Positions 1 to 64,000 of a DNA stretch of 64,000 bases are shown here, in pieces. Source of the DNA: a virus. The stretch covers positions 35,214 to 99,213 of IMG/VR virus record IMGVR_UViG_3300032242_002232. One strand, written 5' to 3'. Both the position numbers and the translations under genes were made by a program. The notes under the pieces were generated by a model that worked only from the letters and a program-made list of their open reading frames with translations, was not told the origin of the DNA and did not search any database. The number at the start of each line of letters is the position of its first letter. Position 1 is the stretch's first letter.

Positions 1-23
1 TTCTCATCTACTTGATAAGCCAT
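1..23 (-). CDS. 5' end of a gene running off the left edge
   Basis: Only the first seven codons (MAYQVDE) are in the window. The start is supported by an AAGGA ribosome-binding site about seven bases upstream on the minus strand, and the gene lies directly downstream of the AAA+ ATPase gene, 14 bp after its stop. MoxR/CobS-type ATPases are commonly followed by a von Willebrand factor A (CobT-like) partner, so that is the first guess, but nothing in seven residues can show it. Confidence 0.55.
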
Positions 24-37
24 AATCTATTCCTTTT

Positions 38-1432
38 CTACTTACTTGTCTTTAGCCAAGCATCGACTTCTTCACCGATGTTTGATGCTTCAGGTTTCTG
101 TTCTTCTGTCTCAACGAGACCGAAGTCCTCCTTGATGTTGAACTCATGGGTCATCATGACAAGAGCAACTTTTTCTTGCTCTTCTTTATCAAAGTGTGCT
201 ACGAAATTAGCAATTGCAAACTCATAGTTGAACTTGATAAACTTTTCCAACTCCATGAACATGTTGGTTGATACTGGAGTCTCAAGGTCACCCTTGGAAG
301 CCTCAGCACGAAGCTGCTTCGCAATAACGAGAAGCGACTTGTGTGTGATGAGCTTAGACTCTACGTCATCATCGTAATCCCACGGGACCTGCAACTCAAA
401 GCGATTACGCATCGCAAAGTTGAGTGGCGTTGTACCGGTGTAATCAGGATTCATAGTTGCAAAGATTGCAAGGTCTGGGTGTGCCTGAATGGTCTCACCA
501 TGATGATCGAGCAGGATCAAGCAGCGTCGTCCATCAAGAAGTGAATACAGAATTGTGTAGATTTTTGGCGAGATAAAGTTGAGCTCGTCAAGAATAAGAG
601 TACCGCCGTTACGTACAACGTCAGTTACTGGACCGTCAATCCACTCGAACCCACCGCTTCCATCTGGTACATATTTACCGATGAGTTGGCTAGGTTCTAG
701 AGCAGCATTGCCAGATACAGCAGCTAGACGACGTTTACGTGAGGCAGACCATGCAACAATAGACGTAGTCTTACCAGGGCCGGTAGGGCCGTAGATAAGC
801 GTGGTCAATCCATTATCTAACGCGTAATCAAATAGGTCAAAGTCAAGAATGTCACCCGTAAGTTTACGGTTGACGTACTTGTTGGCTTGTTCGATTGGGG
901 GAATCGTAGCTAATGCAATCCGAAGTTTTGAGGTTGAGACAAGCTCTGTCTCTTCGACCTCAGGGGCTGCGGATGTTTGTGTTGGCATGAATTGCGCTTC
1001 TTCTTGTGAGTCTCGTTCACGACGTAGGTCGTTAACATACTCAGTCAATGAAGGATCCACTACATTCACTCTGTTGTATAGCGCAGTGATGCGGCTTGGT
1101 ACTGAACCAAACTCTTCATCTTTATCTGCTTTAGCATACGCTGCCATTGCTTTAGTAGACAACACAGGAGACCAACCGGTCTGTGATATTGCCTGCTCAT
1201 CAGCAAGAGTAACTGTTATGCCAACAGGTGTAGTAGTGATGTATTCATTGCTTGAGATACTCGCAAGCAACTCAGGTAATGATGTGATGTCCCAACGATT
1301 TGATTTGCCAGGACCACCATCAGTGAGTCTTGAATAGACCTTTGTCTCATCGTTATGAGGTACGAAAAGTATTTGACGCTTCTCGTCTCCCATCGATGGT
1401 TCATAAGTCTCTACGAACATCGCTATATTCAT
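38..1432 (-). CDS. MoxR/CobS-type AAA+ ATPase
   Basis: This is a 464-residue cytoplasmic AAA+ ATPase. An N-terminal region of about 200 residues, with a Glu/Gln-rich stretch at 140-165, precedes the ATPase core. The Walker A motif GPTGPGKT lies at 215-222, Walker B (TLILDE) at about 278-283, and a sensor-1-like FATMN at 324-328, followed by an arginine-containing MRNRFE motif. This order is that of MoxR/CobS-family remodelling ATPases, which usually work with a VWA-domain partner; the next gene downstream begins at the window edge. The start is supported by a GAAGGGAAAGG ribosome-binding site. The substrate is unknown. In phages such proteins are often annotated CobS-like without a proven role. 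Confidence 0.9.
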   Translation of the reverse strand: MNIAMFVETYEPSMGDEKRQILFVPHNDETKVYSRLTDGGPGKSNRWDITSLPELLASISSNEYITTTPVGITVTLADEQAISQTGWSPVLSTKAMAAYAKADKDEEFGSVPSRITALYNRVNVVDPSLTEYVNDLRRERDSQEEAQFMPTQTSAAPEVEETELVSTSKLRIALATIPPIEQANKYVNRKLTGDILDFDLFDYALDNGLTTLIYGPTGPGKTTSIVAWSASRKRRLAAVSGNAALEPSQLIGKYVPDGSGGFEWIDGPVTDVVRNGGTLILDELNFISPKIYTILYSLLDGRRCLILLDHHGETIQAHPDLAIFATMNPDYTGTTPLNFAMRNRFELQVPWDYDDDVESKLITHKSLLVIAKQLRAEASKGDLETPVSTNMFMELEKFIKFNYEFAIANFVAHFDKEEQEKVALVMMTHEFNIKEDFGLVETEEQKPEASNIGEEVDAWLKTSK

Positions 1433-1453
1433 ATTGCCTTTCCCTTCTCACTG

Positions 1454-1472
1454 GAGAACCCCGATGGTTCTC
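1454..1472 (-). other. Short hairpin just upstream of the ATPase gene
   Basis: A perfect 7-bp stem (GAGAACC/GGTTCTC) with a 5-base loop sits 22 bp before the ATPase start codon and directly after the tRNA-like element on the minus strand. There is no U-run, so it looks more like a processing or leader hairpin than a terminator. Confidence 0.4.
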
Positions 1473-1481
1473 TCAGCTAGT

Positions 1482-1524
1482 GTGCTATCAGGATTCGAAC
1501 CTGATTACTGCACCACGCTAGCAC
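1482..1524 (-). ncRNA. Mini tRNA-like element (acceptor and T arm only)
   Basis: Read on the minus strand, GTGCTA at the 5' side pairs with TAGCAC at the 3' side (6 bp), and a perfect 5-bp T arm (TCAGG/CCTGA) encloses the canonical loop TTCGAAT. Between them is GTGGTGCAG, resembling a D-loop, but only about 14 bases separate the acceptor and T arm, so there is no room for an anticodon arm. A second short outer stem (TCTCA/TGAGA) extends the structure. It could be a tRNA remnant, a tRNA-mimicking RNA or a processing signal. No CCA is encoded. Confidence 0.5.
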
Positions 1525-1534
1525 TGAGAAAAGA

Positions 1535-1573
1535 GTAAGGACCGGCGCCGATATCAGACACGCCGGTCCTTAC
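1535..1573 (-). terminator. Strong hairpin, probable minus-strand terminator
   Basis: A perfect 13-bp stem (GTAAGGACCGGCG and its complement) with a 13-base loop is followed on the minus strand by TCTTTTCTC. It lies between the gene ending at 1735 and the tRNA-like element, which is where a terminator of the 3.5-1.7 kb leftward operon would be expected. The U-run is imperfect, so it may also be an RNA-processing hairpin. The rest of 1574-1734 shows no gene. Confidence 0.6.
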
Positions 1574-1734
1574 ACCTATTTACTGCTTACTCAATGAAGA
1601 GGATACTTAGTTGGCATAGAAGACCCGATACTCCACGCTATAGACTAAACCGCGATGACCGATATACAGACGTCAATCGTTGAATAGCTGCTATGACTGA
1701 TACTCTCTTCCGACCCTGTTTTCCAATAAAGAGC

Positions 1735-2397
1735 CTAGCCCTCAATAGGTTCTTCCTGTGACATCTCACCAGTTACGATATTGAGCCGTAATGGTTTGGT
1801 GATGTCCCACTCCGATAGGATGAACTTACCACCCCATGGAACTTTACCTTTCCCACCACATCTATGACAGTCTGCCTGTTCACGATGCGGGACATTTCTT
1901 GTTTCTCCTTGTTTAGTACAGTTAAGATTGATATGGAATGTTTTATTACGACTGTCAGTGACTGGTCGCCACCCATCTTGTCCTGTACACAAGAACGTGT
2001 GTCTCTTTTGTCCACTGCAATTGCCACAGCGTCTCTCTTTCAAAGGAGTTTTAGCTGAAGCAGCGGTAGATATCAACAGCTTTTGTTTACGATAGATTAG
2101 ATCATTTAAGTTAGCGTAGTTAGCAACTGCCCTACGCCACGATGCTCTCATGAACATAGTTACCGGAGGAATGACAACCATTCCATTTGGTTCGTAGATA
2201 ACAAGCGGGTTATCTTTTGACCAATAAGGTGCAATAGATACCTGATCATTCTCTAGTCTAAATGCGTAAAGGCTACGCTCATACAATGGGCGCTTGCCTT
2301 CTGGATCTTTACCTTCTTCGATATGTTTAATGGCTGAGTCATAGTCATACACTCTCAGCCATTGATTATGGGGAAGAAGTTGAGCTTTGTCTACCAC
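1735..2397 (-). CDS. Unknown protein with a zinc-knuckle-like cysteine region
   Basis: I do not recognise this 220-residue protein. The C-terminal half carries three cysteine clusters: CGNC near residue 123, an isolated CTG, and CHRCGGKGK near residue 180. The last resembles a DnaJ-type CxxCxGxG knuckle, so it probably binds zinc. The start is GTG with an AAGGG ribosome-binding site nine bases upstream; it overlaps the 3' end of the WhiB gene by 32 bp, implying co-transcription and perhaps translational coupling. Confidence 0.75.
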   Translation of the reverse strand: MVDKAQLLPHNQWLRVYDYDSAIKHIEEGKDPEGKRPLYERSLYAFRLENDQVSIAPYWSKDNPLVIYEPNGMVVIPPVTMFMRASWRRAVANYANLNDLIYRKQKLLISTAASAKTPLKERRCGNCSGQKRHTFLCTGQDGWRPVTDSRNKTFHINLNCTKQGETRNVPHREQADCHRCGGKGKVPWGGKFILSEWDITKPLRLNIVTGEMSQEEPIEG

Positions 2398-2686
2398 GTA
2401 TATATTCCCTTCTCTCGTCTTCTGTTAAACCACCCCACATGCCGTGGGATTGGTTGGTTCTTATTGAGAAGTCAAAGCATTCCTTTGTTACAGAGCAGGC
2501 ATTGCAGATAGCTCTAGCTTTTGCTATTCTATCGGCTTTATCCCCACCCCTTTCTTGGTCTTCATAGAAGAACACGTCCGAATCAACTTCCCTACACAAC
2601 CCGCGTTGTTGCCAATCCCATTGGTTCGGTCTTGGGTCTAACGGCATTGTGTTAGAAGGATATGACTCATACTTTTTCCTAGACAT
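2366..2686 (-). CDS. WhiB-family Fe-S transcriptional regulator
   Basis: This 106-residue protein shows the WhiB signature: Cys31, Cys61, Cys64 and Cys70 (C-x29-C-x2-C-x5-C), which would ligate a [4Fe-4S] cluster, followed by GMWGG at 82-86 (the family G[VI]WGG turn) and a basic ERREYIRGR tail for DNA or sigma-factor contact. WhiB proteins are confined to actinobacteria and their phages and bind region 4 of the primary sigma factor. The phage copy may redirect host transcription, as TM4 WhiB is known to do. The start lies two bases after the upstream gene's stop, so translation is likely coupled. Confidence 0.95.
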   Translation of the reverse strand: MSRKKYESYPSNTMPLDPRPNQWDWQQRGLCREVDSDVFFYEDQERGGDKADRIAKARAICNACSVTKECFDFSIRTNQSHGMWGGLTEDERREYIRGRQSSTSSP

Positions 2687-2688
2687 AA

Positions 2689-3090
2689 TTACATCATGTC
2701 TAAGATTTGTTTAGTGATACTGATCTCTTCCTCAGTAGATAGACGAAGAGTAGTCAATAGCTTTTCTCTATGTCCATTGATATGTCCATAACCATATCCA
2801 TTTGTATATAGGTTATTAGACCAATCAGCGGAACGGCTTAGTTGTGGCATTGAAGGTAGGCTTACAGTCTTATCAAAAGTAATGCTTATTCCTTTACCAT
2901 AATTAAGTGTATCAATCTCACACTTGCCTTCTTTTAAAAGCTCAGCAATAGCATTAACATACTTTGTCTTTTCAGCTTCGTATGTATCTCTTGCTGTTTT
3001 AGCTTTTGCTTTAGCTTCAGCTATGCGTACAGCCTCTGCTTCTTGTTTAGTTTCAAGTTCTTTAATGAACTCTAGTCTATTCAGCTTCAT
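2689..3090 (-). CDS. Unknown coiled-coil protein
   Basis: This is a 133-residue protein of unknown function. Residues 5-60 are rich in Ala, Glu and Lys with heptad-like spacing (KAKAKTARDTYEAEKTKY), predicting a coiled coil. The C-terminal part has a Gly/Tyr-rich turn (GYGYGHINGH). The start is supported by an AGAAGGGA ribosome-binding site, the same motif used by several neighbours. It lies just upstream of WhiB in the same leftward operon. Confidence 0.75.
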   Translation of the reverse strand: MKLNRLEFIKELETKQEAEAVRIAEAKAKAKTARDTYEAEKTKYVNAIAELLKEGKCEIDTLNYGKGISITFDKTVSLPSMPQLSRSADWSNNLYTNGYGYGHINGHREKLLTTLRLSTEEEISITKQILDMM

Positions 3091-3133
3091 GCTTTTCCCT
3101 TCTGATATGAGTAATGAGCCTTTTTACCTTAGG

Positions 3134-3177
3134 TCATGCTCAGGACCAAGTAGCAGTTTTAGTTATCATGCTCAGGA
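3134..3177. repeat. 12-bp direct repeat in an intergenic region
   Basis: TCATGCTCAGGA occurs at 3134-3145 and again at 3166-3177, 32 bp apart (three helical turns). They lie 44-87 bp upstream of the start of the leftward gene at 3090. The spacing suits a pair of protein-binding sites on one face of the helix. Nearby (about 3208-3220) is a short perfect palindrome, GACACGCAGTGTC. Confidence 0.45.
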
Positions 3178-3243
3178 TAATTGGTGTAGCGGAAGCGGAG
3201 ATTTCGACACGCAGTGTCTCCCAATCCAAGTCGCGTACCAATA

Positions 3244-3411
3244 CTATGAAAGAGAGATAGGTTCGCTATCCTCTTTACGGTTAGCTCGAAGAGTATCGAG
3301 CTTTGCATTAAGTGCTTCAAGATCTTTTGTCATTGCATCAAGCTCACGCTCAATAGACTCAAGATATTTGTTGATGTTCTTCATGAACTCATTCAGTTCT
3401 TCAGGGGACAT
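3244..3411 (-). CDS. Small coiled-coil protein
   Basis: The 55-residue product starts at MSPEELNEF, chosen because GGAGAAAGAGG lies directly upstream. The open frame continues upstream but overlaps another small gene there. The body is a single charged heptad-repeat helix (FMKNINKYLESIERELDAMTK), so it probably oligomerises. The function is unknown. It follows the 34-residue membrane peptide by two bases. Confidence 0.65.
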   Translation of the reverse strand: MSPEELNEFMKNINKYLESIERELDAMTKDLEALNAKLDTLRANRKEDSEPISLS

Positions 3412-3413
3412 AA

Positions 3414-3518
3414 CTACCTCTTTCTCCTGTTGATGATTGATGTGAGCACGATAGTAATGCTTAGCATTACCATAATGCAAACGATTGAGTTCTCAGATAT
3501 ATCAAACGATACTGACAT
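3414..3518 (-). CDS. 34-residue single-pass membrane peptide
   Basis: This very short frame has a good AGAAGGGA ribosome-binding site eight bases before ATG. The product has an N-terminal polar part (MSVSFDISENS), a hydrophobic segment from about residue 12 to 29 (IVCIMVMLSITIVL) and a basic end (NRRKR), so it should insert in the membrane with the C-terminus in the cytoplasm. It ends two bases before the coiled-coil gene and contains that gene's ribosome-binding site. The function is unknown. Confidence 0.55.
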   Translation of the reverse strand: MSVSFDISENSIVCIMVMLSITIVLTSIINRRKR

Positions 3519-3692
3519 ATTGATCCCTTCTATCTACCACGATGGCAGATAAGTACACCAACCTGATATCCCGAATCTATTGTCCAGACACGAGTTTTTT
3601 ACGGACTCATTGTTTTGACTTCTACTTCGTTAGTAGAGACGCGTTTCGGCTACGCCTAACGCCTTCAATGCGTGTCCTCAAGCTGATCAATG

Positions 3693-3941
3693 CTAGATTA
3701 CAAGGTCTTTTTCCAACATAGAGTTATAGTCAGTTGTGCGCCTATGCCGGGGAAAACGGCGATGTTCAACCAGGTTGATGTACTTACCTGCCATAATAAT
3801 GAGGAGCAAGGCTATGGAAAAGGGAGGAACGTCACCAGCAGCTCCTCTAGCTTTTATTGCACATTCCTTCGAGTTCCGCTGGTCTACCAATATGTGGCTG
3901 GATATATCGGGGAATATAGAACCACCTAGCATCCTAGTCAT
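3693..3941 (-). CDS. Possible small membrane-associated protein
   Basis: An 82-residue frame has AGGAGCAAGG upstream of its ATG. The only notable feature is a hydrophobic stretch (FSIALLLIIMAG) near residues 41-52, followed by a basic region. The opposite strand also has an open frame from 3814 with an identical ribosome-binding site because of an inverted repeat, so which strand is used is not certain. The minus strand is preferred because all neighbours run that way. Confidence 0.4.
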   Translation of the reverse strand: MTRMLGGSIFPDISSHILVDQRNSKECAIKARGAAGDVPPFSIALLLIIMAGKYINLVEHRRFPRHRRTTDYNSMLEKDLVI

Positions 3942-3953
3942 AGCCTTGCTCCT
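3802..3953. repeat. 15-bp perfect inverted repeat flanking 122 bp
   Basis: AGGAGCAAGGCTATG is at 3802-3816 on the plus strand and its exact complement is at 3939-3953. Each copy reads as a Shine-Dalgarno sequence plus ATG pointing into the enclosed segment. The interior is not otherwise palindromic. Confidence 0.6.
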
Positions 3954-4081
3954 GCCCTACATTCTGTCTGACGGGACAGAACCCTATTTGTGCTCTCTCA
4001 TATGATTCATGAGAGTCATGTATGCAAATGAAGATCTAACCTCAATTTGTTTTTTACATACTTCACATATAACTATTTTGC

Positions 4082-4345
4082 TCAAGACAAGAGCCGTTTC
4101 TTGAAGTCTAATGACGCCTCTTCGATTGTCTCAAAATAGTGACCCCAATAACAGCGACCACTTTCATGATGATAAATCCATGTAACAAATGGGTGATAGG
4201 TGCTGGCAGGAGCATGACATAGGATTACATCACACTCGATATCAGCACTAACCTTGTTTGCAAGAATAGTGGCGCCTGTAGAGACACCACCATCTCCCTG
4301 TAATACTGTGCCTACCTGAATGGTAGATACTATAGGCCGGCTCAT
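4082..4345 (-). CDS. Unknown 87-residue protein
   Basis: I do not recognise this protein. It is mixed alpha/beta in character with a His/Trp/Tyr-rich centre (YHPFVTWIYHHESGRCYWGHYF, residues about 50-71) and a C-terminal helix. The start ATG overlaps the upstream gene's stop codon (ATGA), with GAGG four bases before it, so the two are translationally coupled. Confidence 0.7.
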   Translation of the reverse strand: MSRPIVSTIQVGTVLQGDGGVSTGATILANKVSADIECDVILCHAPASTYHPFVTWIYHHESGRCYWGHYFETIEEASLDFKKRLLS

Positions 4346-4971
4346 ATTGCCTCAATCTCTGCTTTAGCAGCATCAAGTGCTTCTTGCTGTAATGCTAGTT
4401 CAGCAAGCTTGGCTTCTTTGAGCTTTACCTTAGCTGTGCTTAGATAAGACACCAACTCTTCAGCCTCTTGTAGACTGATAGTAATTGTCTTACCTTTCGT
4501 AACTTCAATCTTGTTAGAGTGTGGGTTGATCTCATAACTGAGAGCACTGTCACAATAACAATATGATGAACGACATTTGCACATAGGTTTATCCTCCTCT
4601 TCCTTTTCTTGATTATAGAATTGGGGCTTCTTATCACCCTCTTCTATTAGCCTGATATTACTAAGCCACATAGTTCTACGAACTACGTTGGCACCTTCTT
4701 CATTAGAGCCATAAGACCAGTAGCGGTCGTACATACCAGATTTGTTTGTATATCGGCTGGGCATTTCCATCAGCACAGCGACATCACGATTTCTAGCACC
4801 TACGGCTACTACCTTCCATTTATGTGTTGCGTACCTATCACGATTAGAGGTGACAGTATCGCCGGGGAATATTTTTGATATACCCCAGTAGTAATACCGA
4901 TTCTCTTCTAACTCAGGATAGTCTTTACGAAACCGCTCTAATGTCATAGCATTTGGTAATACTCGACCCAT
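4342..4971 (-). CDS. Unknown protein with Cys motif and C-terminal coiled coil
   Basis: This is a 209-residue protein of unknown function. The N-terminal half looks like a small beta-barrel (WGISKIFPGDTV, KWKVVAVG). A Cys-rich segment (CKCRSSYCYC) lies near residue 130, and residues 165-209 form an Ala/Glu/Leu-rich coiled coil. The start has an excellent AAAGGAG site. Upstream (4992-5013) is a 7-bp inverted repeat GTTACAC/GTGTAAC that could be an operator or promoter element of this two-gene unit. Confidence 0.75.
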   Translation of the reverse strand: MGRVLPNAMTLERFRKDYPELEENRYYYWGISKIFPGDTVTSNRDRYATHKWKVVAVGARNRDVAVLMEMPSRYTNKSGMYDRYWSYGSNEEGANVVRRTMWLSNIRLIEEGDKKPQFYNQEKEEEDKPMCKCRSSYCYCDSALSYEINPHSNKIEVTKGKTITISLQEAEELVSYLSTAKVKLKEAKLAELALQQEALDAAKAEIEAI

Positions 4972-5112
4972 TAGAGTCTCCTTTACTAGTCGTTACACGT
5001 CTTATTGTGTAACCTATAAAACAGCGAGTCAACTACTGGAATTTTCCACCAAATTGACCACCATTTATTGTGGTTGTACATACTGCAGATGAGACTGCTC
5101 ATGCACCCTCCT

Positions 5113-5256
5113 TTACTTGCAATTAGAGCAATAGTTCATAACTCTTACTTCAGACGGGGCAACAGAATAGACGCGGGAACAATGAGAGCAGGTAACCTGT
5201 GTCATTGGAGTCTTAGTCTTAGGTGTAAACCCCACCTTGATAGATATATGGAACAT
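5113..5256 (-). CDS. 47-residue zinc-ribbon protein
   Basis: The start at MFHISIKVG was chosen because GGAGG lies five bases upstream; the longer open frame has no such site. The C-terminal half has CSHC and CSNC knuckles 17 residues apart (C-x2-C...C-x2-C), a classic zinc ribbon. The target is unknown. A short hairpin (CCACTCC/GGAGTGG) sits just upstream of the ribosome-binding site in the leader. Confidence 0.6.
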   Translation of the reverse strand: MFHISIKVGFTPKTKTPMTQVTCSHCSRVYSVAPSEVRVMNYCSNCK

Positions 5257-5431
5257 AATGCCTCCTTCCACTCCCATAAGGAGTGGGGGATACACAAGGA
5301 AGAATACCTACACACTCATCAAAGAGTCTCAGTAGTAAGTCTTATGTATCCTCCACCTCATACGGAACAGCAGCGCAGCCTTTCGCGGGGAAAATAGGGG
5401 CGAGAGGGCGAACTCATAGTTAAAATGGCAA

Positions 5432-5480
5432 TAAAAAAAGCCCCAGTCATATAGCAATTACACTATACAACTGGGGCTTA
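5432..5480 (-). terminator. Rho-independent terminator (minus strand)
   Basis: AAGCCCCAGT at 5438-5447 pairs perfectly with ACTGGGGCTT at 5470-5479, and on the minus strand the stem is followed by a run of seven T. It lies 24 bp past the stop of the leftward membrane-protein gene, whose transcript it should end. Confidence 0.85.
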
Positions 5481-5503
5481 CGTAAAAAAAGGGCGGGGGG
5501 AAA

Positions 5504-5659
5504 CTAATCTATGGGACTATCATCTATAGAGAGAGCATAAGACTCATCTGCTACACCAGCCTCATAGCCATCCCACCATGCTGTCCTGTATGTAAAGAAC
5601 CATACAAGGAAGCCTATAACTAGATCAATCAAGAGATTGAATCCATTGTAGAACATCAT
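5504..5659 (-). CDS. 51-residue membrane protein
   Basis: The start at MMFYNGFN was chosen for its AGGAGG site six bases upstream. Residues 6-24 (GFNLLIDLVIGFLVWFFTY) form one strong transmembrane helix. The remainder is acidic (GYEAGVADESY...DDSPID) and probably cytoplasmic or periplasmic. Small single-pass proteins like this can be holin, antiholin or superinfection-exclusion factors, but nothing specific identifies it. The terminator directly downstream ends its transcript. Confidence 0.6.
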   Translation of the reverse strand: MMFYNGFNLLIDLVIGFLVWFFTYRTAWWDGYEAGVADESYALSIDDSPID

Positions 5660-5702
5660 ACCTAACCTCCTAACTAAGAGAAGGAGGCAAGGCATAGAGG
5701 CA

Positions 5703-5721
5703 GAGCACACTTAGTGATTTA
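5703..5721 (-). promoter_or_regulatory. Repeated element, copy A (possible promoter)
   Basis: GAGCACACTTAGTGATTTA here differs at only two of 19 positions from 6619-6637. Both copies sit upstream of leftward transcription units: this one 44 bp before the membrane-protein gene, the other just before the tRNA-like element. On the minus strand each copy is followed by a TCTAT-containing stretch at a similar distance, compatible with a promoter or operator. Confidence 0.4.
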
Positions 5722-5777
5722 AGCTAATAGCACCTCTACACCTGCCAACCATCTTTTCACCCTCTGAGATAGAGAGT

Positions 5778-5811
5778 CATAAGCCATGTTTCACGTGGAA
5801 CATAGCCTATG
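5778..5811. promoter_or_regulatory. parS: parS-like palindrome (ParB site)
   Basis: The core TGTTTCACGTGGAACA (5787-5802) read on the minus strand is TGTTCCACGTGAAACA, an exact match to the bacterial ParB/Spo0J consensus TGTTNCACGTGAAACA. The symmetry extends outward: 14 of 17 positions are complementary across the whole 34 bp, centred on CACGTG. It lies in a 250-bp non-coding region. No ParA or ParB gene is in the window, so it would be read by a host ParB or by one encoded elsewhere on the phage. Confidence 0.75.
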
Positions 5812-5832
5812 GCAAACTACCTGATAAGAGCA

Positions 5833-5880
5833 GTCCGCCCCCTCTCCAGAGCTGGTTATATAGATGGAGAGAGGGCAGAC
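5833..5880. other. Imperfect 16-bp hairpin
   Basis: GTCCGCCCCCTCTCCA pairs with TGGAGAGAGGGCAGAC at 14 of 16 positions around a 16-base loop. It lies 31 bp past the stop of the leftward gene at 5912 and beside the parS-like site. There is no U-run on either side, so a terminator role is uncertain. Confidence 0.45.
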
Positions 5881-5911
5881 CGCTTGAGCAGTGGCTTTTA
5901 TTTCCTGCCGA

Positions 5912-6466
5912 TTAGATAATGGCGCTAATCAACGCTTGGACTGCACGGAGTTGAGCCTTCTCAACATCCGAGATGTCCTGACCTAGAATTGCCTCAAGTG
6001 ATGACTTGAAAGCGGGTGTTGTCTCTCCAAGAGAAGCCTTAGAAGCCTTGAGAGCCTCTGACTGAGCCTTCTTAGCAAGAGCAACCTCAGCAGCGCGTGA
6101 GGCTAGAACCTCTGCTGCATCAGCCTTACCGAGTTGAGCCTTGATTTCCTCCCAATGAATTGAGGTGAAAGCGGCAACAACATCAGCGTCAATGCCCTGA
6201 GCAATAAGAGCACCGAGATAGACAGGTCGTTGGAAGCCATTGGTGAGGAACTTCTTATCAACAGACTCAGCGTCTGTCTTGTCCCCACGATTAGTCATGG
6301 CTTCAACTACCTGAACACGGACATCGCTCAGGATAGAGTCGGGTGTATCCCCACCCATAATGGCGTCCGCAACTGCACGGCGAACCTCAGGGGCAGAGAG
6401 ATTAGCATTACCAGCGTCAAAGACGCGGGTTGCTACTGATACACGGGTATCTGTCATTGTAGACAT
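5912..6466 (-). CDS. Unknown 184-residue helical protein
   Basis: I do not recognise this protein. The start at MSTMTDTR follows AGAAGG; upstream in-frame codons have no ribosome-binding site and overlap the tRNA-like element. It is Ala-rich and almost entirely helical, with a long Ala/Lys/Glu helix at about residues 115-150 (RAAEVALAKKAQSEALKASK). A soluble cytoplasmic protein is likely. It is the first gene of the leftward block. Confidence 0.75.
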   Translation of the reverse strand: MSTMTDTRVSVATRVFDAGNANLSAPEVRRAVADAIMGGDTPDSILSDVRVQVVEAMTNRGDKTDAESVDKKFLTNGFQRPVYLGALIAQGIDADVVAAFTSIHWEEIKAQLGKADAAEVLASRAAEVALAKKAQSEALKASKASLGETTPAFKSSLEAILGQDISDVEKAQLRAVQALISAII

Positions 6467-6528
6467 AGTATTACCTTCTAGGAGTAGGGGTATCCATACA
6501 CGGTGTATGCGATAGAGCCTACGCCCGT

Positions 6529-6600
6529 GTGCTGTGTGGAATCGAACAGGTAAAGGGAATACCCCCCATAAGGGCACATGGCTAGTCACCAGACCAGCAC
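6529..6600 (-). ncRNA. Degenerate tRNA-like element
   Basis: On the minus strand GTGCTG (6600-6595) pairs with CAGCAC (6534-6529) to give a 72-base tRNA-sized unit. A small D-like arm (TGG/CCA) and a possible 5-bp anticodon-like stem (TGCCC/GGGTA) fall in the right places, and a T-loop motif GTTCGATTCC is present. However, the T stem does not pair (ACCTG against CCACA). Its ends resemble those of the 1482-1524 element. It is a decayed tRNA or tRNA mimic, not a clear functional tRNA. Confidence 0.3.
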
Positions 6601-6974
6601 GAAGGCAGGATAGAACGCGAGCACACTTGGTAATTTATGGAATAAAAAAACCACAGCGATAACGATTGCCAGAAAATAGGCATAGTTATCCTGTGGAGTG
6701 TGCGGGCTACATCATCAACCGCGTTCACATATATTCTATTCTTGTTACCATCTTGTCTTTTATGCCCCCTATGGGTTAAATGTGACTTATGTAACTTATC
6801 GCCAGGTGAGACAGGCAACCATGACTATGATTTGTGGGGCAGTGGCCTAAAAATTTTCAAGGTCGGGGGAATTTCAGGCAGTGGCTAGGAATAAATTCGC
6901 TGGGGAAGGTGTTATTGTTAGCTGTCCTGCCCGATCGGGGGGATAAAACAACTTCTCGTCTAAGGAGAGAAAGA
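6601..6974. promoter_or_regulatory. Divergent intergenic region between leftward and rightward blocks
   Basis: Transcription diverges here: the leftward block starts at 6466 and the rightward block at 6975. The 374 bp hold copy B of the 19-bp repeat (6619-6637) and several A/T-rich stretches, and I see no convincing gene. Frames reading through it lack ribosome-binding sites. Promoters for both directions are expected here, but I could not pick clear -35/-10 pairs. Confidence 0.5.
6619..6637 (-). promoter_or_regulatory. Repeated element, copy B (possible promoter)
   Basis: GAGCACACTTGGTAATTTA matches copy A (5703-5721) at 17 of 19 positions. It lies 19 bp upstream of the tRNA-like element, at the head of the leftward block. 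Confidence 0.4.
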
Positions 6975-7406
6975 ATGCATACTCATGTCTACACACCAAC
7001 ACCTAATCTCAACTCTATTTATCCTGGGATCAATCGCTGGGCTATTGGATTTGATCCTCTATTTCAAACGCTGGGGCAAATTTCTCAAGCTAAAGATACG
7101 TATCCGCCATATAACGTCCGTAAAGACGGGGAAAACTACATCCTAGAGATGGCTGTGGCCGGTTTTGCCAAGGATGAGCTATCAGTTACAGTCAAGGAGC
7201 AGACTCTTACTGTCAAAGGCTCTAAGGAGGACTCAGAGGCTGAATACCTACATCAGGGAATCAGTGCTCGTGACTTCTATCGTGACTTTGCTTTGGCTGA
7301 ATACGTCTCTGTCAAGTCAGCAAAGATAGTTGACGGGCTGCTGACAATCGTTCTTCTTCAAGAGTTGCCAGAGGAGAAGAAGGAAAAGATCATCACTATC
7401 AAGTGA
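6975..7406 (+). CDS. Small heat-shock protein (Hsp20 family)
   Basis: This is a 143-residue ATP-independent holdase chaperone. The alpha-crystallin domain spans about 45-132: it starts with PPYNV, has the conserved AVAGF turn at 61-64, and ends with the GLLTIVL strand at 121-127. The C-terminal tail IITIK carries an IxI-like anchor for oligomerisation. The start at MHTHVYTP was chosen because AAGGAGAG lies just upstream; the open frame reads further but without a ribosome-binding site. It is the first rightward gene. Phage Hsp20s (also in T4-like cyanophages) probably aid virion protein folding, though targets are unproven. Confidence 0.9.
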   Translation: MHTHVYTPTPNLNSIYPGINRWAIGFDPLFQTLGQISQAKDTYPPYNVRKDGENYILEMAVAGFAKDELSVTVKEQTLTVKGSKEDSEAEYLHQGISARDFYRDFALAEYVSVKSAKIVDGLLTIVLLQELPEEKKEKIITIK

Positions 7407-7418
7407 TATGCTTCGGTA

Positions 7419-7544
7419 ATGACTGAACTTACTAATGTAGAGGGCACTATCAAGGTTTGCAGGGTCTGTAGCCCAACAGCTAAGACGCCTTGTCAGCTAG
7501 CGGCCACAATTTGTCCGTATAGAGACATTAATACTCTAGCTTAA
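7419..7544 (+). CDS. 41-residue Cys-containing peptide
   Basis: This short frame begins 12 bp after the Hsp20 stop and ends 10 bp before the tRNA. It contains KVCRVC near residue 14 and two further cysteines (TPC, TIC), so a small zinc site is possible. The ribosome-binding site is weak, and the gene call rests mainly on the tight fit between neighbours. Confidence 0.4.
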   Translation: MTELTNVEGTIKVCRVCSPTAKTPCQLAATICPYRDINTLA

Positions 7545-7554
7545 GTCATTACCT

Positions 7555-7625
7555 TCCCAGATCGTCTAATGGCAGGACGGGTGCCTCTGGAGCATCTAAT
7601 CGTGGTTCGAGTCCATGTCTGGGAG
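7555..7625 (+). tRNA. tRNA-Gln (anticodon CUG)
   Basis: The cloverleaf is complete: acceptor TCCCAGA/TCTGGGA (7 bp), a short D arm, anticodon stem GGTGC/GCATC with loop CTCTGGA giving anticodon CTG (reads CAG), and T arm CGTGG/CCATG with loop TTCGAGT. The discriminator is G. CCA is not encoded, so the host enzyme must add it. Confidence 0.92.
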
Positions 7626-7664
7626 CAAGTTGCGATACAAAATAGTTAATGTTAGGATTTCTTC

Positions 7665-8114
7665 ATGGCTAAACTTAATTACAACGTACTTACAGAATCT
7701 AACCTTACTGAGGCCTTTTGGTCTAAAATTGAGAAGACAGACAGCTGCTGGTTTTGGAGAGGTCGTCTTGATGATGGATATGGAAGAGCTCCCCTAGTAA
7801 AAGGAAGCCCCTCTCTCTATGGCGTCCATAGAGCTATGTTTGCTATCTTCAACGAACCCACTAAACCTGGTCTGGTAGTAGATCACATCTGTAGACAACG
7901 CGCCTGTTGCAACCCCGCCCATCTACGCCAAGTCACCATCTCAGAAAATACCAAAGGCCATATACCCAACTCATTCAAAGATATCTGCCCCAATGGCCAT
8001 TTCCTCTCTGGAGATGATGCTGAGGTCTATTACAGCATGCGTAAGCCCCGCCATGGAGATGCTGAGGTCTTGCACCTTGTCTGCTCCATATGTAACTATC
8101 CTCAAGTAGCATAG
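7665..8114 (+). CDS. HNH endonuclease
   Basis: This 149-residue protein has an HNH core of the zinc-finger type: VDHICR at 72-77 supplies the first His and Cys, CCNPAHL at 81-87 the NP-H element, and SENT the last part. C-terminal CPNGH and CSIC may form a second metal site. Such proteins nick or cut double-stranded DNA and act either as homing endonucleases or in packaging and degradation. The gene stands alone after the tRNA, far from the terminase, which favours a free-standing homing role. It has no sign of truncation. Confidence 0.85.
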   Translation: MAKLNYNVLTESNLTEAFWSKIEKTDSCWFWRGRLDDGYGRAPLVKGSPSLYGVHRAMFAIFNEPTKPGLVVDHICRQRACCNPAHLRQVTISENTKGHIPNSFKDICPNGHFLSGDDAEVYYSMRKPRHGDAEVLHLVCSICNYPQVA

Positions 8115-8149
8115 ATGTAAGTACCAAAATCCCCGCGAAAGGTGGCTCC

Positions 8150-8311
8150 ATGCCAAATTATGATTACAAGTGCAGCAGCTGTGGGATGACAAGAGAGATC
8201 TACCGAGAATTTGGTGAGGACTCTGTACCGACATGTTGTCAGAGCTCTATGGACCGAGTGTGGTCTGCGACACCTACGATCTTCCGTGGCGGTGGGTGGG
8301 GAGGACAATAA
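8150..8311 (+). CDS. FmdB-type zinc-ribbon protein
   Basis: This 53-residue frame begins MPNYDYKCSSCG and continues to a CC pair near residue 29. That matches the FmdB regulatory-protein zinc ribbon (MPxYDYxCxxCG...CP.CG), with the second knuckle reduced to CC. It ends with a Gly/Trp-rich tail (GGGWGGQ), common in this family. AAAGGTGG upstream serves as ribosome-binding site. FmdB-like proteins are widespread in actinobacteria and are presumed nucleic-acid-binding. Confidence 0.7.
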   Translation: MPNYDYKCSSCGMTREIYREFGEDSVPTCCQSSMDRVWSATPTIFRGGGWGGQ

Positions 8312-8331
8312 AGTCCCCAACGTGCTAGGAT
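8303..8331 (+). promoter_or_regulatory. Candidate promoter before the protease gene
   Basis: TGCTAGGAT (8323-8331) looks like an extended -10 element, with GGACAA 17 bases upstream as a weak -35. It lies 28 bp before the GTG start at 8359. Confidence 0.25.
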
Positions 8332-8358
8332 ACTCTCAACAATAACGAGAGGGTATTT

Positions 8359-8925
8359 GTGACTACACTTGCCGCCATTCAAGGCGATGGCTGGGCTGTA
8401 ATTGGTTGCGATTCCCGCGCATCTGATGAGGATGGTCGTTATATGAATCTTGCAACATCAAAGATCATTGATAACTCCGGAGTATTGATTGCTGTCTCTG
8501 GCGCATCCCGTGGTGGAAACATTGCACAGTTTGGTTGGAAACCACCAAAACCTCGTGTCACTGAAGATTTAGATCTTTTCATGACAAAAAAGTTTATTCC
8601 CTCCCTTCGTGAAGCTTTTATTAAATCTGGCTTTGAAGGTAAGGAAGATGGAGATGCCGCCTGGCACGACTCCAATCTTCTAGTATGTGTGCGCGGCGTC
8701 ATCTACCCAATCTTTAATGATTATTCTTGGGACCGTGAAGCCCGCAATGTATACTATGCCGGATCTGGTGGAGACATCGCTCTCGGCGCTTTAGAAGTTC
8801 TTGACTACCAAAAGATTAAATCACCTGCGGCCGCCGAAAAAGCTTTGCGACGTTCCATTGAAGCAGCCATCAAACACGACATCTACTCTGGTGGAGAGAT
8901 TCACACTTACGTCCAAGAGGCGTAA
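8359..8925 (+). CDS. Proteasome-beta/HslV-like Ntn hydrolase
   Basis: This 188-residue protein matches the N-terminal fold of 20S proteasome beta subunits. After removal of the initiator Met (GTG start, GAGAGGG site) the first residue is Thr, as in mature beta subunits (TTLAAI). Counting from it, Asp17 and Arg19 fall in DSRA exactly as in the proteasome, and a Lys (34) follows where Lys33 is expected; a VSGA turn matches the Gly47 region. So the catalytic Thr/Asp/Lys set is present without a propeptide. Host actinobacteria have proteasomes, suggesting acquisition. It could degrade host or phage proteins, or serve in capsid maturation; no alpha subunit or ATPase is adjacent. Confidence 0.8.
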   Translation: MTTLAAIQGDGWAVIGCDSRASDEDGRYMNLATSKIIDNSGVLIAVSGASRGGNIAQFGWKPPKPRVTEDLDLFMTKKFIPSLREAFIKSGFEGKEDGDAAWHDSNLLVCVRGVIYPIFNDYSWDREARNVYYAGSGGDIALGALEVLDYQKIKSPAAAEKALRRSIEAAIKHDIYSGGEIHTYVQEA

Positions 8926-8983
8926 TCACAAAAGTCCCCGCGTTTCGACTAATATATTAAAGATAAACCTGAGACTATTAGCC

Positions 8984-9253
8984 ATGGCATTAGAAAAAGA
9001 TCAACTCAAACACGACAAAAAAAGAAAACATCTTATAGTCGGAGGGGTTGTTGTTCCCACATTTAGTTTTTGGGGTGGTGGCTACTACAATCAAAATGGG
9101 CTGACTATGGCTACACAGGGCGAAGAAGCCCACGAATCCGCTCAAACAGAAGCTTCAGAAAACGAGTCAGGAGAGACCAGTGCTACAACATCAGGATCAG
9201 CCGCTGCTGGAGGAGACGCCTCAGCCGGTGGAGGAGCTGGGAGCGCGATGTGA
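8984..9253 (+). CDS. Small Ala/Gly-rich protein of unknown function
   Basis: The 89-residue product starts MALEKDQLKHDKKRKH, then a hydrophobic and glycine-rich part (IVGGVVVPTFSFWGGG) and a low-complexity acidic, Ala/Ser/Gly tail. The start has no strong ribosome-binding site. The second half overlaps the following gene in another frame. I do not recognise it. Confidence 0.5.
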   Translation: MALEKDQLKHDKKRKHLIVGGVVVPTFSFWGGGYYNQNGLTMATQGEEAHESAQTEASENESGETSATTSGSAAAGGDASAGGGAGSAM

Positions 9254-9395
9254 CCGGTGCTCTGCTAGAGCGCTAGTCCTATGCACCCTTCCTGCGGGAA
9301 ATCTATACTTCTGCATGCATCATTACAATGATTTCTCCCTTGTCCTTACAAAACAGGGCGCGGTTGCTAAACTTCTTACTTCTGATAACAGTTAG
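9180..9395 (+). CDS. DUF7455-like zinc protein
   Basis: The 71-residue product contains CDRCSARALVLCTLPAG followed by FCMHHYNDF, matching the actinobacterial DUF7455 pattern (CDRCgArA...LP.G.L.fC.HH). Cys and His residues would bind one zinc. The GTG start has AGGAG just upstream but lies inside the previous gene, overlapping it by 74 bp in a different frame; a later start near the Cys motif cannot be excluded. The function of the family is unknown. Confidence 0.7.
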   Translation: MLQHQDQPLLEETPQPVEELGARCDRCSARALVLCTLPAGNLYFCMHHYNDFSLVLTKQGAVAKLLTSDNS

Positions 9396-9404
9396 GACGT
9401 AGGG

Positions 9405-10031
9405 ATGCCGAATAACAATCCTGGCAACAACCGTTTAGGTTGGTCAGTAAACGCCGGTAACGGATCCGGTAGAGTAATGGGCGGCATTTTTGGCGCAGCA
9501 CTTGGTGCTCTTGGCGACGCTCGTCGTACACAACAGCGTCTCCATGAGTTTGATTACAAAGAAAATGCAAAGCGCGAAACATATATGCAGCGCAAAGCAG
9601 CTGATGCTGCAACTCACTCTATGCGTGTAAACACAAATGAGCAGAGTGTGCTTAAAATAGCGGACATTCATAAAGATAAACAAAATTTTAATTACAACGC
9701 ATCCAACGGAAGCATTAACTATTCACAACCATCTGACTATGCTGATAAGATGCAAAAGATTGCTGAAACAAACCTTGCAGCACAGAAGCTACGTAATCAA
9801 CCAAGGCCTGACGCTAAAGATGCGGAACCGGCTACTGGAACTAAAAAAGCTCGCTCAACTAAAAAAACAGAAGCAGCAGCTAATGCTGGGGATGCTTGGG
9901 CCGCACAGCCTGTTGCTTCTCGTACTACATCTAACATTACGCCTCCTGCAAGCAATGCAGCACCTAGAGTAAGAAAACCTCGCGCACCTCGTGCACCTAA
10001 GAACCCTGGACAATCCGGAGGAATGCAATAA
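9405..10031 (+). CDS. Unknown protein with Ala/Pro/Arg-rich tail
   Basis: This 208-residue protein is of unknown function. The N-terminus is Asn/Gly-rich with a glycine-zipper-like stretch (VMGGIFGAALGALG, about residues 25-38), which could associate with membrane. The middle is polar helical. The last 70 residues are Ala/Thr/Pro/Lys-rich and basic (RVRKPRAPRAPK), a nucleic-acid-binding type of tail. The stop overlaps the next start (TAATG). Confidence 0.65.
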   Translation: MPNNNPGNNRLGWSVNAGNGSGRVMGGIFGAALGALGDARRTQQRLHEFDYKENAKRETYMQRKAADAATHSMRVNTNEQSVLKIADIHKDKQNFNYNASNGSINYSQPSDYADKMQKIAETNLAAQKLRNQPRPDAKDAEPATGTKKARSTKKTEAAANAGDAWAAQPVASRTTSNITPPASNAAPRVRKPRAPRAPKNPGQSGGMQ

Positions 10032-11737
10032 TGGCAAATCGTGTAATGAAGCAAAAGGATGAAAAAGGAAAGAAGCAAGCTCGCGATGCTAGTGAGGCAC
10101 GTAAGTATGGTGTTAAAGATACAGCTTCTTATCGTAAAGAGATGCTTCATACCACTGAGCGTCCTAAGAAAAAAGACCGCGAAGCTCAAGACATTGAAGA
10201 CTCGCAAAGCCGTGCTAAAGCCGTAGACTCTGTTGCCTCAAATAAAGCTAAGCTAAAGCCATTAGAAATTAAAGAAAGTGATCGTGAGCTTTCAAATAGT
10301 GCTGGGCATCAAGATGTAAAACCTGTTGTTAAAAAAACCGCTACTCGTATGCTTTCTGAGCGTGCTCTTGGAATGGGTATGGCACGTGTAGGTAAGAGTG
10401 GCGAAATTCAACCATTAGTTGGTAGAGAAGCACAAGTAGTTAAAAATGATCTTGCTGTAAATGATAAGCAGCTAACAAAAGAAGCTAATAAGCGTGCCGC
10501 AGCTCGTGATGAAAAAGTCTCTAAAGTAGACAGAACCCCAGAGCAAAAACAAGCTCGTTTAAATATGTTAGCGGGATCCGCAGAAAAGAAAAAAGCAGCA
10601 GCAGCAGCTAAACCTGTAGGTAGCCTTCCAGAGGCGCAAACAGATCGCCCATCAACCAGGCCACTTACAGTTAAACAAGTTAACGGCAAAAGAATTGTTA
10701 CCGGTGGAGCGCAAATAATTCCTGGTGAAGGTAATGCGGGTATTCTTAATCCTGGAAATGTGGCCCGTACCGCTGGTACTGTATCCCAGGGTAAACGTCG
10801 ACGCATTGAGCGTAAAGCTGCATATAACGCAAAAAAATCTGGAGCTACTAAGGGTTACACCGAGGCATCTAAGTTTGGTTCTAGAACTTCTGAAGCAATC
10901 AATGCAAAAAATGAAGCAACTAGCATTAAGCTTGATACAAGTGCACGTACTCGTGCCGCAAGAAAAGATGCTAACAAAGAAGCACTTAAAAACAGCATTC
11001 TTAAAAAAGCAGAGAAAATGCCAGAAGGCGCAGCAAAATCTGCAGCAATTCGTTCTGGTGAATCTATTATTCAACCACCAAAGGTTAACGGTAAGCGTGG
11101 GGGCATGACTGAGGTCAGCTCACGTCCTGATGAAAGAGATATTACAAAGGTTAATACTCGTCCTCGTCCAGTAGGTCAGGGCAGATTAACTGATGTAGTT
11201 GATTCAATGGGTGAAAAGCGTGATGCTCACGGTAAGTCTACGGGAGAAAAAGAACGCCTAAAGATGAGCCAACAAGGCGAAGTTAGCGTTCAACCAGCTA
11301 AAGCTAAAGCAACTCCTCTTGGCGTACTTGCAAGCCATGAAGATCGACTACACAGAATTACAAAAGACTTTCAAGTGCCTGCTGGAAATAAAAGCCACGA
11401 TATCGAGCCTGTACATCTTCGCAGCTATTTAAAGTCTAAAGCGGAATCTTCTGGAGTTCGTTATAACGAACAAGATATGGTTGGTGCTGTATTTCACGCT
11501 AAACATAATAGTCCTGAAAAATATGCGTCTATCCATAAAGAAGCTCTTGCTCATAGAACTAAACGTATTGGTCAGATGACAGAGCAGCGCGAAACTGCTG
11601 CTGCAAAGGCTAAGCAGACACGTGCTATGACAGCGGCTGATCGTGGAGGTAAGCGTCAAGCCTCTAAGGCAAAGCGCGTTGTATCTAACGTTCAAAACCG
11701 CTTTACAGAGGTGCCTAATGGCGGCAAGGAAGCGTAA
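10031..11737 (+). CDS. Large, very basic, Lys/Ala-rich protein
   Basis: This 568-residue protein is dominated by Lys, Arg, Ala, Glu and Ser, with no recognisable enzyme motif. Most is probably disordered or long-helical. A more ordered segment near residues 435-500 (GVLASHEDRLHRITKDFQVP... HLRSYLKSKAES... VGAVFHAKH) looks like a small helical domain. Its composition and position before the packaging genes suggest a DNA-binding or internal virion protein, but that is inference. Codon and base use resemble the neighbours. The start is coupled to the previous stop. Confidence 0.7.
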   Translation: MANRVMKQKDEKGKKQARDASEARKYGVKDTASYRKEMLHTTERPKKKDREAQDIEDSQSRAKAVDSVASNKAKLKPLEIKESDRELSNSAGHQDVKPVVKKTATRMLSERALGMGMARVGKSGEIQPLVGREAQVVKNDLAVNDKQLTKEANKRAAARDEKVSKVDRTPEQKQARLNMLAGSAEKKKAAAAAKPVGSLPEAQTDRPSTRPLTVKQVNGKRIVTGGAQIIPGEGNAGILNPGNVARTAGTVSQGKRRRIERKAAYNAKKSGATKGYTEASKFGSRTSEAINAKNEATSIKLDTSARTRAARKDANKEALKNSILKKAEKMPEGAAKSAAIRSGESIIQPPKVNGKRGGMTEVSSRPDERDITKVNTRPRPVGQGRLTDVVDSMGEKRDAHGKSTGEKERLKMSQQGEVSVQPAKAKATPLGVLASHEDRLHRITKDFQVPAGNKSHDIEPVHLRSYLKSKAESSGVRYNEQDMVGAVFHAKHNSPEKYASIHKEALAHRTKRIGQMTEQRETAAAKAKQTRAMTAADRGGKRQASKAKRVVSNVQNRFTEVPNGGKEA

Positions 11738-12005
11738 CCAGCGCCCTGCAGCTGGTGAGCTAGCCAAGAAAACAACAAACCTTGGTGATGTTAAATGGCA
11801 TAAGGACGAGCAAAAGCATAGCTGGACCTGCGATAACTGTGGGGAAACCATAAAAGCTGACCCATCTATGCACAATAGCCGCCTTAATCTAAGTCAGTTT
11901 GCAAAAGAAAATCACACAAACGTTATCTGGGGCAAAGCAATGGACCATGTTCGTAGAAACTGTGGGCCAGAGCCACGTCCCGCACCTAGAAAAGATCTTG
12001 ACTAA
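11718..12005 (+). CDS. Small basic protein with a CxxC motif
   Basis: The 95-residue product starts at MAARKRNQRP, with AGAGG seven bases upstream, overlapping the previous gene by 20 bp. It carries WTCDNCGETI near residue 37 and a later Cys (RRNCG), so it could hold a small zinc site, and ends with a Pro/Arg-rich tail. I do not recognise it. Confidence 0.65.
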   Translation: MAARKRNQRPAAGELAKKTTNLGDVKWHKDEQKHSWTCDNCGETIKADPSMHNSRLNLSQFAKENHTNVIWGKAMDHVRRNCGPEPRPAPRKDLD

Positions 12006-12307
12006 TGGCAACTAAAAAGAAAGCCGTTGCTGGTGGGAAAGTCTACAAAGGGTCTGCTCAAAATGGTGGTCGTGAGATTGTTGTCAAACACTATAAAAAA
12101 GACGGTAAGTGGCATACCACCTCTACCAATGCTGCTCGTGAGCAGTATGAAAAAGAACACGGCAAAATTAAGTCTAAAAATAAGACTGTAGACCATAAGA
12201 ATAACAAGCACAGCGATAATAAGAGTAGTAACCTACAGATATTGGATAAAGGCGCTAATACCGCCAAAGAGAACAAACGACGAGCTGGTAAGAAGGGTAC
12301 GAAGTGA
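12005..12307 (+). CDS. HNH-like small basic protein
   Basis: This 100-residue, strongly basic protein has in its C-terminal half VDHKNNKHSDNKSSNLQIL and later NTAKENK. That is the layout of the phage HNH core (DH.N....DNR..NLr.vt...N..N). The usual upstream zinc or strand elements are minimal, so it may be a trimmed HNH nuclease or a DNA-binding derivative. Its stop overlaps the next start. Confidence 0.55.
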   Translation: MATKKKAVAGGKVYKGSAQNGGREIVVKHYKKDGKWHTTSTNAAREQYEKEHGKIKSKNKTVDHKNNKHSDNKSSNLQILDKGANTAKENKRRAGKKGTK

Positions 12308-12456
12308 ATACTAATCCTTCCTCTAATGTGCGTAAGCGCGATGATGATATTCCAGAAAATGGGGATTGGGCAGCTCTAGAAGCTCAGGCTCGTAAAGATA
12401 TGAAGGCAAGTAAAGATTCTATTGAAAGACGTAGAACAACTGATGAGGAATACTAA
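12304..12456 (+). CDS. 50-residue charged protein
   Basis: GTG start overlapping the preceding stop (GTGA). The product is charged and helical (WAALEAQARKDMKASKDSIERRR). Unknown function. The gene is supported by its exact stop-start linkage on both sides. Confidence 0.55.
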   Translation: MNTNPSSNVRKRDDDIPENGDWAALEAQARKDMKASKDSIERRRTTDEEY

Positions 12457-12623
12457 TGGCTAAGAAAAAAGAAGTTTGGGATACTCCGGATCCAAAGAAA
12501 AAAAGCAAACCTTTATCTTCAAAGAAGAAATCTGCAGCTAAAGCACGCGCTAAAGCAGCGGGCCGCCCTTACCCTAATCTTATTGACAACATGGCGGCTG
12601 CTAAAAAGAAGAAGGCCAAGTAA
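12456..12623 (+). CDS. 55-residue Lys/Ala-rich protein
   Basis: Linked by TAATG to both neighbours. It is Lys/Ala-rich at both ends with a short central motif (GRPYPNLIDNM). It resembles the tiny basic proteins that accompany DUF6321 genes in other phages. A DNA-associated role is possible but unproven. Confidence 0.55.
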   Translation: MAKKKEVWDTPDPKKKSKPLSSKKKSAAKARAKAAGRPYPNLIDNMAAAKKKKAK

Positions 12624-12886
12624 TGCCTAAAACTGCTGCTTGGACTCGCAAAGAAGGCAAGAACCCTAATGGTGGGTTAAATGCTAAAGGACGCGCATCA
12701 GCTAAAGCTGAAGGCCATAATTTAAAACCCCCTGTAAAAAAAGCTGAGGCTGCTAAGTCAAAGAAGTCTGCTGCTCGTCGTAAGTCTTATTGTGCCAGAT
12801 CTGCCGGCCAAGCTAAGATGTTTCCAAAGGCCGCTAAAGACCCAAATAGCCGCTTAAATAAAGCAAGACGTGCTTGGGATTGCTAG
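12623..12886 (+). CDS. DUF6321-like protein
   Basis: This 87-residue protein opens with AAWTRKEGKNPNGGLNAKGR and ends with AKDPNSRLNKARRAWDC, the two conserved ends of the DUF6321 family found in many aquatic phages. KSYCARSAGQ in the middle also fits. The family is basic and of unknown role, often encoded near structural genes. Confidence 0.8.
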   Translation: MPKTAAWTRKEGKNPNGGLNAKGRASAKAEGHNLKPPVKKAEAAKSKKSAARRKSYCARSAGQAKMFPKAAKDPNSRLNKARRAWDC

Positions 12887-12952
12887 ATAAACTTATCTGG
12901 TCCCTACGCGCATGGGATTGTTAAACCCCCCTCTATATAGAAAAGGTAAATA

Positions 12953-13900
12953 ATGGCCACAAATAACCTAGGTAACTTGCTTGATTCATCAGGCAACGTA
13001 GCCGTAGATTTCGTATGGGGTAACTTTGCCCCTCAGCCTAACGACGAACGCACAGATGGAACTGCTGTTGAGAAGGTTGCAAACAATGCAGCTCAGAACA
13101 AGAGCTGGTCTGGCTACTCTGTAAAGCCAAGTGCACGTCTAGATTTCACGCTCGACAGCCACGCTATTCAAGAAGCGGGTTGGTCAAACTACCCTTCATT
13201 CATTGCTGCTACAGGAAAGTTCAACATTACCCAGGTTTCTGGCGATGGAACAACCGTTCGCTTTGAGTCATACAACACCCTAGCAGATGGGGATGTCGTT
13301 ACTATCACAGGATGCGACACATTCAACCTCTCATCAGCTACAGTTGCTAAGGCTACACGTGATTACTTCACAGTAACCAATTCAACAACAGGTTCCCTTA
13401 TCAACATCAACAACGGTATCGTACAGCTTTCAAATGCTCTTTCAGCAGCTGACGGCGCATTTGTATCCGGAACTGCCTATGTTCGTGTTCCAAATGTTGT
13501 TGGCCTTACAACAACAGCGGCTCAAGATGCCCTTGCTGACGCAGAACTCACAGTTACAACAGCTTCTGGCGTAACTCCAGCTATCTCTAACGTAGTCCTT
13601 ACAAGCAACGTAGCAACAATTACTACAGCAGCCGCACACGGATTTGCAGTAGGCGACCTTGTCACAGTTGCGGCCGTTACAGCTACAACAATTAACGCAA
13701 CACTTGCTCCAATCACAGCGGTTACCTCAACAACCTTCTCATATGCTAAGACAGCAACAAACGTTGTTTCAGCAGCAGATACAGGTACAGCAAAGGTTCC
13801 TGCACGTTTCAGCACAATCAAGACTCAGTCTATTGCTGCAGGCGCTGCCTCAACAGCGATTGGTGCTGCAATTACAATCACACCTTACGCAGCCTCATAA
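12953..13900 (+). CDS. Virion-associated beta-rich protein with PASTA domain
   Basis: This 315-residue protein has beta-rich repeats and one PASTA-like unit near residues 181-205 (VPNVVGLTTTAAQDAL). Before and after it are modules of the type HGFAVGDLVTVAAV...TTFSYA, seen again in the large fibre proteins of this window. PASTA domains bind peptidoglycan fragments in bacterial kinases and PBPs, so a surface role in cell-wall contact is plausible. It may be a head decoration or minor tail protein. A strong terminator follows 13 bp after its stop. Confidence 0.7.
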   Translation: MATNNLGNLLDSSGNVAVDFVWGNFAPQPNDERTDGTAVEKVANNAAQNKSWSGYSVKPSARLDFTLDSHAIQEAGWSNYPSFIAATGKFNITQVSGDGTTVRFESYNTLADGDVVTITGCDTFNLSSATVAKATRDYFTVTNSTTGSLININNGIVQLSNALSAADGAFVSGTAYVRVPNVVGLTTTAAQDALADAELTVTTASGVTPAISNVVLTSNVATITTAAAHGFAVGDLVTVAAVTATTINATLAPITAVTSTTFSYAKTATNVVSAADTGTAKVPARFSTIKTQSIAAGAASTAIGAAITITPYAAS

Positions 13901-13913
13901 TCTCAACACAAAC

Positions 13914-13946
13914 AAAAAGCCCCCAGCTAATAACTGGGGGCTTTTT
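13914..13946. terminator. Bidirectional rho-independent terminator
   Basis: AAAAAGCCCCCAG pairs with CTGGGGGCTTTTT around a 7-base loop. Both strands present a U-run, so it can end the rightward transcript (gene ending 13900) and the leftward one (gene ending 13957). Confidence 0.92.
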
Positions 13947-13956
13947 ACTTTGTTTA

Positions 13957-14496
13957 TTATCCGGGAAATTTAGATAACCAGATTGTCACAGCTGGTTCTG
14001 AAGAAGACCCGTCGTATGCGTTAGGGCCTACGCCCCAAGATCCGAAGTCATCCCCATGGGAGCTCATATAGTATGCGGCTTGAGCATTTGTAACTGGGTC
14101 GAACAGTTCGGCATCTTTAGTGATACCAAACTTTGCTCTTCGTTCTGATCCTAGGCTTCCTCGCATGTTAATTTGAAAAAGCCCATAAGAATCGTCGCCA
14201 GTTGATGCGTTTCCATTATGGGATAGGGGGTGGCCGTGTGATTCTTTCATAACCACAGCCCAGGCCGTTCTTAGAGACTTTCCTGAAAAACCTACTAACT
14301 TAAGTAGATCTATCAGTTGGGTATCTGAGAGGCTTGTTGCTCCCCGATATTGGTCTAAGCCTGTCTTTACTTGTGTAGTTGCGGTTGATCCGTCATTAAC
14401 GGGACCTGCCGGTTCTGCCGCTAAAGCCGATTGACTTAGGGGAAGTAAAACCGTTAAAGCTAATATGCTTACTTTACGTTTTCCATTAAAATTCAC
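13957..14496 (-). CDS. Secreted lysozyme/transglycosylase-like protein
   Basis: This 179-residue protein has a typical signal peptide (MNFNGKRKVSILALTVLLPL, Ala-rich cleavage near residue 27). The catalytic-type segment TAWAVVMKESHGHP places a Glu at residue 85, followed by SYGLFQINMRG at 103-113, the arrangement of SLT/lysozyme-like muramidases. It is the only leftward gene in this part and has its own promoter region, so it may be expressed apart from the virion genes. It is similar to the C-terminal domain of the tape measure protein (GFSGK...ES.G...SYG.FQI). It could be an exported endolysin or a lysogeny/cell-wall factor. Confidence 0.85.
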   Translation of the reverse strand: MNFNGKRKVSILALTVLLPLSQSALAAEPAGPVNDGSTATTQVKTGLDQYRGATSLSDTQLIDLLKLVGFSGKSLRTAWAVVMKESHGHPLSHNGNASTGDDSYGLFQINMRGSLGSERRAKFGITKDAELFDPVTNAQAAYYMSSHGDDFGSWGVGPNAYDGSSSEPAVTIWLSKFPG

Positions 14497-14614
14497 ACTA
14501 TCTCCTAGGCTAGAGGACCAATCCTGACCATTCTATAACTGTCACTTATAGACTAGCAATTCGGCCTATTTCTACCGAATTCGGTTGCAATCCTTTTCGT
14601 TACATAGATGCGTG

Positions 14615-14636
14615 ATGGCCCAGTTGCCTGGGCCAT
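14615..14636. other. Perfect 9-bp hairpin in a divergent spacer
   Basis: ATGGCCCAG/CTGGGCCAT with a TTGC loop lies between the leftward muramidase gene and the rightward operon starting at 14718. No U-run follows, so it may be an operator-like palindrome or a leader hairpin. The rest of 14497-14717 presumably holds promoters for both directions. Confidence 0.45.
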
Positions 14637-14717
14637 GGATAAACCCTAGCAGTAGTTACAGGGGGTCTGCAACCGTTATTAGGGTGTAAACTTATATTTC
14701 TTTGAAAGGATTAATAC

Positions 14718-15080
14718 ATGGCAAACCCTGCTAAGAAACCAGAACCAACGGTTGATCCAGTGATTAGTGTAACAAAATGTGATATGTGCGACAAAGCCGC
14801 GGACTTTAAGGTCAGCAACCCTAGCGCAAGAGATCAAAACGTATGTAAGGCCCATTTGCCTTGGATCTACAATATTAACTTTTTACCTGAAAACGTATCA
14901 GCACTTAACTCAGCTAACCAAATCTATGCATCCGCACTTAAAGAAAAAGCATCACGATCTGAAGGAGGTTATAGAGTAGATGAGAGTGGAGAGAATTCAG
15001 ACCAAGCAAGCACATCCGGTACCGAGCAAGGTGACAGCCCCAAGGGGACCTTTCCCGCCGGAGATACTGGCGGAAACTAG
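14718..15080 (+). CDS. Unknown protein with CxxC motif
   Basis: This 120-residue protein has KCDMCDKAADF near residue 21 and VCKAHLPW near residue 43: a C-x2-C...C-x2-H pattern that probably binds zinc, similar in plan to the DUF7455-like protein at 9180. The tail is polar and Gly/Ser-rich. The start has a GAAAGGA site. First gene of the packaging operon. Confidence 0.7.
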   Translation: MANPAKKPEPTVDPVISVTKCDMCDKAADFKVSNPSARDQNVCKAHLPWIYNINFLPENVSALNSANQIYASALKEKASRSEGGYRVDESGENSDQASTSGTEQGDSPKGTFPAGDTGGN

Positions 15081-15243
15081 AATAACCCACGACTACGCTC
15101 GTCAAGATGACAGCGGTGGTCAAGACCTTCCTTTAGGAAGCACTGCCCAAAACGATTTTAAACCTACAAGATGGTTTAGCTGCAATGATTGTAAAGTTAT
15201 CGTATCAGAGGCACAACTAGAGACACATACCTGCGGAGACTAA
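14980..15243 (+). CDS. Small protein with C-terminal Cys/His motif
   Basis: The 87-residue product overlaps the previous gene by 101 bp. AGGAGG lies ten bases upstream of the ATG. The C-terminus has SCNDCKVIVSEAQLETHTCG, a C-x2-C-x9-H-x-C arrangement expected to bind zinc. The N-terminal half is Pro-rich and probably disordered. Function unknown. A later start after the overlap is possible. Confidence 0.55.
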   Translation: MRVERIQTKQAHPVPSKVTAPRGPFPPEILAETRITHDYARQDDSGGQDLPLGSTAQNDFKPTRWFSCNDCKVIVSEAQLETHTCGD

Positions 15244-15246
15244 TAA

Positions 15247-15855
15247 ATGGCGGATTCAAGAGCAGATAGGGCGGGAAGATTAGCTCGTCACGCCTTAAAT
15301 CGTTTCTCTGCAAATGATTCTCAACAAGTAGATGCAATACTTAGTCAAGAAGTTCAAAATCAAGTTAGAAAACAAAGGGCCTCATACAATGAAGCCGCTA
15401 CTTTATTTGGAACAACTGAACCCGGGTACACAACAAATGTGATTGATTCTAGGTATGACACCCGACAATACTATGGTGATGGGGCGGATATCATTGAGCC
15501 CGACCTCAATGATTTACATGCACCGGTAGATTTTTCAGGCAAAGATGTGCAGGCACCTACCACTACGGGAAAAATTGATCGTCCAAGAACATTTGCAGCA
15601 GCTTTTGATGAAAATAGGTCTATTTTAACTATCGTATTTAGTACCGGAGTTATATACAACTACTATGATGTTGATAGAGACGAATGGGAAGGGTTTAAGG
15701 GGACAATATCAAAGTGGGAATACATCCGCGATGTTCTTGACCCAAAACCTAGAGGATACGCAAGTACCTCAGATGTGCCACCATTGTTGCAAGCTTATGC
15801 GGCTAGGGCTTACAGAACAAGTCAAATTGCTAAATATCTAAATAAAGGGAAGTAA
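15247..15855 (+). CDS. Unknown protein with KTSC-like domain
   Basis: This 202-residue protein has, around residues 110-165, FDENRSILTIVFSTGVIYNYYDV and WEGF, resembling the KTSC domain (V..v.Yd....L.V.F..G..Y.Y..V). The rest is helical and polar. KTSC domains are found with phage packaging or lysyl-tRNA-related proteins but have no established function here. The start has a GGAG site; the stop overlaps the next start. Confidence 0.65.
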   Translation: MADSRADRAGRLARHALNRFSANDSQQVDAILSQEVQNQVRKQRASYNEAATLFGTTEPGYTTNVIDSRYDTRQYYGDGADIIEPDLNDLHAPVDFSGKDVQAPTTTGKIDRPRTFAAAFDENRSILTIVFSTGVIYNYYDVDRDEWEGFKGTISKWEYIRDVLDPKPRGYASTSDVPPLLQAYAARAYRTSQIAKYLNKGK

Positions 15856-16163
15856 TGGCACGGACACACGACATTGGGTATACATATTGGCATACAATAG
15901 TTTACGGATTAAGGCCAAAAGAATTGTTTGAAAGGGCTGAAAGTCAAGAGATTGAGCGACCTTTTCGTAAAGGACGTGGAATAGCTATTAGACTTCCGTT
16001 TACAAGACTAGGTTTAGTAATTGGTAGATGGAAAGATACTCATTTTGATGAAGGTCAAGCCTTAACTTACGCGGTCAATGGTCGCGGGTTAACTACAAAC
16101 GAGGTAGACTGGGACTACATAAGATATGGGGCAAAGAATGAATCTACGGTTCAAGAAGCGTAA
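15855..16163 (+). CDS. Unknown 102-residue protein
   Basis: I do not recognise this protein. It is mixed in structure with a basic centre (RPFRKGRGIAIRLPFTRLGLVIGRW). It is linked by TAATG to the previous gene. Position just before the terminase makes it one of two candidates for a diverged small terminase subunit, though it lacks a visible helix-turn-helix. Confidence 0.65.
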   Translation: MARTHDIGYTYWHTIVYGLRPKELFERAESQEIERPFRKGRGIAIRLPFTRLGLVIGRWKDTHFDEGQALTYAVNGRGLTTNEVDWDYIRYGAKNESTVQEA

Positions 16164-16380
16164 ATCAATAAAACGTGAGGTATCTCGTGTCCAAAAACGT
16201 ATTCAACTACTTCCGGACCGAGACATAGTAGCTTGGGCTGAAAGCTCTATTTATGACATTGCCAGAAATTTATCTGCTTGGCAAAAGAAACAAGATCAGT
16301 TTTACTTGAATGAAGCCACCTTGGCTGCCGAGGTCTTATATGAGGCACTTGAGACCGTAAAGAGGAGAACTGATGCGTGA
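16138..16380 (+). CDS. Small helical protein before the large terminase
   Basis: The 80-residue product starts at MNLRFKKRKSIK, overlapping the previous gene by 26 bp; a start 12 bp earlier is also possible. It is basic at the N-terminus and otherwise a chain of helices (REVSRVQKRIQLL, IARNLSAWQKKQDQFYL). Its stop overlaps the terminase start. It could be a small terminase subunit or packaging accessory, by position only. Confidence 0.6.
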   Translation: MNLRFKKRKSIKREVSRVQKRIQLLPDRDIVAWAESSIYDIARNLSAWQKKQDQFYLNEATLAAEVLYEALETVKRRTDA

Positions 16381-18058
16381 TGACTTTGAATTTAATGACG
16401 TTGAGCAAGAAGACGATGAAGAATTTGATATTGAATCAATTCTAGAATATGGGGAGGACGATGATGAAGAAGAAGACGAAAATCTTGCTATTGATGATGG
16501 TGATGATGATCCTGACGGTTTTACTCCCCTACACGAAGAAGATCTTGAGAACCAAGATGATGAAATGGATGAGCTTTCTAGAGAATTCGTTGCATCACTT
16601 GTAGAAAAAATTATGTCTTTCATGAAGCTCCTTGTGGGCCATGATCTACACCCATATCAAAAACCTTTAGCCCGTAGAATTATAGAATCCGTTATTATTA
16701 ACGATGGTGAAGAGATAACCGCTCTTGCATCCCGTCAGTCAGGTAAATCAGAGACTGTCGCAGATACTGTGGCAACTTTAATGGTAATTCTCCCAAGACT
16801 AGCAAAAATGTATCCAGACCTACTGGGTAAGTTTCAAGACGGTATCTGGGTTGGTATGTTTGCTCCAGTTCAAGCACAGGCAGAAACTCTTTACTCTAGA
16901 ACTGTATCTCGCTTAACTAGCGAGCACGCACTGGAGATTTTGGGTGACCCTGAAATTGACGATGTTACTGCTAAGTCCCCGGGAGTAACAAGAAACATTA
17001 AACTAAAGCATTCTGGTTCTAGTTTAATGATGATGACAGCTAACCCTAGAGCTAAAATTGAATCTAAGTCATTTCACTTAATGATTATTGATGAGTGTCA
17101 AGAAGCCGATGACTTTATTGTTTCTAAGTCTATTGCCCCTATGGGTGCGTACTACAACGCAACCATGGTAAAGACGGGAACACCTACAACGCATAAAAAC
17201 AACTTCTATAGAGCAATCTCCCTTAACAAAAGAAGACAGGTGGGTAGAAATGGAAAACAAAATCATTTTCAATGGGACTGGAAAGACGTTGCAAAATTTA
17301 ACCCAAACTACGAAAAGTTCATTCGTAAAGAGATGTTACGAGTTGGTGAAGAATCGGATGAGTTTCAACTTTCATACAACTGTAAATGGTTGTTGGAGAG
17401 AGGGATGTTCGTCACATCCTCGATTATGGACGACCTCGGAGATACAAGCCAGGAGATTCAGAAAAGCTACCACGTCTCGCCAGTCGTGGTCGGCATTGAC
17501 CCGGCACGAAAGATGGACTCAACAGTAGTAACTGTTGTTTGGGTTGACTGGGATAGGCCAGATGAGTTTGGTTACTACGACCACAGAATTTTAAACTGGC
17601 TTGAAATCCAAGGCGATGACTGGGAAGAACAGTATTTTCAGATTGTAAACTTTTTAGGTAACTATGACGTCTATGCCGTAGCTATTGACGCCAATGGTGT
17701 TGGTGACGCTGTAGCGCAGCGACTTAAGATGCTTCTACCTAGAGCTGAGGTAATCTCAATTACATCTAGCCCCACTGAGCAATCAAAGCGGTGGAAGCAC
17801 CTTCAGGCTCTTATTCAACGTCAATTGATCTCTTGGCCAGCTCACGCCAAAACACGGCGCCTGCGTACTTGGAAGCGGTTCTATCAACAGATGACTGATG
17901 CCGAAGTTCAATACAAAGGACCTAACTTTTTAGTTGCTGCCCCTGAAGAAGCCCATGCGCACGATGACTTTGTGGACTCATTGTCACTAGCTTGCGCTTT
18001 AACCCAAGAACTAGTAATGCCTACTGTAGAGGTTAGCTCCTCTCCGTTCTTTAAATAA
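16373..18058 (+). CDS. terL: Terminase large subunit
   Basis: This 561-residue packaging motor has the two expected domains. The ATPase has a Walker A variant SRQSGKSE at 120-127 and Walker B LMIIDE at 236-241. The C-terminal RNase H-like nuclease has GIDPARKMDS with Asp376, AIDANG with Asp439 and a HDDFVDSLSLA motif near the end. Unusually, the first 70 residues are extremely acidic (long Asp/Glu runs) before the catalytic core begins. GAGGAG precedes the start. The function is ATP-driven DNA translocation into the prohead and genome cutting. Confidence 0.95.
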   Translation: MRDDFEFNDVEQEDDEEFDIESILEYGEDDDEEEDENLAIDDGDDDPDGFTPLHEEDLENQDDEMDELSREFVASLVEKIMSFMKLLVGHDLHPYQKPLARRIIESVIINDGEEITALASRQSGKSETVADTVATLMVILPRLAKMYPDLLGKFQDGIWVGMFAPVQAQAETLYSRTVSRLTSEHALEILGDPEIDDVTAKSPGVTRNIKLKHSGSSLMMMTANPRAKIESKSFHLMIIDECQEADDFIVSKSIAPMGAYYNATMVKTGTPTTHKNNFYRAISLNKRRQVGRNGKQNHFQWDWKDVAKFNPNYEKFIRKEMLRVGEESDEFQLSYNCKWLLERGMFVTSSIMDDLGDTSQEIQKSYHVSPVVVGIDPARKMDSTVVTVVWVDWDRPDEFGYYDHRILNWLEIQGDDWEEQYFQIVNFLGNYDVYAVAIDANGVGDAVAQRLKMLLPRAEVISITSSPTEQSKRWKHLQALIQRQLISWPAHAKTRRLRTWKRFYQQMTDAEVQYKGPNFLVAAPEEAHAHDDFVDSLSLACALTQELVMPTVEVSSSPFFK

Positions 18059-18141
18059 GCTGCGTTTAGCACAAAAAATACACCGAATGGCATCAGAATT
18101 ACACCTGAGGCCCTCAATCTCAACCCTATAGGAGAAAACAA

Positions 18142-18540
18142 ATGGCAATTGCACCAATCCCAGGATCACCTGAGCGAGTAGGCGCTACCTACGAACGCAA
18201 GATGTCCCCTGCAACACCAGGTCTTCGCGGACCACTTCGCTTTGAAGAAGGCGTAGCAACAGACACAGACGTTCCAAATGAATTCCAAACAGGAATCAAC
18301 CAAGGCTACGATGTAGCGCCAAGTCGTCCTAACCATAACTTGGCAGTACATACAAAGTCAGCAGAAGAAACAATGGGCGAGCGTGCTCACGTTGGTTCAG
18401 CTGCATGGGTAGAAGCACCTACTTATATTTCTGAATATGAGTCAGGTAACTTTTCAGATTACGCGGAAGCGTCATTTGAGGAAGTTAACCGCAGTGGATC
18501 ACGTTACCAGCGCCCTAACCCAGCACGAGTTAACGACTAA
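18142..18540 (+). CDS. Unknown protein, possible head component
   Basis: This 132-residue protein is polar and of low complexity, with no recognised domain. It has a good GGAG site and lies alone between terminase and portal, followed by a hairpin. The Pro/Gly/Asn-rich composition and location suggest a small virion or head-associated protein. That is inference only. Confidence 0.6.
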   Translation: MAIAPIPGSPERVGATYERKMSPATPGLRGPLRFEEGVATDTDVPNEFQTGINQGYDVAPSRPNHNLAVHTKSAEETMGERAHVGSAAWVEAPTYISEYESGNFSDYAEASFEEVNRSGSRYQRPNPARVND

Positions 18541-18561
18541 ATAAGATACACTAAGGCGGTA

Positions 18562-18592
18562 CCCGGTCTTGTACCCCTTCTCCGAGACCGGG
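18562..18592 (+). terminator. Possible terminator
   Basis: CCCGGTCT pairs with AGACCGGG (8 bp) around a 15-base loop, followed by CACCCCTTTCTTATT. The T-run is interrupted, so it may act as a partial terminator or attenuator between 18540 and the portal operon. Confidence 0.5.
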
Positions 18593-18617
18593 CACCCCTT
18601 TCTTATTAGGAGATTAA

Positions 18618-18890
18618 ATGGCTGATAAAGTTCCAATGAACGAACAGCTTTGGAATAGCCTTATGCGTCAAGCTAAGGCTAAATATCCAATTAAAAATCC
18701 TAATGCAAAAACAAGTTTTCCAATTAATGAGTGGGTGTCAAAAGAATACGCAAGACAAGGTGGGCAGTACGTTGAGTCTAAATCTCAAGTGCCACTTAAA
18801 ATGAGAGATCAAAAAGCTCGTGAAGAGACGAAGAAAAAAGCAAAAATTTCAAAAGCAAAACGAGACAAGAAAAGGGCGGGGTTAATCTAA
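18618..18890 (+). CDS. Small basic protein before the portal
   Basis: The 90-residue product begins MADKVPMNEQLWNSLMRQAKAKYP and becomes strongly Lys-rich at the C-terminus (KKKAKISKAKRDKKR). The GGAG site is good. It ends one base before the portal start. Similar small basic proteins are found in this position in other phages, but the role is unknown. Confidence 0.7.
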   Translation: MADKVPMNEQLWNSLMRQAKAKYPIKNPNAKTSFPINEWVSKEYARQGGQYVESKSQVPLKMRDQKAREETKKKAKISKAKRDKKRAGLI

Positions 18891-18891
18891 T

Positions 18892-20604
18892 ATGAGTGTT
18901 GATTTTAGCCCACCGTCGTATAGAGCGGCATCCTCTGATTTAACTATTTCTATTTCCCCACTTGGTCTTGTAGAGCTTGCAGATGAAGAGTTTGAAGTAC
19001 ACGGCCCTAGACTAAATAGATACTCTCTTAACTGGGCAATGTACCTTGGTCACCACTGGCCATATCGTCGTGAAGTTGGCGAAGCACAGATGGTGTACAA
19101 CTATTACCGAGCTTTTTCAGATTACTTAATTAACTTCACTTTTGGTCGCGGAGCATCATTCCGTAGTCCACATGCAACAGAGGCAATTGTTCCGGATATC
19201 CTAAAACGTGTTTGGGAAATTGACAACGACAAAGGCGGAGTTCTTTGGGAGATGGGTCAACAGGGCGGAGTCTCTGGGGACTGTTTTGTTAAGGTAGCTT
19301 ATGAAGAACCTTTTGTAGATCCTGTTGGCCGTAAACATCCCGGTAAGGTTAGAATCCTCCCACTAAACGCATCTTTTTGTTTTCCAGAGTTTCACCCCCA
19401 CGATCGCTCACGCCTTATCCGGTTTAAGCTAAAGTATCGTTTCTGGGGAACTTCCCTAGAGGGCACTCGTCAGGTATATACATATACCGAAATCCTCACA
19501 GATGAACGAATTGAAGAATATATTAACGATGAGCTAATTGACTCTAGACCAAACCCAATTGGGTTAGTACCTATTATTCATATACCAAATGTAAGAATCT
19601 CAGGCTCCCCATGGGGTCTTTCTGATTGTCACGACGTAATTGTGCTTAACCGTCAATATAACGAAGTAGCTACCGACATAGCAGACATCATTAACTACCA
19701 TGCGGCGCCCGTTACAGTAATTACCGGCGCTAAGGCCTCGTCCCTAGAAAAGGGACCTAAAAAGGTCTGGGGCGGTCTTCCTAAAGACGCCCAAGTCTTT
19801 AATCTAGAGGGCGGCGGTGCCGGGCTTACTGGCGCCATGCAATATCTAGAAACAGTAAAACGTTCTATGCATGAGATGATCGGTATTCCTGAATCGGCTT
19901 TGGGCCAAATTCAACCTATCTCAAATACTTCTGGAACAGCGCTTGCTATTCAATTCCAACCATTGATGAATCGTTATCAGCAAAAGTTGGTTCAATATTC
20001 AGAGGGTCTTCGTAGAATTAATGAGCTAGTTCTTATGACCATCGGCTTAAAAGAGCCGGAGATGTTCGTATACAACCCCATGTTTAACGGGCCGATAGCC
20101 AAGGATCAGCTTACACAACTAGACCCTAATGACCCACAAACATATCAGTCTGTGGTTCATTTTCCACAACCACTTCCCCTTGACAAGCTTATTGTTCTTA
20201 ATGAAATTCAGAGTAAGATGCAGCTTAACCTTGAAAGCCGTAAGGGTGCTCTACGTACCCTTGGCGAGGAATTCCCAGCTGAGAAGCTTGAAGAAATTCG
20301 TATAGAGCTTATAGAGGATGCTAAATCAGATGGCGCCCTTAACTTACTTCGATCACAGATTAATGCAGCAATTGCATCATTAACCGGAATCCTTCCAAAG
20401 GATGGCGGAGAGATGCCTCCAGGCGCAGAGCCTGGTGATGGTACCGGCCCAGGACCTTCTGGTCAGCCAGGAGTTATGACTCCTTTTGAGGCCGCAACTA
20501 TCGACGAGATGACTTCCGAACTAGTAACCAAGGCATATGGAACAACGATTCCAAAAAACCGTGGGGTAGATACGGAAGAGAACAAATACCCAGGTAATGG
20601 CTAA
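18892..20604 (+). CDS. Portal protein
   Basis: This 570-residue protein forms the dodecameric portal vertex. Supporting features are the length, the position after terminase and before scaffold/capsid, and portal-like segments: an N-terminal YSLNWAMYLGHHWPYRRE, an alpha/beta core with PLNASFCFPEF, the long helix region (QYNEVATDIADIINYHAAP), ESALGQIQPISNTSGTAL, and a C-terminal helical part ending in a Gly/Pro-rich tail (about 500-530). Confidence 0.9.
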   Translation: MSVDFSPPSYRAASSDLTISISPLGLVELADEEFEVHGPRLNRYSLNWAMYLGHHWPYRREVGEAQMVYNYYRAFSDYLINFTFGRGASFRSPHATEAIVPDILKRVWEIDNDKGGVLWEMGQQGGVSGDCFVKVAYEEPFVDPVGRKHPGKVRILPLNASFCFPEFHPHDRSRLIRFKLKYRFWGTSLEGTRQVYTYTEILTDERIEEYINDELIDSRPNPIGLVPIIHIPNVRISGSPWGLSDCHDVIVLNRQYNEVATDIADIINYHAAPVTVITGAKASSLEKGPKKVWGGLPKDAQVFNLEGGGAGLTGAMQYLETVKRSMHEMIGIPESALGQIQPISNTSGTALAIQFQPLMNRYQQKLVQYSEGLRRINELVLMTIGLKEPEMFVYNPMFNGPIAKDQLTQLDPNDPQTYQSVVHFPQPLPLDKLIVLNEIQSKMQLNLESRKGALRTLGEEFPAEKLEEIRIELIEDAKSDGALNLLRSQINAAIASLTGILPKDGGEMPPGAEPGDGTGPGPSGQPGVMTPFEAATIDEMTSELVTKAYGTTIPKNRGVDTEENKYPGNG

Positions 20605-20722
20605 TAAGTAGTTTAGCCTGACAAAAACCCTTGTATTTGCGACGCTATACACCACCTAAATCAATCCGCAGGTCATCGTGGCACTAATTCGGACAACGAC
20701 CTCTTACACCTAAGGAACAATT

Positions 20723-21490
20723 ATGTCAGAAGAAACATCTGTTGTTGATTCTCCTGTAGCTATGGAAGCTTTTCAAGCTGAAGTTAATGCAGCAGTTGAA
20801 AACACACAAAACGTTACACCCATTCAACCACAGTCTAATAAATCTTATACTGAGATGGATATACAGCGGGCGCGTGAGCAAGAGAAATCTAAGCTCTACC
20901 CTACTATCGATTCACTCAAAGAAGAGGTAAATCTTCTTAAGAAAGACCGTGAAGAACGACTCGCTTTAGCGGAGTTATCTAAAGCCGAGCAAGAAGCTGA
21001 AAACCGTAAAAAGGCCGAAGCTGAGATGGATGTCCGCCAACTCCTTGAAAATAAGGAAAAAGAATGGGCGGAAAAATTAGAAGCCGAACGCTCAGAGCGC
21101 GAAAAGGCATTCCTACTTTTAGATCGTGAGCGTCAGTATTCAGAACTTACTGAGTACCGTAATGCACGACTTCAACAAGAGCAAGACAATATTCTTCCTG
21201 AATTGCTTGATCTTATTACTGGTAACAACCAAGATGAGATTGAAGCCAGCATTTCAGGGCTCAAGGAGCGATCATCTCGTATCCTTGATTCAGCGCAAGC
21301 TGCTACCCAGAGCTTGCGTCGAGAGATGACAGGGACAAGAACTACTTTGCCCCCAACCCTGGAAAATAACTCGGATCAACAACAGTTTACAGCGGACCAA
21401 ATTGCCGCTATGTCGGTTGCTGACTATGCAAAATACCGTTCAAAGCTACTTCCAAATGTAGGTGCGAATGGCAAGGGAATCTTCGGGTAA
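20723..21490 (+). CDS. Capsid scaffolding protein
   Basis: This 255-residue protein has a highly charged coiled coil at about 45-145 (REQEKSKLYPTIDSLKEEVN, KAEAEMDVRQLLENKEKEW) between a polar N-terminus and a short globular C-terminus (ADQIAAMSVADYAKYRSKL). It lies between portal and major capsid protein, where scaffolds are found. The C-terminal end likely contacts the capsid protein. No protease gene lies nearby to remove it. Confidence 0.85.
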   Translation: MSEETSVVDSPVAMEAFQAEVNAAVENTQNVTPIQPQSNKSYTEMDIQRAREQEKSKLYPTIDSLKEEVNLLKKDREERLALAELSKAEQEAENRKKAEAEMDVRQLLENKEKEWAEKLEAERSEREKAFLLLDRERQYSELTEYRNARLQQEQDNILPELLDLITGNNQDEIEASISGLKERSSRILDSAQAATQSLRREMTGTRTTLPPTLENNSDQQQFTADQIAAMSVADYAKYRSKLLPNVGANGKGIFG

Positions 21491-21541
21491 GAAAAAGCAA
21501 TTCAACTTCAATTAATTAATTAACTAAGGAGTAAAACCGAC

Positions 21542-22618
21542 ATGGCATCAGCCGTAACAGGTACCGGCAATCTAGCCGCTGCCCCAACAGCGTATTCTGG
21601 CGCTAACAGCCAGCTTACACAAGCAATTCAGACCATCTGGTCTAAGGAAATTCTATTCCAGTCAATGCCAATTCTACGCTTCGAGCAGTTCGCTGTTAAG
21701 AAGACAGAACTTGGAGTTGCACCTGGTCTCCAGATCAACTTCATGCGTTATAACAACCTCGGATTTGCATCTTCACTCGTTGAAGGTGTCCGTATGTCAA
21801 CAAACGCATTGACAGCACAGCAGTTCTCAATCACTGTTGCTGAGCACGGATACGCAATCGCAGTATCAGAGCTCCTACTTAACGCATCATTTGATGACGT
21901 TATGGCATCAGCTTCACGTCTTCTTGGACGTAACATGGCTCTCTACCTTGATGGCCAGGCTCGTGACACACTTATGGCAGCATCTTCTGTCATCTACGGC
22001 TATGACCGTACAGGTGTTTCAGGAACTAACTCATGGTACGACGCAGGAACAGCAGCAACATCACGTGCAGAGCTCACAGGTACTTCATACCTAACAACAG
22101 CAACCGTTAAGGACGCAGTTGAGACTCTAGCAACCAAGAACATCCCTCGCCTAGGTGAGACATATGTTGCTTTCGTTCACCCTCACCAATCTCGTCGTCT
22201 TCGTGACAACGCAGAATTCATCGAAGTTACAAAGTACGCAGCTCCAGGTAACTTCATGCTCGGTGAAATCGGTCGTCTATACGACACAGTATTCATTGAA
22301 ACAACACAGGTACAGAAGGTAACTAACGGAGCTGGCTCAGGCTACTCTGCAGATACTAACGTAGCTGCATCATCAATCGTTTACCCAACTGGTGGAGGAT
22401 ACACAACACCAGTAACAAAGACAGGTAATGGTAACAAGGATCGTTACTCAGCTATCTTTATTGGTGACAACGCATTTGGTCACGCTATCTCTCTTCCAGT
22501 CGAACTCCGCGATGGCGGTATTCTTGACTTCGGTCGTGAGCATGCGCTTGCTTGGTACGCTATCTACGGTCTCGGTCTTATTACTGACCAGTCTGTATTG
22601 ATCGCAGAAACCAACTAA
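21542..22618 (+). CDS. Major capsid protein (HK97 fold, N4-gp56-like)
   Basis: This 358-residue protein is the shell subunit. It resembles the N4-gp56 family: an early SKEILFQSMPILRFEQFAV, then FSITVAEHGYAIAVSELLL, a helix with RNMALYLDGQARDTL, YVAFVHPHQSRRLRDN, and YDTVFIETTQVQ. Base use is biased toward preferred codons (repeated GCA, ACA, TTC), typical of high expression. AAGGAG precedes the start. A strong hairpin follows its stop. Confidence 0.93.
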   Translation: MASAVTGTGNLAAAPTAYSGANSQLTQAIQTIWSKEILFQSMPILRFEQFAVKKTELGVAPGLQINFMRYNNLGFASSLVEGVRMSTNALTAQQFSITVAEHGYAIAVSELLLNASFDDVMASASRLLGRNMALYLDGQARDTLMAASSVIYGYDRTGVSGTNSWYDAGTAATSRAELTGTSYLTTATVKDAVETLATKNIPRLGETYVAFVHPHQSRRLRDNAEFIEVTKYAAPGNFMLGEIGRLYDTVFIETTQVQKVTNGAGSGYSADTNVAASSIVYPTGGGYTTPVTKTGNGNKDRYSAIFIGDNAFGHAISLPVELRDGGILDFGREHALAWYAIYGLGLITDQSVLIAETN

Positions 22619-22628
22619 TTTAAGTAAG

Positions 22629-22658
22629 GGGAGGCTGGGCTTTAAAATCCAGCCTCCC
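22629..22658 (+). other. 10-bp hairpin after the capsid gene
   Basis: GGGAGGCTGG pairs with CCAGCCTCCC around a 10-base A/T-rich loop, ending 30 bp before the next start. There is no U-run, so it is more likely an mRNA-stabilising or processing hairpin for the capsid transcript than a terminator. Confidence 0.5.
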
Positions 22659-22688
22659 AACACAAACAATCCAAGGAGAATAATAATC

Positions 22689-23054
22689 GTGGCAAAAGCA
22701 AAAGTAACAGACGTAACAGGCCGTCAGCGTGAAGAACAGATCAAGGCTAACGCCGAAGAGATCCAAAAACGCGCTTCAGAAATGTCAATGGCTTCTATGG
22801 AAGCCCAGGCAAAACTAGACACAGAAGTCGTCGACTTAACAGTTGAGGGCAAAGCAACAGTAATTGATGAAGTAGAAGATCTGGGAGTAGACCTCGCAGA
22901 TGACACAGCCGTCATTCGTGTTGCAGAAGACCTAGATTTCGTAACAATCGGCGTAGGAAATCATTTTTCTTTTAAAGCCGGACAGAAGTACAAAGTTGCA
23001 AAGCACGTAGCAGTACATTTGCAGGAAAAGGGTTACTTGTACGACCGTCTATAA
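22689..23054 (+). CDS. Small protein after capsid, possible head component
   Basis: This 121-residue protein starts with GTG (AAGGAG site). The N-terminal half is a charged helix (REEQIKANAEEIQKRASEMSM); the C-terminal half looks beta (AVIRVAEDLDFVTIGVGNHFSFKAGQKYKV) and resembles a small capsid-bound or fibre-like domain. It lies right after the capsid gene and before the terminator, so a decoration or head completion role is plausible. I do not recognise the family with confidence. Confidence 0.7.
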   Translation: MAKAKVTDVTGRQREEQIKANAEEIQKRASEMSMASMEAQAKLDTEVVDLTVEGKATVIDEVEDLGVDLADDTAVIRVAEDLDFVTIGVGNHFSFKAGQKYKVAKHVAVHLQEKGYLYDRL

Positions 23055-23073
23055 CCTGCTACACATCTAGATC

Positions 23074-23120
23074 GCCCAACTCCGACGACTGCCCTCTTGT
23101 CGGGGTTGGGCCCTTTATTT
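23074..23120 (+). terminator. Rho-independent terminator of the capsid operon
   Basis: GCCCAACTCCGAC pairs with GTCGGGGTTGGGC (12 Watson-Crick pairs and one G-T) and is followed by CCTTTATTTT. It lies 20 bp after the stop at 23054. Confidence 0.8.
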
Positions 23121-23179
23121 TAGGCAGACTATCTTCTTGTATTGCAGGATGATAAGCCCATAGCTATCTGGAGGATTAA

Positions 23180-24268
23180 GTGGCAACGATTCAAGTTCTT
23201 TCTAATCGGCTTAGAGCTGAGATCGGCGACTTAGGAAGATCGTTTACTGAAACATTTACCGGTGATGGGGTTACTAAAAGATTTCAACTCCCTTACGCTC
23301 CAGTAAATGGAAGAAGTCTAAGAGTTACAGTAAATGGTTCTGACCAATCCCCAACAACTTCAGTAGAAGAAGTTAACGGTCTATTTGAGTTAAGCATTAT
23401 CCCATCTAACAATGCCGTCATCAGTGTTTCCGGCGTTGCTTATAAGTATTTTACCGACACTGAAATTCAATACTACATTAGCCAAGCTTTCTATGAGCAT
23501 GCCCATACAGCCACAGATAGCAATGGAAGCCTAAATACCCTAGCTAGCATGCCCTTTGTAGAAGAATATCCGCTAGTAACTCTTGCCACCTCTATGGCAC
23601 TTTATACGCTGGCTACCGACGCCTCTTTTGATATTGACATTGCCTCGCCTGATGGGGTCACTATCCCCCGTTCACAGCGATATCGCCAACTAATGGAGAT
23701 GGTACAAAGCAGAAAAGAACAATATAAAGAACTTTGTTCAATGCTGGGTGTCGGTATGTTTAGGATCGAAGTGCAGACTCTTCGCAGAATTAGCCGACGC
23801 ACAAACCGTTATGTACCTGTTTATCGTCCTCAAGAACTTGATGACGGATCCCTCCCAATTAGAGTTTCATTACCTATGCCTACTTATGGGGACATGACTC
23901 CTCCGGGACCCGCGGAACCTAAAGATCTATTTGTTGTTGCCGGAGATAGTTTTTCTAAATCATTTGTTTTTGATCATGATCTTACTACCTACACACCAGC
24001 GGCCCAATTACGTTTATTTCCCGAAATTCCGGCGGATCAAGTTGGCCCACTGCTTCTTGCAAACTTTACCATTACAAAGTCAGCTTCAGTTGTGGGGGGC
24101 ACCTTAAACACCCTAACGCTATACTTAAGCGGTACAGCTACAACAGACTTGCCACGCACATGCTACTGGGATCTTCAGATGACTAATAACTCGGACGGAA
24201 CTGTTAAGACATACGTGTCTGGCAAGTTCTTTACTAAACCTCAAGTTACTACCACCCAAGGAAATTAA
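23180..24268 (+). CDS. Head-tail adaptor-like protein with extra beta domain
   Basis: This 362-residue protein starts at GTG with a TGGAGG site. The N-terminal part ([11 protein letters not shown]..., [19 protein letters not shown]) has the short-helix layout of gp6/gp15-type connectors. Inserted after residue 27 is a beta unit ([15 protein letters not shown]). The C-terminal 100 residues ([28 protein letters not shown]) resemble immunoglobulin-like or BppU-type extensions of tail-associated proteins. It lies between capsid and adhesin genes. The adaptor assignment is moderate; it could also be a fibre-anchoring protein. Confidence 0.65.
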
Positions 24269-26436
24269 TGGCTAACACACCTAATTTAATCGGAATGCCG
24301 GATGATGCAAGTAATGATCCTTCGGTCTATCTCCTTGGAATAAATAACTCTAACGGAGCTACTGGCCCAACAGGAACACAAGGTCCACAAGGACCAACAG
24401 GACCTACAGGTTCTAAAGGCGCAACCGGTGCTACCGGTGTAGGCGCAACCGGTGCAACTGGTCCATCTGGACCATCAGGTCCAACAGGTTCTACAGGTCC
24501 GCAAGGAAATGTAGGTCCAACAGGTAATACTGGTCCTACCGGTATTCAAGGAAATATTGGAGCAACAGGCCCTACAGGTGCCGCGTCAACAGTTCCAGGT
24601 CCTACAGGTTCACAAGGCTCTACTGGCCCAACAGGTCAACAAGGGCCGACAGGGCCGACAGGATCTAAGGGTGATACTGGTTCAATCGGTGCTACCGGTT
24701 CTACTGGCGCAACTGGTCCTATTGGGCCACTCGGAGCAACAGGTACTCAAGGTCCCACAGGACCAACTGGCTCTACAGGTGCAACAGGTTTGCAGGGTGT
24801 TACTGGACCCTCTGGCCCAACAGGCGGACAAGGAATTCAAGGATCAACTGGTCCTTCAGGAGCTACAGGTGTAGCTGGTCCACAAGGAAATACAGGACCT
24901 ACAGGTTCTAAAGGCGACACAGGTCCACAAGGCGTAACAGGTCCACAAGGTCCTTGGGGCGTAACTGGACCTACAGGTTCACAAGGTACCCAAGGTTTAC
25001 AGGGTAATACTGGTCCTACTGGTGCCACTGGTGGTCAAGGTCAAATTGGACCAACAGGTGTAACGGGACCAACAGGCGCTACTGGTGCTGCATCAACAGT
25101 GCCTGGCCCAACTGGTGCACAGGGACCAACAGGTCCACAAGGTATTTCAATCAAATACCAAGGAACACTTGGTAGCGTTGGAGCACTTCAATCTATTACA
25201 GGCCAAACTATAAATGATGCATACATCATTGGTAAAGATCTTTGGGTTTGGGAAGGCAACACTTGGGATAACGTAGGTGCAATTGTTGGTCCAACTGGTC
25301 CTATTGGTTTAACTGGTCCTACTGGAGCTACGGGCTCCACTGGTGCCGCATCTACCGTTGCTGGGCCAACAGGATCAACAGGACCTACTGGTTCTGTGGG
25401 ACCAACAGGTTCTACTGGTCCGCAAGGTACCCAAGGTATTCAAGGTGCAACCGGATCTACTGGCGCAACAGGATCTACTGGTCCTACTGGCGCCGCTAGC
25501 ACAATCCCAGGACCAACGGGATCAACTGGCGCTACCGGTGCCGGACTTAACGTACTCGGCACATACTCAACTCTTTCAGCGCTTCAAGCTGCGCGCCCAA
25601 CAGGCACTGCTGGTGATGCATATATTGTTGCAGGCAGTTTATATGTTTGGAATGGTTCTGCATGGACACTTGGTGGAAACATTCAAGGACCAACAGGCGG
25701 TACCGGTGCAACGGGAGCAACAGGATCAACAGGTGCAACAGGTTCTACTGGATCAACTGGCTCTAAAGGTGATACTGGTCCAGGTAAATTTACATTTGCA
25801 ACAACCCCACCATCTAACCCTGTACTCGGAGATCATTGGATTGAAGATGCAACGGGAATTGAATATACATGGAGCACAGATGGCGTAAGTACTTTTTGGG
25901 TAGAGCTTGTTCCTACAGGTTATTTAGGACCTACTGGCCCACAAGGTCCTACCGGAGCAGCCTCTACAATACCTGGCCCTACAGGTCCGACAGGTAATAC
26001 CGGTGCTACAGGAGCAACAGGCGCCAGCGTTACTGGCCCACAAGGACCTACAGGTTCTACTGGCGCAACAGGGGCAACCGGCTCAACGGGGTCTATCGGC
26101 GCTACAGGTCCAGGATCTACATACACAATTTCTTATCCTTCCGGGTCTTATATTGTTACAACTGACGACACAGCCACCTCGTTCTATATGGCCTCAAATA
26201 CTTCGGTAAACTTTCAGTTGCCGGCTAATATATCTTCACCTATACCTATTGGGTCAACAGTAACAGTTACTCAGTATGGTCTAGGTCAGGTGACTATCTC
26301 CGCCTATTTAGGTACAGCATCTATTGTCTCTAATGCATCTACAGCAAATTCTCCTAAGCTTAGGGCGCAATTTTCTTCAGCAACATGCGTAAAAATTGGA
26401 TTAGATTCGTGGCATGTAATTGGAGACATAATTTAA
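24268..26436 (+). CDS. Collagen-like fibre protein
   Basis: This 722-residue protein consists largely of Gly-X-Y triplets, mostly GPT, GAT, GST and GPQ, from about residue 30. The helix is interrupted by three short globular inserts: near 292-335 and 428-470 (both of the type [17 protein letters not shown]), and near 505-545 ([16 protein letters not shown]). The last 90 residues are a beta-rich head. It should form trimeric triple-helical rods. Pro sits mainly in X and Thr in Y, a pattern in which glycosylated Thr stabilises collagen in other systems (e.g. Bacillus BclA). Start coupled to the previous stop. Confidence 0.92.
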
Positions 26437-27320
26437 TGAGGAGCGCGCTGTACATAGCTTCTCAATCCTCACGCCACACAGGGGTTGTCTATAGACCAGT
26501 TAATATGATCCCTACTCCCGTGAGTAACTTTCAAGTTAGGGTTGTATTAACACCTTCCAACTTTAACTACTCCAAAGCAAGGAGTGATGGAAGAGACATT
26601 AGGTTTTACGAAAATACCAACTTCTCATCACCATTACCTATGTGGTTAGAGTCTTGGAACTATAATGGAAATTCTGCAATATGGGTAAAGGTCGCGTCAC
26701 AAAGTAAATCCCTTATGTACATGACCTATGGCAGCTCTTCTTTAACCTCCATATCTAATATTGATACCGTTATGGAAAATGGTATGCAGTTTGGTTACTT
26801 TGCAAGTACCGTACAGGGAGCCGGAGTTGGGGCTTTTAATAGCCTTCAATTTTCTGGTATAGACCCTGTTATGAGCACTGATTGGGGTTCCGGCACAGTA
26901 TCTATTAACGGGTTGGGAAGCCTAGCTGACTATGTCTCAATAAGATGGCGTGGATGGGTGAAGCCTTATGAGTCCGGAAACCATACATTTTATTTCACAA
27001 CAGATGATGGAAGCCGAATGTACATAGGCCCAGATTCCTCATATAATTCAAACCCAGCTTGGACAATAAATAGCTGGATTGATCAAGGTCCAACAGAATA
27101 TTCAGGAACCGTGTCTATAACCGACGGTGTTCCGAGGTATATGCAAAAAGAGTGGTTTGAAACTGGTGGTGGTGCAACGGCCTTGACTGGATGGGCAACC
27201 CCTAGCGTACTTAAAGTATACCCAATTACATCTGGTTACTTAAAGGCACCAAAATATGACTCTTCTTATTCAGATTCTTTTGGTTATTCCGCAACCGTTG
27301 GTTCAGAAATTACTATCTAA
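26436..27320 (+). CDS. DUF2341/PA14-type adhesin
   Basis: The 294-residue product starts at the ATG overlapping the collagen gene's stop (TAATG). Residues 25-105 resemble DUF2341 (FQVRVVLTPSNFNYSKA, DIRFYENTNFSSPLPMWLE, MYMTYGS). Residues 115-265 resemble a PA14/GLEYA domain (IRWRGWVKPYESGNHTFYF, TTDDGSRMYIG, MQKEWFETGGGA). PA14 domains bind carbohydrate, so this is probably a glycan-binding fibre tip that works with the collagen-like rod. Confidence 0.8.
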   Translation: MRSALYIASQSSRHTGVVYRPVNMIPTPVSNFQVRVVLTPSNFNYSKARSDGRDIRFYENTNFSSPLPMWLESWNYNGNSAIWVKVASQSKSLMYMTYGSSSLTSISNIDTVMENGMQFGYFASTVQGAGVGAFNSLQFSGIDPVMSTDWGSGTVSINGLGSLADYVSIRWRGWVKPYESGNHTFYFTTDDGSRMYIGPDSSYNSNPAWTINSWIDQGPTEYSGTVSITDGVPRYMQKEWFETGGGATALTGWATPSVLKVYPITSGYLKAPKYDSSYSDSFGYSATVGSEITI

Positions 27321-27342
27321 GAGAGCGTAAGGTAAAAAATAA

Positions 27343-27705
27343 ATGGCAATTAGTTTCCCAGCGTCCCCAACGCTTAATCAAGTCTATACATACGGTAATC
27401 GTAGTTGGAAGTGGACAGGTACAGCTTGGGTTTCACAAAGCGTATCTACAGCCCCAACAGGTCCAACAGGCCCAACTGGAGCAACTGGATCTGCATCTAC
27501 AGTTCCTGGACCACAGGGACCAACTGGTGCGACAGGATCTACCGGAGCAACAGGCGCCACGGGAGCTGCATCTACAGTTGCGGGACCGACAGGTTCAACG
27601 GGACCAACGGGTGCTCAAGGGTATAGTATTGTCAACTTAGACGGTGGATTTCCAGATAGTACGTATGGTGGAATCACAGCAGTAGATCTTGGAGGAGTTA
27701 GCTGA
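27343..27705 (+). CDS. Short collagen-like fibre protein
   Basis: This 120-residue protein has an N-terminal module ([26 protein letters not shown]), a common phage fibre attachment unit, followed by about 18 Gly-X-Y triplets (GPT, GAT, GST, with AST interruptions) and a short non-collagen end. It resembles the large collagen-like protein in repeat composition. Its stop overlaps the next start. Confidence 0.82.
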
Positions 27706-28109
27706 TGGCAGTTCAATTTCAGTTTAGACGCGGTACAGCCTCTCAGTGGACCGCAGCTAACACAATTCTTGCATCTGGTGAGCTTGGACTAGAATCCGAC
27801 ACAAACAAATTTAAGATTGGTAACGGCACTTCCGGCTGGAATGCGCTATCATATGCCTCAGGTACTGCAGGTGCAAATGGAGCTACAGGAGCTACCGGAG
27901 CAACTGGAGCATCAGTAACTGGAGCTACAGGAGCTACAGGGGCCACCGGTTCAGTTGGAGCCACAGGTCCTGCGGGAACTCCCGGTGATTCAAATCTAAA
28001 CAAAAAAGTAATTGATGATGCATTTCTTGGAACTAACTTTTACTTCAACAAGCAGTTTTTAACATCAACTGTTGCTCAAACTACTATTTCACCGATTACG
28101 TTAATCTAG
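27705..28109 (+). CDS. Fibre protein with tail-fibre N-terminal domain and collagen-like tail
   Basis: This 134-residue protein opens with FRRGTASQWTAANTILASGELG and FKIGNGTSGWN, the N-terminal domain shared by many phage fibre and tropism-determinant proteins, which binds the baseplate or neighbouring fibre. Residues 50-95 are Gly-Ala-Thr collagen-like triplets, and the end is a short beta segment. It may be a connector between larger fibres. Confidence 0.82.
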   Translation: MAVQFQFRRGTASQWTAANTILASGELGLESDTNKFKIGNGTSGWNALSYASGTAGANGATGATGATGASVTGATGATGATGSVGATGPAGTPGDSNLNKKVIDDAFLGTNFYFNKQFLTSTVAQTTISPITLI

Positions 28110-28121
28110 GAAGGACGTTAA

Positions 28122-31100
28122 GTGTCAAGAAACGTATTATTGGAGTTGGATTATACATTCAACCCAAACACCTATACCCTGGTAGTTCGCAGATGGATTC
28201 CTCAGGAACGCATCATGCTTATTACAAACGTAACTCGAAACGTAGTTTATTATAATTTTTCTGACCCTACAAAATCATTAACATCTGTAACTAAACTTGA
28301 TGTTGGTGATGGGCTTCTACATACTCAAATCGTATTAAATCCAGCTTCATTTGCCGGAACAACCAATCTTTCTACAGATAAAATCCAAGTTTATATTGAT
28401 GAACCTGCTCAAGTATTTGTTCCAGAAGAAACATTTACAGATGCCGCTCAAAAGCAGCGAGTAACAACCCCACAATCTTTAATTGATACTGACTTTGAGT
28501 ACTCAATTCAACCTTCTAAATGGGAAACAATCTTTCTTGTAAATAACTACCCATCATACTTCCCTAAGCCTAACGGCGGTAACGCTATTACAGCAACCTC
28601 TATTTTAGGCGACGGAGATTCACCACGTTCTCTAATTACAGTAACTTCATCTCTTCCGCATGGTTTTGTTGCAGGTAATATCGTAAACGTTCAAGAAACT
28701 CTAAATTATCGTGTAGAAGGAACTTTCCTTATCACTTCCGCACCTACAGTGTATTCTTTTACATACCGCGCACGCGGCGTTGTATCTGGTGAGCAGATTT
28801 ATCAAGGACTTACTACAGTTTATGGTGGAGACGTTTATGACGGTTCCCATATTCCTGGAGGTAACTATGCCGGTCTTGGATCAATCCCAGGAGTACCAAA
28901 CACTTTAGATACAACTTGGACGGTTTCTACAGACGCGGCTTCTCCATCAAACATTACTCTTACATTTAAATACCCACACGGTATGCTTCCAGGACAGTCC
29001 TTAACAATTGCTGGTACAAACAGCTTTGATGGTGACTTTATTATTCACACAGTCCCTAACATGAACCAGCTTATATTCCAAGCAACCAGATATCTACCTT
29101 CTGTTTCTAATGCTGGTGGTACGGGTCGTATTATTGCTAAATCAGATGGATACGTAATTCACCGACCATACGATGCCGGTGTTGCTATTACCACTTACAA
29201 CAACGTTCCAGGACTTCAGACTATTCGTCAAACTCGACGTTATTTTCGCTACCAAGCCGGTAAGGGTATGCAGTTCTCTACGGGAGCTAAGTTAACCCCT
29301 ACATTTAACCTTGATAGCATTTCTGCTAGCACTGGTGTTTCCGGACAAACCGCAGTAGTGACTGTAACCACTATGGAAGACCATGGAATGCAGCCTGGCG
29401 CTACAATATTTATGGAAAACATCCAGGTAAATAATACCGCTCAATACAATCCTTATAATGGTACTTTTGTAGTCGCTTCTGTTTTAAACTCAAATATTTT
29501 TACATACAACGTAACTCTTACACAAAACCTTCCTACAGTTGACCTTACCCCAAATGGACAGAGTTCTTATGCTCACTGCTCCGCTTGGGTTGGCGCAGAA
29601 ACTCGTGCGGGAATGTTTGATGAGCAAAACGGTTTTTACTTCTCATACAACGGCGCAGTACTTGCAGTTAACCGTCGTCACTCAGAAAAAGTTTTATCTG
29701 GTCGTATTAACTTAGTACAAAACTCGCCGCTAGTAACAGGTACAGGAACTCAGTTCCGTAAGCAACTTACTGTCGGTAACAAGATTGTTATTAAGGGGTC
29801 TTCTTACCTTATTACAGCTATTTCTTCAGATACTCAACTCTATATTGCTCCTGCTTTTAAGGGACTTTCTTCTACAGGTCAACGTGCAACAGTAACTCAA
29901 AACATTCAGTACGCACAGTCTGCTTGGAATATTGATAAGTGTGACGGTACCGGCCCTTCTGGCTATGTACTTGATGTTAAAAAAATGCAGATGATCTACA
30001 TTGACTACTCATGGTACGGTGCTGGAACAATTCGTTTTGGTGTTCGTGGACCACGAGGTACAATCATTTATGTACACCGCATTGTTAACTCTAACGTTAA
30101 CCAGTTGGCTTACCAAAAGTCTGGTAACTTACCTGCTCGTTATGAAGTAGATAACGCCCCTATTACATTCTCTCGCATGACTGCGGGACCGGCAGGTACT
30201 AGCGGATCTCAGCTAGCCCCAAATGATTTATTAATATATGCGGACAACGTAACTAACTGGCCGTCTTCAGGTTACCTATCAGTTAAAGATGATACTAATA
30301 TTGAGCTTGTTCAGTACAGCAGTATTGGTTCGTATAACTCAGCGGCGCTTGGTTATCCAATTACCCTTACAGGTCGTCGACAGTCAATCAGCTTGATCTA
30401 CCCAGATCAACCATTCTCGTTTAAAGCTGGAACAAGTACTTCAGTAATCTTTACCCCTGATTCATCCCTTACAGGTGTCGGTGGTTCTGCTCAAGTAGCT
30501 CTTCAACCTATGACTCAAACTTGTGCTCCTATCATCCAACACTGGGGATCCTCAGTGGTTATGGATGGAGGTTTTCAAACAGACTTACTTCCAATCTTTA
30601 CAGGCGGTATGACAAAGTACCAAACAATTGCGGCAGGTATTACTCGTCCGCTTCTAGCTATTCGCCCAGCACCTTCTGTAGACAACGCAATCGCTAGAAA
30701 CTTTGGTATTCGTGAACTTATTAACCGCATGGCTTTGAACCTTCAGTCTATTGGAGTTCAGACAAACGGCTCATACCGTATTGACGTTATCCTAAACCCT
30801 TCATACCTTTCCTATAGCAACTACTCAGCAGCAACGCTTGCTGTAAGCCGTACATCAGTATCAGGAACCTCGGGTAACCCATTCTTTACTGTTAACGACA
30901 CAGGTACTATCAACATCGCTGGTGTAACTGGTCTTGGTATTGGTATGTTTGTTACTGGTACGGGTATTCAAACCGGTACATATATCACCAACATCCAAGG
31001 TAACCTGGTAACTATCAGCACTAACCTAACCGCTAACTGCACCGGTAGCTACAGCTTTACCCCTACCTCAGGATTTACAGGCCTTCCAAACGACTGGACC

Positions 31101-31442
31101 CGAGATCCTGTAGGACAGTCTTCTTTGGCTCAGGTTCTTTACTTTGATAATTCAGGTTCTGGACAAGGAAACATCCAGTCTGCTACAGGCATTATTACCG
31201 GTGGTGATTCGATCTTCTCATTCTTCACTGAAAATGGTGGTGGTGCGTCAAACTTTAACTCCTCAATTTACTCACTTGTAGGCGCTAAAGATATCGGAAA
31301 CTCCTATATGTCTGGAAATGGTAACCAATCTACCCCTGGTTTCCCTAATGGCCCGGATGTTATCGTTATTCAGGCTACCAACATTGGTTCCGCTTCCTCA
31401 CAGGTGTCTGCTCGTATCTCTTGGACAGAGGCACAGGCTTAA
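28122..31442 (+). CDS. Large beta-rich virion/fibre protein
   Basis: This 1106-residue protein starts at GTG with AGGAAGGA upstream. It is beta-rich throughout. Several modules of the type PHGFVAGNIVNVQE...YSFTYRA recur (about 180-230, 280-330, 415-470), resembling small repeated fibre domains seen elsewhere in the window. Near residues 910-985 is a GIGMFVTGTGIQTGTYITNI module shared with two other proteins. The C-terminus is compact. It is most like cyanophage-type virion structural proteins; its exact position on the particle is not clear. Confidence 0.78.
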   Translation: MSRNVLLELDYTFNPNTYTLVVRRWIPQERIMLITNVTRNVVYYNFSDPTKSLTSVTKLDVGDGLLHTQIVLNPASFAGTTNLSTDKIQVYIDEPAQVFVPEETFTDAAQKQRVTTPQSLIDTDFEYSIQPSKWETIFLVNNYPSYFPKPNGGNAITATSILGDGDSPRSLITVTSSLPHGFVAGNIVNVQETLNYRVEGTFLITSAPTVYSFTYRARGVVSGEQIYQGLTTVYGGDVYDGSHIPGGNYAGLGSIPGVPNTLDTTWTVSTDAASPSNITLTFKYPHGMLPGQSLTIAGTNSFDGDFIIHTVPNMNQLIFQATRYLPSVSNAGGTGRIIAKSDGYVIHRPYDAGVAITTYNNVPGLQTIRQTRRYFRYQAGKGMQFSTGAKLTPTFNLDSISASTGVSGQTAVVTVTTMEDHGMQPGATIFMENIQVNNTAQYNPYNGTFVVASVLNSNIFTYNVTLTQNLPTVDLTPNGQSSYAHCSAWVGAETRAGMFDEQNGFYFSYNGAVLAVNRRHSEKVLSGRINLVQNSPLVTGTGTQFRKQLTVGNKIVIKGSSYLITAISSDTQLYIAPAFKGLSSTGQRATVTQNIQYAQSAWNIDKCDGTGPSGYVLDVKKMQMIYIDYSWYGAGTIRFGVRGPRGTIIYVHRIVNSNVNQLAYQKSGNLPARYEVDNAPITFSRMTAGPAGTSGSQLAPNDLLIYADNVTNWPSSGYLSVKDDTNIELVQYSSIGSYNSAALGYPITLTGRRQSISLIYPDQPFSFKAGTSTSVIFTPDSSLTGVGGSAQVALQPMTQTCAPIIQHWGSSVVMDGGFQTDLLPIFTGGMTKYQTIAAGITRPLLAIRPAPSVDNAIARNFGIRELINRMALNLQSIGVQTNGSYRIDVILNPSYLSYSNYSAATLAVSRTSVSGTSGNPFFTVNDTGTINIAGVTGLGIGMFVTGTGIQTGTYITNIQGNLVTISTNLTANCTGSYSFTPTSGFTGLPNDWTRDPVGQSSLAQVLYFDNSGSGQGNIQSATGIITGGDSIFSFFTENGGGASNFNSSIYSLVGAKDIGNSYMSGNGNQSTPGFPNGPDVIVIQATNIGSASSQVSARISWTEAQA

Positions 31443-31473
31443 TGTTAGTTAGAGAATCCAACAACCCTAAATC

Positions 31474-31482
31474 TGCTATACT
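31474..31482 (+). promoter_or_regulatory. Candidate promoter -10 (TGCTATACT)
   Basis: TGCTATACT is an extended -10 match, 31 bp upstream of the start at 31514, in a 71-bp gap with no gene. A clear -35 is not visible. Confidence 0.35.
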
Positions 31483-31513
31483 TCGAAAAACCTTGGAAAG
31501 TAGGTAATCCACA

Positions 31514-31852
31514 ATGGCAAACTACGCCTCACTGAGTACCCAGATCACTCAGCTGACATCAGATATGACCACCAGTCTTACAGGTGGAACATACACATCT
31601 CAAGACTACGCGTACTACGCTAATGCGTTGTCAACCTTGGGAACAATGCTTGGGGTCAATGACATTGTGGCCGCTACATCTAACCAGGTCACTTTAGTAA
31701 CAACGGCAGGAACCACTCAAACTGGTCTTGTCAATACTGCTGGTACCACTCAGGTATCTGCGGTTAACTCCGCTGGAAGCACACAGCTTACAGCGATTAA
31801 TACAGCTGCAAACAACCTAACCATTCTAGCATACATGGGAGTACTAGCCTAA
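31514..31852 (+). CDS. Small Thr/Ala-rich structural protein
   Basis: This 112-residue protein begins with a helical part (LSTQITQLTSDMTTSLTGG) and then has tandem repeats of the type TTAGTTQTGLVNTAGTTQVSA: a short beta-helix or coiled-coil trimer likely. It is linked by TAATG to the next gene. Probable small fibre or chaperone part. Confidence 0.65.
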   Translation: MANYASLSTQITQLTSDMTTSLTGGTYTSQDYAYYANALSTLGTMLGVNDIVAATSNQVTLVTTAGTTQTGLVNTAGTTQVSAVNSAGSTQLTAINTAANNLTILAYMGVLA

Positions 31853-32154
31853 TGGCAACAACAGTAACGCTTATTCGCCGTGGTACCGCTGGTACTACTG
31901 ACGCAGGTTATACCATCACTGGTGTAACTAACGCAATTATCACAAACGTAATCTTGTCTAACAAGACATCTAATACACGCTACGCAACAGTAACTGTTGG
32001 TGGCTACTCATTCTGTACCGCACTGCAGATCCCTGCAAACGGTACCGTAAATTTTGACGCACGCCTTGTTGCAAACAACAACGACGTAGTCGTTGTTACA
32101 GCAGATCAAGCAGCTGCAGTAGACTTTTTCATCTCTGGCGTTTATAACTCCTAA
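31852..32154 (+). CDS. Small beta-sandwich fibre protein
   Basis: This 100-residue protein has a beta pattern (ITGVTNAIITNVILSNKTSNTRYATVTVGGYS...IPANGTVNFDARL). Its plan resembles the product at 39027 (similar strand order, ANxL/NGTV turns). It is probably a small virion fibre or decoration domain. No enzyme motifs. Confidence 0.68.
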   Translation: MATTVTLIRRGTAGTTDAGYTITGVTNAIITNVILSNKTSNTRYATVTVGGYSFCTALQIPANGTVNFDARLVANNNDVVVVTADQAAAVDFFISGVYNS

Positions 32155-32178
32155 TAACTAAGGAACAGGTAACTACAT

Positions 32179-35100
32179 ATGGCAATCTCCGCATATAAAG
32201 ACGTAATTGTCTTCCCGAATGATAACTCGGGTCGTGTCAACATCAAAGAGCAGGCATTTACTGCCAGTGGTACCTGGACCGCACCATCCGGCGTTACAGC
32301 TGCACAGATTATTCTAGTAGGTGCCGGTGGAGGCGGCGGCGGTGGGTCAACCAACGTTGCTGGCGGCGGCGGTGGAGGTGGACAGGTAACTGTCATCAAC
32401 TACCCTGTTACTCCCGGTACTGCATATCAGGTTAACATCGGTGCGGGTGGACTTGGTGGACAGAGCTCTATCACCTCTGCTACTGACGTTCTTTCTACTC
32501 TTCCTGGCGCAAATGGTGGTACAACATCATTTGGTTCAACAACCGTTTGGAACTACCTAACTAACCCAGACTTCGATTACAACACTCTTGGTTGGGATCC
32601 TGAAGTTACATTCCGCTTTGTTACTGGTGTATCTGGTGCTTCAACAGTCCAGGTATTTCCTAACGCCGCTGGTCTTATCAACGGTATGTATGTTCTTGGT
32701 ACAAACCTTGGATCAAACACACAGATTACGGCTATCTCAGGTAACATTCTTACTCTTTCAGTAATTAACGCTGGTGCAGTAAACACTGTTGTTCGTTTTG
32801 ATGGTGGTAACTCACAGCTAGCTCCAGCTAACACAACCGTTAACGCTATCAGCGCTCCTGGTGTAGATGCTATTACGGGTGTTAACACATTTGCTGTTAA
32901 CTCTGCAGGATCTCCTTATACCAACACAATGACTGGTACAACACAGCCACAGATTCTTTCAAACAACTTGATGCCTGCGCGTCTAGCTCAGCTTGAAGAT
33001 CCTCAGTTGGTATCTGGTACATACATTAGCTCCCAGGGTACAAACGCTGCAACAATCTCTATTACAGCAGCTGGTTTGCCTGCAAAGATCAACAACGAAA
33101 TGATTGGTGCGGTAACAACTACAGCATCAGCAACTAACGGTGCAACAACAATTACTGTAACTAACGCGTTTGGTATCTATGCAAACATGTTTATTACAGC
33201 ACCATCAGGTATTGCTACAGGTACTTATGTACTTGCAGTTAATGGTACTTCTATCACACTAAGCACAGGTACAACAGGTGTTCTTTCAGGATCAACTGTT
33301 TACTTCTCATACAACCCATCTTTGGGACTTAACGCACTCCTTGCAACAACAGGTGCTGCCGTATCTACAGCTAACCCATCATGGTTGCTATTCTCAACAT
33401 TAACCAATACCAGCACAACAGGTTCTTCATCTTATGTTGGTGGTTACCAGGGTATTCCTTGGATTCCAGGTCAGACATACACAGTTTCTGCGTACGTCTC
33501 CTCTAACCTTAATATCTCAACTTCTACGCCAATCCTCTTCCAGCTTCGTTCTGCTGGTTGGTCTTACATGGCTGCGGTTAACGTCAACTACCTCGGTGGT
33601 ACAGGTACATACACACCTAATACCAACACAATTGATGCCGGTACAACTAACGGATTCTTCGTTCGCCAGTCTACAGCAGCAGCAATGACAGGCTACGGCG
33701 CATCAATTACCTCAACTGCTACAGGTTCAAGTGGATCTACGCAGTTTGTAGTTACTAACGCAGCGGGTGTTTATGTTGGTATGCAGATCACAGCAGTTGG
33801 TGTGACTGTAGGTACAACTGTAACCTCTATCACAGGCTCAACAGGTTCACAGACAGTAACAATGTCTGCGGTATCTACAGCGGCCCTAACTAACACCTCA
33901 GTAACATTCTCAATGCCTTCAGGTGTTCAGGTACTTGGTTCTACAGTAACTACTGGTCAAACAGGATGGCGCCGTATCTACGCCACCATCACCACACCAT
34001 CTATCTCAGCAACAAGTGCTACCGCAACAAACAATATCTATGGTTTAGGTTCTACACCACAGTTCATTTACCCAGCTATCGTTCTACAACAGGCTAACAC
34101 CTCGTTCTGGTTCGATAACCTACAGGTTGAGCTTGGATCAGTACCTACAACATGGCAGCCACCTGTTTACCAGCAGATTCCATCACTTTCTGTTCAGTCT
34201 AACGCAAACAACTCTACAGATCTTGAATCAGCTCACCGACCAGTTCGTATCACAGCTAACTCAACATACTCAGGCTCAATGTACGTAACTGCACTCGGTA
34301 CGACTCCTTACTACCAGCCAGTAACAGCATTCATCGAATGGATGGATGTGGATTACAACGTACTTTCACGTTCAACTGGTTCTAACAACTTCTTGCCACT
34401 ACTTCCTCAGCAGACAGCGACAGTACAGGCACCAAATACAACTTACCCAGTTCGTATCGGTGTTTCTGCTACAGCCCCTGCAACTGCAGTCTTTGCTCGC
34501 CTAGGGTTCTCTGTATATCAGGGTACAAAGGGTGCAACAACAGCTATTCAGTACAACATGTTCTATCCGGTTCTTGAACTTGGATCAAACGTCTTTACAC
34601 AGCCAAAGCGTCCAGACGGTATTAACTACTTCTGGGCAGGTCAGCCAGGTGCATCAGCACTTATCAGCTCATGGGCTCTTGCTGCAGAAGGTGGTGGAGG
34701 TGGAGGTACTTACAACTCTGCTAACACACACTGGCAGTACGGCCTTGAAGGCGGTAACAACGGCGGACACGCAGCTAACAACTCTTATTCTACCCTCACC
34801 CTTGCAGGTGGCGGTGGAGGCTCATTCTCAGTGGGTATGCCAGGACAGGCTTGGGGTCAGACAACCAACGCGTCTACATCCTCACAGGTTGGTACCAACA
34901 CAGGATCAACTGCAGGTATCTATAGCCACACATTCCCAGTTCGTGGAAACCTTGGCGGATTCTCGCATATAGATAACGGCGGTAACGCATCATACCTTTC
35001 AGCTCAAGGTGGAGACGGTGGCCTTGGCCAGCTTATCTCTGGTTTGACTTCTGGTTCACCTCTTGGCCTCACCCTTGGTGGTGGCGGTGGTGGAGCTGGT

Positions 35101-35925
35101 TGGGGATCATCTTCAGCATCACTTACATACCCAGGCCGTGGAAACGGTGGCGGTGGTAAGGGCGGCGGAACATATATCGCTGACGAATACAACAACCAGT
35201 ACTACTTTGCTCGTGGCCTTGATGCTACACCTAACACCGGTGGTGGCGGAGGTGGTGGCGGTTCTCTACAGAACAACTCACCATTTGCACTTATCACACA
35301 TACAGCCGCAGCAAATACTATTAACTTCGAAAACTGGAATCAGGATAACTACAAGATGGTGGGATTGTATAACGCAACCCCTATCCAGTCTTCTGGTGCA
35401 GCCATTGCTGCTGGTACCTATGGTATGCAGGTAACGATTGGTGACAATGGTTCAGCTAAGGTTGTAACTGCTTGGCAGGAATTCCCAATCCTTCCTCGTA
35501 CAGTTCTCTACTTCCCAGTTGTAGCGTTCCAACTAGCAACAGCACCTCAGGGTGTTACAAACGCTACTCTCTTCCCAGGATTGTCAAAGCGTGTTCGCCC
35601 AACAGTTCGTTGGAAGGATGCAACTAACACAATCATCCGTGAAGATCGCCCAGCATATGATGCAATCTTTACAGCACTATCAACAACTACCTACCTTGGA
35701 CCTACAGCAGGTTACGCACAGTCTGGTGGTTGGGCAACATTAGCGGCTCCTGCAAACGCTTACTTCTTCGACCTAACATATGAATTCGATTACTTTGATG
35801 GTGGTGACGTTGTTTACGTAGACAACGCGGCAGCTGCTGTCCAGTACCTTGGATACATTGGTCAAGGCGGTAACGGTGCTGACGGTTATGCTATCGTTCG
35901 TTACTTCGACAAGACTTCACTCTAA
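32179..35925 (+). CDS. Giant glycine-rich tail fibre
   Basis: This 1248-residue protein starts with a fibre-type domain (YKDVIVFPNDNSGRV, FTASGTWTAPSGVTAAQII) and a glycine-rich sheet (GAGGGGGGGSTN) of the Gly-rich phage fibre tip type. Its central part has carbohydrate-binding-like beta sandwiches (about 420-500 and 640-720) and three copies of a GMxITxxGxxxGTxVT module. A second glycine-rich region runs at about 840-1035, followed by a compact end (YAIVRYFD). Glycine-rich sheets of this sort form receptor-binding tips in T-even-like adhesins. It is probably the main receptor fibre. Confidence 0.85.
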   Translation: MAISAYKDVIVFPNDNSGRVNIKEQAFTASGTWTAPSGVTAAQIILVGAGGGGGGGSTNVAGGGGGGGQVTVINYPVTPGTAYQVNIGAGGLGGQSSITSATDVLSTLPGANGGTTSFGSTTVWNYLTNPDFDYNTLGWDPEVTFRFVTGVSGASTVQVFPNAAGLINGMYVLGTNLGSNTQITAISGNILTLSVINAGAVNTVVRFDGGNSQLAPANTTVNAISAPGVDAITGVNTFAVNSAGSPYTNTMTGTTQPQILSNNLMPARLAQLEDPQLVSGTYISSQGTNAATISITAAGLPAKINNEMIGAVTTTASATNGATTITVTNAFGIYANMFITAPSGIATGTYVLAVNGTSITLSTGTTGVLSGSTVYFSYNPSLGLNALLATTGAAVSTANPSWLLFSTLTNTSTTGSSSYVGGYQGIPWIPGQTYTVSAYVSSNLNISTSTPILFQLRSAGWSYMAAVNVNYLGGTGTYTPNTNTIDAGTTNGFFVRQSTAAAMTGYGASITSTATGSSGSTQFVVTNAAGVYVGMQITAVGVTVGTTVTSITGSTGSQTVTMSAVSTAALTNTSVTFSMPSGVQVLGSTVTTGQTGWRRIYATITTPSISATSATATNNIYGLGSTPQFIYPAIVLQQANTSFWFDNLQVELGSVPTTWQPPVYQQIPSLSVQSNANNSTDLESAHRPVRITANSTYSGSMYVTALGTTPYYQPVTAFIEWMDVDYNVLSRSTGSNNFLPLLPQQTATVQAPNTTYPVRIGVSATAPATAVFARLGFSVYQGTKGATTAIQYNMFYPVLELGSNVFTQPKRPDGINYFWAGQPGASALISSWALAAEGGGGGGTYNSANTHWQYGLEGGNNGGHAANNSYSTLTLAGGGGGSFSVGMPGQAWGQTTNASTSSQVGTNTGSTAGIYSHTFPVRGNLGGFSHIDNGGNASYLSAQGGDGGLGQLISGLTSGSPLGLTLGGGGGGAGWGSSSASLTYPGRGNGGGGKGGGTYIADEYNNQYYFARGLDATPNTGGGGGGGGSLQNNSPFALITHTAAANTINFENWNQDNYKMVGLYNATPIQSSGAAIAAGTYGMQVTIGDNGSAKVVTAWQEFPILPRTVLYFPVVAFQLATAPQGVTNATLFPGLSKRVRPTVRWKDATNTIIREDRPAYDAIFTALSTTTYLGPTAGYAQSGGWATLAAPANAYFFDLTYEFDYFDGGDVVYVDNAAAAVQYLGYIGQGGNGADGYAIVRYFDKTSL

Positions 35926-35938
35926 GGAGAGCATATAA

Positions 35939-36244
35939 ATGGCTAATTACGCATTACTATCAAACGGTAAGGTTATCAATCACCTTATCGCGGCATCAGT
36001 GGCCGACCTAGGTGAGCAGGCGTCTATCTACGACGTTGTCGATATCACTAACGTCTACCCACAGCCTTCTACAAATTGGACACTTGAAGGTGGTGTATGG
36101 TTCCCACCGCGCACTATTGACAAAACTAAATCTGACTGGAATGGTGTTGGATTTAACGATCCAGCCATTACAGTAGAACTTATCCAGGCTGCTCTCGAAG
36201 CACCTAAGGATGACTCTAAGAAATCATCTAAGAAGGAAGACTAA
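35939..36244 (+). CDS. Small protein following the giant fibre
   Basis: This 101-residue protein begins MANYALLSNGKVINHLIAA, followed by WTLEGGVWFPP. Proteins of this type (NG-V.N.i.a....) are common as small fibre-associated or chaperone-like proteins in aquatic phages. The tail is Lys/Ser-rich. AAGGAG precedes the start. Confidence 0.68.
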   Translation: MANYALLSNGKVINHLIAASVADLGEQASIYDVVDITNVYPQPSTNWTLEGGVWFPPRTIDKTKSDWNGVGFNDPAITVELIQAALEAPKDDSKKSSKKED

Positions 36245-36248
36245 CTAA

Positions 36249-36626
36249 ATGTCAGTTACATCTGTACCCGGGGTACTTGTTCAAGGACAAGATGCCGCTA
36301 TTAGTAGTGCCCAGTTATCTCGGGTACAGGTGTTTCCAAACTGCTCAGGAACTTTTAACGTAAACCCAACCGATGGTGGGTTTGTTCAGCTAAACTCTAT
36401 AGCAGCGGATTCAACAATTAACTTTATTGGTATCCCAAACCAACCAACTGTATGGTACGTAGAGGTTTCAAATAGAGGAACTAAAAACGTAACATTTAAC
36501 GGAGTAACTTGGGATGGAGGATCTGCCCCATCTATTGTTAGCTCCGGACGTACTACTCTTATCTTTACTTCGTTTTTTGGTAACTCAATTAACGGAGCTT
36601 TGTTTCACGCTAATCTAGCTTCCTAA
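36249..36626 (+). CDS. Small fibre protein, paralogue 1
   Basis: This 125-residue beta protein has a C-terminal half (VTWDGGSAPSIVSSGRTTLIF...GALFHANLA) matching those of the next two genes, so the three form a paralogous set. A GAAGGA site precedes the start. Presumably a virion surface or fibre subunit. Confidence 0.68.
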   Translation: MSVTSVPGVLVQGQDAAISSAQLSRVQVFPNCSGTFNVNPTDGGFVQLNSIAADSTINFIGIPNQPTVWYVEVSNRGTKNVTFNGVTWDGGSAPSIVSSGRTTLIFTSFFGNSINGALFHANLAS

Positions 36627-36634
36627 GGAGTATC

Positions 36635-37090
36635 GTGCCTTTTTCATCTTACCCTGATATTTATCGTGCGGGTACTTCTGCGTACAATACTGCCGTTGCT
36701 TTGTCTACAAAAAGCATTTTTGCAACACCTAGCTCAAATCAGACGGTTAATCCGTTGGCAACACCATACGTAAAGGTGAATAGACCCTCTACTGTTATTA
36801 CACTTAATTTTGATATTGCTTCAAGTTTTGTTGGCCCTCAGGCGTATATTCCACTAAGAAACGTCACATACACAACATCTTCTCAAGTTATTGGGGCTAT
36901 TTGGACTGTAGAGTACGTGCCTAATACTTCAGGACAAATCCTTAACTTTGCAATCACATCCCCAGCTTCCGGAACCTCTATTGTATGGGATGGCGGATCA
37001 GCTCCGTCTGGACCAACAACATATGCGGTTTACCAGTTCTACACTCTTGATGGACTTAACGTTAAAGCAAAGGTATTGGTGAACTACTAA
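36635..37090 (+). CDS. Small fibre protein, paralogue 2
   Basis: This 151-residue protein starts at GTG with an AAGGAG site. Its C-terminus (IVWDGGSAPSGPTTYAVYQF...KAKVLVNY) repeats the plan of the gene before it. The N-terminus (YPDIYRAGTSAYNTAVALST) is shared with the next gene (YPQPFQKSAQAYINAG). Linked to the next gene by TAATG. Confidence 0.68.
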   Translation: MPFSSYPDIYRAGTSAYNTAVALSTKSIFATPSSNQTVNPLATPYVKVNRPSTVITLNFDIASSFVGPQAYIPLRNVTYTTSSQVIGAIWTVEYVPNTSGQILNFAITSPASGTSIVWDGGSAPSGPTTYAVYQFYTLDGLNVKAKVLVNY

Positions 37091-37947
37091 TGGGTCTTAC
37101 AACATATCCTCAGCCATTTCAAAAAAGTGCACAGGCATATATTAATGCGGGAATCACCTATAACGGAGCTAGCGGCCAGCTTCTTGCAACAGGCTTTATA
37201 GGCTCTACTCAGTCCCTTGGCTCATATCAAGCAGGCGGTTATGTATATGCTTCAATTCCAACAGGACAGACAACAACCCTTTCTTGGTCAGCGCCTTCCA
37301 GTACAGCTTATGGCTCTACCTGGTACGCTGAGATTTACGTCCCCACACTTGCCGTAAGCACTACGGTAGCTGCAGCTATCTCAGCTTTAACTACTGATAC
37401 GCTTGCAGCATCTGGAAGCACAGTCATTAATATTTCAAGCGCTGTCGGAATTACAACCGGTTTGATTGTAACTGGCCCGGGAATTGCAGCAGCCACTACA
37501 GTTTCTGCTGTTGGTGTTAACCAGGTAACGTTATCAAACGCCATTACCCGTGACGTATTTAAGGGAACAGCATTTACATTTACACCAACTAATGCTACTT
37601 GGCCGAGCGGAGCCACGGCTTTGCCTTTAACAAACGCCGCTAATATTGTTACTGTAGCTGGTAGTGGAACAAACGCTACTTGCACAGGTCTTGCGGCAAG
37701 CACATATGTAACTTCTGTATCAAACAGCGTAGTTACTCTATCTGCAGCCACAACTGGCTCTATTGCCGCTGGAACAGCTTTTACATCTACACCTGCTATT
37801 ACTTGGTCAGGTATCTCATGGCACAACAACGTAACTCCTACACAAGCTATTGGTGGTCGCAGTATCTATCTATTCACTGCTCCCGGAGATGGGTCGCTTA
37901 TTTACGGACGCCAAATCATGGCTAACTTAGCTGGAGCTGGGCTCTAA
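37090..37947 (+). CDS. Fibre protein, paralogue 3 with inserted modules
   Basis: This 285-residue protein has the same ends as the two preceding proteins (YPQPFQKSAQAY at the N-terminus; ITWSGISWHNN...GRQIMANLAG at the C-terminus). Inserted between are two copies of the module GLIVTGPGIAAATTVSAV...QVTLS (about 115-160 and 190-230), which is shared with the 1106- and 1248-residue fibres. This looks like fibre diversification by module insertion. Confidence 0.72.
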   Translation: MGLTTYPQPFQKSAQAYINAGITYNGASGQLLATGFIGSTQSLGSYQAGGYVYASIPTGQTTTLSWSAPSSTAYGSTWYAEIYVPTLAVSTTVAAAISALTTDTLAASGSTVINISSAVGITTGLIVTGPGIAAATTVSAVGVNQVTLSNAITRDVFKGTAFTFTPTNATWPSGATALPLTNAANIVTVAGSGTNATCTGLAASTYVTSVSNSVVTLSAATTGSIAAGTAFTSTPAITWSGISWHNNVTPTQAIGGRSIYLFTAPGDGSLIYGRQIMANLAGAGL

Positions 37948-37965
37948 TAAACTAAGCGGGGGCGC

Positions 37966-39018
37966 ATGAAAGTAGCAGTATACGCAATTGCTCTTAACGA
38001 AGAGCAGTTTGTTAAACGTTGGTATGAATCAGCTATAGAAGCTGACTATCTCCTTATAGCTGACACCGGATCTACAGATAATACGGTAGAGTTAGCTAAG
38101 TCACTAGGAATTGTGTGCCACACAATTAGTGTAAAGCCTTGGAGGTTTGATGATGCTCGCAATGCTAGCCTGTCTCTTATACCCAGTGATATTGATTATT
38201 GCATTGCTCTTGATCTAGATGAAACTCTAGTTCCTGGTTGGCGCCAACATTTAGAGGTTGCCAACACAAACAAATGGACTCGTCCACGATACCTATTTAC
38301 TACAAGCTGGAATCCTGACGGATCACCAGGCATGCAGTTCAGCGGTTTTAGAATCCACGCTCGCAACGGTTACCGTTGGGTATATCCAATACATGAAATG
38401 CCGGAACCCTACAGAATCGAAGAGACTACCGGATGGGTAGATCTACAGATCGAACACCATCCCGATGATTATAAATCTCGTGGGCAGTACTTGCCCCTAC
38501 TACAAGAGGCCGCTAAAGAAAACCCAGATGATGATAGGTGCGCTTTTTACTACGCACGTGAACTTTACTTTTACCAGCTCTATGAAGATGCTGCGGAAGA
38601 ATTTAAACGCCACCTATCATTACCTAAAGCTTGGTGGGTAGCTCAGCGCGCAGCTTCCTACAGATACCTTGGAGAATGCGATCCAGACAACGCAGTTACC
38701 TGGTGGACAAAAGGATACCAAGAAGACCCCGTTCGTAGAGAGTGTGCGGTAAAGCTTACCGAGTATTACTACAAAAAAGAAGACTGGGTTATGTGTAGAG
38801 AGTGGGCTAAGAAAGCTCTAGACATAGAAACTAAAAGCTTAGACTATTTCTGTGAGCCTTGGGCCTGGGGATCTTTACCAAACGATTACCTAGCTATAGC
38901 CTCCTACAACCTGGGGGAGTACGAAACTGCCCTAGAACAGGGTAGAATTGCCTATAGTTTAGACCCGACTAATGAGCGCTTAGCCGTTAATATTAGTCAT
39001 TACACCGAAAAACTATAG
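37966..39018 (+). CDS. GT2-family glycosyltransferase with TPR-like C-terminus
   Basis: This 350-residue protein has a GT-A fold N-terminus: VAVYAIALNEEQFVKRW, ADYLLIADTGSTDNTVELA, and a DxD-type ALDLDETL near residue 85 for metal-nucleotide-sugar binding. Residues 175-345 are TPR-like helices (EDAAEEFKRHLSL, YETALEQGRIAYSLDP), a protein-interaction layout. This combination is typical of enzymes that glycosylate proteins or surface polymers. Placed amid fibre genes, the phage fibres (Thr-rich collagen-like repeats) or a host glycan are the likely acceptors. Its GGGGGCG site is adequate. Confidence 0.88.
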   Translation: MKVAVYAIALNEEQFVKRWYESAIEADYLLIADTGSTDNTVELAKSLGIVCHTISVKPWRFDDARNASLSLIPSDIDYCIALDLDETLVPGWRQHLEVANTNKWTRPRYLFTTSWNPDGSPGMQFSGFRIHARNGYRWVYPIHEMPEPYRIEETTGWVDLQIEHHPDDYKSRGQYLPLLQEAAKENPDDDRCAFYYARELYFYQLYEDAAEEFKRHLSLPKAWWVAQRAASYRYLGECDPDNAVTWWTKGYQEDPVRRECAVKLTEYYYKKEDWVMCREWAKKALDIETKSLDYFCEPWAWGSLPNDYLAIASYNLGEYETALEQGRIAYSLDPTNERLAVNISHYTEKL

Positions 39019-39026
39019 GAGTATAA

Positions 39027-39371
39027 ATGGCTACAGCCAACTATTCGATTCTAGGTCAGGCGCAACCAGTAGGGTCAAATATTGATCTATTTGCTTGTCC
39101 CGCTGCTACTCAGGCGGTCCTATCAACAATCGTAGTAAGTAACACTACCGCTACCTCAGCTACAGCTACAGTATATGTACGCAAGGCTACCGGTACCTCT
39201 CCGGCGGCGGCTGGAACAAATAACGCTATTATGTACGCAGCGCCAATCTCAGCAAACAGTCTTCAAACCCTAACGATTGGCATCACATTGGGTGCCTATG
39301 ATACTATTACTGTATCTTCCGGAACGTCCGGAGCTATTACATTTCACGCATTCGGAACAACGGTGGCATAA
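39027..39371 (+). CDS. Small beta-sandwich fibre protein
   Basis: This 114-residue beta protein (AVLSTIVVSNTTATSATATVYVRKA, ISANSLQTLTIGITLGAYDTITVSS) resembles the product at 31852. No catalytic motifs. AGGAG precedes the start; the stop overlaps the next gene. Probably a virion or fibre subunit. Confidence 0.65.
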   Translation: MATANYSILGQAQPVGSNIDLFACPAATQAVLSTIVVSNTTATSATATVYVRKATGTSPAAAGTNNAIMYAAPISANSLQTLTIGITLGAYDTITVSSGTSGAITFHAFGTTVA

Positions 39372-39574
39372 TGTCAAAACGACAATTTCCAGAACCTTCT
39401 GCAACTGACTACGTATTAGAGTCAACATCTAACATCAAGGAAGACCGCACTGCTACAAAAGTGGTTTCTCCTACAACTGTTACTACCGGCGCTCTTCGTA
39501 ACATCTATGCTTCCACTAATGCGCCCGTTGCTAGCGATGGCGCTGATGGAGACATCTGGCTTAAGTACGTGTAA
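39371..39574 (+). CDS. 67-residue fibre-associated protein
   Basis: This short protein (YVLESTSNIKEDRTATKVV...GDIWLKYV) ends with the DGADGDIWLKYV motif that is common at the end of small phage fibre units. It is linked by TAATG to the previous gene and four bases from the next. Function unknown. Confidence 0.55.
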   Translation: MSKRQFPEPSATDYVLESTSNIKEDRTATKVVSPTTVTTGALRNIYASTNAPVASDGADGDIWLKYV

Positions 39575-39577
39575 GCA

Positions 39578-40960
39578 ATGGCTGAGTACATCAAGCAGGG
39601 CGGTACTTGGAAGCAAGTATCCGATGATACTACATCTAGCACAGTAGCTTACATTAAGGTAGGTGGTGTTTGGCGCGGAGTAAACGCGCAGTACATTAAA
39701 GTAGCGGGAACTTGGCGAGCAGTTTCTGCGTTTGCGGCAACATATACAGTCCCTAACGTTGTAGGTTTAGATCTAGCCTCAGCACAGGCCATTATCACCA
39801 GTTCAGGAAACGCGGTAGGTTCTACATCAACTACTGCTTCTGGAGCGACTTCTGGAAACAACGGACAAGTTCAATCACAGTCCGTAGCTGCAGGCACGTA
39901 TAGCTCTGCTCAAACCATTAACCTAGTAACATATGCGTACTCTGCACCGATTATTAATCAGATTATTTCTGTAGGTGTTATTGCTACCCCTGCACAGCAA
40001 GACTCTATATCTAGCTATGATACCGCTGGCTACATCGGAGATACGTTACATATTTATGGTAATTTTACTAAGAGCATTACTAACATTACTGTTGGCGGTA
40101 CGTATGTAAGCTACAGTCAAACCTCGTCGAGTATATCTTGGACTATGCCAAGTATTTCTGCTGGTTCTTACAGCGTCCAGGTCTTCGATGGTCAAGTACC
40201 TCTTTTATCTGCTTTTACGGTAACTAACTACGGTACACGCCCATCAATTCAGATTGCTTTTAATCCTATTCAGATCCAGGTACCTCAGATTCAGATTGCG
40301 TTTAATCCTATTCAGATTAACTTTAATCCCATCCAGATCCAGGTACCTAATGTTAACTTTGTTACTGTTTTAGTTGGTGCAACAACAATTATTCAAATTA
40401 GATCTTCACAAGTTCAAAATATCTTCTACCACTCCTACTATATTAGCCCTTACTACGGTGTACGAGTAAGCTGTATTCACGGAGATACCTTTATGAAAGT
40501 ATATGAGGGAGACACGATTACAACTAAAAAGGCTAGAGATATTGAGCCTGGCGATGAGTTAGTTGGTGTGGTGTTTAAGGAACTTGACCCTAGTGTTAAG
40601 GTAAATACCTATGACTGGCAGGCCACAAGCCTTACCTACGATACTCTTGAAAAGACTACTGTTGTTAAAGTTGAGCCGTCAGTCCATGAACGCTTCATGT
40701 ACTTTAACGATGACGAGACTTCAGTATTTTCTATGTCAGAGCCTATGCTTGTAGGGCGAAACGGTCAATACGAGTTCTTTGCTTCTGGTATGATTCTGGA
40801 AGGCGATACTCTTTACAAGCTTAAATCAGACCACTCTGGTTATGAAGAGGTACTCGTAGAAAAGATTACATTTACTAGAGGAGAGGATGACGGGTTTAAT
40901 TTCCACTGCGAACCTGATCACGTTATCGTAGCTGGGGATTACATCGTTCACAATAAGTAA
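39578..40960 (+). CDS. Modular fibre protein ending in a Hint (intein-like) domain
   Basis: This 460-residue protein has distinct modules. Residues 4-50 carry three YIKxGGxWRxV repeats. Residues 57-118 form a PASTA-like unit (VPNVVGLDLASAQAII). Residues 124-216 look like an IPT/TIG sandwich. Residues 224-257 are a striking IQIAFNPIQIQVP repeat. A Hint domain follows from Cys299 (SCIHGDTFMKV, KARDIEPGDELVG) to the end, HN at 458-459 with only one Lys after it. Hint domains of hedgehog/intein type perform N-S acyl shift self-cleavage. Here it would cleave or cross-link the fibre's own C-terminus. The GTAAGCA leader gives a weak ribosome-binding site. Confidence 0.88.
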   Translation: MAEYIKQGGTWKQVSDDTTSSTVAYIKVGGVWRGVNAQYIKVAGTWRAVSAFAATYTVPNVVGLDLASAQAIITSSGNAVGSTSTTASGATSGNNGQVQSQSVAAGTYSSAQTINLVTYAYSAPIINQIISVGVIATPAQQDSISSYDTAGYIGDTLHIYGNFTKSITNITVGGTYVSYSQTSSSISWTMPSISAGSYSVQVFDGQVPLLSAFTVTNYGTRPSIQIAFNPIQIQVPQIQIAFNPIQINFNPIQIQVPNVNFVTVLVGATTIIQIRSSQVQNIFYHSYYISPYYGVRVSCIHGDTFMKVYEGDTITTKKARDIEPGDELVGVVFKELDPSVKVNTYDWQATSLTYDTLEKTTVVKVEPSVHERFMYFNDDETSVFSMSEPMLVGRNGQYEFFASGMILEGDTLYKLKSDHSGYEEVLVEKITFTRGEDDGFNFHCEPDHVIVAGDYIVHNK

Positions 40961-41562
40961 TGACATACTCAAGGGCAGAAGAGTTACTACCGGGTGTTAA
41001 AGCCTATTACGATGTTTGGCCAGAGTCCCAGGACTTCATAAAAAAACTAGAGCTTGACTCTGAAAAAGGTCTTGCTTGGGTTCCTGCAGCTATAAATAAA
41101 GAGGGCAAAGGCCCAGTAGTAGACACCCAAATTAGGGTTTTAGATGTCCTTAGCATAACTAGGTTTGAATCTGGGTTGAATACTGATAGGCCTTTAGTTG
41201 AGGCGGCTTACGACGCTTACACAAAACTGTCTTCAAACTTAGACCCAATTGTTGATGAGTATGTTAAAGAGTTCAGCGTAGCGGTGACCTCCAAAGAGCC
41301 TTACCAAATACTTAGGTATAAGGAGAGTAACTTCTTTAGATATCACGTAGATGACTCCCCAAATAGGCCTAGACGATTGTCCTATTGCTATTATGTAAAT
41401 GACGATTACGAGGGCGGTGAGCTTCACTTTGGAAAATTTGATAAGACCATTAAACCCGAAGCCGGGCAGCTAGTCGTATTTCCATCCAACTATCTGTATG
41501 CTCATGCCGCTAGACCAATACTAAACGGAACAAAATATGTGGTGTCATCATGGTGGAATTAA
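40960..41562 (+). CDS. 2OG-Fe(II) oxygenase (prolyl-4-hydroxylase-like)
   Basis: This 200-residue protein has the double-stranded beta-helix signature of P4H-type dioxygenases: FRYHVDDSP with His129 and Asp131, YVNDDYEGGELHF, FPSNYLYAHAARPI with His182, and KYVVSSW with Lys192 for 2-oxoglutarate. The enzyme should hydroxylate Pro (or Lys) in a protein using O2, Fe(II) and 2OG. The collagen-like Gly-Pro-rich fibres encoded 14-17 kb upstream are natural candidate substrates. TAATG links it to the Hint-fibre gene. Confidence 0.9.
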   Translation: MTYSRAEELLPGVKAYYDVWPESQDFIKKLELDSEKGLAWVPAAINKEGKGPVVDTQIRVLDVLSITRFESGLNTDRPLVEAAYDAYTKLSSNLDPIVDEYVKEFSVAVTSKEPYQILRYKESNFFRYHVDDSPNRPRRLSYCYYVNDDYEGGELHFGKFDKTIKPEAGQLVVFPSNYLYAHAARPILNGTKYVVSSWWN

Positions 41563-42236
41563 CTTTTGTGTCTATAGACGGGGTGCCCAGCCCCGAACCT
41601 GATAGAACGAGCACTACCCTTCCTAAATGGTACAGGGAGGCTTCACGGTATTTTGAGGGCACTAAGAACTCTACTTTTAAGAACTGCATGGCTTTTTTTG
41701 ATGCCATGAGTGCGGGGTACGTACTTATTACTCCTTGCGATATTACTGTTATACAGAAAGAGGGCAAGCCTATAATTGAGCTTGATTCCCGGTTTCAAAC
41801 CTTCATATCTTCTCGTGCCCCTATGGACCAATTTCATGCACCAGAGGGCTACCATAAAGAGCATTATGCGTTCTTAATGCAGTGGGGGATATCAACCCCG
41901 CCAGGTTATAGCAGCCTATGCATTTCGCCCTTAAACCGTTTTGATCTCCCATTTATAGTCACTAACGGGATTATAGACAGCGACAACTTATCTACCCCCG
42001 GGAACGTACCCTTCTTCATCAGAGAGGGTTACGAGGGTGTGATTCCTGCGGGAACCCCCTACCTCCAAGTAATCCCTTTTAAGAGGGAGGAGTGGAACGC
42101 TAAGTCAGTAAGGGAAGTTGATTTACTAAACTTAAGGAAGTACAATAAGATCGGATTTAAACTTCGAGGCGTGGTTAGCAACTACTACCGAGAAAACTAC
42201 TGGGTTAAAAAAATCTACAGGAAGAGGGCTCAATGA
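41550..42236 (+). CDS. DUF6065-like protein
   Basis: This 228-residue protein matches the DUF6065 pattern: KWYREA near the start, TFKNCMAFFDAMSAGYVLITPCDI at about 42-65, FHAPEGYHKEHYAFLMQWGISTPPGYSSL, and PYLQVIPFKREEW. The family recurs near 2OG oxygenases and glycan genes in aquatic phages. Function unknown. It overlaps the oxygenase gene by 13 bp and the next gene by 4 bp. Confidence 0.75.
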   Translation: MVELTFVSIDGVPSPEPDRTSTTLPKWYREASRYFEGTKNSTFKNCMAFFDAMSAGYVLITPCDITVIQKEGKPIIELDSRFQTFISSRAPMDQFHAPEGYHKEHYAFLMQWGISTPPGYSSLCISPLNRFDLPFIVTNGIIDSDNLSTPGNVPFFIREGYEGVIPAGTPYLQVIPFKREEWNAKSVREVDLLNLRKYNKIGFKLRGVVSNYYRENYWVKKIYRKRAQ

Positions 42237-42985
42237 TTATCCAGATTATCGGTCTGCCAGGATCTGGTAAGACTACTTTAGCTACCGCACTTAAAGAGCG
42301 CATCAACGCAGTTCATTTAAACGCGGATTACGTACGCTCCACCATTAACTCTGATTTGGGTTTTGCCCCAGAGGATCGTGTAGAACATGCACGCCGTATG
42401 GGGGAAATGGCACGTATGCTGTCCGGCCAGGACCTAGATGTAGTCGTAGACTTTATATGCCCAACACAAACAACACGAGAAGCTTTTGGTAAGGCTGACA
42501 TAGTTGTATGGATGGATACCCTTAAGGAAGGGCGCTTTGAAGATACAAACAAACTATGGGAAACCCCTACATCCTTTGACTATAAGTTTGAGACATTTGA
42601 TGCAGATGCTAATGTCAACAATATTATCTTTACATCCAACCTTCATGACTGGAAGGCGCCAACAACCCTAATGCTTGGTCGCTATCAACCATGGCATGAA
42701 GGGCACCACGCCCTATACCATGAGGCTAAGAACCGTACACAACAGGTAATGCTTGGGGTACGCAACACTCAAGGTACCAGCCCTAAAGACCCATTAAGCT
42801 TTGATGAAGTAAAGGGCTATATATCAGCTGATCCTGCTATGAATGGGGCCATGGTTATCAAGATGCCTAATATTACAAACATCGTATACGGCAGAGATGT
42901 TGGGTATAAGATCGAACAAGTTAAGTTAGGAGATGAAATTGAAGCCATTAGTGCTACTCAAAAACGTAAAGAAATGGGTATCTAG
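42233..42985 (+). CDS. APS kinase fused to a nucleotidyltransferase
   Basis: This 250-residue fusion has an N-terminal adenylylsulfate kinase (CysC) domain: Walker A GLPGSGKTT at 7-15, HLNADYVRSTINSDLGF, DRVEHARRMGEMA, and VVVDFICPTQTTRE. It would phosphorylate APS to PAPS, the sulfate donor. Residues 143-250 are a second domain with GRYQPWHEGH (HxGH at 155-158), the motif of adenylyl/cytidylyltransferases of the NMNAT type, and SATQKRKEM near the end. The fused domain may make a precursor or be a salvage enzyme. It overlaps DUF6065 by 4 bp. The sulfotransferase two genes on is the expected PAPS user. Confidence 0.88.
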   Translation: MIIQIIGLPGSGKTTLATALKERINAVHLNADYVRSTINSDLGFAPEDRVEHARRMGEMARMLSGQDLDVVVDFICPTQTTREAFGKADIVVWMDTLKEGRFEDTNKLWETPTSFDYKFETFDADANVNNIIFTSNLHDWKAPTTLMLGRYQPWHEGHHALYHEAKNRTQQVMLGVRNTQGTSPKDPLSFDEVKGYISADPAMNGAMVIKMPNITNIVYGRDVGYKIEQVKLGDEIEAISATQKRKEMGI

Positions 42986-43018
42986 CCTGCTTGACCTTAT
43001 GTCGTTAGGGGCGGGACA

Positions 43019-43228
43019 ATGAACGTAACCCATTCAAGATCTTTTACTAAAGCCGTTACTTGGCGACTTACTGGAACTTTTGACACCTTTATTCTTTCAT
43101 ATGTAATTACTGGAAAAGCTAAGCTCGCTTTAGCAATTTCAGGGATGGAGATATTTACCAAAATATTTCTTTATTACGTACATGAACGCGTTTGGAACAA
43201 AGTTCAGTGGGGAAGAGATGAAGTTTAA
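43019..43228 (+). CDS. DUF2061 small membrane protein
   Basis: This 69-residue protein matches DUF2061: RSFTKAVTWRLTGTFDTFILSYVITG, LALAISGMEIFTKIFLYYVHERVWNKV. It has two hydrophobic helices (about 18-31 and 36-54). DUF2061 genes commonly sit near or are fused to APS-kinase genes, and this is exactly the order here (CysC, DUF2061, sulfotransferase). A transport or membrane-anchoring role for sulfate activation is plausible but unproven. GGGGCGGG precedes the start. Confidence 0.85.
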   Translation: MNVTHSRSFTKAVTWRLTGTFDTFILSYVITGKAKLALAISGMEIFTKIFLYYVHERVWNKVQWGRDEV

Positions 43229-43985
43229 GTCTTTTTATCATTTGCATGCCCCAAAGACTGGGGGTAGGTTTGTACTCAATAATGTCCTGCACCTTCTGTA
43301 TTCGCACATGGAGGCTGCAGGCATTGAGGTTATTAACAATGTTCCTATTGAGCATCCTGGTGCACACAGCGCTTGGCTCCCACAAATTAATGACGATACC
43401 TACGTATTCTCTACATTCAGGGACCCAGTAACACATTCCTGTAGCCTGTTTTTTCATATGGTGGCGATGGAGGATGCACCACAGTTTTTTCCAAACCCCC
43501 CTGTATTTACACCTAAACTTTTAAATTCAAGATACCTTGTAAACTACATGACAGCTGGTGGGTTTAATGGGTATTTGATGAGCAATTTTCAGTCTAAAAA
43601 CTTTTTGTATGATCGCCCCTTTTTTGGTGGGCCCATTGAAAAAGATATAGACCCGGCAATTAAAGACGATGTTTTGATGCAAAGAATTCGCAGAACAAAC
43701 CTCCTTTTACGCATGGAGCAGATACCCCAAAACCCAGAAGTTTTAGCTGCCAAGCTGATAGACGACCTGGAACTACCTATTACTATCGAGCAGTTTAAAC
43801 AAGATTATGCAGCTAAGCTGGATTTTCTTACAGTCCTAAACCCCCTGCTTATAGTAAAAGAAAACGCAGATTTGGCTCGTTCTTTGACCGAAAAGGATCT
43901 GGAAACCATTAAACCTTATATAGCTGTTGATCAGGGTATATACTCTGACGATAGTGTATTTTATACATTTGATCAGGAGAACTAA
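43218..43985 (+). CDS. PAPS-dependent sulfotransferase-like protein
   Basis: The 255-residue product starts at MKFKSFYHLHAPKTGG; an earlier ATG 36 bp upstream would give more overlap with DUF2061. The 5'-phosphosulfate loop is HAPKTGGRFV at about 10-19, and the 3'-phosphate motif is TFRDPVTHSCSLFFHM near 75-90, the two signatures of carbohydrate/protein sulfotransferases. It transfers sulfate from PAPS to a hydroxyl group, on a glycan or Tyr. The APS kinase two genes upstream should supply PAPS. The substrate may be the phage fibre or a host surface glycan. Confidence 0.82.
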   Translation: MKFKSFYHLHAPKTGGRFVLNNVLHLLYSHMEAAGIEVINNVPIEHPGAHSAWLPQINDDTYVFSTFRDPVTHSCSLFFHMVAMEDAPQFFPNPPVFTPKLLNSRYLVNYMTAGGFNGYLMSNFQSKNFLYDRPFFGGPIEKDIDPAIKDDVLMQRIRRTNLLLRMEQIPQNPEVLAAKLIDDLELPITIEQFKQDYAAKLDFLTVLNPLLIVKENADLARSLTEKDLETIKPYIAVDQGIYSDDSVFYTFDQEN

Positions 43986-44792
43986 ATGGAAGTCAGTACG
44001 CATTGTAACGGGAATGTAAAGATCATCCAGGGTTTCTTCACTAAAGAAGAAGCTGCTGAGCTGTCATCTTGGTTTGACACTTTTCCATTCGAAGACTTAG
44101 AGGTAAGCTCTGTTAAGTTTTGGGGTAAGAAGCAGTTCCATCACAGCCTTCAACATGACCCTAAATGGGCTCCGATTTTTGCTCCAGTAAAGCACATCAC
44201 CGACACAATTGATGAGCGTATTAGACAAGCCCTCGACTTAGTGCAGCCCGGCCAAACCTGGCATGCATGGCCTACTGCCTTCATTAAAATGTACCCTGGA
44301 TCTAACCCAAATGATTATGATGCAGATAAAATGGAGATGTTTTATCACATGGATAATCAAGCGCATATGGCTACCTTGATTACCTGGGGTGGGGTTATGT
44401 ATCTCAACGAAGACTACGAGGGTGGCGAAATTAGATACCCAGTTTATGATTTTGAATACAAGCCTGTTGCAGGTAGCATGGTTTTGCACAGCGGTTTTAC
44501 GGTTCACGGAGTAAAGAAAGTTACAAAGGGTAATCGTTACGGATTGACTTCTTTAATTAGCCGAGACGGGCACTGGAATAATGGCTGCTTACCTACACCT
44601 ACAGGTAAACCTGAAGGACCTTCATATATCTACCCTATGGGTTATTGGGGTCGCCGTGTTGGTGACGACCGTGTTGATCCCGGAGCGGATATCAAGATTT
44701 TACGTCCAGATGGAACTACCCGACCATATTGCGATAACCCATCAGTAGGCATCGACCTATGGAATAAAAAGTATATGAGGACGTATAGTTAA
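43986..44792 (+). CDS. Second 2OG-Fe(II) oxygenase
   Basis: This 268-residue protein has FYHMDNQAH with His121 and Asp123, YLNEDYEGGEI, SMVLHSGFTVHGVKKV with His174, and GNRYGLTSLIS with Arg184 for 2OG binding, matching the prolyl-4-hydroxylase-type fold. It is distinct in sequence from the oxygenase at 40960, so the two may act on different residues or substrates. It begins one base after the sulfotransferase's stop codon. Ends at the junction with tail-neck genes. Confidence 0.88.
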   Translation: MEVSTHCNGNVKIIQGFFTKEEAAELSSWFDTFPFEDLEVSSVKFWGKKQFHHSLQHDPKWAPIFAPVKHITDTIDERIRQALDLVQPGQTWHAWPTAFIKMYPGSNPNDYDADKMEMFYHMDNQAHMATLITWGGVMYLNEDYEGGEIRYPVYDFEYKPVAGSMVLHSGFTVHGVKKVTKGNRYGLTSLISRDGHWNNGCLPTPTGKPEGPSYIYPMGYWGRRVGDDRVDPGADIKILRPDGTTRPYCDNPSVGIDLWNKKYMRTYS

Positions 44793-45367
44793 TGCGCGGA
44801 GAACGCAGAATCGGTAGATTTAATATCCCTAATGAAAGGTCCTCTATTATTGCTGGGACTTCTTCTGAGCTTGTTCGTACGGTAGGGAACTCTGTTCAAT
44901 GGTATATCTATAACTCAGTGGCTACTGTTGTAGACCCTATTTACGATGTTGGTAGTTCAGCTGGTGGACGTGTGTGGTACGACCCTTTGACTATCCCAGT
45001 AATTAAAGCGGTTGTTTATCAGGGTGCTTCTATGCAGAATGACCGTGGTTTTTATAATACAGATATCTTGCGAATCACCATGAATATGGACGTTATTGAG
45101 GGGGCTACCAACCTGTACGGTATGGAGGCTGAAACCTCACATCACTTTAAGGACATACTAACTAACCCCGATCATTTTCTTCGGGATAGGGTTGTATTTA
45201 GAAATGAAGTATTTAGTCCGGACCGTATTCAAGGAATGGGCCTTGTAAATAACAGGTACACCGTTTTATCCGTTGACTGTGTTCAGGTCAACTCTGAAGA
45301 AATGGTCAATGACAGCCAGTTCCAGTACTTTGCAAACTGGAATGCCACAGATGAGCCGGTCAATTAA
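44792..45367 (+). CDS. Neck/head-completion-like protein
   Basis: This 191-residue protein is beta-rich (SVQWYIYNSVATVVDPIYDVG, RVVFRNEVFSPDRIQGMGL, TVLSVDCVQVN). Its position at the start of the tail region and size suggest a head-closure or neck protein (stopper-like). The family is not certain. TAATG links it to the preceding oxygenase gene; the next gene begins at the base after its stop. Confidence 0.65.
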   Translation: MRGERRIGRFNIPNERSSIIAGTSSELVRTVGNSVQWYIYNSVATVVDPIYDVGSSAGGRVWYDPLTIPVIKAVVYQGASMQNDRGFYNTDILRITMNMDVIEGATNLYGMEAETSHHFKDILTNPDHFLRDRVVFRNEVFSPDRIQGMGLVNNRYTVLSVDCVQVNSEEMVNDSQFQYFANWNATDEPVN

Positions 45368-45577
45368 ATGGCTAAAATCAAGGTTACTGGCAAGGTCCAC
45401 GTCGTAAAGAAGAATAAAAAAGGTGAGGTTATAGTTGACCATGCCGGTAAAAATGACCCTAAATGGGATAAGATTAACCTAACTAAGGTAGCTGGGGCTA
45501 AGACTATTAAGTCTGGGGTGAAGGCAACTAAGGCCTACCACAAGACCCACCCGCATAAAAAGACAGGATCAAAATGA
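45368..45577 (+). CDS. 69-residue Lys-rich protein
   Basis: This basic protein (KVHVVKKNKKGEVIVDHAGKNDPKW, KKTGSK at the end) resembles small basic proteins of unknown role placed by neck genes in other phages. Overlaps the next gene by 4 bp (ATGA). Confidence 0.65.
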   Translation: MAKIKVTGKVHVVKKNKKGEVIVDHAGKNDPKWDKINLTKVAGAKTIKSGVKATKAYHKTHPHKKTGSK

Positions 45578-45738
45578 CAGAAGAGATTATTTCAACAGAG
45601 GGTGCGACTGTATCTGATGACGCAGTTGTTCACTTTGATATTACCCCGGGTGTAGACTACCCACTAGAAAACCCAAAACTTGAAGATATCGTAGCTTCTG
45701 AAGAATCTGAAGAAGCCCTAGAAAAGGACGAAGAATAA
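45574..45738 (+). CDS. 54-residue acidic protein
   Basis: A short acidic protein (MTEEIISTEGATVSDDAVV...EESEEALEKDEE). ATGA overlap with the upstream gene and TAATG with the next support it. Possibly a partner of the basic proteins alongside. Confidence 0.55.
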   Translation: MTEEIISTEGATVSDDAVVHFDITPGVDYPLENPKLEDIVASEESEEALEKDEE

Positions 45739-45896
45739 TGTGCGCTACATGTGGTTGCGGCAAGAAAACCGCTAAGAAAGCAGCTAAGAAGGCTCCTGCA
45801 AAGAAAATGACAGGTAAGCAAAGCAAGCTTGATATGAACAAAAACGGCAAGTTAGATGGTGCTGACTTTGCAATGCTACGAAAGAAGAAGAAGTAA
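45738..45896 (+). CDS. Cys/Lys-rich peptide with EF-hand-like loop
   Basis: This 52-residue protein opens with MCATCGCGKK, has a Lys/Ala-rich linker, and then DMNKNGKLDGAD, which fits a 12-residue EF-hand calcium loop (D-x-N-x-N-G...D). A small metal-binding virion protein is possible. TAATG links on both sides. Confidence 0.6.
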   Translation: MCATCGCGKKTAKKAAKKAPAKKMTGKQSKLDMNKNGKLDGADFAMLRKKKK

Positions 45897-46150
45897 TGTG
45901 CGCTAAGTGTGGCTGTGGCTGTAAAGCCGGTAAGCCAGTAAAAGGTTGCAAATGTACCTGCCCTACATGCGCAGGGGCTAAAGATAAGAAGCAAGATGCC
46001 AAGGTAATGAAGGGCATGTCTTCTAAAGAAAAGTCTTCTTTTGAAAAAGCTGACAAGAAGATGGACAAAAAGAAGCCATCTGCTAAGGCAGATATGAAGA
46101 TGGACAAGGCTTTAGCTAAAAAGATTAAAAAGAAGGCCAAGAAGAAGTAA
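45896..46150 (+). CDS. Cys-rich/Lys-rich protein
   Basis: This 84-residue protein begins MCAKCGCGCKAG with more Cys (GCKCTCPTCAG), so about nine cysteines in the first 26 residues, probably a metal cluster, followed by a Lys-rich coiled-coil tail (KADKKMDKKK...KKAKKK). Its first codons closely match those of the gene before, indicating a local duplication of the N-terminal module. A terminator follows. Confidence 0.65.
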   Translation: MCAKCGCGCKAGKPVKGCKCTCPTCAGAKDKKQDAKVMKGMSSKEKSSFEKADKKMDKKKPSAKADMKMDKALAKKIKKKAKKK

Positions 46151-46156
46151 CGACTT

Positions 46157-46178
46157 AGCCCCCGAAAGGGGGCTTTTT
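46157..46178 (+). terminator. Rho-independent terminator
   Basis: AGCCCCC/GGGGGCT with a GAAA loop followed by TTTT, seven bases after the stop at 46150. Confidence 0.88.
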
Positions 46179-46253
46179 CGTTTACCCTTATACCTGACGC
46201 CGGAGAAATCCGGAACCCTGCTGTTTTACCTTGCGCCTTCCTATGGAGGAATT

Positions 46254-46415
46254 ATGATCTTTTTAGTCAACCGGTTGAATCGGGCTGAGTCCGAAGCCGA
46301 CCGTGAAGAGTTTGTTCGAGGAATTGCTAATCTAAATAAAGATGGCAATCGTAAAGTCGCAGTGGGATTTGTCGCTGGATATTTACTCTCGAAAGCTCTT
46401 CGCAAAAATGGCTAG
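46254..46415 (+). CDS. 53-residue protein at the start of the tail operon
   Basis: The frame starts at ATG with a perfect GGAGG site. The product (MIFLVNRLNRAESEADREEF...GFVAGYLLSKALRKNG) is helical and short. It overlaps the next gene by 8 bp. Function unknown. Confidence 0.6.
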   Translation: MIFLVNRLNRAESEADREEFVRGIANLNKDGNRKVAVGFVAGYLLSKALRKNG

Positions 46416-46683
46416 AATCCATCGCAAAGCAGCTTCTCGACTTCACTCTGAAATTGTAACCAGAGCTAAACAACACACAACAGACATGCGCTATGAAGCG
46501 CATTCTTCCGGCTGGCCTGCCCACCTAGTTGCCGCCCTAAACGTTAGAGTTACACCTGAGGGTCACTACAAAGTTCAGTACCCTAAAGATTTAGAACATG
46601 AAATCCTTACCTTAGAGTATGGTACTGAAGATGTTCCCCCATCTCCGGTAATGCGAAACTACTTTACTAAAGTAGGTAACTAA
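46408..46683 (+). CDS. HK97 gp10-like head-tail/neck protein
   Basis: The 91-residue product is taken from the ATG at 46408; an earlier in-frame ATG at 46342 would add 22 residues but overlap the previous gene by 74 bp. Motifs ARIHRKAASRLHSEIVTRAKQH and LEYGTEDVPPSPVMRNYF (the LE[YF]GT..mpP.P. signature) match the HK97 gp10 neck family, which joins head and tail. Confidence 0.78.
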   Translation: MARIHRKAASRLHSEIVTRAKQHTTDMRYEAHSSGWPAHLVAALNVRVTPEGHYKVQYPKDLEHEILTLEYGTEDVPPSPVMRNYFTKVGN

Positions 46684-47327
46684 TGCCATTTATTTTAAAC
46701 GAAGAGGCTGCTCTCAAAGTCCTGCTTTCTGGCATGACTGTTGCTGACGCTGGATCTCAATCCCGACCTGTAGGCGTATTTTATGGGCAACCCGATAAAG
46801 AAATTCGTCAACAAAACTATCCCTATATCACTATCGATTTGATCAATATATCTGAAGCTACAGAACGTGTTCAATCAGGAACAGTGGTAGTTCCTTATGA
46901 GCCAGAAGGTTGGGATGGCGTATCCAGCTTGCGTACCCCTTACCCAATGCCAATAAATTTAGATTATCAAATCACAACTTTTTCTCGTCAACCACGACAT
47001 GATAGACAGATTCTGGCTCAGCTTCTTAGTATAGGAAGACTGCCAGTTAGATTTGGTGCCCTAACAATCCCTCAAGATAACACAAATCGAAGAGTGGAGA
47101 ATCTTGGGTTTTCCAAAAGAGACACAACTGAAGCGGACAAACGTCTTTTCATGAACGTCTTTTCAATAAGAATCGCTTCTGAAATCTTCAGAACCGAATT
47201 CAATACAAAGGACTATATTGTCCAAACAAGAAATATTGGTGTCAAAACCGATACAGGATCTACACCCGTAAATCCAAACACCGACCTATATCATCTGTTA
47301 CAAACGCAACAAGCACAAATCGTATAA
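46683..47327 (+). CDS. Tail terminator/neck-like protein
   Basis: This 214-residue protein, following the gp10-like gene and preceding the sheath, has the alpha/beta layout of tail completion proteins: PYITIDLINISEATERVQ, NLDYQITTFSRQPRHDRQILAQLL. Assignment is by position and general fold pattern. TAATG links it to the previous gene. Confidence 0.68.
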   Translation: MPFILNEEAALKVLLSGMTVADAGSQSRPVGVFYGQPDKEIRQQNYPYITIDLINISEATERVQSGTVVVPYEPEGWDGVSSLRTPYPMPINLDYQITTFSRQPRHDRQILAQLLSIGRLPVRFGALTIPQDNTNRRVENLGFSKRDTTEADKRLFMNVFSIRIASEIFRTEFNTKDYIVQTRNIGVKTDTGSTPVNPNTDLYHLLQTQQAQIV

Positions 47328-47375
47328 AACTCGGATCCACAAGAAAACAACCTAACTAATTAAGGAGAAAACCTA

Positions 47376-48959
47376 ATGGCTACAACATACAGTAGACCAG
47401 GCGTCTTTATCCAAGAAGTGGAACTTCCACAGACGATTGACCTCTCTGACAATACCAATGCTATTGGTGCGTTTGTCGGTGCTTTGGCTAAAGGTCCTAC
47501 GAACGTTCCAGTTCTTATTTCTTCTTGGCAGCAGTTTGTCAAGATTTTTGGAGGACTCCAAGACGCATACCCAACAACCTGGGCAGCCTATAACTTTTTT
47601 GCTAATGGCGGCCATGACCTCTACATCCAGCGTGTAACAGGTTCAGGATCAGCTGCTGCTTCAGTAATGCTTACTGATTCCTCATCTTCACACATTAACA
47701 CTATTCTTGTACAAGCTGCAAGTAAGGGTTCATGGGGAAATAGCCTTGCTGTTTCAGTAAATGCTGCCGGCTCATCTACTAAGTTTGGTATTTCAGTTTA
47801 TGGTTCACCAACCATTGCTGGTAATGCTACCTCAAACTTGCTAGAAACCTACACAGATTTGAGCATGGATAAGACAGACCCACGATACTTTGTATCTGTC
47901 ATCAATACTCAGTCCTCATTTATTGGTGTATTTGATCAGAACTCAGCATCTGCTGCGCCTACAAATATGCCTACAAGTGGATCTACACTCTACGCGCTAG
48001 GTTCAACAGCTGCGGGTGCGGACGGCTCAACACCAACACGTACTAACTACAACACAGCTTTGTCAAGCTTTGATCCAGTACAGAACCCACTAGTAATGTA
48101 CAACCCAGATGCTCCATACCTTTACAACACATCTACAGGTAGCGGAACAGATCGTACTAATTCCATTGGAATTCTTAGCGACCTTGTTACCTACTGCCAG
48201 GGACGTGGTGATGGATTTGCTGTTCTCGATACCCCTCAGGGACTATCAGCTTCAGAAGCTCAGACATATGCAAATGACGTAGACGCTGCTTTTGCCGCAT
48301 CATCTGATGGTGGCGTTTGTGCAGTTTACTACCCATGGCTTTTAATTCCAGACACCCTAAAAGCTACACCAGGAGTGACACGTCTACAGGCTCCAGGAGC
48401 TTCGGTAGTGGGTCAGTACCTAGCTACAGATGCAGCTCGTGGCGTATTCAAGACACCAGCAGGATTGACAAACCGAGTGAACTTAGCAGTAGCTACAGAC
48501 CACCAGTTTACAAACGCTGAGCTTGATTCTCTCAACACTTCTTCAAACCCAGTTAACGTTATCCGCCAGGTTCCTGGTGCCGGTATCTGTATCATGGGTG
48601 GACGTACACTAAAGGCTACACCTGGCGGACGTTACATCAACGTACGTCGCTCTCTAACATACATTGAAAAAGAAGTTAAAGATCTAACATCTTTTGCTAT
48701 CTTTGAAAACAATGATGCTAATCTATGGAATCGTATTGGCGTTGCCATTGGCACCTTCTTGGGTACCTACTGGCAGCAAGGCGGCTTGCGTGGAAACAAG
48801 CCAACTGATGCTTACTACGTACGATGCGACGCAAGCAATAACTCTATGGCTGACATTATGAGCGGTAAAGTTAATATTGAAATTGGCGTTGCTCTCGAAT
48901 ATCCGGCCGAATTTGTGATCATCAAGATCGGTCAACTTACTGGAAACGCTACGGCATAA
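47376..48959 (+). CDS. Contractile tail sheath protein
   Basis: This 527-residue protein opens with YSRPGVFIQEVELPQTI, the hallmark start of phage sheath proteins, then GAFVGALAKGPTNVPVLISSWQQF, and ends with a conserved C-terminal domain (RYINVRRSLTYIEKEVKDLTSF, VEIGVALEYPAEFVIIKIGQ-like end). It forms the contractile sheath around the tail tube. AAGGAG precedes the start. It proves myovirus morphology. Confidence 0.95.
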   Translation: MATTYSRPGVFIQEVELPQTIDLSDNTNAIGAFVGALAKGPTNVPVLISSWQQFVKIFGGLQDAYPTTWAAYNFFANGGHDLYIQRVTGSGSAAASVMLTDSSSSHINTILVQAASKGSWGNSLAVSVNAAGSSTKFGISVYGSPTIAGNATSNLLETYTDLSMDKTDPRYFVSVINTQSSFIGVFDQNSASAAPTNMPTSGSTLYALGSTAAGADGSTPTRTNYNTALSSFDPVQNPLVMYNPDAPYLYNTSTGSGTDRTNSIGILSDLVTYCQGRGDGFAVLDTPQGLSASEAQTYANDVDAAFAASSDGGVCAVYYPWLLIPDTLKATPGVTRLQAPGASVVGQYLATDAARGVFKTPAGLTNRVNLAVATDHQFTNAELDSLNTSSNPVNVIRQVPGAGICIMGGRTLKATPGGRYINVRRSLTYIEKEVKDLTSFAIFENNDANLWNRIGVAIGTFLGTYWQQGGLRGNKPTDAYYVRCDASNNSMADIMSGKVNIEIGVALEYPAEFVIIKIGQLTGNATA

Positions 48960-48972
48960 GGAGATATGAATA

Positions 48973-49590
48973 ATGCCACTATCAATTGATAACATCAAGA
49001 GAGGTTTAACTACGGATCCAATCCGTACGTTTAAATTCTTGGTAACAATCACACCTAATACCGACGACGGTAAGTGGGATGTCGCTAAGTGGAACCAGAT
49101 GGGCTTTGTATCTCTATCGGGACTAAGCGTCTCAACAGAGCCTATTGCGTACCGCGAAGGTGGATATAACACTAACGTGCACCAGATTCCTGGTCAGTCG
49201 TCTTTCACACCTATCACTTTGTCTCATGGACAAATGCTAGGACAGACCCAGAATCAGGCGTGGATGAAGCGCCTATTCTCAATCCTAACTCCGGGTGCTA
49301 CTTCAGGTGTTGGTGCGGACTTCCGTTGCACCGTTGACATTGCTGTACTAAGCCACCCAAACCCAGCTGGAGCTACAGGTGCTGGACAAGCTACCTCAGC
49401 AACAGACCAGGGGCAGCACGTAGCTATGCGCTTCCGAGTGTATAATGCTTGGATTGCTAACCTTGGTTACAGCAACTTAGATGCAGGACAAAGCACACTC
49501 ATGGTTGAAGAAATGACCCTCGTTCACGAAGGTTTTGACGTAATCATGGCTAAGGACTACACAACAAGCGCAGCTAACTTCACAAACTAA
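48973..49590 (+). CDS. Tail tube protein
   Basis: This 205-residue protein follows the sheath gene, as tail tube genes do. It has the T4 gp19-like layout: RTFKFLVTI near the start, GFVSLSGLSVSTEPIAYREGGYN at about 45-70, and FRVYNAWIANLGYSNLDAG near the C-terminus. AAGGAG precedes the start by ten bases. It forms the inner tube. Confidence 0.93.
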   Translation: MPLSIDNIKRGLTTDPIRTFKFLVTITPNTDDGKWDVAKWNQMGFVSLSGLSVSTEPIAYREGGYNTNVHQIPGQSSFTPITLSHGQMLGQTQNQAWMKRLFSILTPGATSGVGADFRCTVDIAVLSHPNPAGATGAGQATSATDQGQHVAMRFRVYNAWIANLGYSNLDAGQSTLMVEEMTLVHEGFDVIMAKDYTTSAANFTN

Positions 49591-49611
49591 TAATAGAAAT
49601 AGGTATACAAG

Positions 49612-50430
49612 ATGGCAACTGAAACAACGATTAGCGCGGCGGATTCGCCAGCTATGGCTAATAAACTAGTTGAAGATGCTCTTTCCGATCAGACGGTGGA
49701 GTCAACCGAGAAACCCCCGGTTGCCTCTCCCTCTGACGGTGAAGTTACTCTACCTGGTGGTCTTGATGATCCTTTTGAAGGTTTAATCAAGACTGCCAGA
49801 GTACGAGAGCTTACCGGAGCAGATGAAGAAATTATTGCAAGAATTACGGACCCTGGCAAATCTTTGCTCACCATTCTAGAGCGTGGAGTTGAATCTATTG
49901 GTGATAAGTCTATGGATAAAGAAACTCTAGACAGCCTACTAGCTGGTGACAGAGAGATGCTTCTCTTGGCTATTCGCAAGGTAACCTTTGGAGAAGAAAC
50001 CCAGGTTGGGCCTGGGCTATGCCCAAGCTGTTCAGAAGAGCAGACATTTACTATCAATCTAACTGACGATGTTGAGGTTAAGCAGCTCGACGAATCAGAT
50101 CGCCACTTTACTGTAAAGAGTAAAGTAGGGGATATTGAGGTATCTCTGCCAAACGGAAGTGTGCAGAAAGCATTGGTAAATGCTTCAAACAAGAACTCTG
50201 CTGAACTAGATACTATTATTTTAAACGGATGTGTAACATCCATTAATGGCCTTCCGGTCCTAAATACTAAGGTAATTAAAGACCTTGGAATCAAGGATCG
50301 TAGAGCTATACTTAAGGCAATATCAGACCGCAACCCAGGTCCACAACTCGGAGCAATTAAGAAGAACTGCAGTTCCTGCGGGTCGGAGGTCCCGCTTCCG
50401 CTCACCTTGGCGGAACTATTTCAAGAGTGA
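49612..50430 (+). CDS. Tail assembly chaperone / T4 gp26-like protein
   Basis: This 272-residue protein sits between tube and tape measure, the position of tail assembly chaperones. The core (KTARVRELTGADEEIIARI, SLLTILERGVESIG) matches the T4-type baseplate/chaperone family. Two CxxC pairs (CPSC near 141 and CSSC near 252) suggest a zinc site. At its 3' end CTA TTT CAA GAG TGA overlaps an open +1 frame that continues for 44 residues (next entry). It may therefore be made in two forms, 272 and about 314 residues. Confidence 0.8.
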   Translation: MATETTISAADSPAMANKLVEDALSDQTVESTEKPPVASPSDGEVTLPGGLDDPFEGLIKTARVRELTGADEEIIARITDPGKSLLTILERGVESIGDKSMDKETLDSLLAGDREMLLLAIRKVTFGEETQVGPGLCPSCSEEQTFTINLTDDVEVKQLDESDRHFTVKSKVGDIEVSLPNGSVQKALVNASNKNSAELDTIILNGCVTSINGLPVLNTKVIKDLGIKDRRAILKAISDRNPGPQLGAIKKNCSSCGSEVPLPLTLAELFQE

Positions 50431-50557
50431 GTTAAGTTATGAATTCTTAATTGAATCATACGAATTACTCTCGAAGGCCTACCCAGGCTGGACATTGCAG
50501 GACATAAGATCGTTCTCTTTCCGTGAGAGAACAATGTGGATACTACGTATTAGGTAA
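50423..50557 (+). CDS. Frameshift extension of the tail assembly chaperone
   Basis: This segment has no credible start of its own: ATG is absent upstream in the frame and the only TTG (50285) is deep in the chaperone gene with no ribosome-binding site. The 44 residues (KSELSYEFLIESYELLSKAYPG...) look like a real folded helical region. A +1 slip at TTT C (50419-50422), where Phe-tRNA can re-pair with TTC, would fuse it to residue 270 of the chaperone. Tail chaperone frameshifts between tube and tape measure genes are well known in phages. Confidence 0.7.
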   Translation, partial: KSELSYEFLIESYELLSKAYPGWTLQDIRSFSFRERTMWILRIR

Positions 50558-50572
50558 AGGCGGTGATAACCC

Positions 50573-53485
50573 TTGGCAATTAACAATATGTTTTCTGCGG
50601 CAGATGATGACGTAGAAGGTATCGGAACCACGTTCGATCGTGAGTTCGAAAAAGCTTATAAGATTCTTAAGCAGATGCATGTCGAAACTAAAGGCATGAA
50701 AGAAGATGCTGAGGGTGCCGCTGGAGCCTACGCTGGAAAACAAGTAGGCGGAGGCAAACTTGGCCTAGGTACAATGCCTTTGCGGTCTGCTCTTGGACAA
50801 TTCAGTAGGGGTCAATTAGCTGTAGGCGGAGCTATGGCAGCTGGATCTGTAGCCATGAGCATGGCTCCAAACACCATGTCAGCGGTTGCCCAAAGGATGT
50901 ATGCGGACTCCGTAGCGGGTCTTAGTGGTATGAAGGCAAGCCAGGTAATTAGCCAGTCTAATCGCCTTGTAAACGGCGCTACAAGCGCTGGTGGGCCTAC
51001 TGCAGCAGCTGCTAATCTTTTCTATCAGGGCGGTTACTCTGCAGGCTCTCTCAGCTCAAGGAACATTATGTCAAGCCTTGGTGGTCTTAGCGCCATCACT
51101 GGTGGAACAAATGAGCAGGTAGCTTCAAGCCTTGCAAGCATTAATGGTATGGGATTCCTTCGTGGTGGCGTTCGTATCCGCGACAATAACGGTAACCTAT
51201 TACCAATTAATCAAATTGTCAACTCAGTCTATACCGTGCTTTATGGTGGACGTAAAGTTACCGAACAACAAGCTGCAATGCTTCTTAACCCTAACTCAAA
51301 GGGTTATCAGACACTTATGATGTTAACAGGTGGTGACACTAACCTGATGAACACCATCGCTATGGCTGTAATTACTCGTGCGCGTAAGGGAAGCAACCTT
51401 ACAAAGAAAGACTTGGGAAGCGCTAACCAAGCATTAAATGTTATGGGTGTTGAAGGTAATAGCCCAATTAGATCTAATTTTAAATTTGCCGCTTCAGAAA
51501 ATAATGCCCTAGCTGCTACTCAAGCTGGGTTGGTTAACGGGTATAACGTATCTTTAAATACTGTAGCGGCGCTTAACAATGGGTTTGCTGAACTTGCTAA
51601 AACTCTAAGCCCAGTTACATATGGACTTATGAGTCTTAAAGGCGCTCTTCAAACATTTCCACAAGCTGGAAATATGGGCGGAACTCTTTCTGGCATTGGC
51701 TCAATGATTAGTGGTATGGGTGGCCAAGTTTTACAAACCGCAATGATGGGTAAGGTACTGGGTGTCGGTCGTTTTGCTACCTCAGGCGCAACAGCATTAG
51801 AAGGAGCGGCGGCTACGGGTGTTGCCGCAAACGCAGCTAAAGGTGCCAAAAACTTTAAACTAGGTCGTGCAGGAAAACTTGGTGGTGGAGCATTAGTTGC
51901 AAGCATTGCTCAAGCCCTTATTAACTCTCTACCCGGAGTTAAAAATCATCAAAATAGCGGAATTGTTAAAGCTGGAAACTTTGCGGCAAATGTGGGTAAA
52001 GATGCGTTAACTGGAGCTGCAATTGGAGCATTAATTCCAGTATTGGGTGAAACCGGTATCTCAGAGGCTATTGGAGCTACATTAGGAACCGGCTATGGGA
52101 TTGTTTCGCAATTGTTTGGCGGTAAAGGTGGAGGCTCTGATGGTAGCGGTGGAAACAACAATACCGGTAGCTCATCTGGATCTTCTGGTGGATTAGGTAT
52201 GCCTGTTCCTAGGGGAACACCTATTTCATCACCTTATGGTAATCGTCCTGGAGGACACGGCGTTAAGCCTGGATTCCACCCCGGCATTGATTACGCAACA
52301 CGAGTAGGTACTCCAGTCCAAGCTATGGCTGATGGTGTTGTAACTAAAGTTGGAAATGAAAAAGCTGGTTGGGGTAATTATGTTCTTATTAACCACGGCT
52401 CTGTATCAACCCGTTATGCACACCTTAGCCAAATCTCTGTAAAGCAGGGGCAGACTGTTAAGCGTGGACAAGTAATTGGTAAGTCTGGCGGTCTTAAAGG
52501 TGCAGCTGGTTCGGGTAATTCTACTGGTCCGCATCTTCACGCAGAAGTTTTAAAGGGAAATAAAACCGTAAACCCTCAAGGTTTCTTTGGAAAAGTTGGC
52601 GGATTCTTAGGAAACCTATTTAAAGATGGCATTAATATGGCCAAGAATGTTGCCGGATTCCTTACTGGTGGAAATACGCATAATGAAATAACTAATCCTT
52701 TTCATAATACTCAAAGTATGACTGGAAAAACCATAGGAACGCTTAGTAGCTCCAGCCTTACATCTATCTTAAATGGTGATTTAAATAGGGGTAAGTCTGT
52801 TGGGTATTCTGATATTGAGAATTGGTTTGGATCTAAGAAACGATCTATGTATCTAAACCACAACCAAGATTCTTTAATTAACAACTCTTATAACGCTGGT
52901 AAAGATGAGGTTGCCGGCCGAATGGCTGGCGGAAGCCGTAAGGGAATGATTGAGGTTCTCCGCAGAGCCGGGTTCTCAGGCAAGGCATTAGACACAGCTT
53001 TTGCCGTGGCAATGGCTGAATCTGGTGGTCGTATGGATCGACCAGGTGACGTTGGCATTCAAACCAAAAAATGGGGGCCAAGTTACGGTATGTTTCAAAT
53101 TCGTTCTTTAAAGCATTGGCAAGATTACAACGAGCCTTACCGTGACGGCAAGCGCTTAACTGATGCCGACTTCAATGCTAAATCTGCATTTACTATTTCT
53201 AAGGGGGGGACTAACTGGAAGCCATGGTCTACTTATCAAAACGGATCCTTCTTAAAATACATTGATGATGCTCACCGAGCTGAGGCAGGTCAAGGTGGTG
53301 GCAGTGGAATGCCTATGGACATCAACACAAACAATCCTAACTCTAAGCACCACATAACAAATGTAAAGGTTGAGATGAAAGTGCATATCGAAAGGTCAAG
53401 CATTGCTGAGGCTGAGCAGATGTTCCAGCATTTTGCTAAGCGTCTTGAGCACGGTCTAGCTAAGAATGTGGTGATGACTTACTAA
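50573..53485 (+). CDS. Tape measure protein with M23 and lysozyme-like domains
   Basis: This 970-residue protein sets tail length. The start is TTG (AAAGGCGG upstream); an ATG five codons later is possible. The first 500 residues are helical with Gly/Ala-rich repeats and hydrophobic segments. A Ser/Gly linker precedes an M23 endopeptidase domain (about 541-660) with GFHPGIDYA and PHLHAEV zinc ligands. Residues about 790-900 are a lysozyme/SLT-like domain with AVAMAESGG and SYGMFQIRSL. The two enzymes would cut peptide and glycan bonds in the wall during DNA entry. Confidence 0.92.
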   Translation: MAINNMFSAADDDVEGIGTTFDREFEKAYKILKQMHVETKGMKEDAEGAAGAYAGKQVGGGKLGLGTMPLRSALGQFSRGQLAVGGAMAAGSVAMSMAPNTMSAVAQRMYADSVAGLSGMKASQVISQSNRLVNGATSAGGPTAAAANLFYQGGYSAGSLSSRNIMSSLGGLSAITGGTNEQVASSLASINGMGFLRGGVRIRDNNGNLLPINQIVNSVYTVLYGGRKVTEQQAAMLLNPNSKGYQTLMMLTGGDTNLMNTIAMAVITRARKGSNLTKKDLGSANQALNVMGVEGNSPIRSNFKFAASENNALAATQAGLVNGYNVSLNTVAALNNGFAELAKTLSPVTYGLMSLKGALQTFPQAGNMGGTLSGIGSMISGMGGQVLQTAMMGKVLGVGRFATSGATALEGAAATGVAANAAKGAKNFKLGRAGKLGGGALVASIAQALINSLPGVKNHQNSGIVKAGNFAANVGKDALTGAAIGALIPVLGETGISEAIGATLGTGYGIVSQLFGGKGGGSDGSGGNNNTGSSSGSSGGLGMPVPRGTPISSPYGNRPGGHGVKPGFHPGIDYATRVGTPVQAMADGVVTKVGNEKAGWGNYVLINHGSVSTRYAHLSQISVKQGQTVKRGQVIGKSGGLKGAAGSGNSTGPHLHAEVLKGNKTVNPQGFFGKVGGFLGNLFKDGINMAKNVAGFLTGGNTHNEITNPFHNTQSMTGKTIGTLSSSSLTSILNGDLNRGKSVGYSDIENWFGSKKRSMYLNHNQDSLINNSYNAGKDEVAGRMAGGSRKGMIEVLRRAGFSGKALDTAFAVAMAESGGRMDRPGDVGIQTKKWGPSYGMFQIRSLKHWQDYNEPYRDGKRLTDADFNAKSAFTISKGGTNWKPWSTYQNGSFLKYIDDAHRAEAGQGGGSGMPMDINTNNPNSKHHITNVKVEMKVHIERSSIAEAEQMFQHFAKRLEHGLAKNVVMTY

Positions 53486-55230
53486 TGGCACTTACATACT
53501 ACTATAATGAGTTTCTTCAACAAAAGTTAAATGGATCTTACGTGACCGTAACTTCCGCCAATGTTAATATAAACTTAAATGAAATTGACAACTCAAGCTC
53601 AAACGTATCAAAGACTTCTCTTCTCTATGTAATTAAAGCATATGAACTTGACTCTACAACGGGGCGTAGTCGACAGTTATCTGGAGATGAAGTAAAGGTA
53701 ACTGTTGGAAGTACTTGGGTAGGGTATTTTTCTAAAGTAGGTACTGTAAACAACCAGTACTTTACTGCTGCAACAAATCCTGGAGCGGGTTGGAGCATAC
53801 TTGTAGCAAGCAAGCAAAATGTAGTTAAGCCTAGCTTTGTAGTCAAACTAAAATCTGATGACTCCACAATACCCTATCAGGCCATTACACAGGCTAACTG
53901 GGATGCCTTAGGCGTCGGTATGCAAGCTAACGGCACTATTTTATCTACACCACCAACTTCTCCTCAAACATTTACTGTAACTAAAGCTCAAACAGTTCCA
54001 GCAATTCCTCAGGGATTGATCACCCTTTTAAATCCTACTGGAGGAAGTGACTTATCCTACATTCAGTGGGATCCGGTAAACAAGTATTATGTGGGTATTC
54101 AACAAACCTATGTAGCTAAGACTAAGATTACAACCTATACCGCCACATATTGGAACCCTGGAAGTAGTGGTACACAGCTAAAAAACTTAACTAGAATTGT
54201 TGGTACAAACGCTTCTGGAAAACTTGCTGCTCAAAATATTCTAATTGATGCCCTTAATGGTGCGAAAAATACATCAACAAAAGTTCCTCAATTAGGCGCG
54301 GGAACTGCGCCTAAGGTTCAAAGCGTTGCGGCCCCAACAGAGGATAAAGCTAGGTTTAACCCGGTAAGCCACATAAGTACACGCGGTTATTCAAGAGGTT
54401 TAAAACTTGAAGTTTTACAAAGAACTCAACTACCCTACAGTGCTAATTCTGACCTGCCTGGTTCTATATCTCAACAATTTCAACGAGCAAATGTAGATCC
54501 ATCTGCATACGTGGGTAGGCTTGGAAAGATTATTCAAGATCCAAATACGGCCACTTTAGTTAACACTAAAGATCCAAAGTCTTTATGGGGATTTAGATAT
54601 ACCTATAACCCAACCACAGTCCAATATTCCGTTCAAGGAAATACTTCTGTCGACTGGACACTGGGCAGTAACGATCCTGCCGCATTATTGGCAGGAAATA
54701 TGCAAGTTACTTTTCAACTATACCTAAATCGAATTGCTGACATGACACAGCTTAAAACAAACAAGAGCAAAGGTTATGTGCCCGCCCTATCTGATACCGA
54801 AGTTCAGGGGCTTTTAAATCGAGGAACTGAATACGACTTAGAATTTTTGTATAGAGTGTGTAACGGTGATCCAGACGAAACTTTAGGTAAAAACCCTATG
54901 CTTAGTTATAACGGAAGTAGCGCTGATATTGGTATTTTAAAACAAGTGCCTGTTTGGCTACATATAAATGATAATATGAAATTATTTGGTTCTATAACAA
55001 ATATAAACGTAAATCACGCCATGTTTACTTTGGATATGATTCCTATTTTAACTACAATTGATATTACGTTTACTCGTTACCCAGCTATATTTAATGTAGC
55101 CGATTCAAGCAAGGGTGCTGGAGCGGGCTTTGCCGCAGCATCTGGTGGGTATTTAGTAGCAAACTTTGCTAAATTTGTTGGCGGAACGTCTACAACTGCT
55201 GGTGGGGGAACTACAGGAGGTAATCCCTAA
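53485..55230 (+). CDS. Baseplate/tail structural protein
   Basis: This 581-residue protein follows the tape measure, where the baseplate hub or distal tail proteins begin. It has a beta-rich N-terminus (YYNEFLQQKLNGSYVTVTSANV), a central domain, and a C-terminal half (FRYTYNPTTVQYSVQGNTSVDWTLG, HINDNMKLFGSITNIN) resembling a baseplate initiator or hub-associated protein. The tail is Gly/Thr-rich. Linked by TAATG on both sides. Exact assignment is uncertain. Confidence 0.7.
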   Translation: MALTYYYNEFLQQKLNGSYVTVTSANVNINLNEIDNSSSNVSKTSLLYVIKAYELDSTTGRSRQLSGDEVKVTVGSTWVGYFSKVGTVNNQYFTAATNPGAGWSILVASKQNVVKPSFVVKLKSDDSTIPYQAITQANWDALGVGMQANGTILSTPPTSPQTFTVTKAQTVPAIPQGLITLLNPTGGSDLSYIQWDPVNKYYVGIQQTYVAKTKITTYTATYWNPGSSGTQLKNLTRIVGTNASGKLAAQNILIDALNGAKNTSTKVPQLGAGTAPKVQSVAAPTEDKARFNPVSHISTRGYSRGLKLEVLQRTQLPYSANSDLPGSISQQFQRANVDPSAYVGRLGKIIQDPNTATLVNTKDPKSLWGFRYTYNPTTVQYSVQGNTSVDWTLGSNDPAALLAGNMQVTFQLYLNRIADMTQLKTNKSKGYVPALSDTEVQGLLNRGTEYDLEFLYRVCNGDPDETLGKNPMLSYNGSSADIGILKQVPVWLHINDNMKLFGSITNINVNHAMFTLDMIPILTTIDITFTRYPAIFNVADSSKGAGAGFAAASGGYLVANFAKFVGGTSTTAGGGTTGGNP

Positions 55231-55514
55231 TGCCTATTGAGAGAGTTTCACGTTATAACGACGGCACCTTAGCTCAGATCGAATACGCCCATACCGGGAC
55301 CTATCAAATCACGGTGTACCGTAAATGGCCTGAGTATTTTGAAAAAACTTTTTTTACCTACACCTGGATATATGGGGACGCCCTACCCCTATTAGCTGAC
55401 CGTTATTGCGGAGGAGCAAAATATTGGTGGGAAATTATGGATATTAACCCCGAAATTACTGACCCATTAAACATTGCTCCTGGAACAGTCATAAGGATTC
55501 CTTATGGCCAATAA
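55230..55514 (+). CDS. LysM-like baseplate protein (gp53/gpX-like)
   Basis: This 94-residue protein ends with YWWEIMDINPEITDPLNIAPGTVIRIPY, a LysM-type or gpX-like fold; ADRYCGGAKYWWEI is typical of T4 gp53-type wedge proteins. It probably anchors the hub to the tube. It overlaps the hub gene by 11 bp. Confidence 0.78.
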   Translation: MPIERVSRYNDGTLAQIEYAHTGTYQITVYRKWPEYFEKTFFTYTWIYGDALPLLADRYCGGAKYWWEIMDINPEITDPLNIAPGTVIRIPYGQ

Positions 55515-56394
55515 TTCAATTCCTACAGTTCCGCGCCCGTTTGTATGGGCTTCCAATGTTATTGGAGCTAATTTTTACGTAACTTTGCCAAAAACACCTA
55601 AGTTAGAGCTACTTGCTTTGGGTATGGAGATATATCAAAAACAAATGGAACATGATTTTGCAATTATTCACCTTAAGGGTAAGCCTTATAAGTTAGAAAC
55701 ACAAATTCACTACAACGACCCTATAGTTATAACCTACCAATCAGGTAAAACTAAGTCTACATTTAATGGTTATGTTAATGCGGTAAGACAAGTTAATACC
55801 GTTAAAGGCACCAGTGAAACCATTATTGAGGTTATTGGGGCGTCCTCTGTTTTAAAAGAAACCGCTCAAAAAGTATACACAAAAGCTACTGCAGACCAGG
55901 TAGTTTCTCAAATTTGTTCAAAGTTTAGCCTATCAGCTGTAGTTCAAAGAGACGCCAGAGTACGAAATGCTATTGTGCACAGTGGGCAAAGCCACTGGCA
56001 ATTGTTACGATCTCTTGCTCTTCAAACCGGCCACGCCCTTCGTTGTGAAAATACTAATTTAACCTTTGTTTCTAAGGACAAAATAACCCTTACTAAAAAA
56101 GCATCTGCCCCGTATTTTGTCTATATCGATAATCCTAATGGCGGTGTTGTTTCCGAAGCATTGAGAAACTTGGGCAGTATACTTAATTTTAGCCCTATTA
56201 TTTCTGATGGTTCTCCAGAAACTCATTCAAATGTTGATAGGGTTATTACCGGAAGAACTACCTCTAATAGCAATGCTAAAGGTAAGGCAATTAAGACAAC
56301 CCACTCAAAAGCTGCTAAAGGCAAAGGTAAATCTTCTCAAAAACCGTCTAAGGGTGCCGTAAAACCTAGTAAGGATTTCTTTAAGAAAAAATGA
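55504..56394 (+). CDS. Baseplate hub protein, N-terminal part (gpD-like)
   Basis: This 296-residue protein has the late-control gpD/gp27-like pattern: FDF-like KQMEHDFAIIHLKGKPY, DPIVITYQSGKTKSTFNGYVN, AQKVYTKATADQVVSQICSKF, and SHWQLLRSLALQTGHALRCEN. It ends in a long Lys/Ser tail (KGKGKSSQKPSKG...FFKKK). The last hub domain appears in the next gene, so the hub is split in two. Its stop overlaps the next start (ATGA). Confidence 0.85.
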   Translation: MANNSIPTVPRPFVWASNVIGANFYVTLPKTPKLELLALGMEIYQKQMEHDFAIIHLKGKPYKLETQIHYNDPIVITYQSGKTKSTFNGYVNAVRQVNTVKGTSETIIEVIGASSVLKETAQKVYTKATADQVVSQICSKFSLSAVVQRDARVRNAIVHSGQSHWQLLRSLALQTGHALRCENTNLTFVSKDKITLTKKASAPYFVYIDNPNGGVVSEALRNLGSILNFSPIISDGSPETHSNVDRVITGRTTSNSNAKGKAIKTTHSKAAKGKGKSSQKPSKGAVKPSKDFFKKK

Positions 56395-56987
56395 GTTCTT
56401 TTTCTAAACCAAATCCAAAACCAACCTTTAAAAAACACTATCCTTTTGAGGTAGCTTCAAGCACCAATGACGCAAAACTTATTGCCGAAGCTCAGAATAA
56501 AAACCATAAATATCAGTATATGGCTGAAGTTACCGTGGTTGGGGATGCGTCAATTAGGCCTTATGACCCGATATACTTAGATAACTTACCAAATGGTTTG
56601 TCAGGATACTGGACAGTCATATCTGTAGTTCACAGGTTTGGTGGAAAACCTGGATATTACATGTTAGATCTGGTAGTGGGTACAGATAAAGTTGGAGAAA
56701 CCAGCAATAATGCACCTAAAGCCACGCCGTACAGGGATGTAGAGGGTGAGCTTAACGGGCAAAGCCTCAGTGTAGGGGATTCTGTTCTAGAAGAATTTAG
56801 TTTGTCTCCGAACGAGTCAGACCTTCCAGAACCTGTAAGTAACCTTACGGAACCAAAAGTTACTCCTAGAGCAAGCTCTTTTCCAAACCCAACAAAAGAT
56901 CCCTATGGTCTTGGAGCACCTAATTTTTCTCAAGTAAAGCGCACGGTAACCTGGAAAGCAAAGAAAGGAACTAAGGTAATTCAATGA
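56391..56987 (+). CDS. Baseplate hub protein, C-terminal part
   Basis: This 198-residue protein, overlapping the previous gene by 4 bp, has LIAEAQNKNHKYQYMAEVTVVG and SIRPYDPIYLDNLPNGLSGYWTVISVVHRF, matching the C-terminal domain of gpD/hub proteins (the part that follows the LysM-like or OB region in single-gene hubs). The remainder is polar. It overlaps the next gene by 4 bp. Together with the preceding product it makes a complete hub. Confidence 0.78.
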   Translation: MSSFSKPNPKPTFKKHYPFEVASSTNDAKLIAEAQNKNHKYQYMAEVTVVGDASIRPYDPIYLDNLPNGLSGYWTVISVVHRFGGKPGYYMLDLVVGTDKVGETSNNAPKATPYRDVEGELNGQSLSVGDSVLEEFSLSPNESDLPEPVSNLTEPKVTPRASSFPNPTKDPYGLGAPNFSQVKRTVTWKAKKGTKVIQ

Positions 56988-57493
56988 CCAACAATGAAAT
57001 TGATTACGGTATAGATCCTCTTGGTCGTCACCGGTTTTGGGGCATTTACTCCGGAAAAGTTGTAGATATTAAAGATCCTCTTAAAAAAAGTAGGATTAAA
57101 GTGACGGTAGACCAACCTTTTGGTACTTCTAAAACTAATTGGGCTGAAGCTTGCCTTCCTATTACGTCCAACTCAAATCATCCTGATCATGAGGAGCACA
57201 CTGCTGCGGATATAGCTGCTCTACTAACTACCTCTTCTAAACAGATTACAGATTCCCGAGGGGACACGGCAACAGTCCCAGCCTTGACTATCGTAGCTAA
57301 AAACTCCAATACGCTAGACCATGCCCACAAAACAACTTACAGTTCTTCCGAGAAATGGAACGATTCTCAAGAGACTAACACGACAGATGAGCATACACCC
57401 CATAGAATTATCCCTAGAGTTGGTCAAGAAGTTTGGATTATGTTTATATCTGGAGACCCTGAATACCCTGTCTGGATTGGAGTAAGGCCTTGA
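56984..57493 (+). CDS. Baseplate spike OB-domain protein (gp5/gpV-like)
   Basis: This 169-residue protein has the OB-fold pattern of gp5/gpV spikes: HRFWGIYSGKVVDIKDPLKKSRIKV near 13-37, WAEACLPI, and PRVGQEVWIMFISGDPEYPVWIG near 143-165. There is no long beta-helix, so it should cap the hub rather than form the needle itself. Linked by 4-bp overlaps at both ends. Confidence 0.88.
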   Translation: MTNNEIDYGIDPLGRHRFWGIYSGKVVDIKDPLKKSRIKVTVDQPFGTSKTNWAEACLPITSNSNHPDHEEHTAADIAALLTTSSKQITDSRGDTATVPALTIVAKNSNTLDHAHKTTYSSSEKWNDSQETNTTDEHTPHRIIPRVGQEVWIMFISGDPEYPVWIGVRP

Positions 57494-57903
57494 GTTACAT
57501 CTCTTACCCATTTACCCTAGACGCTATTGGAGTTTTAGGCACTACAGATCTAGTGTCTAAAATCTATGAAGACAGACTACTTACACTACTTTCTACCCAA
57601 GTTGGTCAAAGACCTATGCGACCAACCTACGGGATAGATCTATCTCGGGCATTCTTTGAAAACGAGTATATTGTTGATGGCGGAAACGTAACAACATTTA
57701 AAAAAGCCGTAACTGAAGCCATTAGAAACGCGGCTCAAACTTGGCTCCCAGACATAACAATTGATGATGTAATTGTAGGTAACCCTAGTATTGACGGTAT
57801 AGCTTCTCTTGAGATTCTTATTACTGTGCCTGGAAGCATATCTACAAGCTTAAATACAACCACAGCCATATTTGGCAATGACGGAACTATAACGAGGCAA
57901 TAA
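57490..57903 (+). CDS. Baseplate wedge protein (gp25/W-like)
   Basis: This 137-residue protein starts at TTG, overlapping the spike gene's stop. YPFTLDAIG near the start, VGQRPMRPTYGIDLSRAFF near 40-58, and EAIRNAAQTWLPDI match the gp25/gpW baseplate family, a lysozyme-related fold lacking catalysis. It connects the sheath to the wedge. Confidence 0.9.
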   Translation: MSYISYPFTLDAIGVLGTTDLVSKIYEDRLLTLLSTQVGQRPMRPTYGIDLSRAFFENEYIVDGGNVTTFKKAVTEAIRNAAQTWLPDITIDDVIVGNPSIDGIASLEILITVPGSISTSLNTTTAIFGNDGTITRQ

Positions 57904-59450
57904 TGAGCGAAATTCAAATCGATTACACTTCAAGAGACTACGAGTCGCTTAAAGCTGACATGATTTCTTTGGTCAGCTATACAACAGGTAAGAACTGGGT
58001 ACCTAACGATGCTTCTGACCTAGGTAACGTTCTTCTTGAGGCATTTGCCATGATGGGCGACATCATGTCTTATTACACAGACCGTGTAGCTAATGAGACG
58101 ACAGTCACAACCGCTGTGCAGACAGATACGTTGCTTGGTTTTGCGTCCCTGTACGGATTTAAAGCATCAGGACCTATGCCAGCATCTGTAGACGTTCAGT
58201 TTACAAATATTAGTAATCAAACTATCGATTTGCCTTCAGGAACTCAAGTTATGGCCCCGTTAACTTACGGGCCTTACTCTCAAGCTTACTTTGAAACAAA
58301 TACCGGATATACCGCTATTCAGCCAAATCAAACAATCACAATTACATGTACTGAAGGTAAAACAGTAAATACTGACCGAGAAGACTACATTGATGCCGTT
58401 TACCATCAAGCTCTTCCTTCAAATATTGGTACTTCTGACGGCTCGGCTTCTCAACAGATTAAGATCATTGATACAGATATTATCGATGACTCATTAACCG
58501 TGTATGTGGGTCAAGGAATTGCCTTTGCTCCATGGAAATATGTGGATACTTTGTTAGAATACGGCCCAACAGACCTAGTATTTACCACACAGCAAAACTC
58601 TGACGCAACCCTGACAGTTATATTTGGTGATGGCGTAAACGGATCTATTCCACCAAGCGGTCAGCTCATCAGTGCGTTGTACAAAAACAGCGTTGGAACT
58701 TATGGAAATATTATTTCAGGAGCTATTTCTGAAGTATCTTTTATTCCAGGAAACATTGATCCAGAAGCAGTTACCTGGTTTACCGTAACAAACCCATCTG
58801 CTGCAATCGGCGGTGCGGATGCAGATAATGTCTCTCAACTTAGAAAAAAGATTAAGTCTGCAATTATTTCTCGTCGTAGAGCAGTAACCTTAGCGGATTA
58901 CCAATACCTATCTGAGCAGGTTACTGGGGTTGGTCGTGCTAATGCTGCCGCGGGTGTCTATAGCCTTGTAAACGTATATATGCAGCCTCAAGATGATGGA
59001 ACTACTACCCCAGGGTTGGTGTCTGGAATTGCTACAAATTCATGGAACAACCTAGCTGCTAAAGTTAATACTTACCTTGCAGATAAAGTGCAGGTAGGTG
59101 TAACAGTAAACGTTCTTCCACCGGCTTATGTTCCTATTTACTTAACCGTAAATGTAACAATCAACAACACATATAGACAAAATGTAGTTAAGCTATCTGT
59201 CTTTAAATCTATGCTTGATTCTGCTACCGGATTGTTTTCCTACACAAACAATAAATTTGGAAGATCAATTCCTTTATCGTCTGTAATTGCAGCGTTATCA
59301 AACATTGACGGTGTAGCCTCAGTAGATGTAACCCAGTTTAATACTGATGCAACTGCTACAGCTGTTTCAGTTAACTTGAGCCCAAATCAAATTCCATACC
59401 TACTAGCAGCTAATTTAAATATAAATATTAGCGGCGGAATTAACCTATAG
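57903..59450 (+). CDS. Baseplate J-like protein
   Basis: This 515-residue protein has the gpJ/gp6-like plan: IDYTSRDYESLKADMISLV at the N-terminus, LLEAFAMMGDIMSYYTDRVANE, VIFGDGVNGSIPPSG near 240, and VSQLRKKIKSAIISRRRAVTLADYQYLSEQVTGVGRA near 305-342. It forms the baseplate wedge ring. TAATG links it to the gp25-like gene. Confidence 0.93.
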   Translation: MSEIQIDYTSRDYESLKADMISLVSYTTGKNWVPNDASDLGNVLLEAFAMMGDIMSYYTDRVANETTVTTAVQTDTLLGFASLYGFKASGPMPASVDVQFTNISNQTIDLPSGTQVMAPLTYGPYSQAYFETNTGYTAIQPNQTITITCTEGKTVNTDREDYIDAVYHQALPSNIGTSDGSASQQIKIIDTDIIDDSLTVYVGQGIAFAPWKYVDTLLEYGPTDLVFTTQQNSDATLTVIFGDGVNGSIPPSGQLISALYKNSVGTYGNIISGAISEVSFIPGNIDPEAVTWFTVTNPSAAIGGADADNVSQLRKKIKSAIISRRRAVTLADYQYLSEQVTGVGRANAAAGVYSLVNVYMQPQDDGTTTPGLVSGIATNSWNNLAAKVNTYLADKVQVGVTVNVLPPAYVPIYLTVNVTINNTYRQNVVKLSVFKSMLDSATGLFSYTNNKFGRSIPLSSVIAALSNIDGVASVDVTQFNTDATATAVSVNLSPNQIPYLLAANLNINISGGINL

Positions 59451-59458
59451 GAGAAAAA

Positions 59459-60028
59459 ATGACAGCTACGTTCCCCTCATCCGTCCGTAATTTTACCGCA
59501 AAGGTAGATATTCAAGACACAATCCTTGCGGATCACGTAAACTCACTACAAGACGAAGTTCGTGCTGTAGAAACAACCATTGGCACTTCGCCCTTAACTT
59601 CTGTATATACAGGTACTTTTTCTCAAACAGCTACTTGGCCGACTCTTAGTGCAAGACTTGCAAATATTGAATATGGGCTTGTAAATGGAACAGGATCTGG
59701 AACGGCTTATGTAGGCATTAGTGGGGGGTCTACAGTTACGGCTAGTGCCGGATTAGTTGGCTTAACCCTTCAAAATGTTTCTGGTAACTTGAGCAACATT
59801 ATAAGTACAAAGACCAGCGCGGGCGCTATTGGCTTTAACGTAGACTATAATGGTATTCCTAAAGTAGGAACATACAACGTTCTTTATGTAAACAGCTCAG
59901 ACTACACAACTCTTGCAGCAACAACAGCTACAGCTTTAAGTACTGCTAACGCAGCTTCTGCTGCAGCAACGGCTGCTGCGGCACAAGTTTCAGCTTCTAT
60001 TCATCCTTTCTTATTGTCAGGAATGTAG
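59459..60028 (+). CDS. Small baseplate-attached fibre protein
   Basis: This 189-residue protein has an N-terminal fibre-type module (VDIQDTILADHVNSLQDEVRAVETTIGT, typical of tail fibre bases), a beta middle, and an Ala-rich C-terminal coiled coil (ATALSTANAASAAATAAAAQVSA) suited to trimerisation. It lies between gpJ-like and gpI-like genes. GGAG precedes the start. Confidence 0.72.
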   Translation: MTATFPSSVRNFTAKVDIQDTILADHVNSLQDEVRAVETTIGTSPLTSVYTGTFSQTATWPTLSARLANIEYGLVNGTGSGTAYVGISGGSTVTASAGLVGLTLQNVSGNLSNIISTKTSAGAIGFNVDYNGIPKVGTYNVLYVNSSDYTTLAATTATALSTANAASAAATAAAAQVSASIHPFLLSGM

Positions 60029-60038
60029 GATTTAAAAA

Positions 60039-63000
60039 ATGGCAAAGTATGGTGCCGGAGTATATGGAGTATCCATATATGGCGAAAGACAGGTTAGCTA
60101 CACCTATTACTCATCGGGTATTAGGTCGCTTTCCTATACCTTTGGAACGGTATCTCTTTATTGGAACTCTATTACAGCTGATCCTGTAGACCCAACCCCT
60201 ACTCACTGGCGTTTAATTAAAAGCTACAGCGGAACCCCAGATAATCCTCTTGACGGTGAGCTTTTAGATGGCGATACGTACGCCAGATTTAGAAACACCT
60301 ACATTGATTTTGCGGCAGGCACGGAAAATAAGCAAGTCAACTACTCTATTTGGCTTTTTAATGGGGTTAAGTGGGCTTATTGCGGAGACACCAGTGCGAT
60401 TGTTGTTAAGCAGACTAATACGTTTGAGCTTGTAGCAAAATGGTTGCCAAAAGCTTGGTTAAACTCAGCTAACGGCATTGGTGAGGCTTTGGGTGAATAT
60501 GACGCCTCAGACCTAACTAAAACCCTCTCTGCTTATACTTTTGAGTATGATAAATTTAAAGCTGAGCTAGATATTCTTCAAAAGAGCTCGTCTCTTTATA
60601 CTGTTCATAATAGCCTTCTTCCAGCTCAAATGGATCAACTTGGTTTTAACTATGAACCTGCTTTGGGTGACACCTACCACAGAGCTTTATATAAAGCTGG
60701 AAATGTTATTAATAACATTAAGGGAACAGCAAAGTCAGTAAATGCTTATGTAACGGGCTTAACACACTTAGGAACACAGGTAACTACTGGTCATAACCTA
60801 ATGCTTGACTATAACGACTCTTCGTTTGAAGAATCCGTAGGTCGTTGGGTTGTTAGCGCAGGAACGCTTACGGCTAGAAAATACCAAACATCAGCTGCTG
60901 ATATTGGGGTTGCTGTATCTGCTCCCGTACCTTACGTATATGACACACTCTATCCTTACAGAGCTCTTGGCTATGCTACCTGGGTAATACCTTCCGCAAC
61001 CCTTACTGCAACAACTTCTCTTCCTGACAGTACATTTGCTGCAAACCTATATGGGATACCTGTAACAGAAAAAACAAGATATCTATTTACTGGTTGGGTA
61101 AAAGCTTTAGGAACAGGCGCATCTATAAGCGTTCAGCTTAAATGGTATGACAGTAATGGAATATACCTAAGCTCTAATACGGTTTCTGCATCACAACCTA
61201 TCACCACTACTTGGGCAGAGTTTACCTCTAAGTCTGATTCTGGTCGAAACGGCCAACTAGCACCAGCTAATGCGGTATTTGCCACAGTTACTGCCACAGT
61301 AACTAAAACTTCTCCCGCTGTAACTATTCTTTTTGACCTATTTCAGCTTGCTGAAGCATCCTTAAGCCTTGAGTATGAAGATGCACGCCGTGTTCGTGTA
61401 TACCTTCAGGGAGAACGTGAAAACTTACTTTCTAACCCATCATTTGAGCAGGGTATTACCGGATGGACAGCTTCAAACAACGGATCTTTTGCTCAAGATC
61501 CTACGGTTTATAGTACGGCTATTTTTAACGGAGCTTGTTTGGGAGAACTTACAGTTCTTGGATCCGGAACAGCGTATGTTACTTCAGACTGGTTCCCAGT
61601 AACGCCGGGGCAAAACTATACATTCAGTGCATATGTGTCCAGTGAATACCAAAACTTTGGTCGTGCAATCCCTAGAATGGAATTCTCAAATAGAGAGTCT
61701 GTAGACCTTCAAACACGTATTTTAACTGATGCCGATGGACAATATTACGATAATACTGCGTATTACGTAGATGGTAATAGCACTTTCTTAAACCCGCCAG
61801 CTACAACCTACCCAATTACATCTGCGTCTAAAAACTCTGCAGGAACAACTATTACATATACATCTGTAGGCCATAACCTATCTGTGGGAGAAGCTGTAAC
61901 TATTACCGGTCTAACACCCGCTGCTTACAATATTGTCGGTGCTTTTGTTGCAAGTATTCCTACCGCGGACACCTTTACGGTACAGAGACAAGCTGCTCCA
62001 ACAGACTTTACAAACCTTTATTTTGGTAAGACTATAACCCCAATTACTGTTGCTTTTACGTCTGCTACAAACGGCCTTGCAACTGTAGTAGATCAGTATT
62101 TAGTTGGAACTCCCCCTCAATATGTGGCTCAATTACGTCGAATAAGCGTTACAGGTATTGCACCTCAATATACTCGTGACTCTGGAACACCTATGGCTAA
62201 GGTTTCTTTGTATTTTCCTGATGCTTGGGCTGGTGCTGGGGTTAATGCGGCAAACTTCCCACCAACTGTTTGGATTGATGGTCTTCAATTCTTACCTAGT
62301 ACAACTGTTCAACCATTTTTTGATGGTGATGGTGCCCCTGCCCCAACAAATCCTGTAGTAGATTATTTTTATAGTTCTGACGATACCTTTTGGGAAACCA
62401 AAAACGTATATAACCTGGTACAAAACCCAAGCTTTGAAACAGCTTCTAACTGGAATATTACTGGCGGTACTTTTGTAATCAACTCTGCAACAGATAACGC
62501 TAGCGGTGGCAGAGTTGTAGTAAAAGACGGTAACTATGGTTTAGTAACGTTTAATGAAACTTTTGGTCCTAGATACGGTTCTGGAATGGGTCAAATAAAC
62601 TACAACCCATTTGGTCCATCAGGATTTACATTAACTACAACTATCTACCTTCCTTCACCAGCTATTGGTGGTGAAGATATGGTTGTATCTGCCTATATTC
62701 GTGGAGCAGAGGGTATTTATACAATTGGTACTAGTGGTTCCGGCAAGACAACATCAACAAGAACTGAAGTAGTTCAACACGACCAGTATCAGTGGATGAG
62801 AATTCACGACGTTCGTCAGCTTCTCCAAGGTGAGACGTCCTTTACTATGTCAATTGCTTTTGTACCCCCTACTGGGTTTAACTACACACTAGCCCCTACA
62901 AGCGCTGTTTATATCGATGGTGCTCAAGCCGAATACGGACGTATTGCTGGTAAATTTGTTAATCCCTCAGATCCTGGGGTAGGAACACTTCCAAACCCAT

Positions 63001-63761
63001 CAAATCCTTCCACCAACATTTATGTAGCTCAGATTGAGAGTGCCCACGGAGGCAAGAGTTCTTATATCTTTAATTATGGCGTTAAGATGTCTAGACTTAA
63101 AAACTCTTTGTCTTTAGTTATGCCTCATGAGGCTACATGGTGTGTAAAGCCGGGAACACCTACATTAGACTACCCTGATCTAGATAAGTCTTTGATTCCA
63201 TCAGCTTCTTTTGAAAAGAATTTGGGAACTTGGACAGGAGTGTATTCTACTCTAAACAGGGTTATTTCTAAGGGAACTCTTGCGGGAGATTTTGCAACCC
63301 ATGGCGCTGCTTATTGCCTAGTTACAACAGCTGGAAGTTCTCAAAATAAAACATTCGGAATTACTACCGCACAAATACCTGTGTTTGGTGGAAATGGCTA
63401 TTACAGCTCTATTGCTTTGCGCCCTGCTAACTCAAGCTCATACGGAACGTACAAGCTTCGTGTTGACTACTACAGCGCGGGCGGTGCTGTAATTCCAGTT
63501 TATTATGGGCTTGTAGGCACTAACTATGTTTATAGCAACATCACTACTGTATTTACTGGGACTTACTCAGATGTTACAGATACATACCGACAAAAGGTAG
63601 TAACAATTTCCCACTTAGATAGGTGGGCATTTATGAACCTGGTTATGCCTGCGTACTCTACCCAGGGCGCTTCTTACGCGATTTTGACAGTAACCTTTAC
63701 ACCTGCTACATTTAATTCTTCACAAGCCTTCCATCTGGATAGGGTTGTATTTAGACAATAG
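60039..63761 (+). CDS. gpI-like tail protein fused to carbohydrate-binding modules
   Basis: This 1240-residue protein has an N-terminal fibronectin-like strand region, then, at about 140-270, a P2 gpI-like domain (LGEYDASDLTKTLSAYTFEYD, PAQMDQLGFNYEPALGD, GTAKSVNAYVTGLT). Several beta-sandwich modules with the NLVxNPSFE...W start typical of carbohydrate-binding domains follow (LLSNPSFEQGITGW near 465, LVQNPSFETASNW near 795, PSASFEKNLGTW near 1050). One HNLSVGEAVTITG repeat lies near 615. It should both sit on the baseplate and bind host glycans. Confidence 0.85.
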   Translation: MAKYGAGVYGVSIYGERQVSYTYYSSGIRSLSYTFGTVSLYWNSITADPVDPTPTHWRLIKSYSGTPDNPLDGELLDGDTYARFRNTYIDFAAGTENKQVNYSIWLFNGVKWAYCGDTSAIVVKQTNTFELVAKWLPKAWLNSANGIGEALGEYDASDLTKTLSAYTFEYDKFKAELDILQKSSSLYTVHNSLLPAQMDQLGFNYEPALGDTYHRALYKAGNVINNIKGTAKSVNAYVTGLTHLGTQVTTGHNLMLDYNDSSFEESVGRWVVSAGTLTARKYQTSAADIGVAVSAPVPYVYDTLYPYRALGYATWVIPSATLTATTSLPDSTFAANLYGIPVTEKTRYLFTGWVKALGTGASISVQLKWYDSNGIYLSSNTVSASQPITTTWAEFTSKSDSGRNGQLAPANAVFATVTATVTKTSPAVTILFDLFQLAEASLSLEYEDARRVRVYLQGERENLLSNPSFEQGITGWTASNNGSFAQDPTVYSTAIFNGACLGELTVLGSGTAYVTSDWFPVTPGQNYTFSAYVSSEYQNFGRAIPRMEFSNRESVDLQTRILTDADGQYYDNTAYYVDGNSTFLNPPATTYPITSASKNSAGTTITYTSVGHNLSVGEAVTITGLTPAAYNIVGAFVASIPTADTFTVQRQAAPTDFTNLYFGKTITPITVAFTSATNGLATVVDQYLVGTPPQYVAQLRRISVTGIAPQYTRDSGTPMAKVSLYFPDAWAGAGVNAANFPPTVWIDGLQFLPSTTVQPFFDGDGAPAPTNPVVDYFYSSDDTFWETKNVYNLVQNPSFETASNWNITGGTFVINSATDNASGGRVVVKDGNYGLVTFNETFGPRYGSGMGQINYNPFGPSGFTLTTTIYLPSPAIGGEDMVVSAYIRGAEGIYTIGTSGSGKTTSTRTEVVQHDQYQWMRIHDVRQLLQGETSFTMSIAFVPPTGFNYTLAPTSAVYIDGAQAEYGRIAGKFVNPSDPGVGTLPNPSNPSTNIYVAQIESAHGGKSSYIFNYGVKMSRLKNSLSLVMPHEATWCVKPGTPTLDYPDLDKSLIPSASFEKNLGTWTGVYSTLNRVISKGTLAGDFATHGAAYCLVTTAGSSQNKTFGITTAQIPVFGGNGYYSSIALRPANSSSYGTYKLRVDYYSAGGAVIPVYYGLVGTNYVYSNITTVFTGTYSDVTDTYRQKVVTISHLDRWAFMNLVMPAYSTQGASYAILTVTFTPATFNSSQAFHLDRVVFRQ

Positions 63762-63769
63762 AGGTTTCT

Positions 63770-64000
63770 ATGACCATTCTTATAGTTTCTGCTTTTGCGG
63801 TTGCGGCCTTGCTTACAGCTGTAGAGAGTTTGGTAATATCTCTTAATAAGTGGCGGGGTCTTGTAGCCCTAGCTTTAGGAATCCCTAGTTGCATTCTTAT
63901 GGGATGTGGTTTACGCTTCCTACCAGTTTATTCCCTAGCAGTGACATTCCTCAGTTTGACAATGTCCCTATTAGTAGAGCAGACTTTCACCGGAATCTCA
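63770..64000 (+). CDS. Membrane protein, truncated by the right edge
   Basis: A frame opens at ATG after GAGG and is still open at the window end (77 residues). It has two or three hydrophobic helices (about 2-24, 31-46, 52-68) with few charges. A small membrane protein after the last baseplate gene could be a holin or a membrane anchor, but the missing end prevents a firm call. Confidence 0.7.
   Translation, partial: MTILIVSAFAVAALLTAVESLVISLNKWRGLVALALGIPSCILMGCGLRFLPVYSLAVTFLSLTMSLLVEQTFTGIS

Follow-up and report, generated by a model that had tools for sequence, protein, structure and literature searches.

The stretch of DNA analyzed here (the window, 64,000 nucleotides) comes from the 99-kb record of a freshwater, bacterial, contractile-tailed phage that carries WhiB genes, which point to an actinobacterium as the probable host. 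Between positions 37966 and 44792, a set of enzyme genes is embedded among tail-fibre genes. The gene set that an earlier note on this DNA had claimed for these 6.8 kb is real, since all of its open reading frames are present and close-packed. Furthermore, the same gene types are found together again in many independent phage contigs, above chance. The features considered are:

24268..26436, + strand, collagen-like fibre and candidate substrate, with 142 Gly-X-Y triplets in runs and Thr at Y in 87 of them
27343-27705, + strand, short collagen-like fibre, no. 1
27705-28109, + strand, short collagen-like fibre, no. 2
37966..39018, + strand, GT2 glycosyltransferase with C-terminal TPRs, a constant frame gene (Pfam, PHROG)
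39027..39371, + strand, small beta-rich fibre protein, a frame gene
39371..39574, + strand, 67-aa protein like the C-terminus of a tail-fibre protein, a frame gene
39578..40960, + strand, variable fibre with a PASTA domain and a C-terminal Hint/intein-like domain (40472-40957)
40960..41562, + strand, 2OG-Fe(II) oxygenase 1, HxD...H intact (PF13640)
41550..42236, + strand, DUF6065-like protein, activity not assigned (phrog_7084)
42233..42985, + strand, APSK-NT, a fusion of a lidless APS-kinase-like P-loop kinase and an NMNAT-like nucleotidyltransferase, the proposed PAPS supplier
43019..43228, + strand, DUF2061 small membrane protein (Pfam)
43218..43985, + strand, predicted divergent PAPS-dependent sulfotransferase (motifs, iterated profiles, model)
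43986..44792, + strand, 2OG-Fe(II) oxygenase 2, HxD...H and R intact
44792..45367, + strand, structural-region frame gene that closes the cassette slot, without a family match
46157..46174, + strand, terminator-like hairpin, the strongest one downstream

No plus-strand stem comparable to the hairpin at 46157..46174 lies within the module, and a promoter scan gave fewer matches than were obtained in shuffles.

The glycosyltransferase matches PF13704/PF00535 over cut-off and phrog_13126 (E 6e-109), and its C-terminus consists of TPRs with a weak TPR_P4H match. Of 54 dereplicated loci of its family, 23 have collagen-like genes next to the glycosyltransferase where 6.3 would be expected, about four times chance, so that the co-occurrence with collagen-like genes proposed as a check on relatives is indeed seen for this family. 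The presence of two distinct 2OG-Fe(II) oxygenases, also claimed previously, is upheld by family matches (PF13640, 5e-16, for oxygenase 1; phrog_61, 4e-12, and the NCBIfam Fe2+-dioxygenase model, 1e-4, for oxygenase 2, which has no Pfam match) and by the iron triad and distal basic residue, which are kept in both sequences as HVD...H...K and HMD...H...R, respectively. The label DUF6065 for the gene at 41550-42236 stands only through intermediates: the protein itself gives no match to PF19541 passing the Pfam cut-off, but a distant member of its iterated family (L188) matches PF19541 at 8e-42.

The sulfotransferase reading frame opens at 43182, and by homology the gene probably starts at 43218. 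By itself, the protein has no match in Pfam, PHROG, NCBIfam or PDB sequences, it gives no match at the curated cut-off of PF03567 (Sulfotransfer_2), and single-sequence searches yielded no relatives; these were reached only via the gene that replaces it in neighbouring phages and via iterated profiles. Identity to the viral relatives is 16-25%, and the homologue in one of them (L003) passes PF03567 narrowly, with 22.8 bits against a cut-off of 22. The resulting profile matches heparan sulfate 6-O-sulfotransferase at 4e-5. Both PAPS motifs are present in the window protein, as HAPKTGG and RDPVTHSCS, and across 52 aligned sequences including it, the key H-P-K-G and R-P-S positions of the 5'-PSB (HxPKTxG) and 3'-PB (R-[DN]-P...S) are invariant. 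An AF2 model (pLDDT 80, pTM 0.82) was compared with known structures using Foldseek; all 50 matches listed belong to the sulfotransferase superfamily with probabilities up to 1.00, at modest TM-scores of 0.27-0.48 and with no E-value below 0.001. Thus, the claim of a sulfotransferase with both PAPS motifs holds on the strength of the motifs, the homologous family and the sulfotransferase-like model, and fold and motifs together establish the product of 43218..43985 as a predicted PAPS-dependent enzyme with a putative acceptor considered below.

APSK-NT was similarly confirmed to be a genuine fusion, with a PF01583 match (6e-16) and a CTP_transf_like motif. Alignment of its N-terminal half to 3uie and 2yvu reveals the P-loop and the residues of the APS site, and all 50 Foldseek matches listed for this half are APS kinases or PAPSS. 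In the profile search, the APS-kinase matches end near residue 85-97, and the APS-kinase lid KGLYxKARxGEIxxFTG is missing from the sequences inspected. The C-terminal half matches NMN adenylyltransferases (NadM, 2qjt, 1.8e-6) and, weakly, pantothenate synthetase in a profile search, and it carries the NMN adenylyltransferase motifs H.GH and ISATxxR, with H155, G157, H158, A241, T242 and R245 invariant. The identification of this domain as an ATP sulfurylase was considered and is unsupported by the profile search, although its GRDxG element presumably resembles one found in ATP sulfurylases; PF01747 has no match anywhere in the phage genome. Consequently, the "PAPS synthesis" assigned earlier to the fusion is incomplete as read, because an ATP-sulfurylase domain is absent and the lid is missing.

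Comparison of relatives separates a fixed frame from an exchangeable cassette. The frame comprises the glycosyltransferase, two small fibre genes, the variable fibre and the structural gene at 44792, and the slot between the variable fibre and that structural gene has interchangeable contents. The fibre at 39578..40960 is itself swapped for PT-repeat or PASTA/FN3 fibres in relatives. In the window and three other loci (L003, L067 and L080), the slot holds sulfotransferase, APSK-NT, DUF2061 and oxygenase genes, and the fibre before it is of the PT-repeat or Hint type; in five loci (L004, L005, L006, L009 and L011), the same frame has a PASTA/FN3 fibre and an empty slot. Cassette content therefore varies with fibre-tip type in this comparison, which is a small sample because the four loci with a filled slot share a common kinship. 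Among 47 records of the glycosyltransferase family outside the carriers, none has the window-type sulfotransferase family or APSK-NT. Since the glycosyltransferase is present in relatives lacking the cassette, it belongs to the fibre frame; the earlier placement of tailoring enzymes in a fibre operon is borne out by context, but the inclusion of the glycosyltransferase in the module is not. Within the small slot sample, the enzyme genes are co-located and co-vary with fibre genes, as a system for post-translational modification of the virion would.

In other viruses, the APSK-NT/DUF2061 pair persists while the adjacent sulfotransferase is exchanged among unrelated families: a Sulfotransfer_1-like gene in L089, the c221 and c529 types in L091 and L092, and the HxPKTG type in L107 and the window. 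The window-type sulfotransferase family occurs in 13 of 42 APSK-NT records and is absent from 29 (Fisher 1.8e-5, ignoring relatedness). In a Pfam scan of 40 dereplicated APSK-NT loci, Sulfotransfer_1/2/3 account for 6/5/2 of the 143 near proteins, and none of them is among the families listed (at least two members) for 141 far proteins; by cluster, sulfotransferases occur in 10 near versus 2 far loci (p 0.005). In most loci, DUF2061 (Pfam match 3e-20 in the window) comes after APSK-NT. It was rejected as a marker of sulfation in general, given that among 30 cellular loci with DUF2061, of about 3 kb each, a single one has an APS-kinase gene beside it. APSK-NT also occurs in Casjensviridae and DLP_6 with no fibre setting and without the window-type sulfotransferase family, and in large aquatic phages it is often away from fibre genes.

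Taken together, the slot comparison, the swapping of sulfotransferases, the motifs and fold, and the linkage of the glycosyltransferase to collagen-like genes make it the best reading of the region, and one that we hold to be somewhat probable, that this is a fibre locus whose interchangeable cassette tailors adhesins and has its own PAPS supply. In this model, for which we infer all of the substrates and the order of the steps, the TPR-bearing GT2 would add sugar to fibre proteins; collagen-like fibres with their many Thr residues in Gly-Pro/Ala-Thr triplets, or other shafts rich in Thr, would be a natural target. The two oxygenases, whose active sites are intact, would hydroxylate fibre side chains. 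APSK-NT would supply PAPS: the N-terminal half would be the 3'-kinase, and the adenylyltransferase at the C-terminus might make or feed an adenylyl intermediate. The sulfotransferase would move sulfate from PAPS to a hydroxyl on the fibre or fibre glycan. DUF2061 would be a small membrane partner with no role assigned. Judging from gene order, the cassette would be expressed together with the late structural genes, and its swapping along with the fibre tip would alter adhesin surface chemistry and, in turn, host recognition or protection.

In the main rival, the targets that the cassette sulfates and decorates in the course of infection are glycans on the host cell surface, for example to block superinfection or to mask debris, and the cassette adjoins fibres since both set surface interaction. 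The best profile match of the sulfotransferase is indeed to a glycan (heparan sulfate) sulfotransferase, SAR11 kinase relatives lie near LPS-type genes (L250 and L296), and in L091 and L092 the cassette includes, besides a radical-SAM gene, a sugar epimerase and several glycosyltransferases that would also suit a polysaccharide. However, the cassette is located within a late fibre operon and varies with the fibre tip, the glycosyltransferase is adjacent to collagen-like genes, and, DUF2061 apart, machinery for secretion or for membrane-anchored transfer is not seen; we therefore regard this explanation as unlikely, though by no means negligible.

NAD metabolism is a possible role for APSK-NT because of its NMN adenylyltransferase-like half and a PnuC-like NMN-transporter family nearby (3 neighbour proteins). 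In its full form, this alternative makes APSK-NT a NadR-like NAD-salvage enzyme, has the sulfotransferase use host PAPS and treats the remainder as accidental accessory genes; the NadM match with its two motifs and the missing lid would fit. Yet both sequence and fold comparisons of the N-terminal domain give APS kinases, and not ribosylnicotinamide kinase, as the top matches, sulfotransferases of several families turn up repeatedly beside APSK-NT, and SAR11 lidless kinases without the nucleotidyltransferase are directly followed by sulfotransferase-like genes (L292, L293 and L294), so that we consider it improbable. NadR has its domains in the reverse order from APSK-NT. Very improbable is a set of classical auxiliary metabolic genes, in which a viral cysC raises host sulfate assimilation alongside unrelated oxygenases. 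Although a report on lake viromes counts cysC among the viral genes for sulfur metabolism (PMC8066274), the neighbouring sulfotransferases would consume PAPS rather than reduce it, the setting is a fibre operon, and the ATP sulfurylase, CysD and CysH families have no match in the whole 99-kb record, for which reason assimilatory sulfate reduction was rejected.

Among known enzymes, APSK-NT has in common with APS kinase and PAPS synthetase (CysC, PAPSS1/2) the kinase fold, the P-loop, D-x-V-R, N..LGF and EDR. It differs from them in lacking the lid (KGLY...FTG), and from PAPSS1/2 in having, instead of an ATP sulfurylase, a NadM-like partner domain of about 105 aa at the C-terminus. The window sulfotransferase resembles heparan sulfate 6-O-sulfotransferase and PF03567 in its two PAPS motifs and in a series of collinear segments but falls below detection by every family library. 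A parallel to the fusion is found in SAR11, where two neighbouring genes encode these two domains in matching order; in contrast to the phage fusion, these are separate and chromosomal, near betaine/methanethiol-type genes, and the papers found give no description of their function. In the SAR11 genomes sharing this pair, ATP sulfurylase is mostly undetected. PF03567 was found in only 2 of 48 SAR11 genomes, so SAR11 sulfotransferases, if so used, would mostly be of other families or divergent. A bolder proposal, which we consider speculative and improbable, is that a compact PAPS synthase, composed of a lidless APS-kinase-like kinase and a sulfate-adenylating NMNAT-type domain, serves phages as well as those SAR11 bacteria in which canonical ATP sulfurylase is not detected. 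In the phages considered here, it would provide PAPS to exchangeable sulfotransferases, whose targets would be the glycosylated and hydroxylated fibres of the phage itself. The unusual pair common to both raises a straightforward question for enzymology.

Viral "cysC" genes usually appear under the heading of sulfur metabolism. In the literature searched, which mostly did not cover subscription journals, no description of phage fibre sulfation or of the combined enzyme set was found, in agreement with the earlier suggestion that the set is undescribed as a system. Should the favoured model hold, phages would use a plug-in cassette, exchanged along with the fibre tip, to put sulfate and hydroxyl groups on their own adhesins. 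Host range would then have a new layer of chemistry, one that would escape sequence-based prediction of receptor binding. In cluster F mycobacteriophages, the Maravista announcement likewise infers that glycosyltransferases encoded by the phage act on structural proteins of the phage itself (PMC11256854); that system concerns the capsid and not collagen-like fibres, and genes for sulfation, PAPS supply or hydroxylation are not mentioned there. Another parallel is the Actinomycetia phage DSL-LC01 (PMC10611076), a WhiB-bearing, freshwater actinophage, in which a glycosyltransferase 56% identical to that of the window lies downstream of two collagen genes, but a tryptophan halogenase stands in place of the sulfation cassette. 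The DSL-LC01 paper assigns this halogenase to the auxiliary metabolic genes (PMC10611076). Under the fibre-tailoring model, some of the viral cysC, adjacent sulfotransferase, halogenase and 2OG-oxygenase genes so classified may tailor virions instead of host metabolism.

The full IMG/VR virus record comprises 99,213 bp, the window being its bases 35214-99213. Besides terminase and portal genes, there are genes for a tail sheath, a tail tube and a baseplate wedge, which show that the phage has a contractile tail. WhiB-like genes are found at 2366-2686 of the window and in the part of the record upstream of it; according to PMC10611076, WhiB is confined to actinobacteria and the phages that infect them. 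An earlier note described 37966-44792 as a fibre-modification module for glycosylation, two hydroxylations, PAPS synthesis and sulfotransfer. Inspection of the ORFs has revealed that all of these genes exist, end to end, and family searches agree with the labels given to the GT2 glycosyltransferase (GT, 37966-39018), the first 2OG-Fe(II) oxygenase (40960-41562), the fusion of an APS-kinase-like kinase with a nucleotidyltransferase (APSK-NT, 42233-42985) and DUF2061 (43019-43228). The second 2OG-Fe(II) oxygenase (43986-44792) was matched in PHROGs and NCBIfam only, and the DUF6065 label (41550-42236) was reached solely through intermediates.

The window and its relatives (comparison loci, given as L-numbers) share a frame of the GT, two small fibre genes, a variable fibre (39578-40960) and a structural gene (44792). 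In L004, L005, L006, L009 and L011, the variable fibre is of the PASTA/FN3 type and the structural gene is directly next; the window, L003, L067 and L080 have a Hint or Pro-Thr-repeat fibre instead, followed by a cassette of sulfotransferase, oxygenase, APSK-NT and DUF2061 genes, whose order differs. In more distant relatives, the GT is surrounded by genes for DUF6065, a GlcNAc-transferase, an O-methyltransferase or a tryptophan halogenase. The deposited freshwater actinophage DSL-LC01 (L327) has the gene order collagen, collagen, hypothetical, tryptophan halogenase, GT. Tryptophan halogenases adjoin fibre GT/collagen genes or APSK-NT in L007, L164, L237 and L327, positions that suggest halogenation as a further fibre-tailoring step. 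Furthermore, a small Cys4 zinc-ribbon protein (DUF6171-like) is encoded directly 3' of the sulfotransferase in L003 (5930-6193), L067, L080 and L088; because a similar tail is weakly seen at the end of the L016 GlcNAc-transferase, it may be a module that guides enzymes.

Collagen-like genes lie next to the GT in 23 of 54 dereplicated loci, where 6.3 would be expected (kinship ignored). The 142 triplets of the large collagen-like fibre of the window have Thr in Y 87 times and Pro in X 53 times; glycosylated Gly-Pro-Thr collagens are known elsewhere. The C-terminal TPR of the GT (residues 264-347) matches the prolyl 4-hydroxylase peptide-binding domain PF23558 at 26.3 bits (cut-off, 27) and is a possible docking site for a fibre peptide. 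The variable fibre ends in the following domain:

Window 40472-40957, + strand: C-terminal Hint/intein-like domain of fibre 39578-40960, CIHGDTF...ARDIEPGDELVGV...FHCEPDHVIVAGDYIVHNK-stop

Its match to archaeal PolII inteins is full-length but weak (5bkh, E 0.099), and the block-B His usual in such domains is apparently absent; the domain could allow the fibre to cleave itself or to become covalently attached.

The window sulfotransferase (43218-43985) had no match in the family libraries searched, and single-sequence searches with it found no relatives. The slot of neighbouring phages holds another sulfotransferase; that of L003 is above the Sulfotransfer_2 cut-off, and a scan of IMG/VR with that family yielded 80 of 155 loci. 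Iterated profiles seeded with the window or the L067 protein yielded almost identical sets (103 versus 102 matches). Few positions are invariant among 52 aligned sequences, and these include the residues of both PAPS motifs recognized earlier: H, P, K and G of HxPKTxG, and R, P and S of the 3' PAPS motif. The best PDB match of the profile is heparan sulfate 6-O-sulfotransferase (4e-5, three collinear segments). In addition, all 50 of the 50 Foldseek matches listed for an AlphaFold2 model (pLDDT 80, pTM 0.82) belong to the sulfotransferase superfamily; their TM-scores are modest and all of their E-values are at least 0.001. Taken together, sequence and model make it nearly certain that the predicted protein is a PAPS-dependent sulfotransferase.

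The N-terminal half of APSK-NT resembles APS kinases by sequence and by fold, and retains the P-loop, D-x-V-R, N..LGF and EDR elements. However, these matches stop near residue 85-97, and the lid (KGLY, FTG) is absent. The C-terminal half carries GRYQPWHEGH and ISATQKR, and its profile matches are NMN adenylyltransferases rather than ATP sulfurylase. PAPS synthesis, as first proposed, is thus plausible but cannot be read from sequence, given the missing lid and the NMNAT-like partner. The bolder reading of APSK-NT as a new type of PAPS synthase seems rather unlikely. Members of the family abound in aquatic phages (at least 555 loci), and DUF2061 lies no more than two genes after it in 30 of 40 dereplicated loci. 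In large aquatic phages, NodU-type carbamoyltransferase genes (cluster c53; L159, L095 and others) lie at a distance of about five genes from APSK-NT. PnuC-like half proteins of 74-90 aa (cluster c23, e.g., L161 1167-1391) are widespread among these phages, their genes sometimes being immediately upstream of APSK-NT.

The family is also present in about 45 SAR11 genomes, usually split into two neighbouring genes whose order is that of the fusion. In L251-L291, the gene for a lidless APS-kinase-like kinase overlaps the adjacent gene for a small NMNAT-like nucleotidyltransferase, near betaine/Rieske/methanethiol-oxidase-type genes. In L292, L293 and L294, a kinase-only form is directly followed by a sulfotransferase-like gene (motifs judged by eye). 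ATP sulfurylase was found in 2 of 48 and CysD in 0 of 48 such SAR11 genomes, which is indicative only, because these are mostly incomplete single-cell genomes.

Among L088, L089, L091, L092, L106, L107 and the window, APSK-NT and DUF2061 are constant while the sulfotransferase is swapped among unrelated families. Kinship ignored, the window-type family occurs in 13 of 42 APSK-NT records, and neither it nor APSK-NT is present in the 47 GT-family records that do not come from cassette carriers (0 each). A Pfam scan of APSK-NT neighbours placed three sulfotransferase families in 6, 5 and 2 of 143 near proteins, whereas the families listed for genes farther away in those loci include no sulfotransferase; by clusters, sulfotransferases were present at 10 near versus 2 far loci (Fisher 0.005, kinship ignored).

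Such non-orthologous swaps beside a constant pair fit a model in which APSK-NT/DUF2061 would be a dedicated sulfate-donor supply for exchangeable sulfotransferases. For APSK-NT alone, the strongest rival is that it is an NAD salvage enzyme, because it has an NMNAT-like second half and, in three cases, an NMN-transporter-like family nearby. That the cassette serves host sulfur assimilation is unlikely, since no match to ATP sulfurylase, CysD or CysH was found in the whole 99,213-bp record. As for the acceptor, the cassette lies inside the fibre operon and changes together with the fibre tip, which makes the fibre, or its glycan, the favoured candidate for sulfation. The strongest rival is modification of host glycans, because some cassettes contain polysaccharide-type genes.

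In the open literature searched, neither sulfation of phage fibres nor the present gene set was found to be described. Phage-encoded glycosylation of the virion is already known (PMC11256854), and viral cysC and halogenase genes have been published as auxiliary metabolic genes (PMC8066274, PMC10611076).
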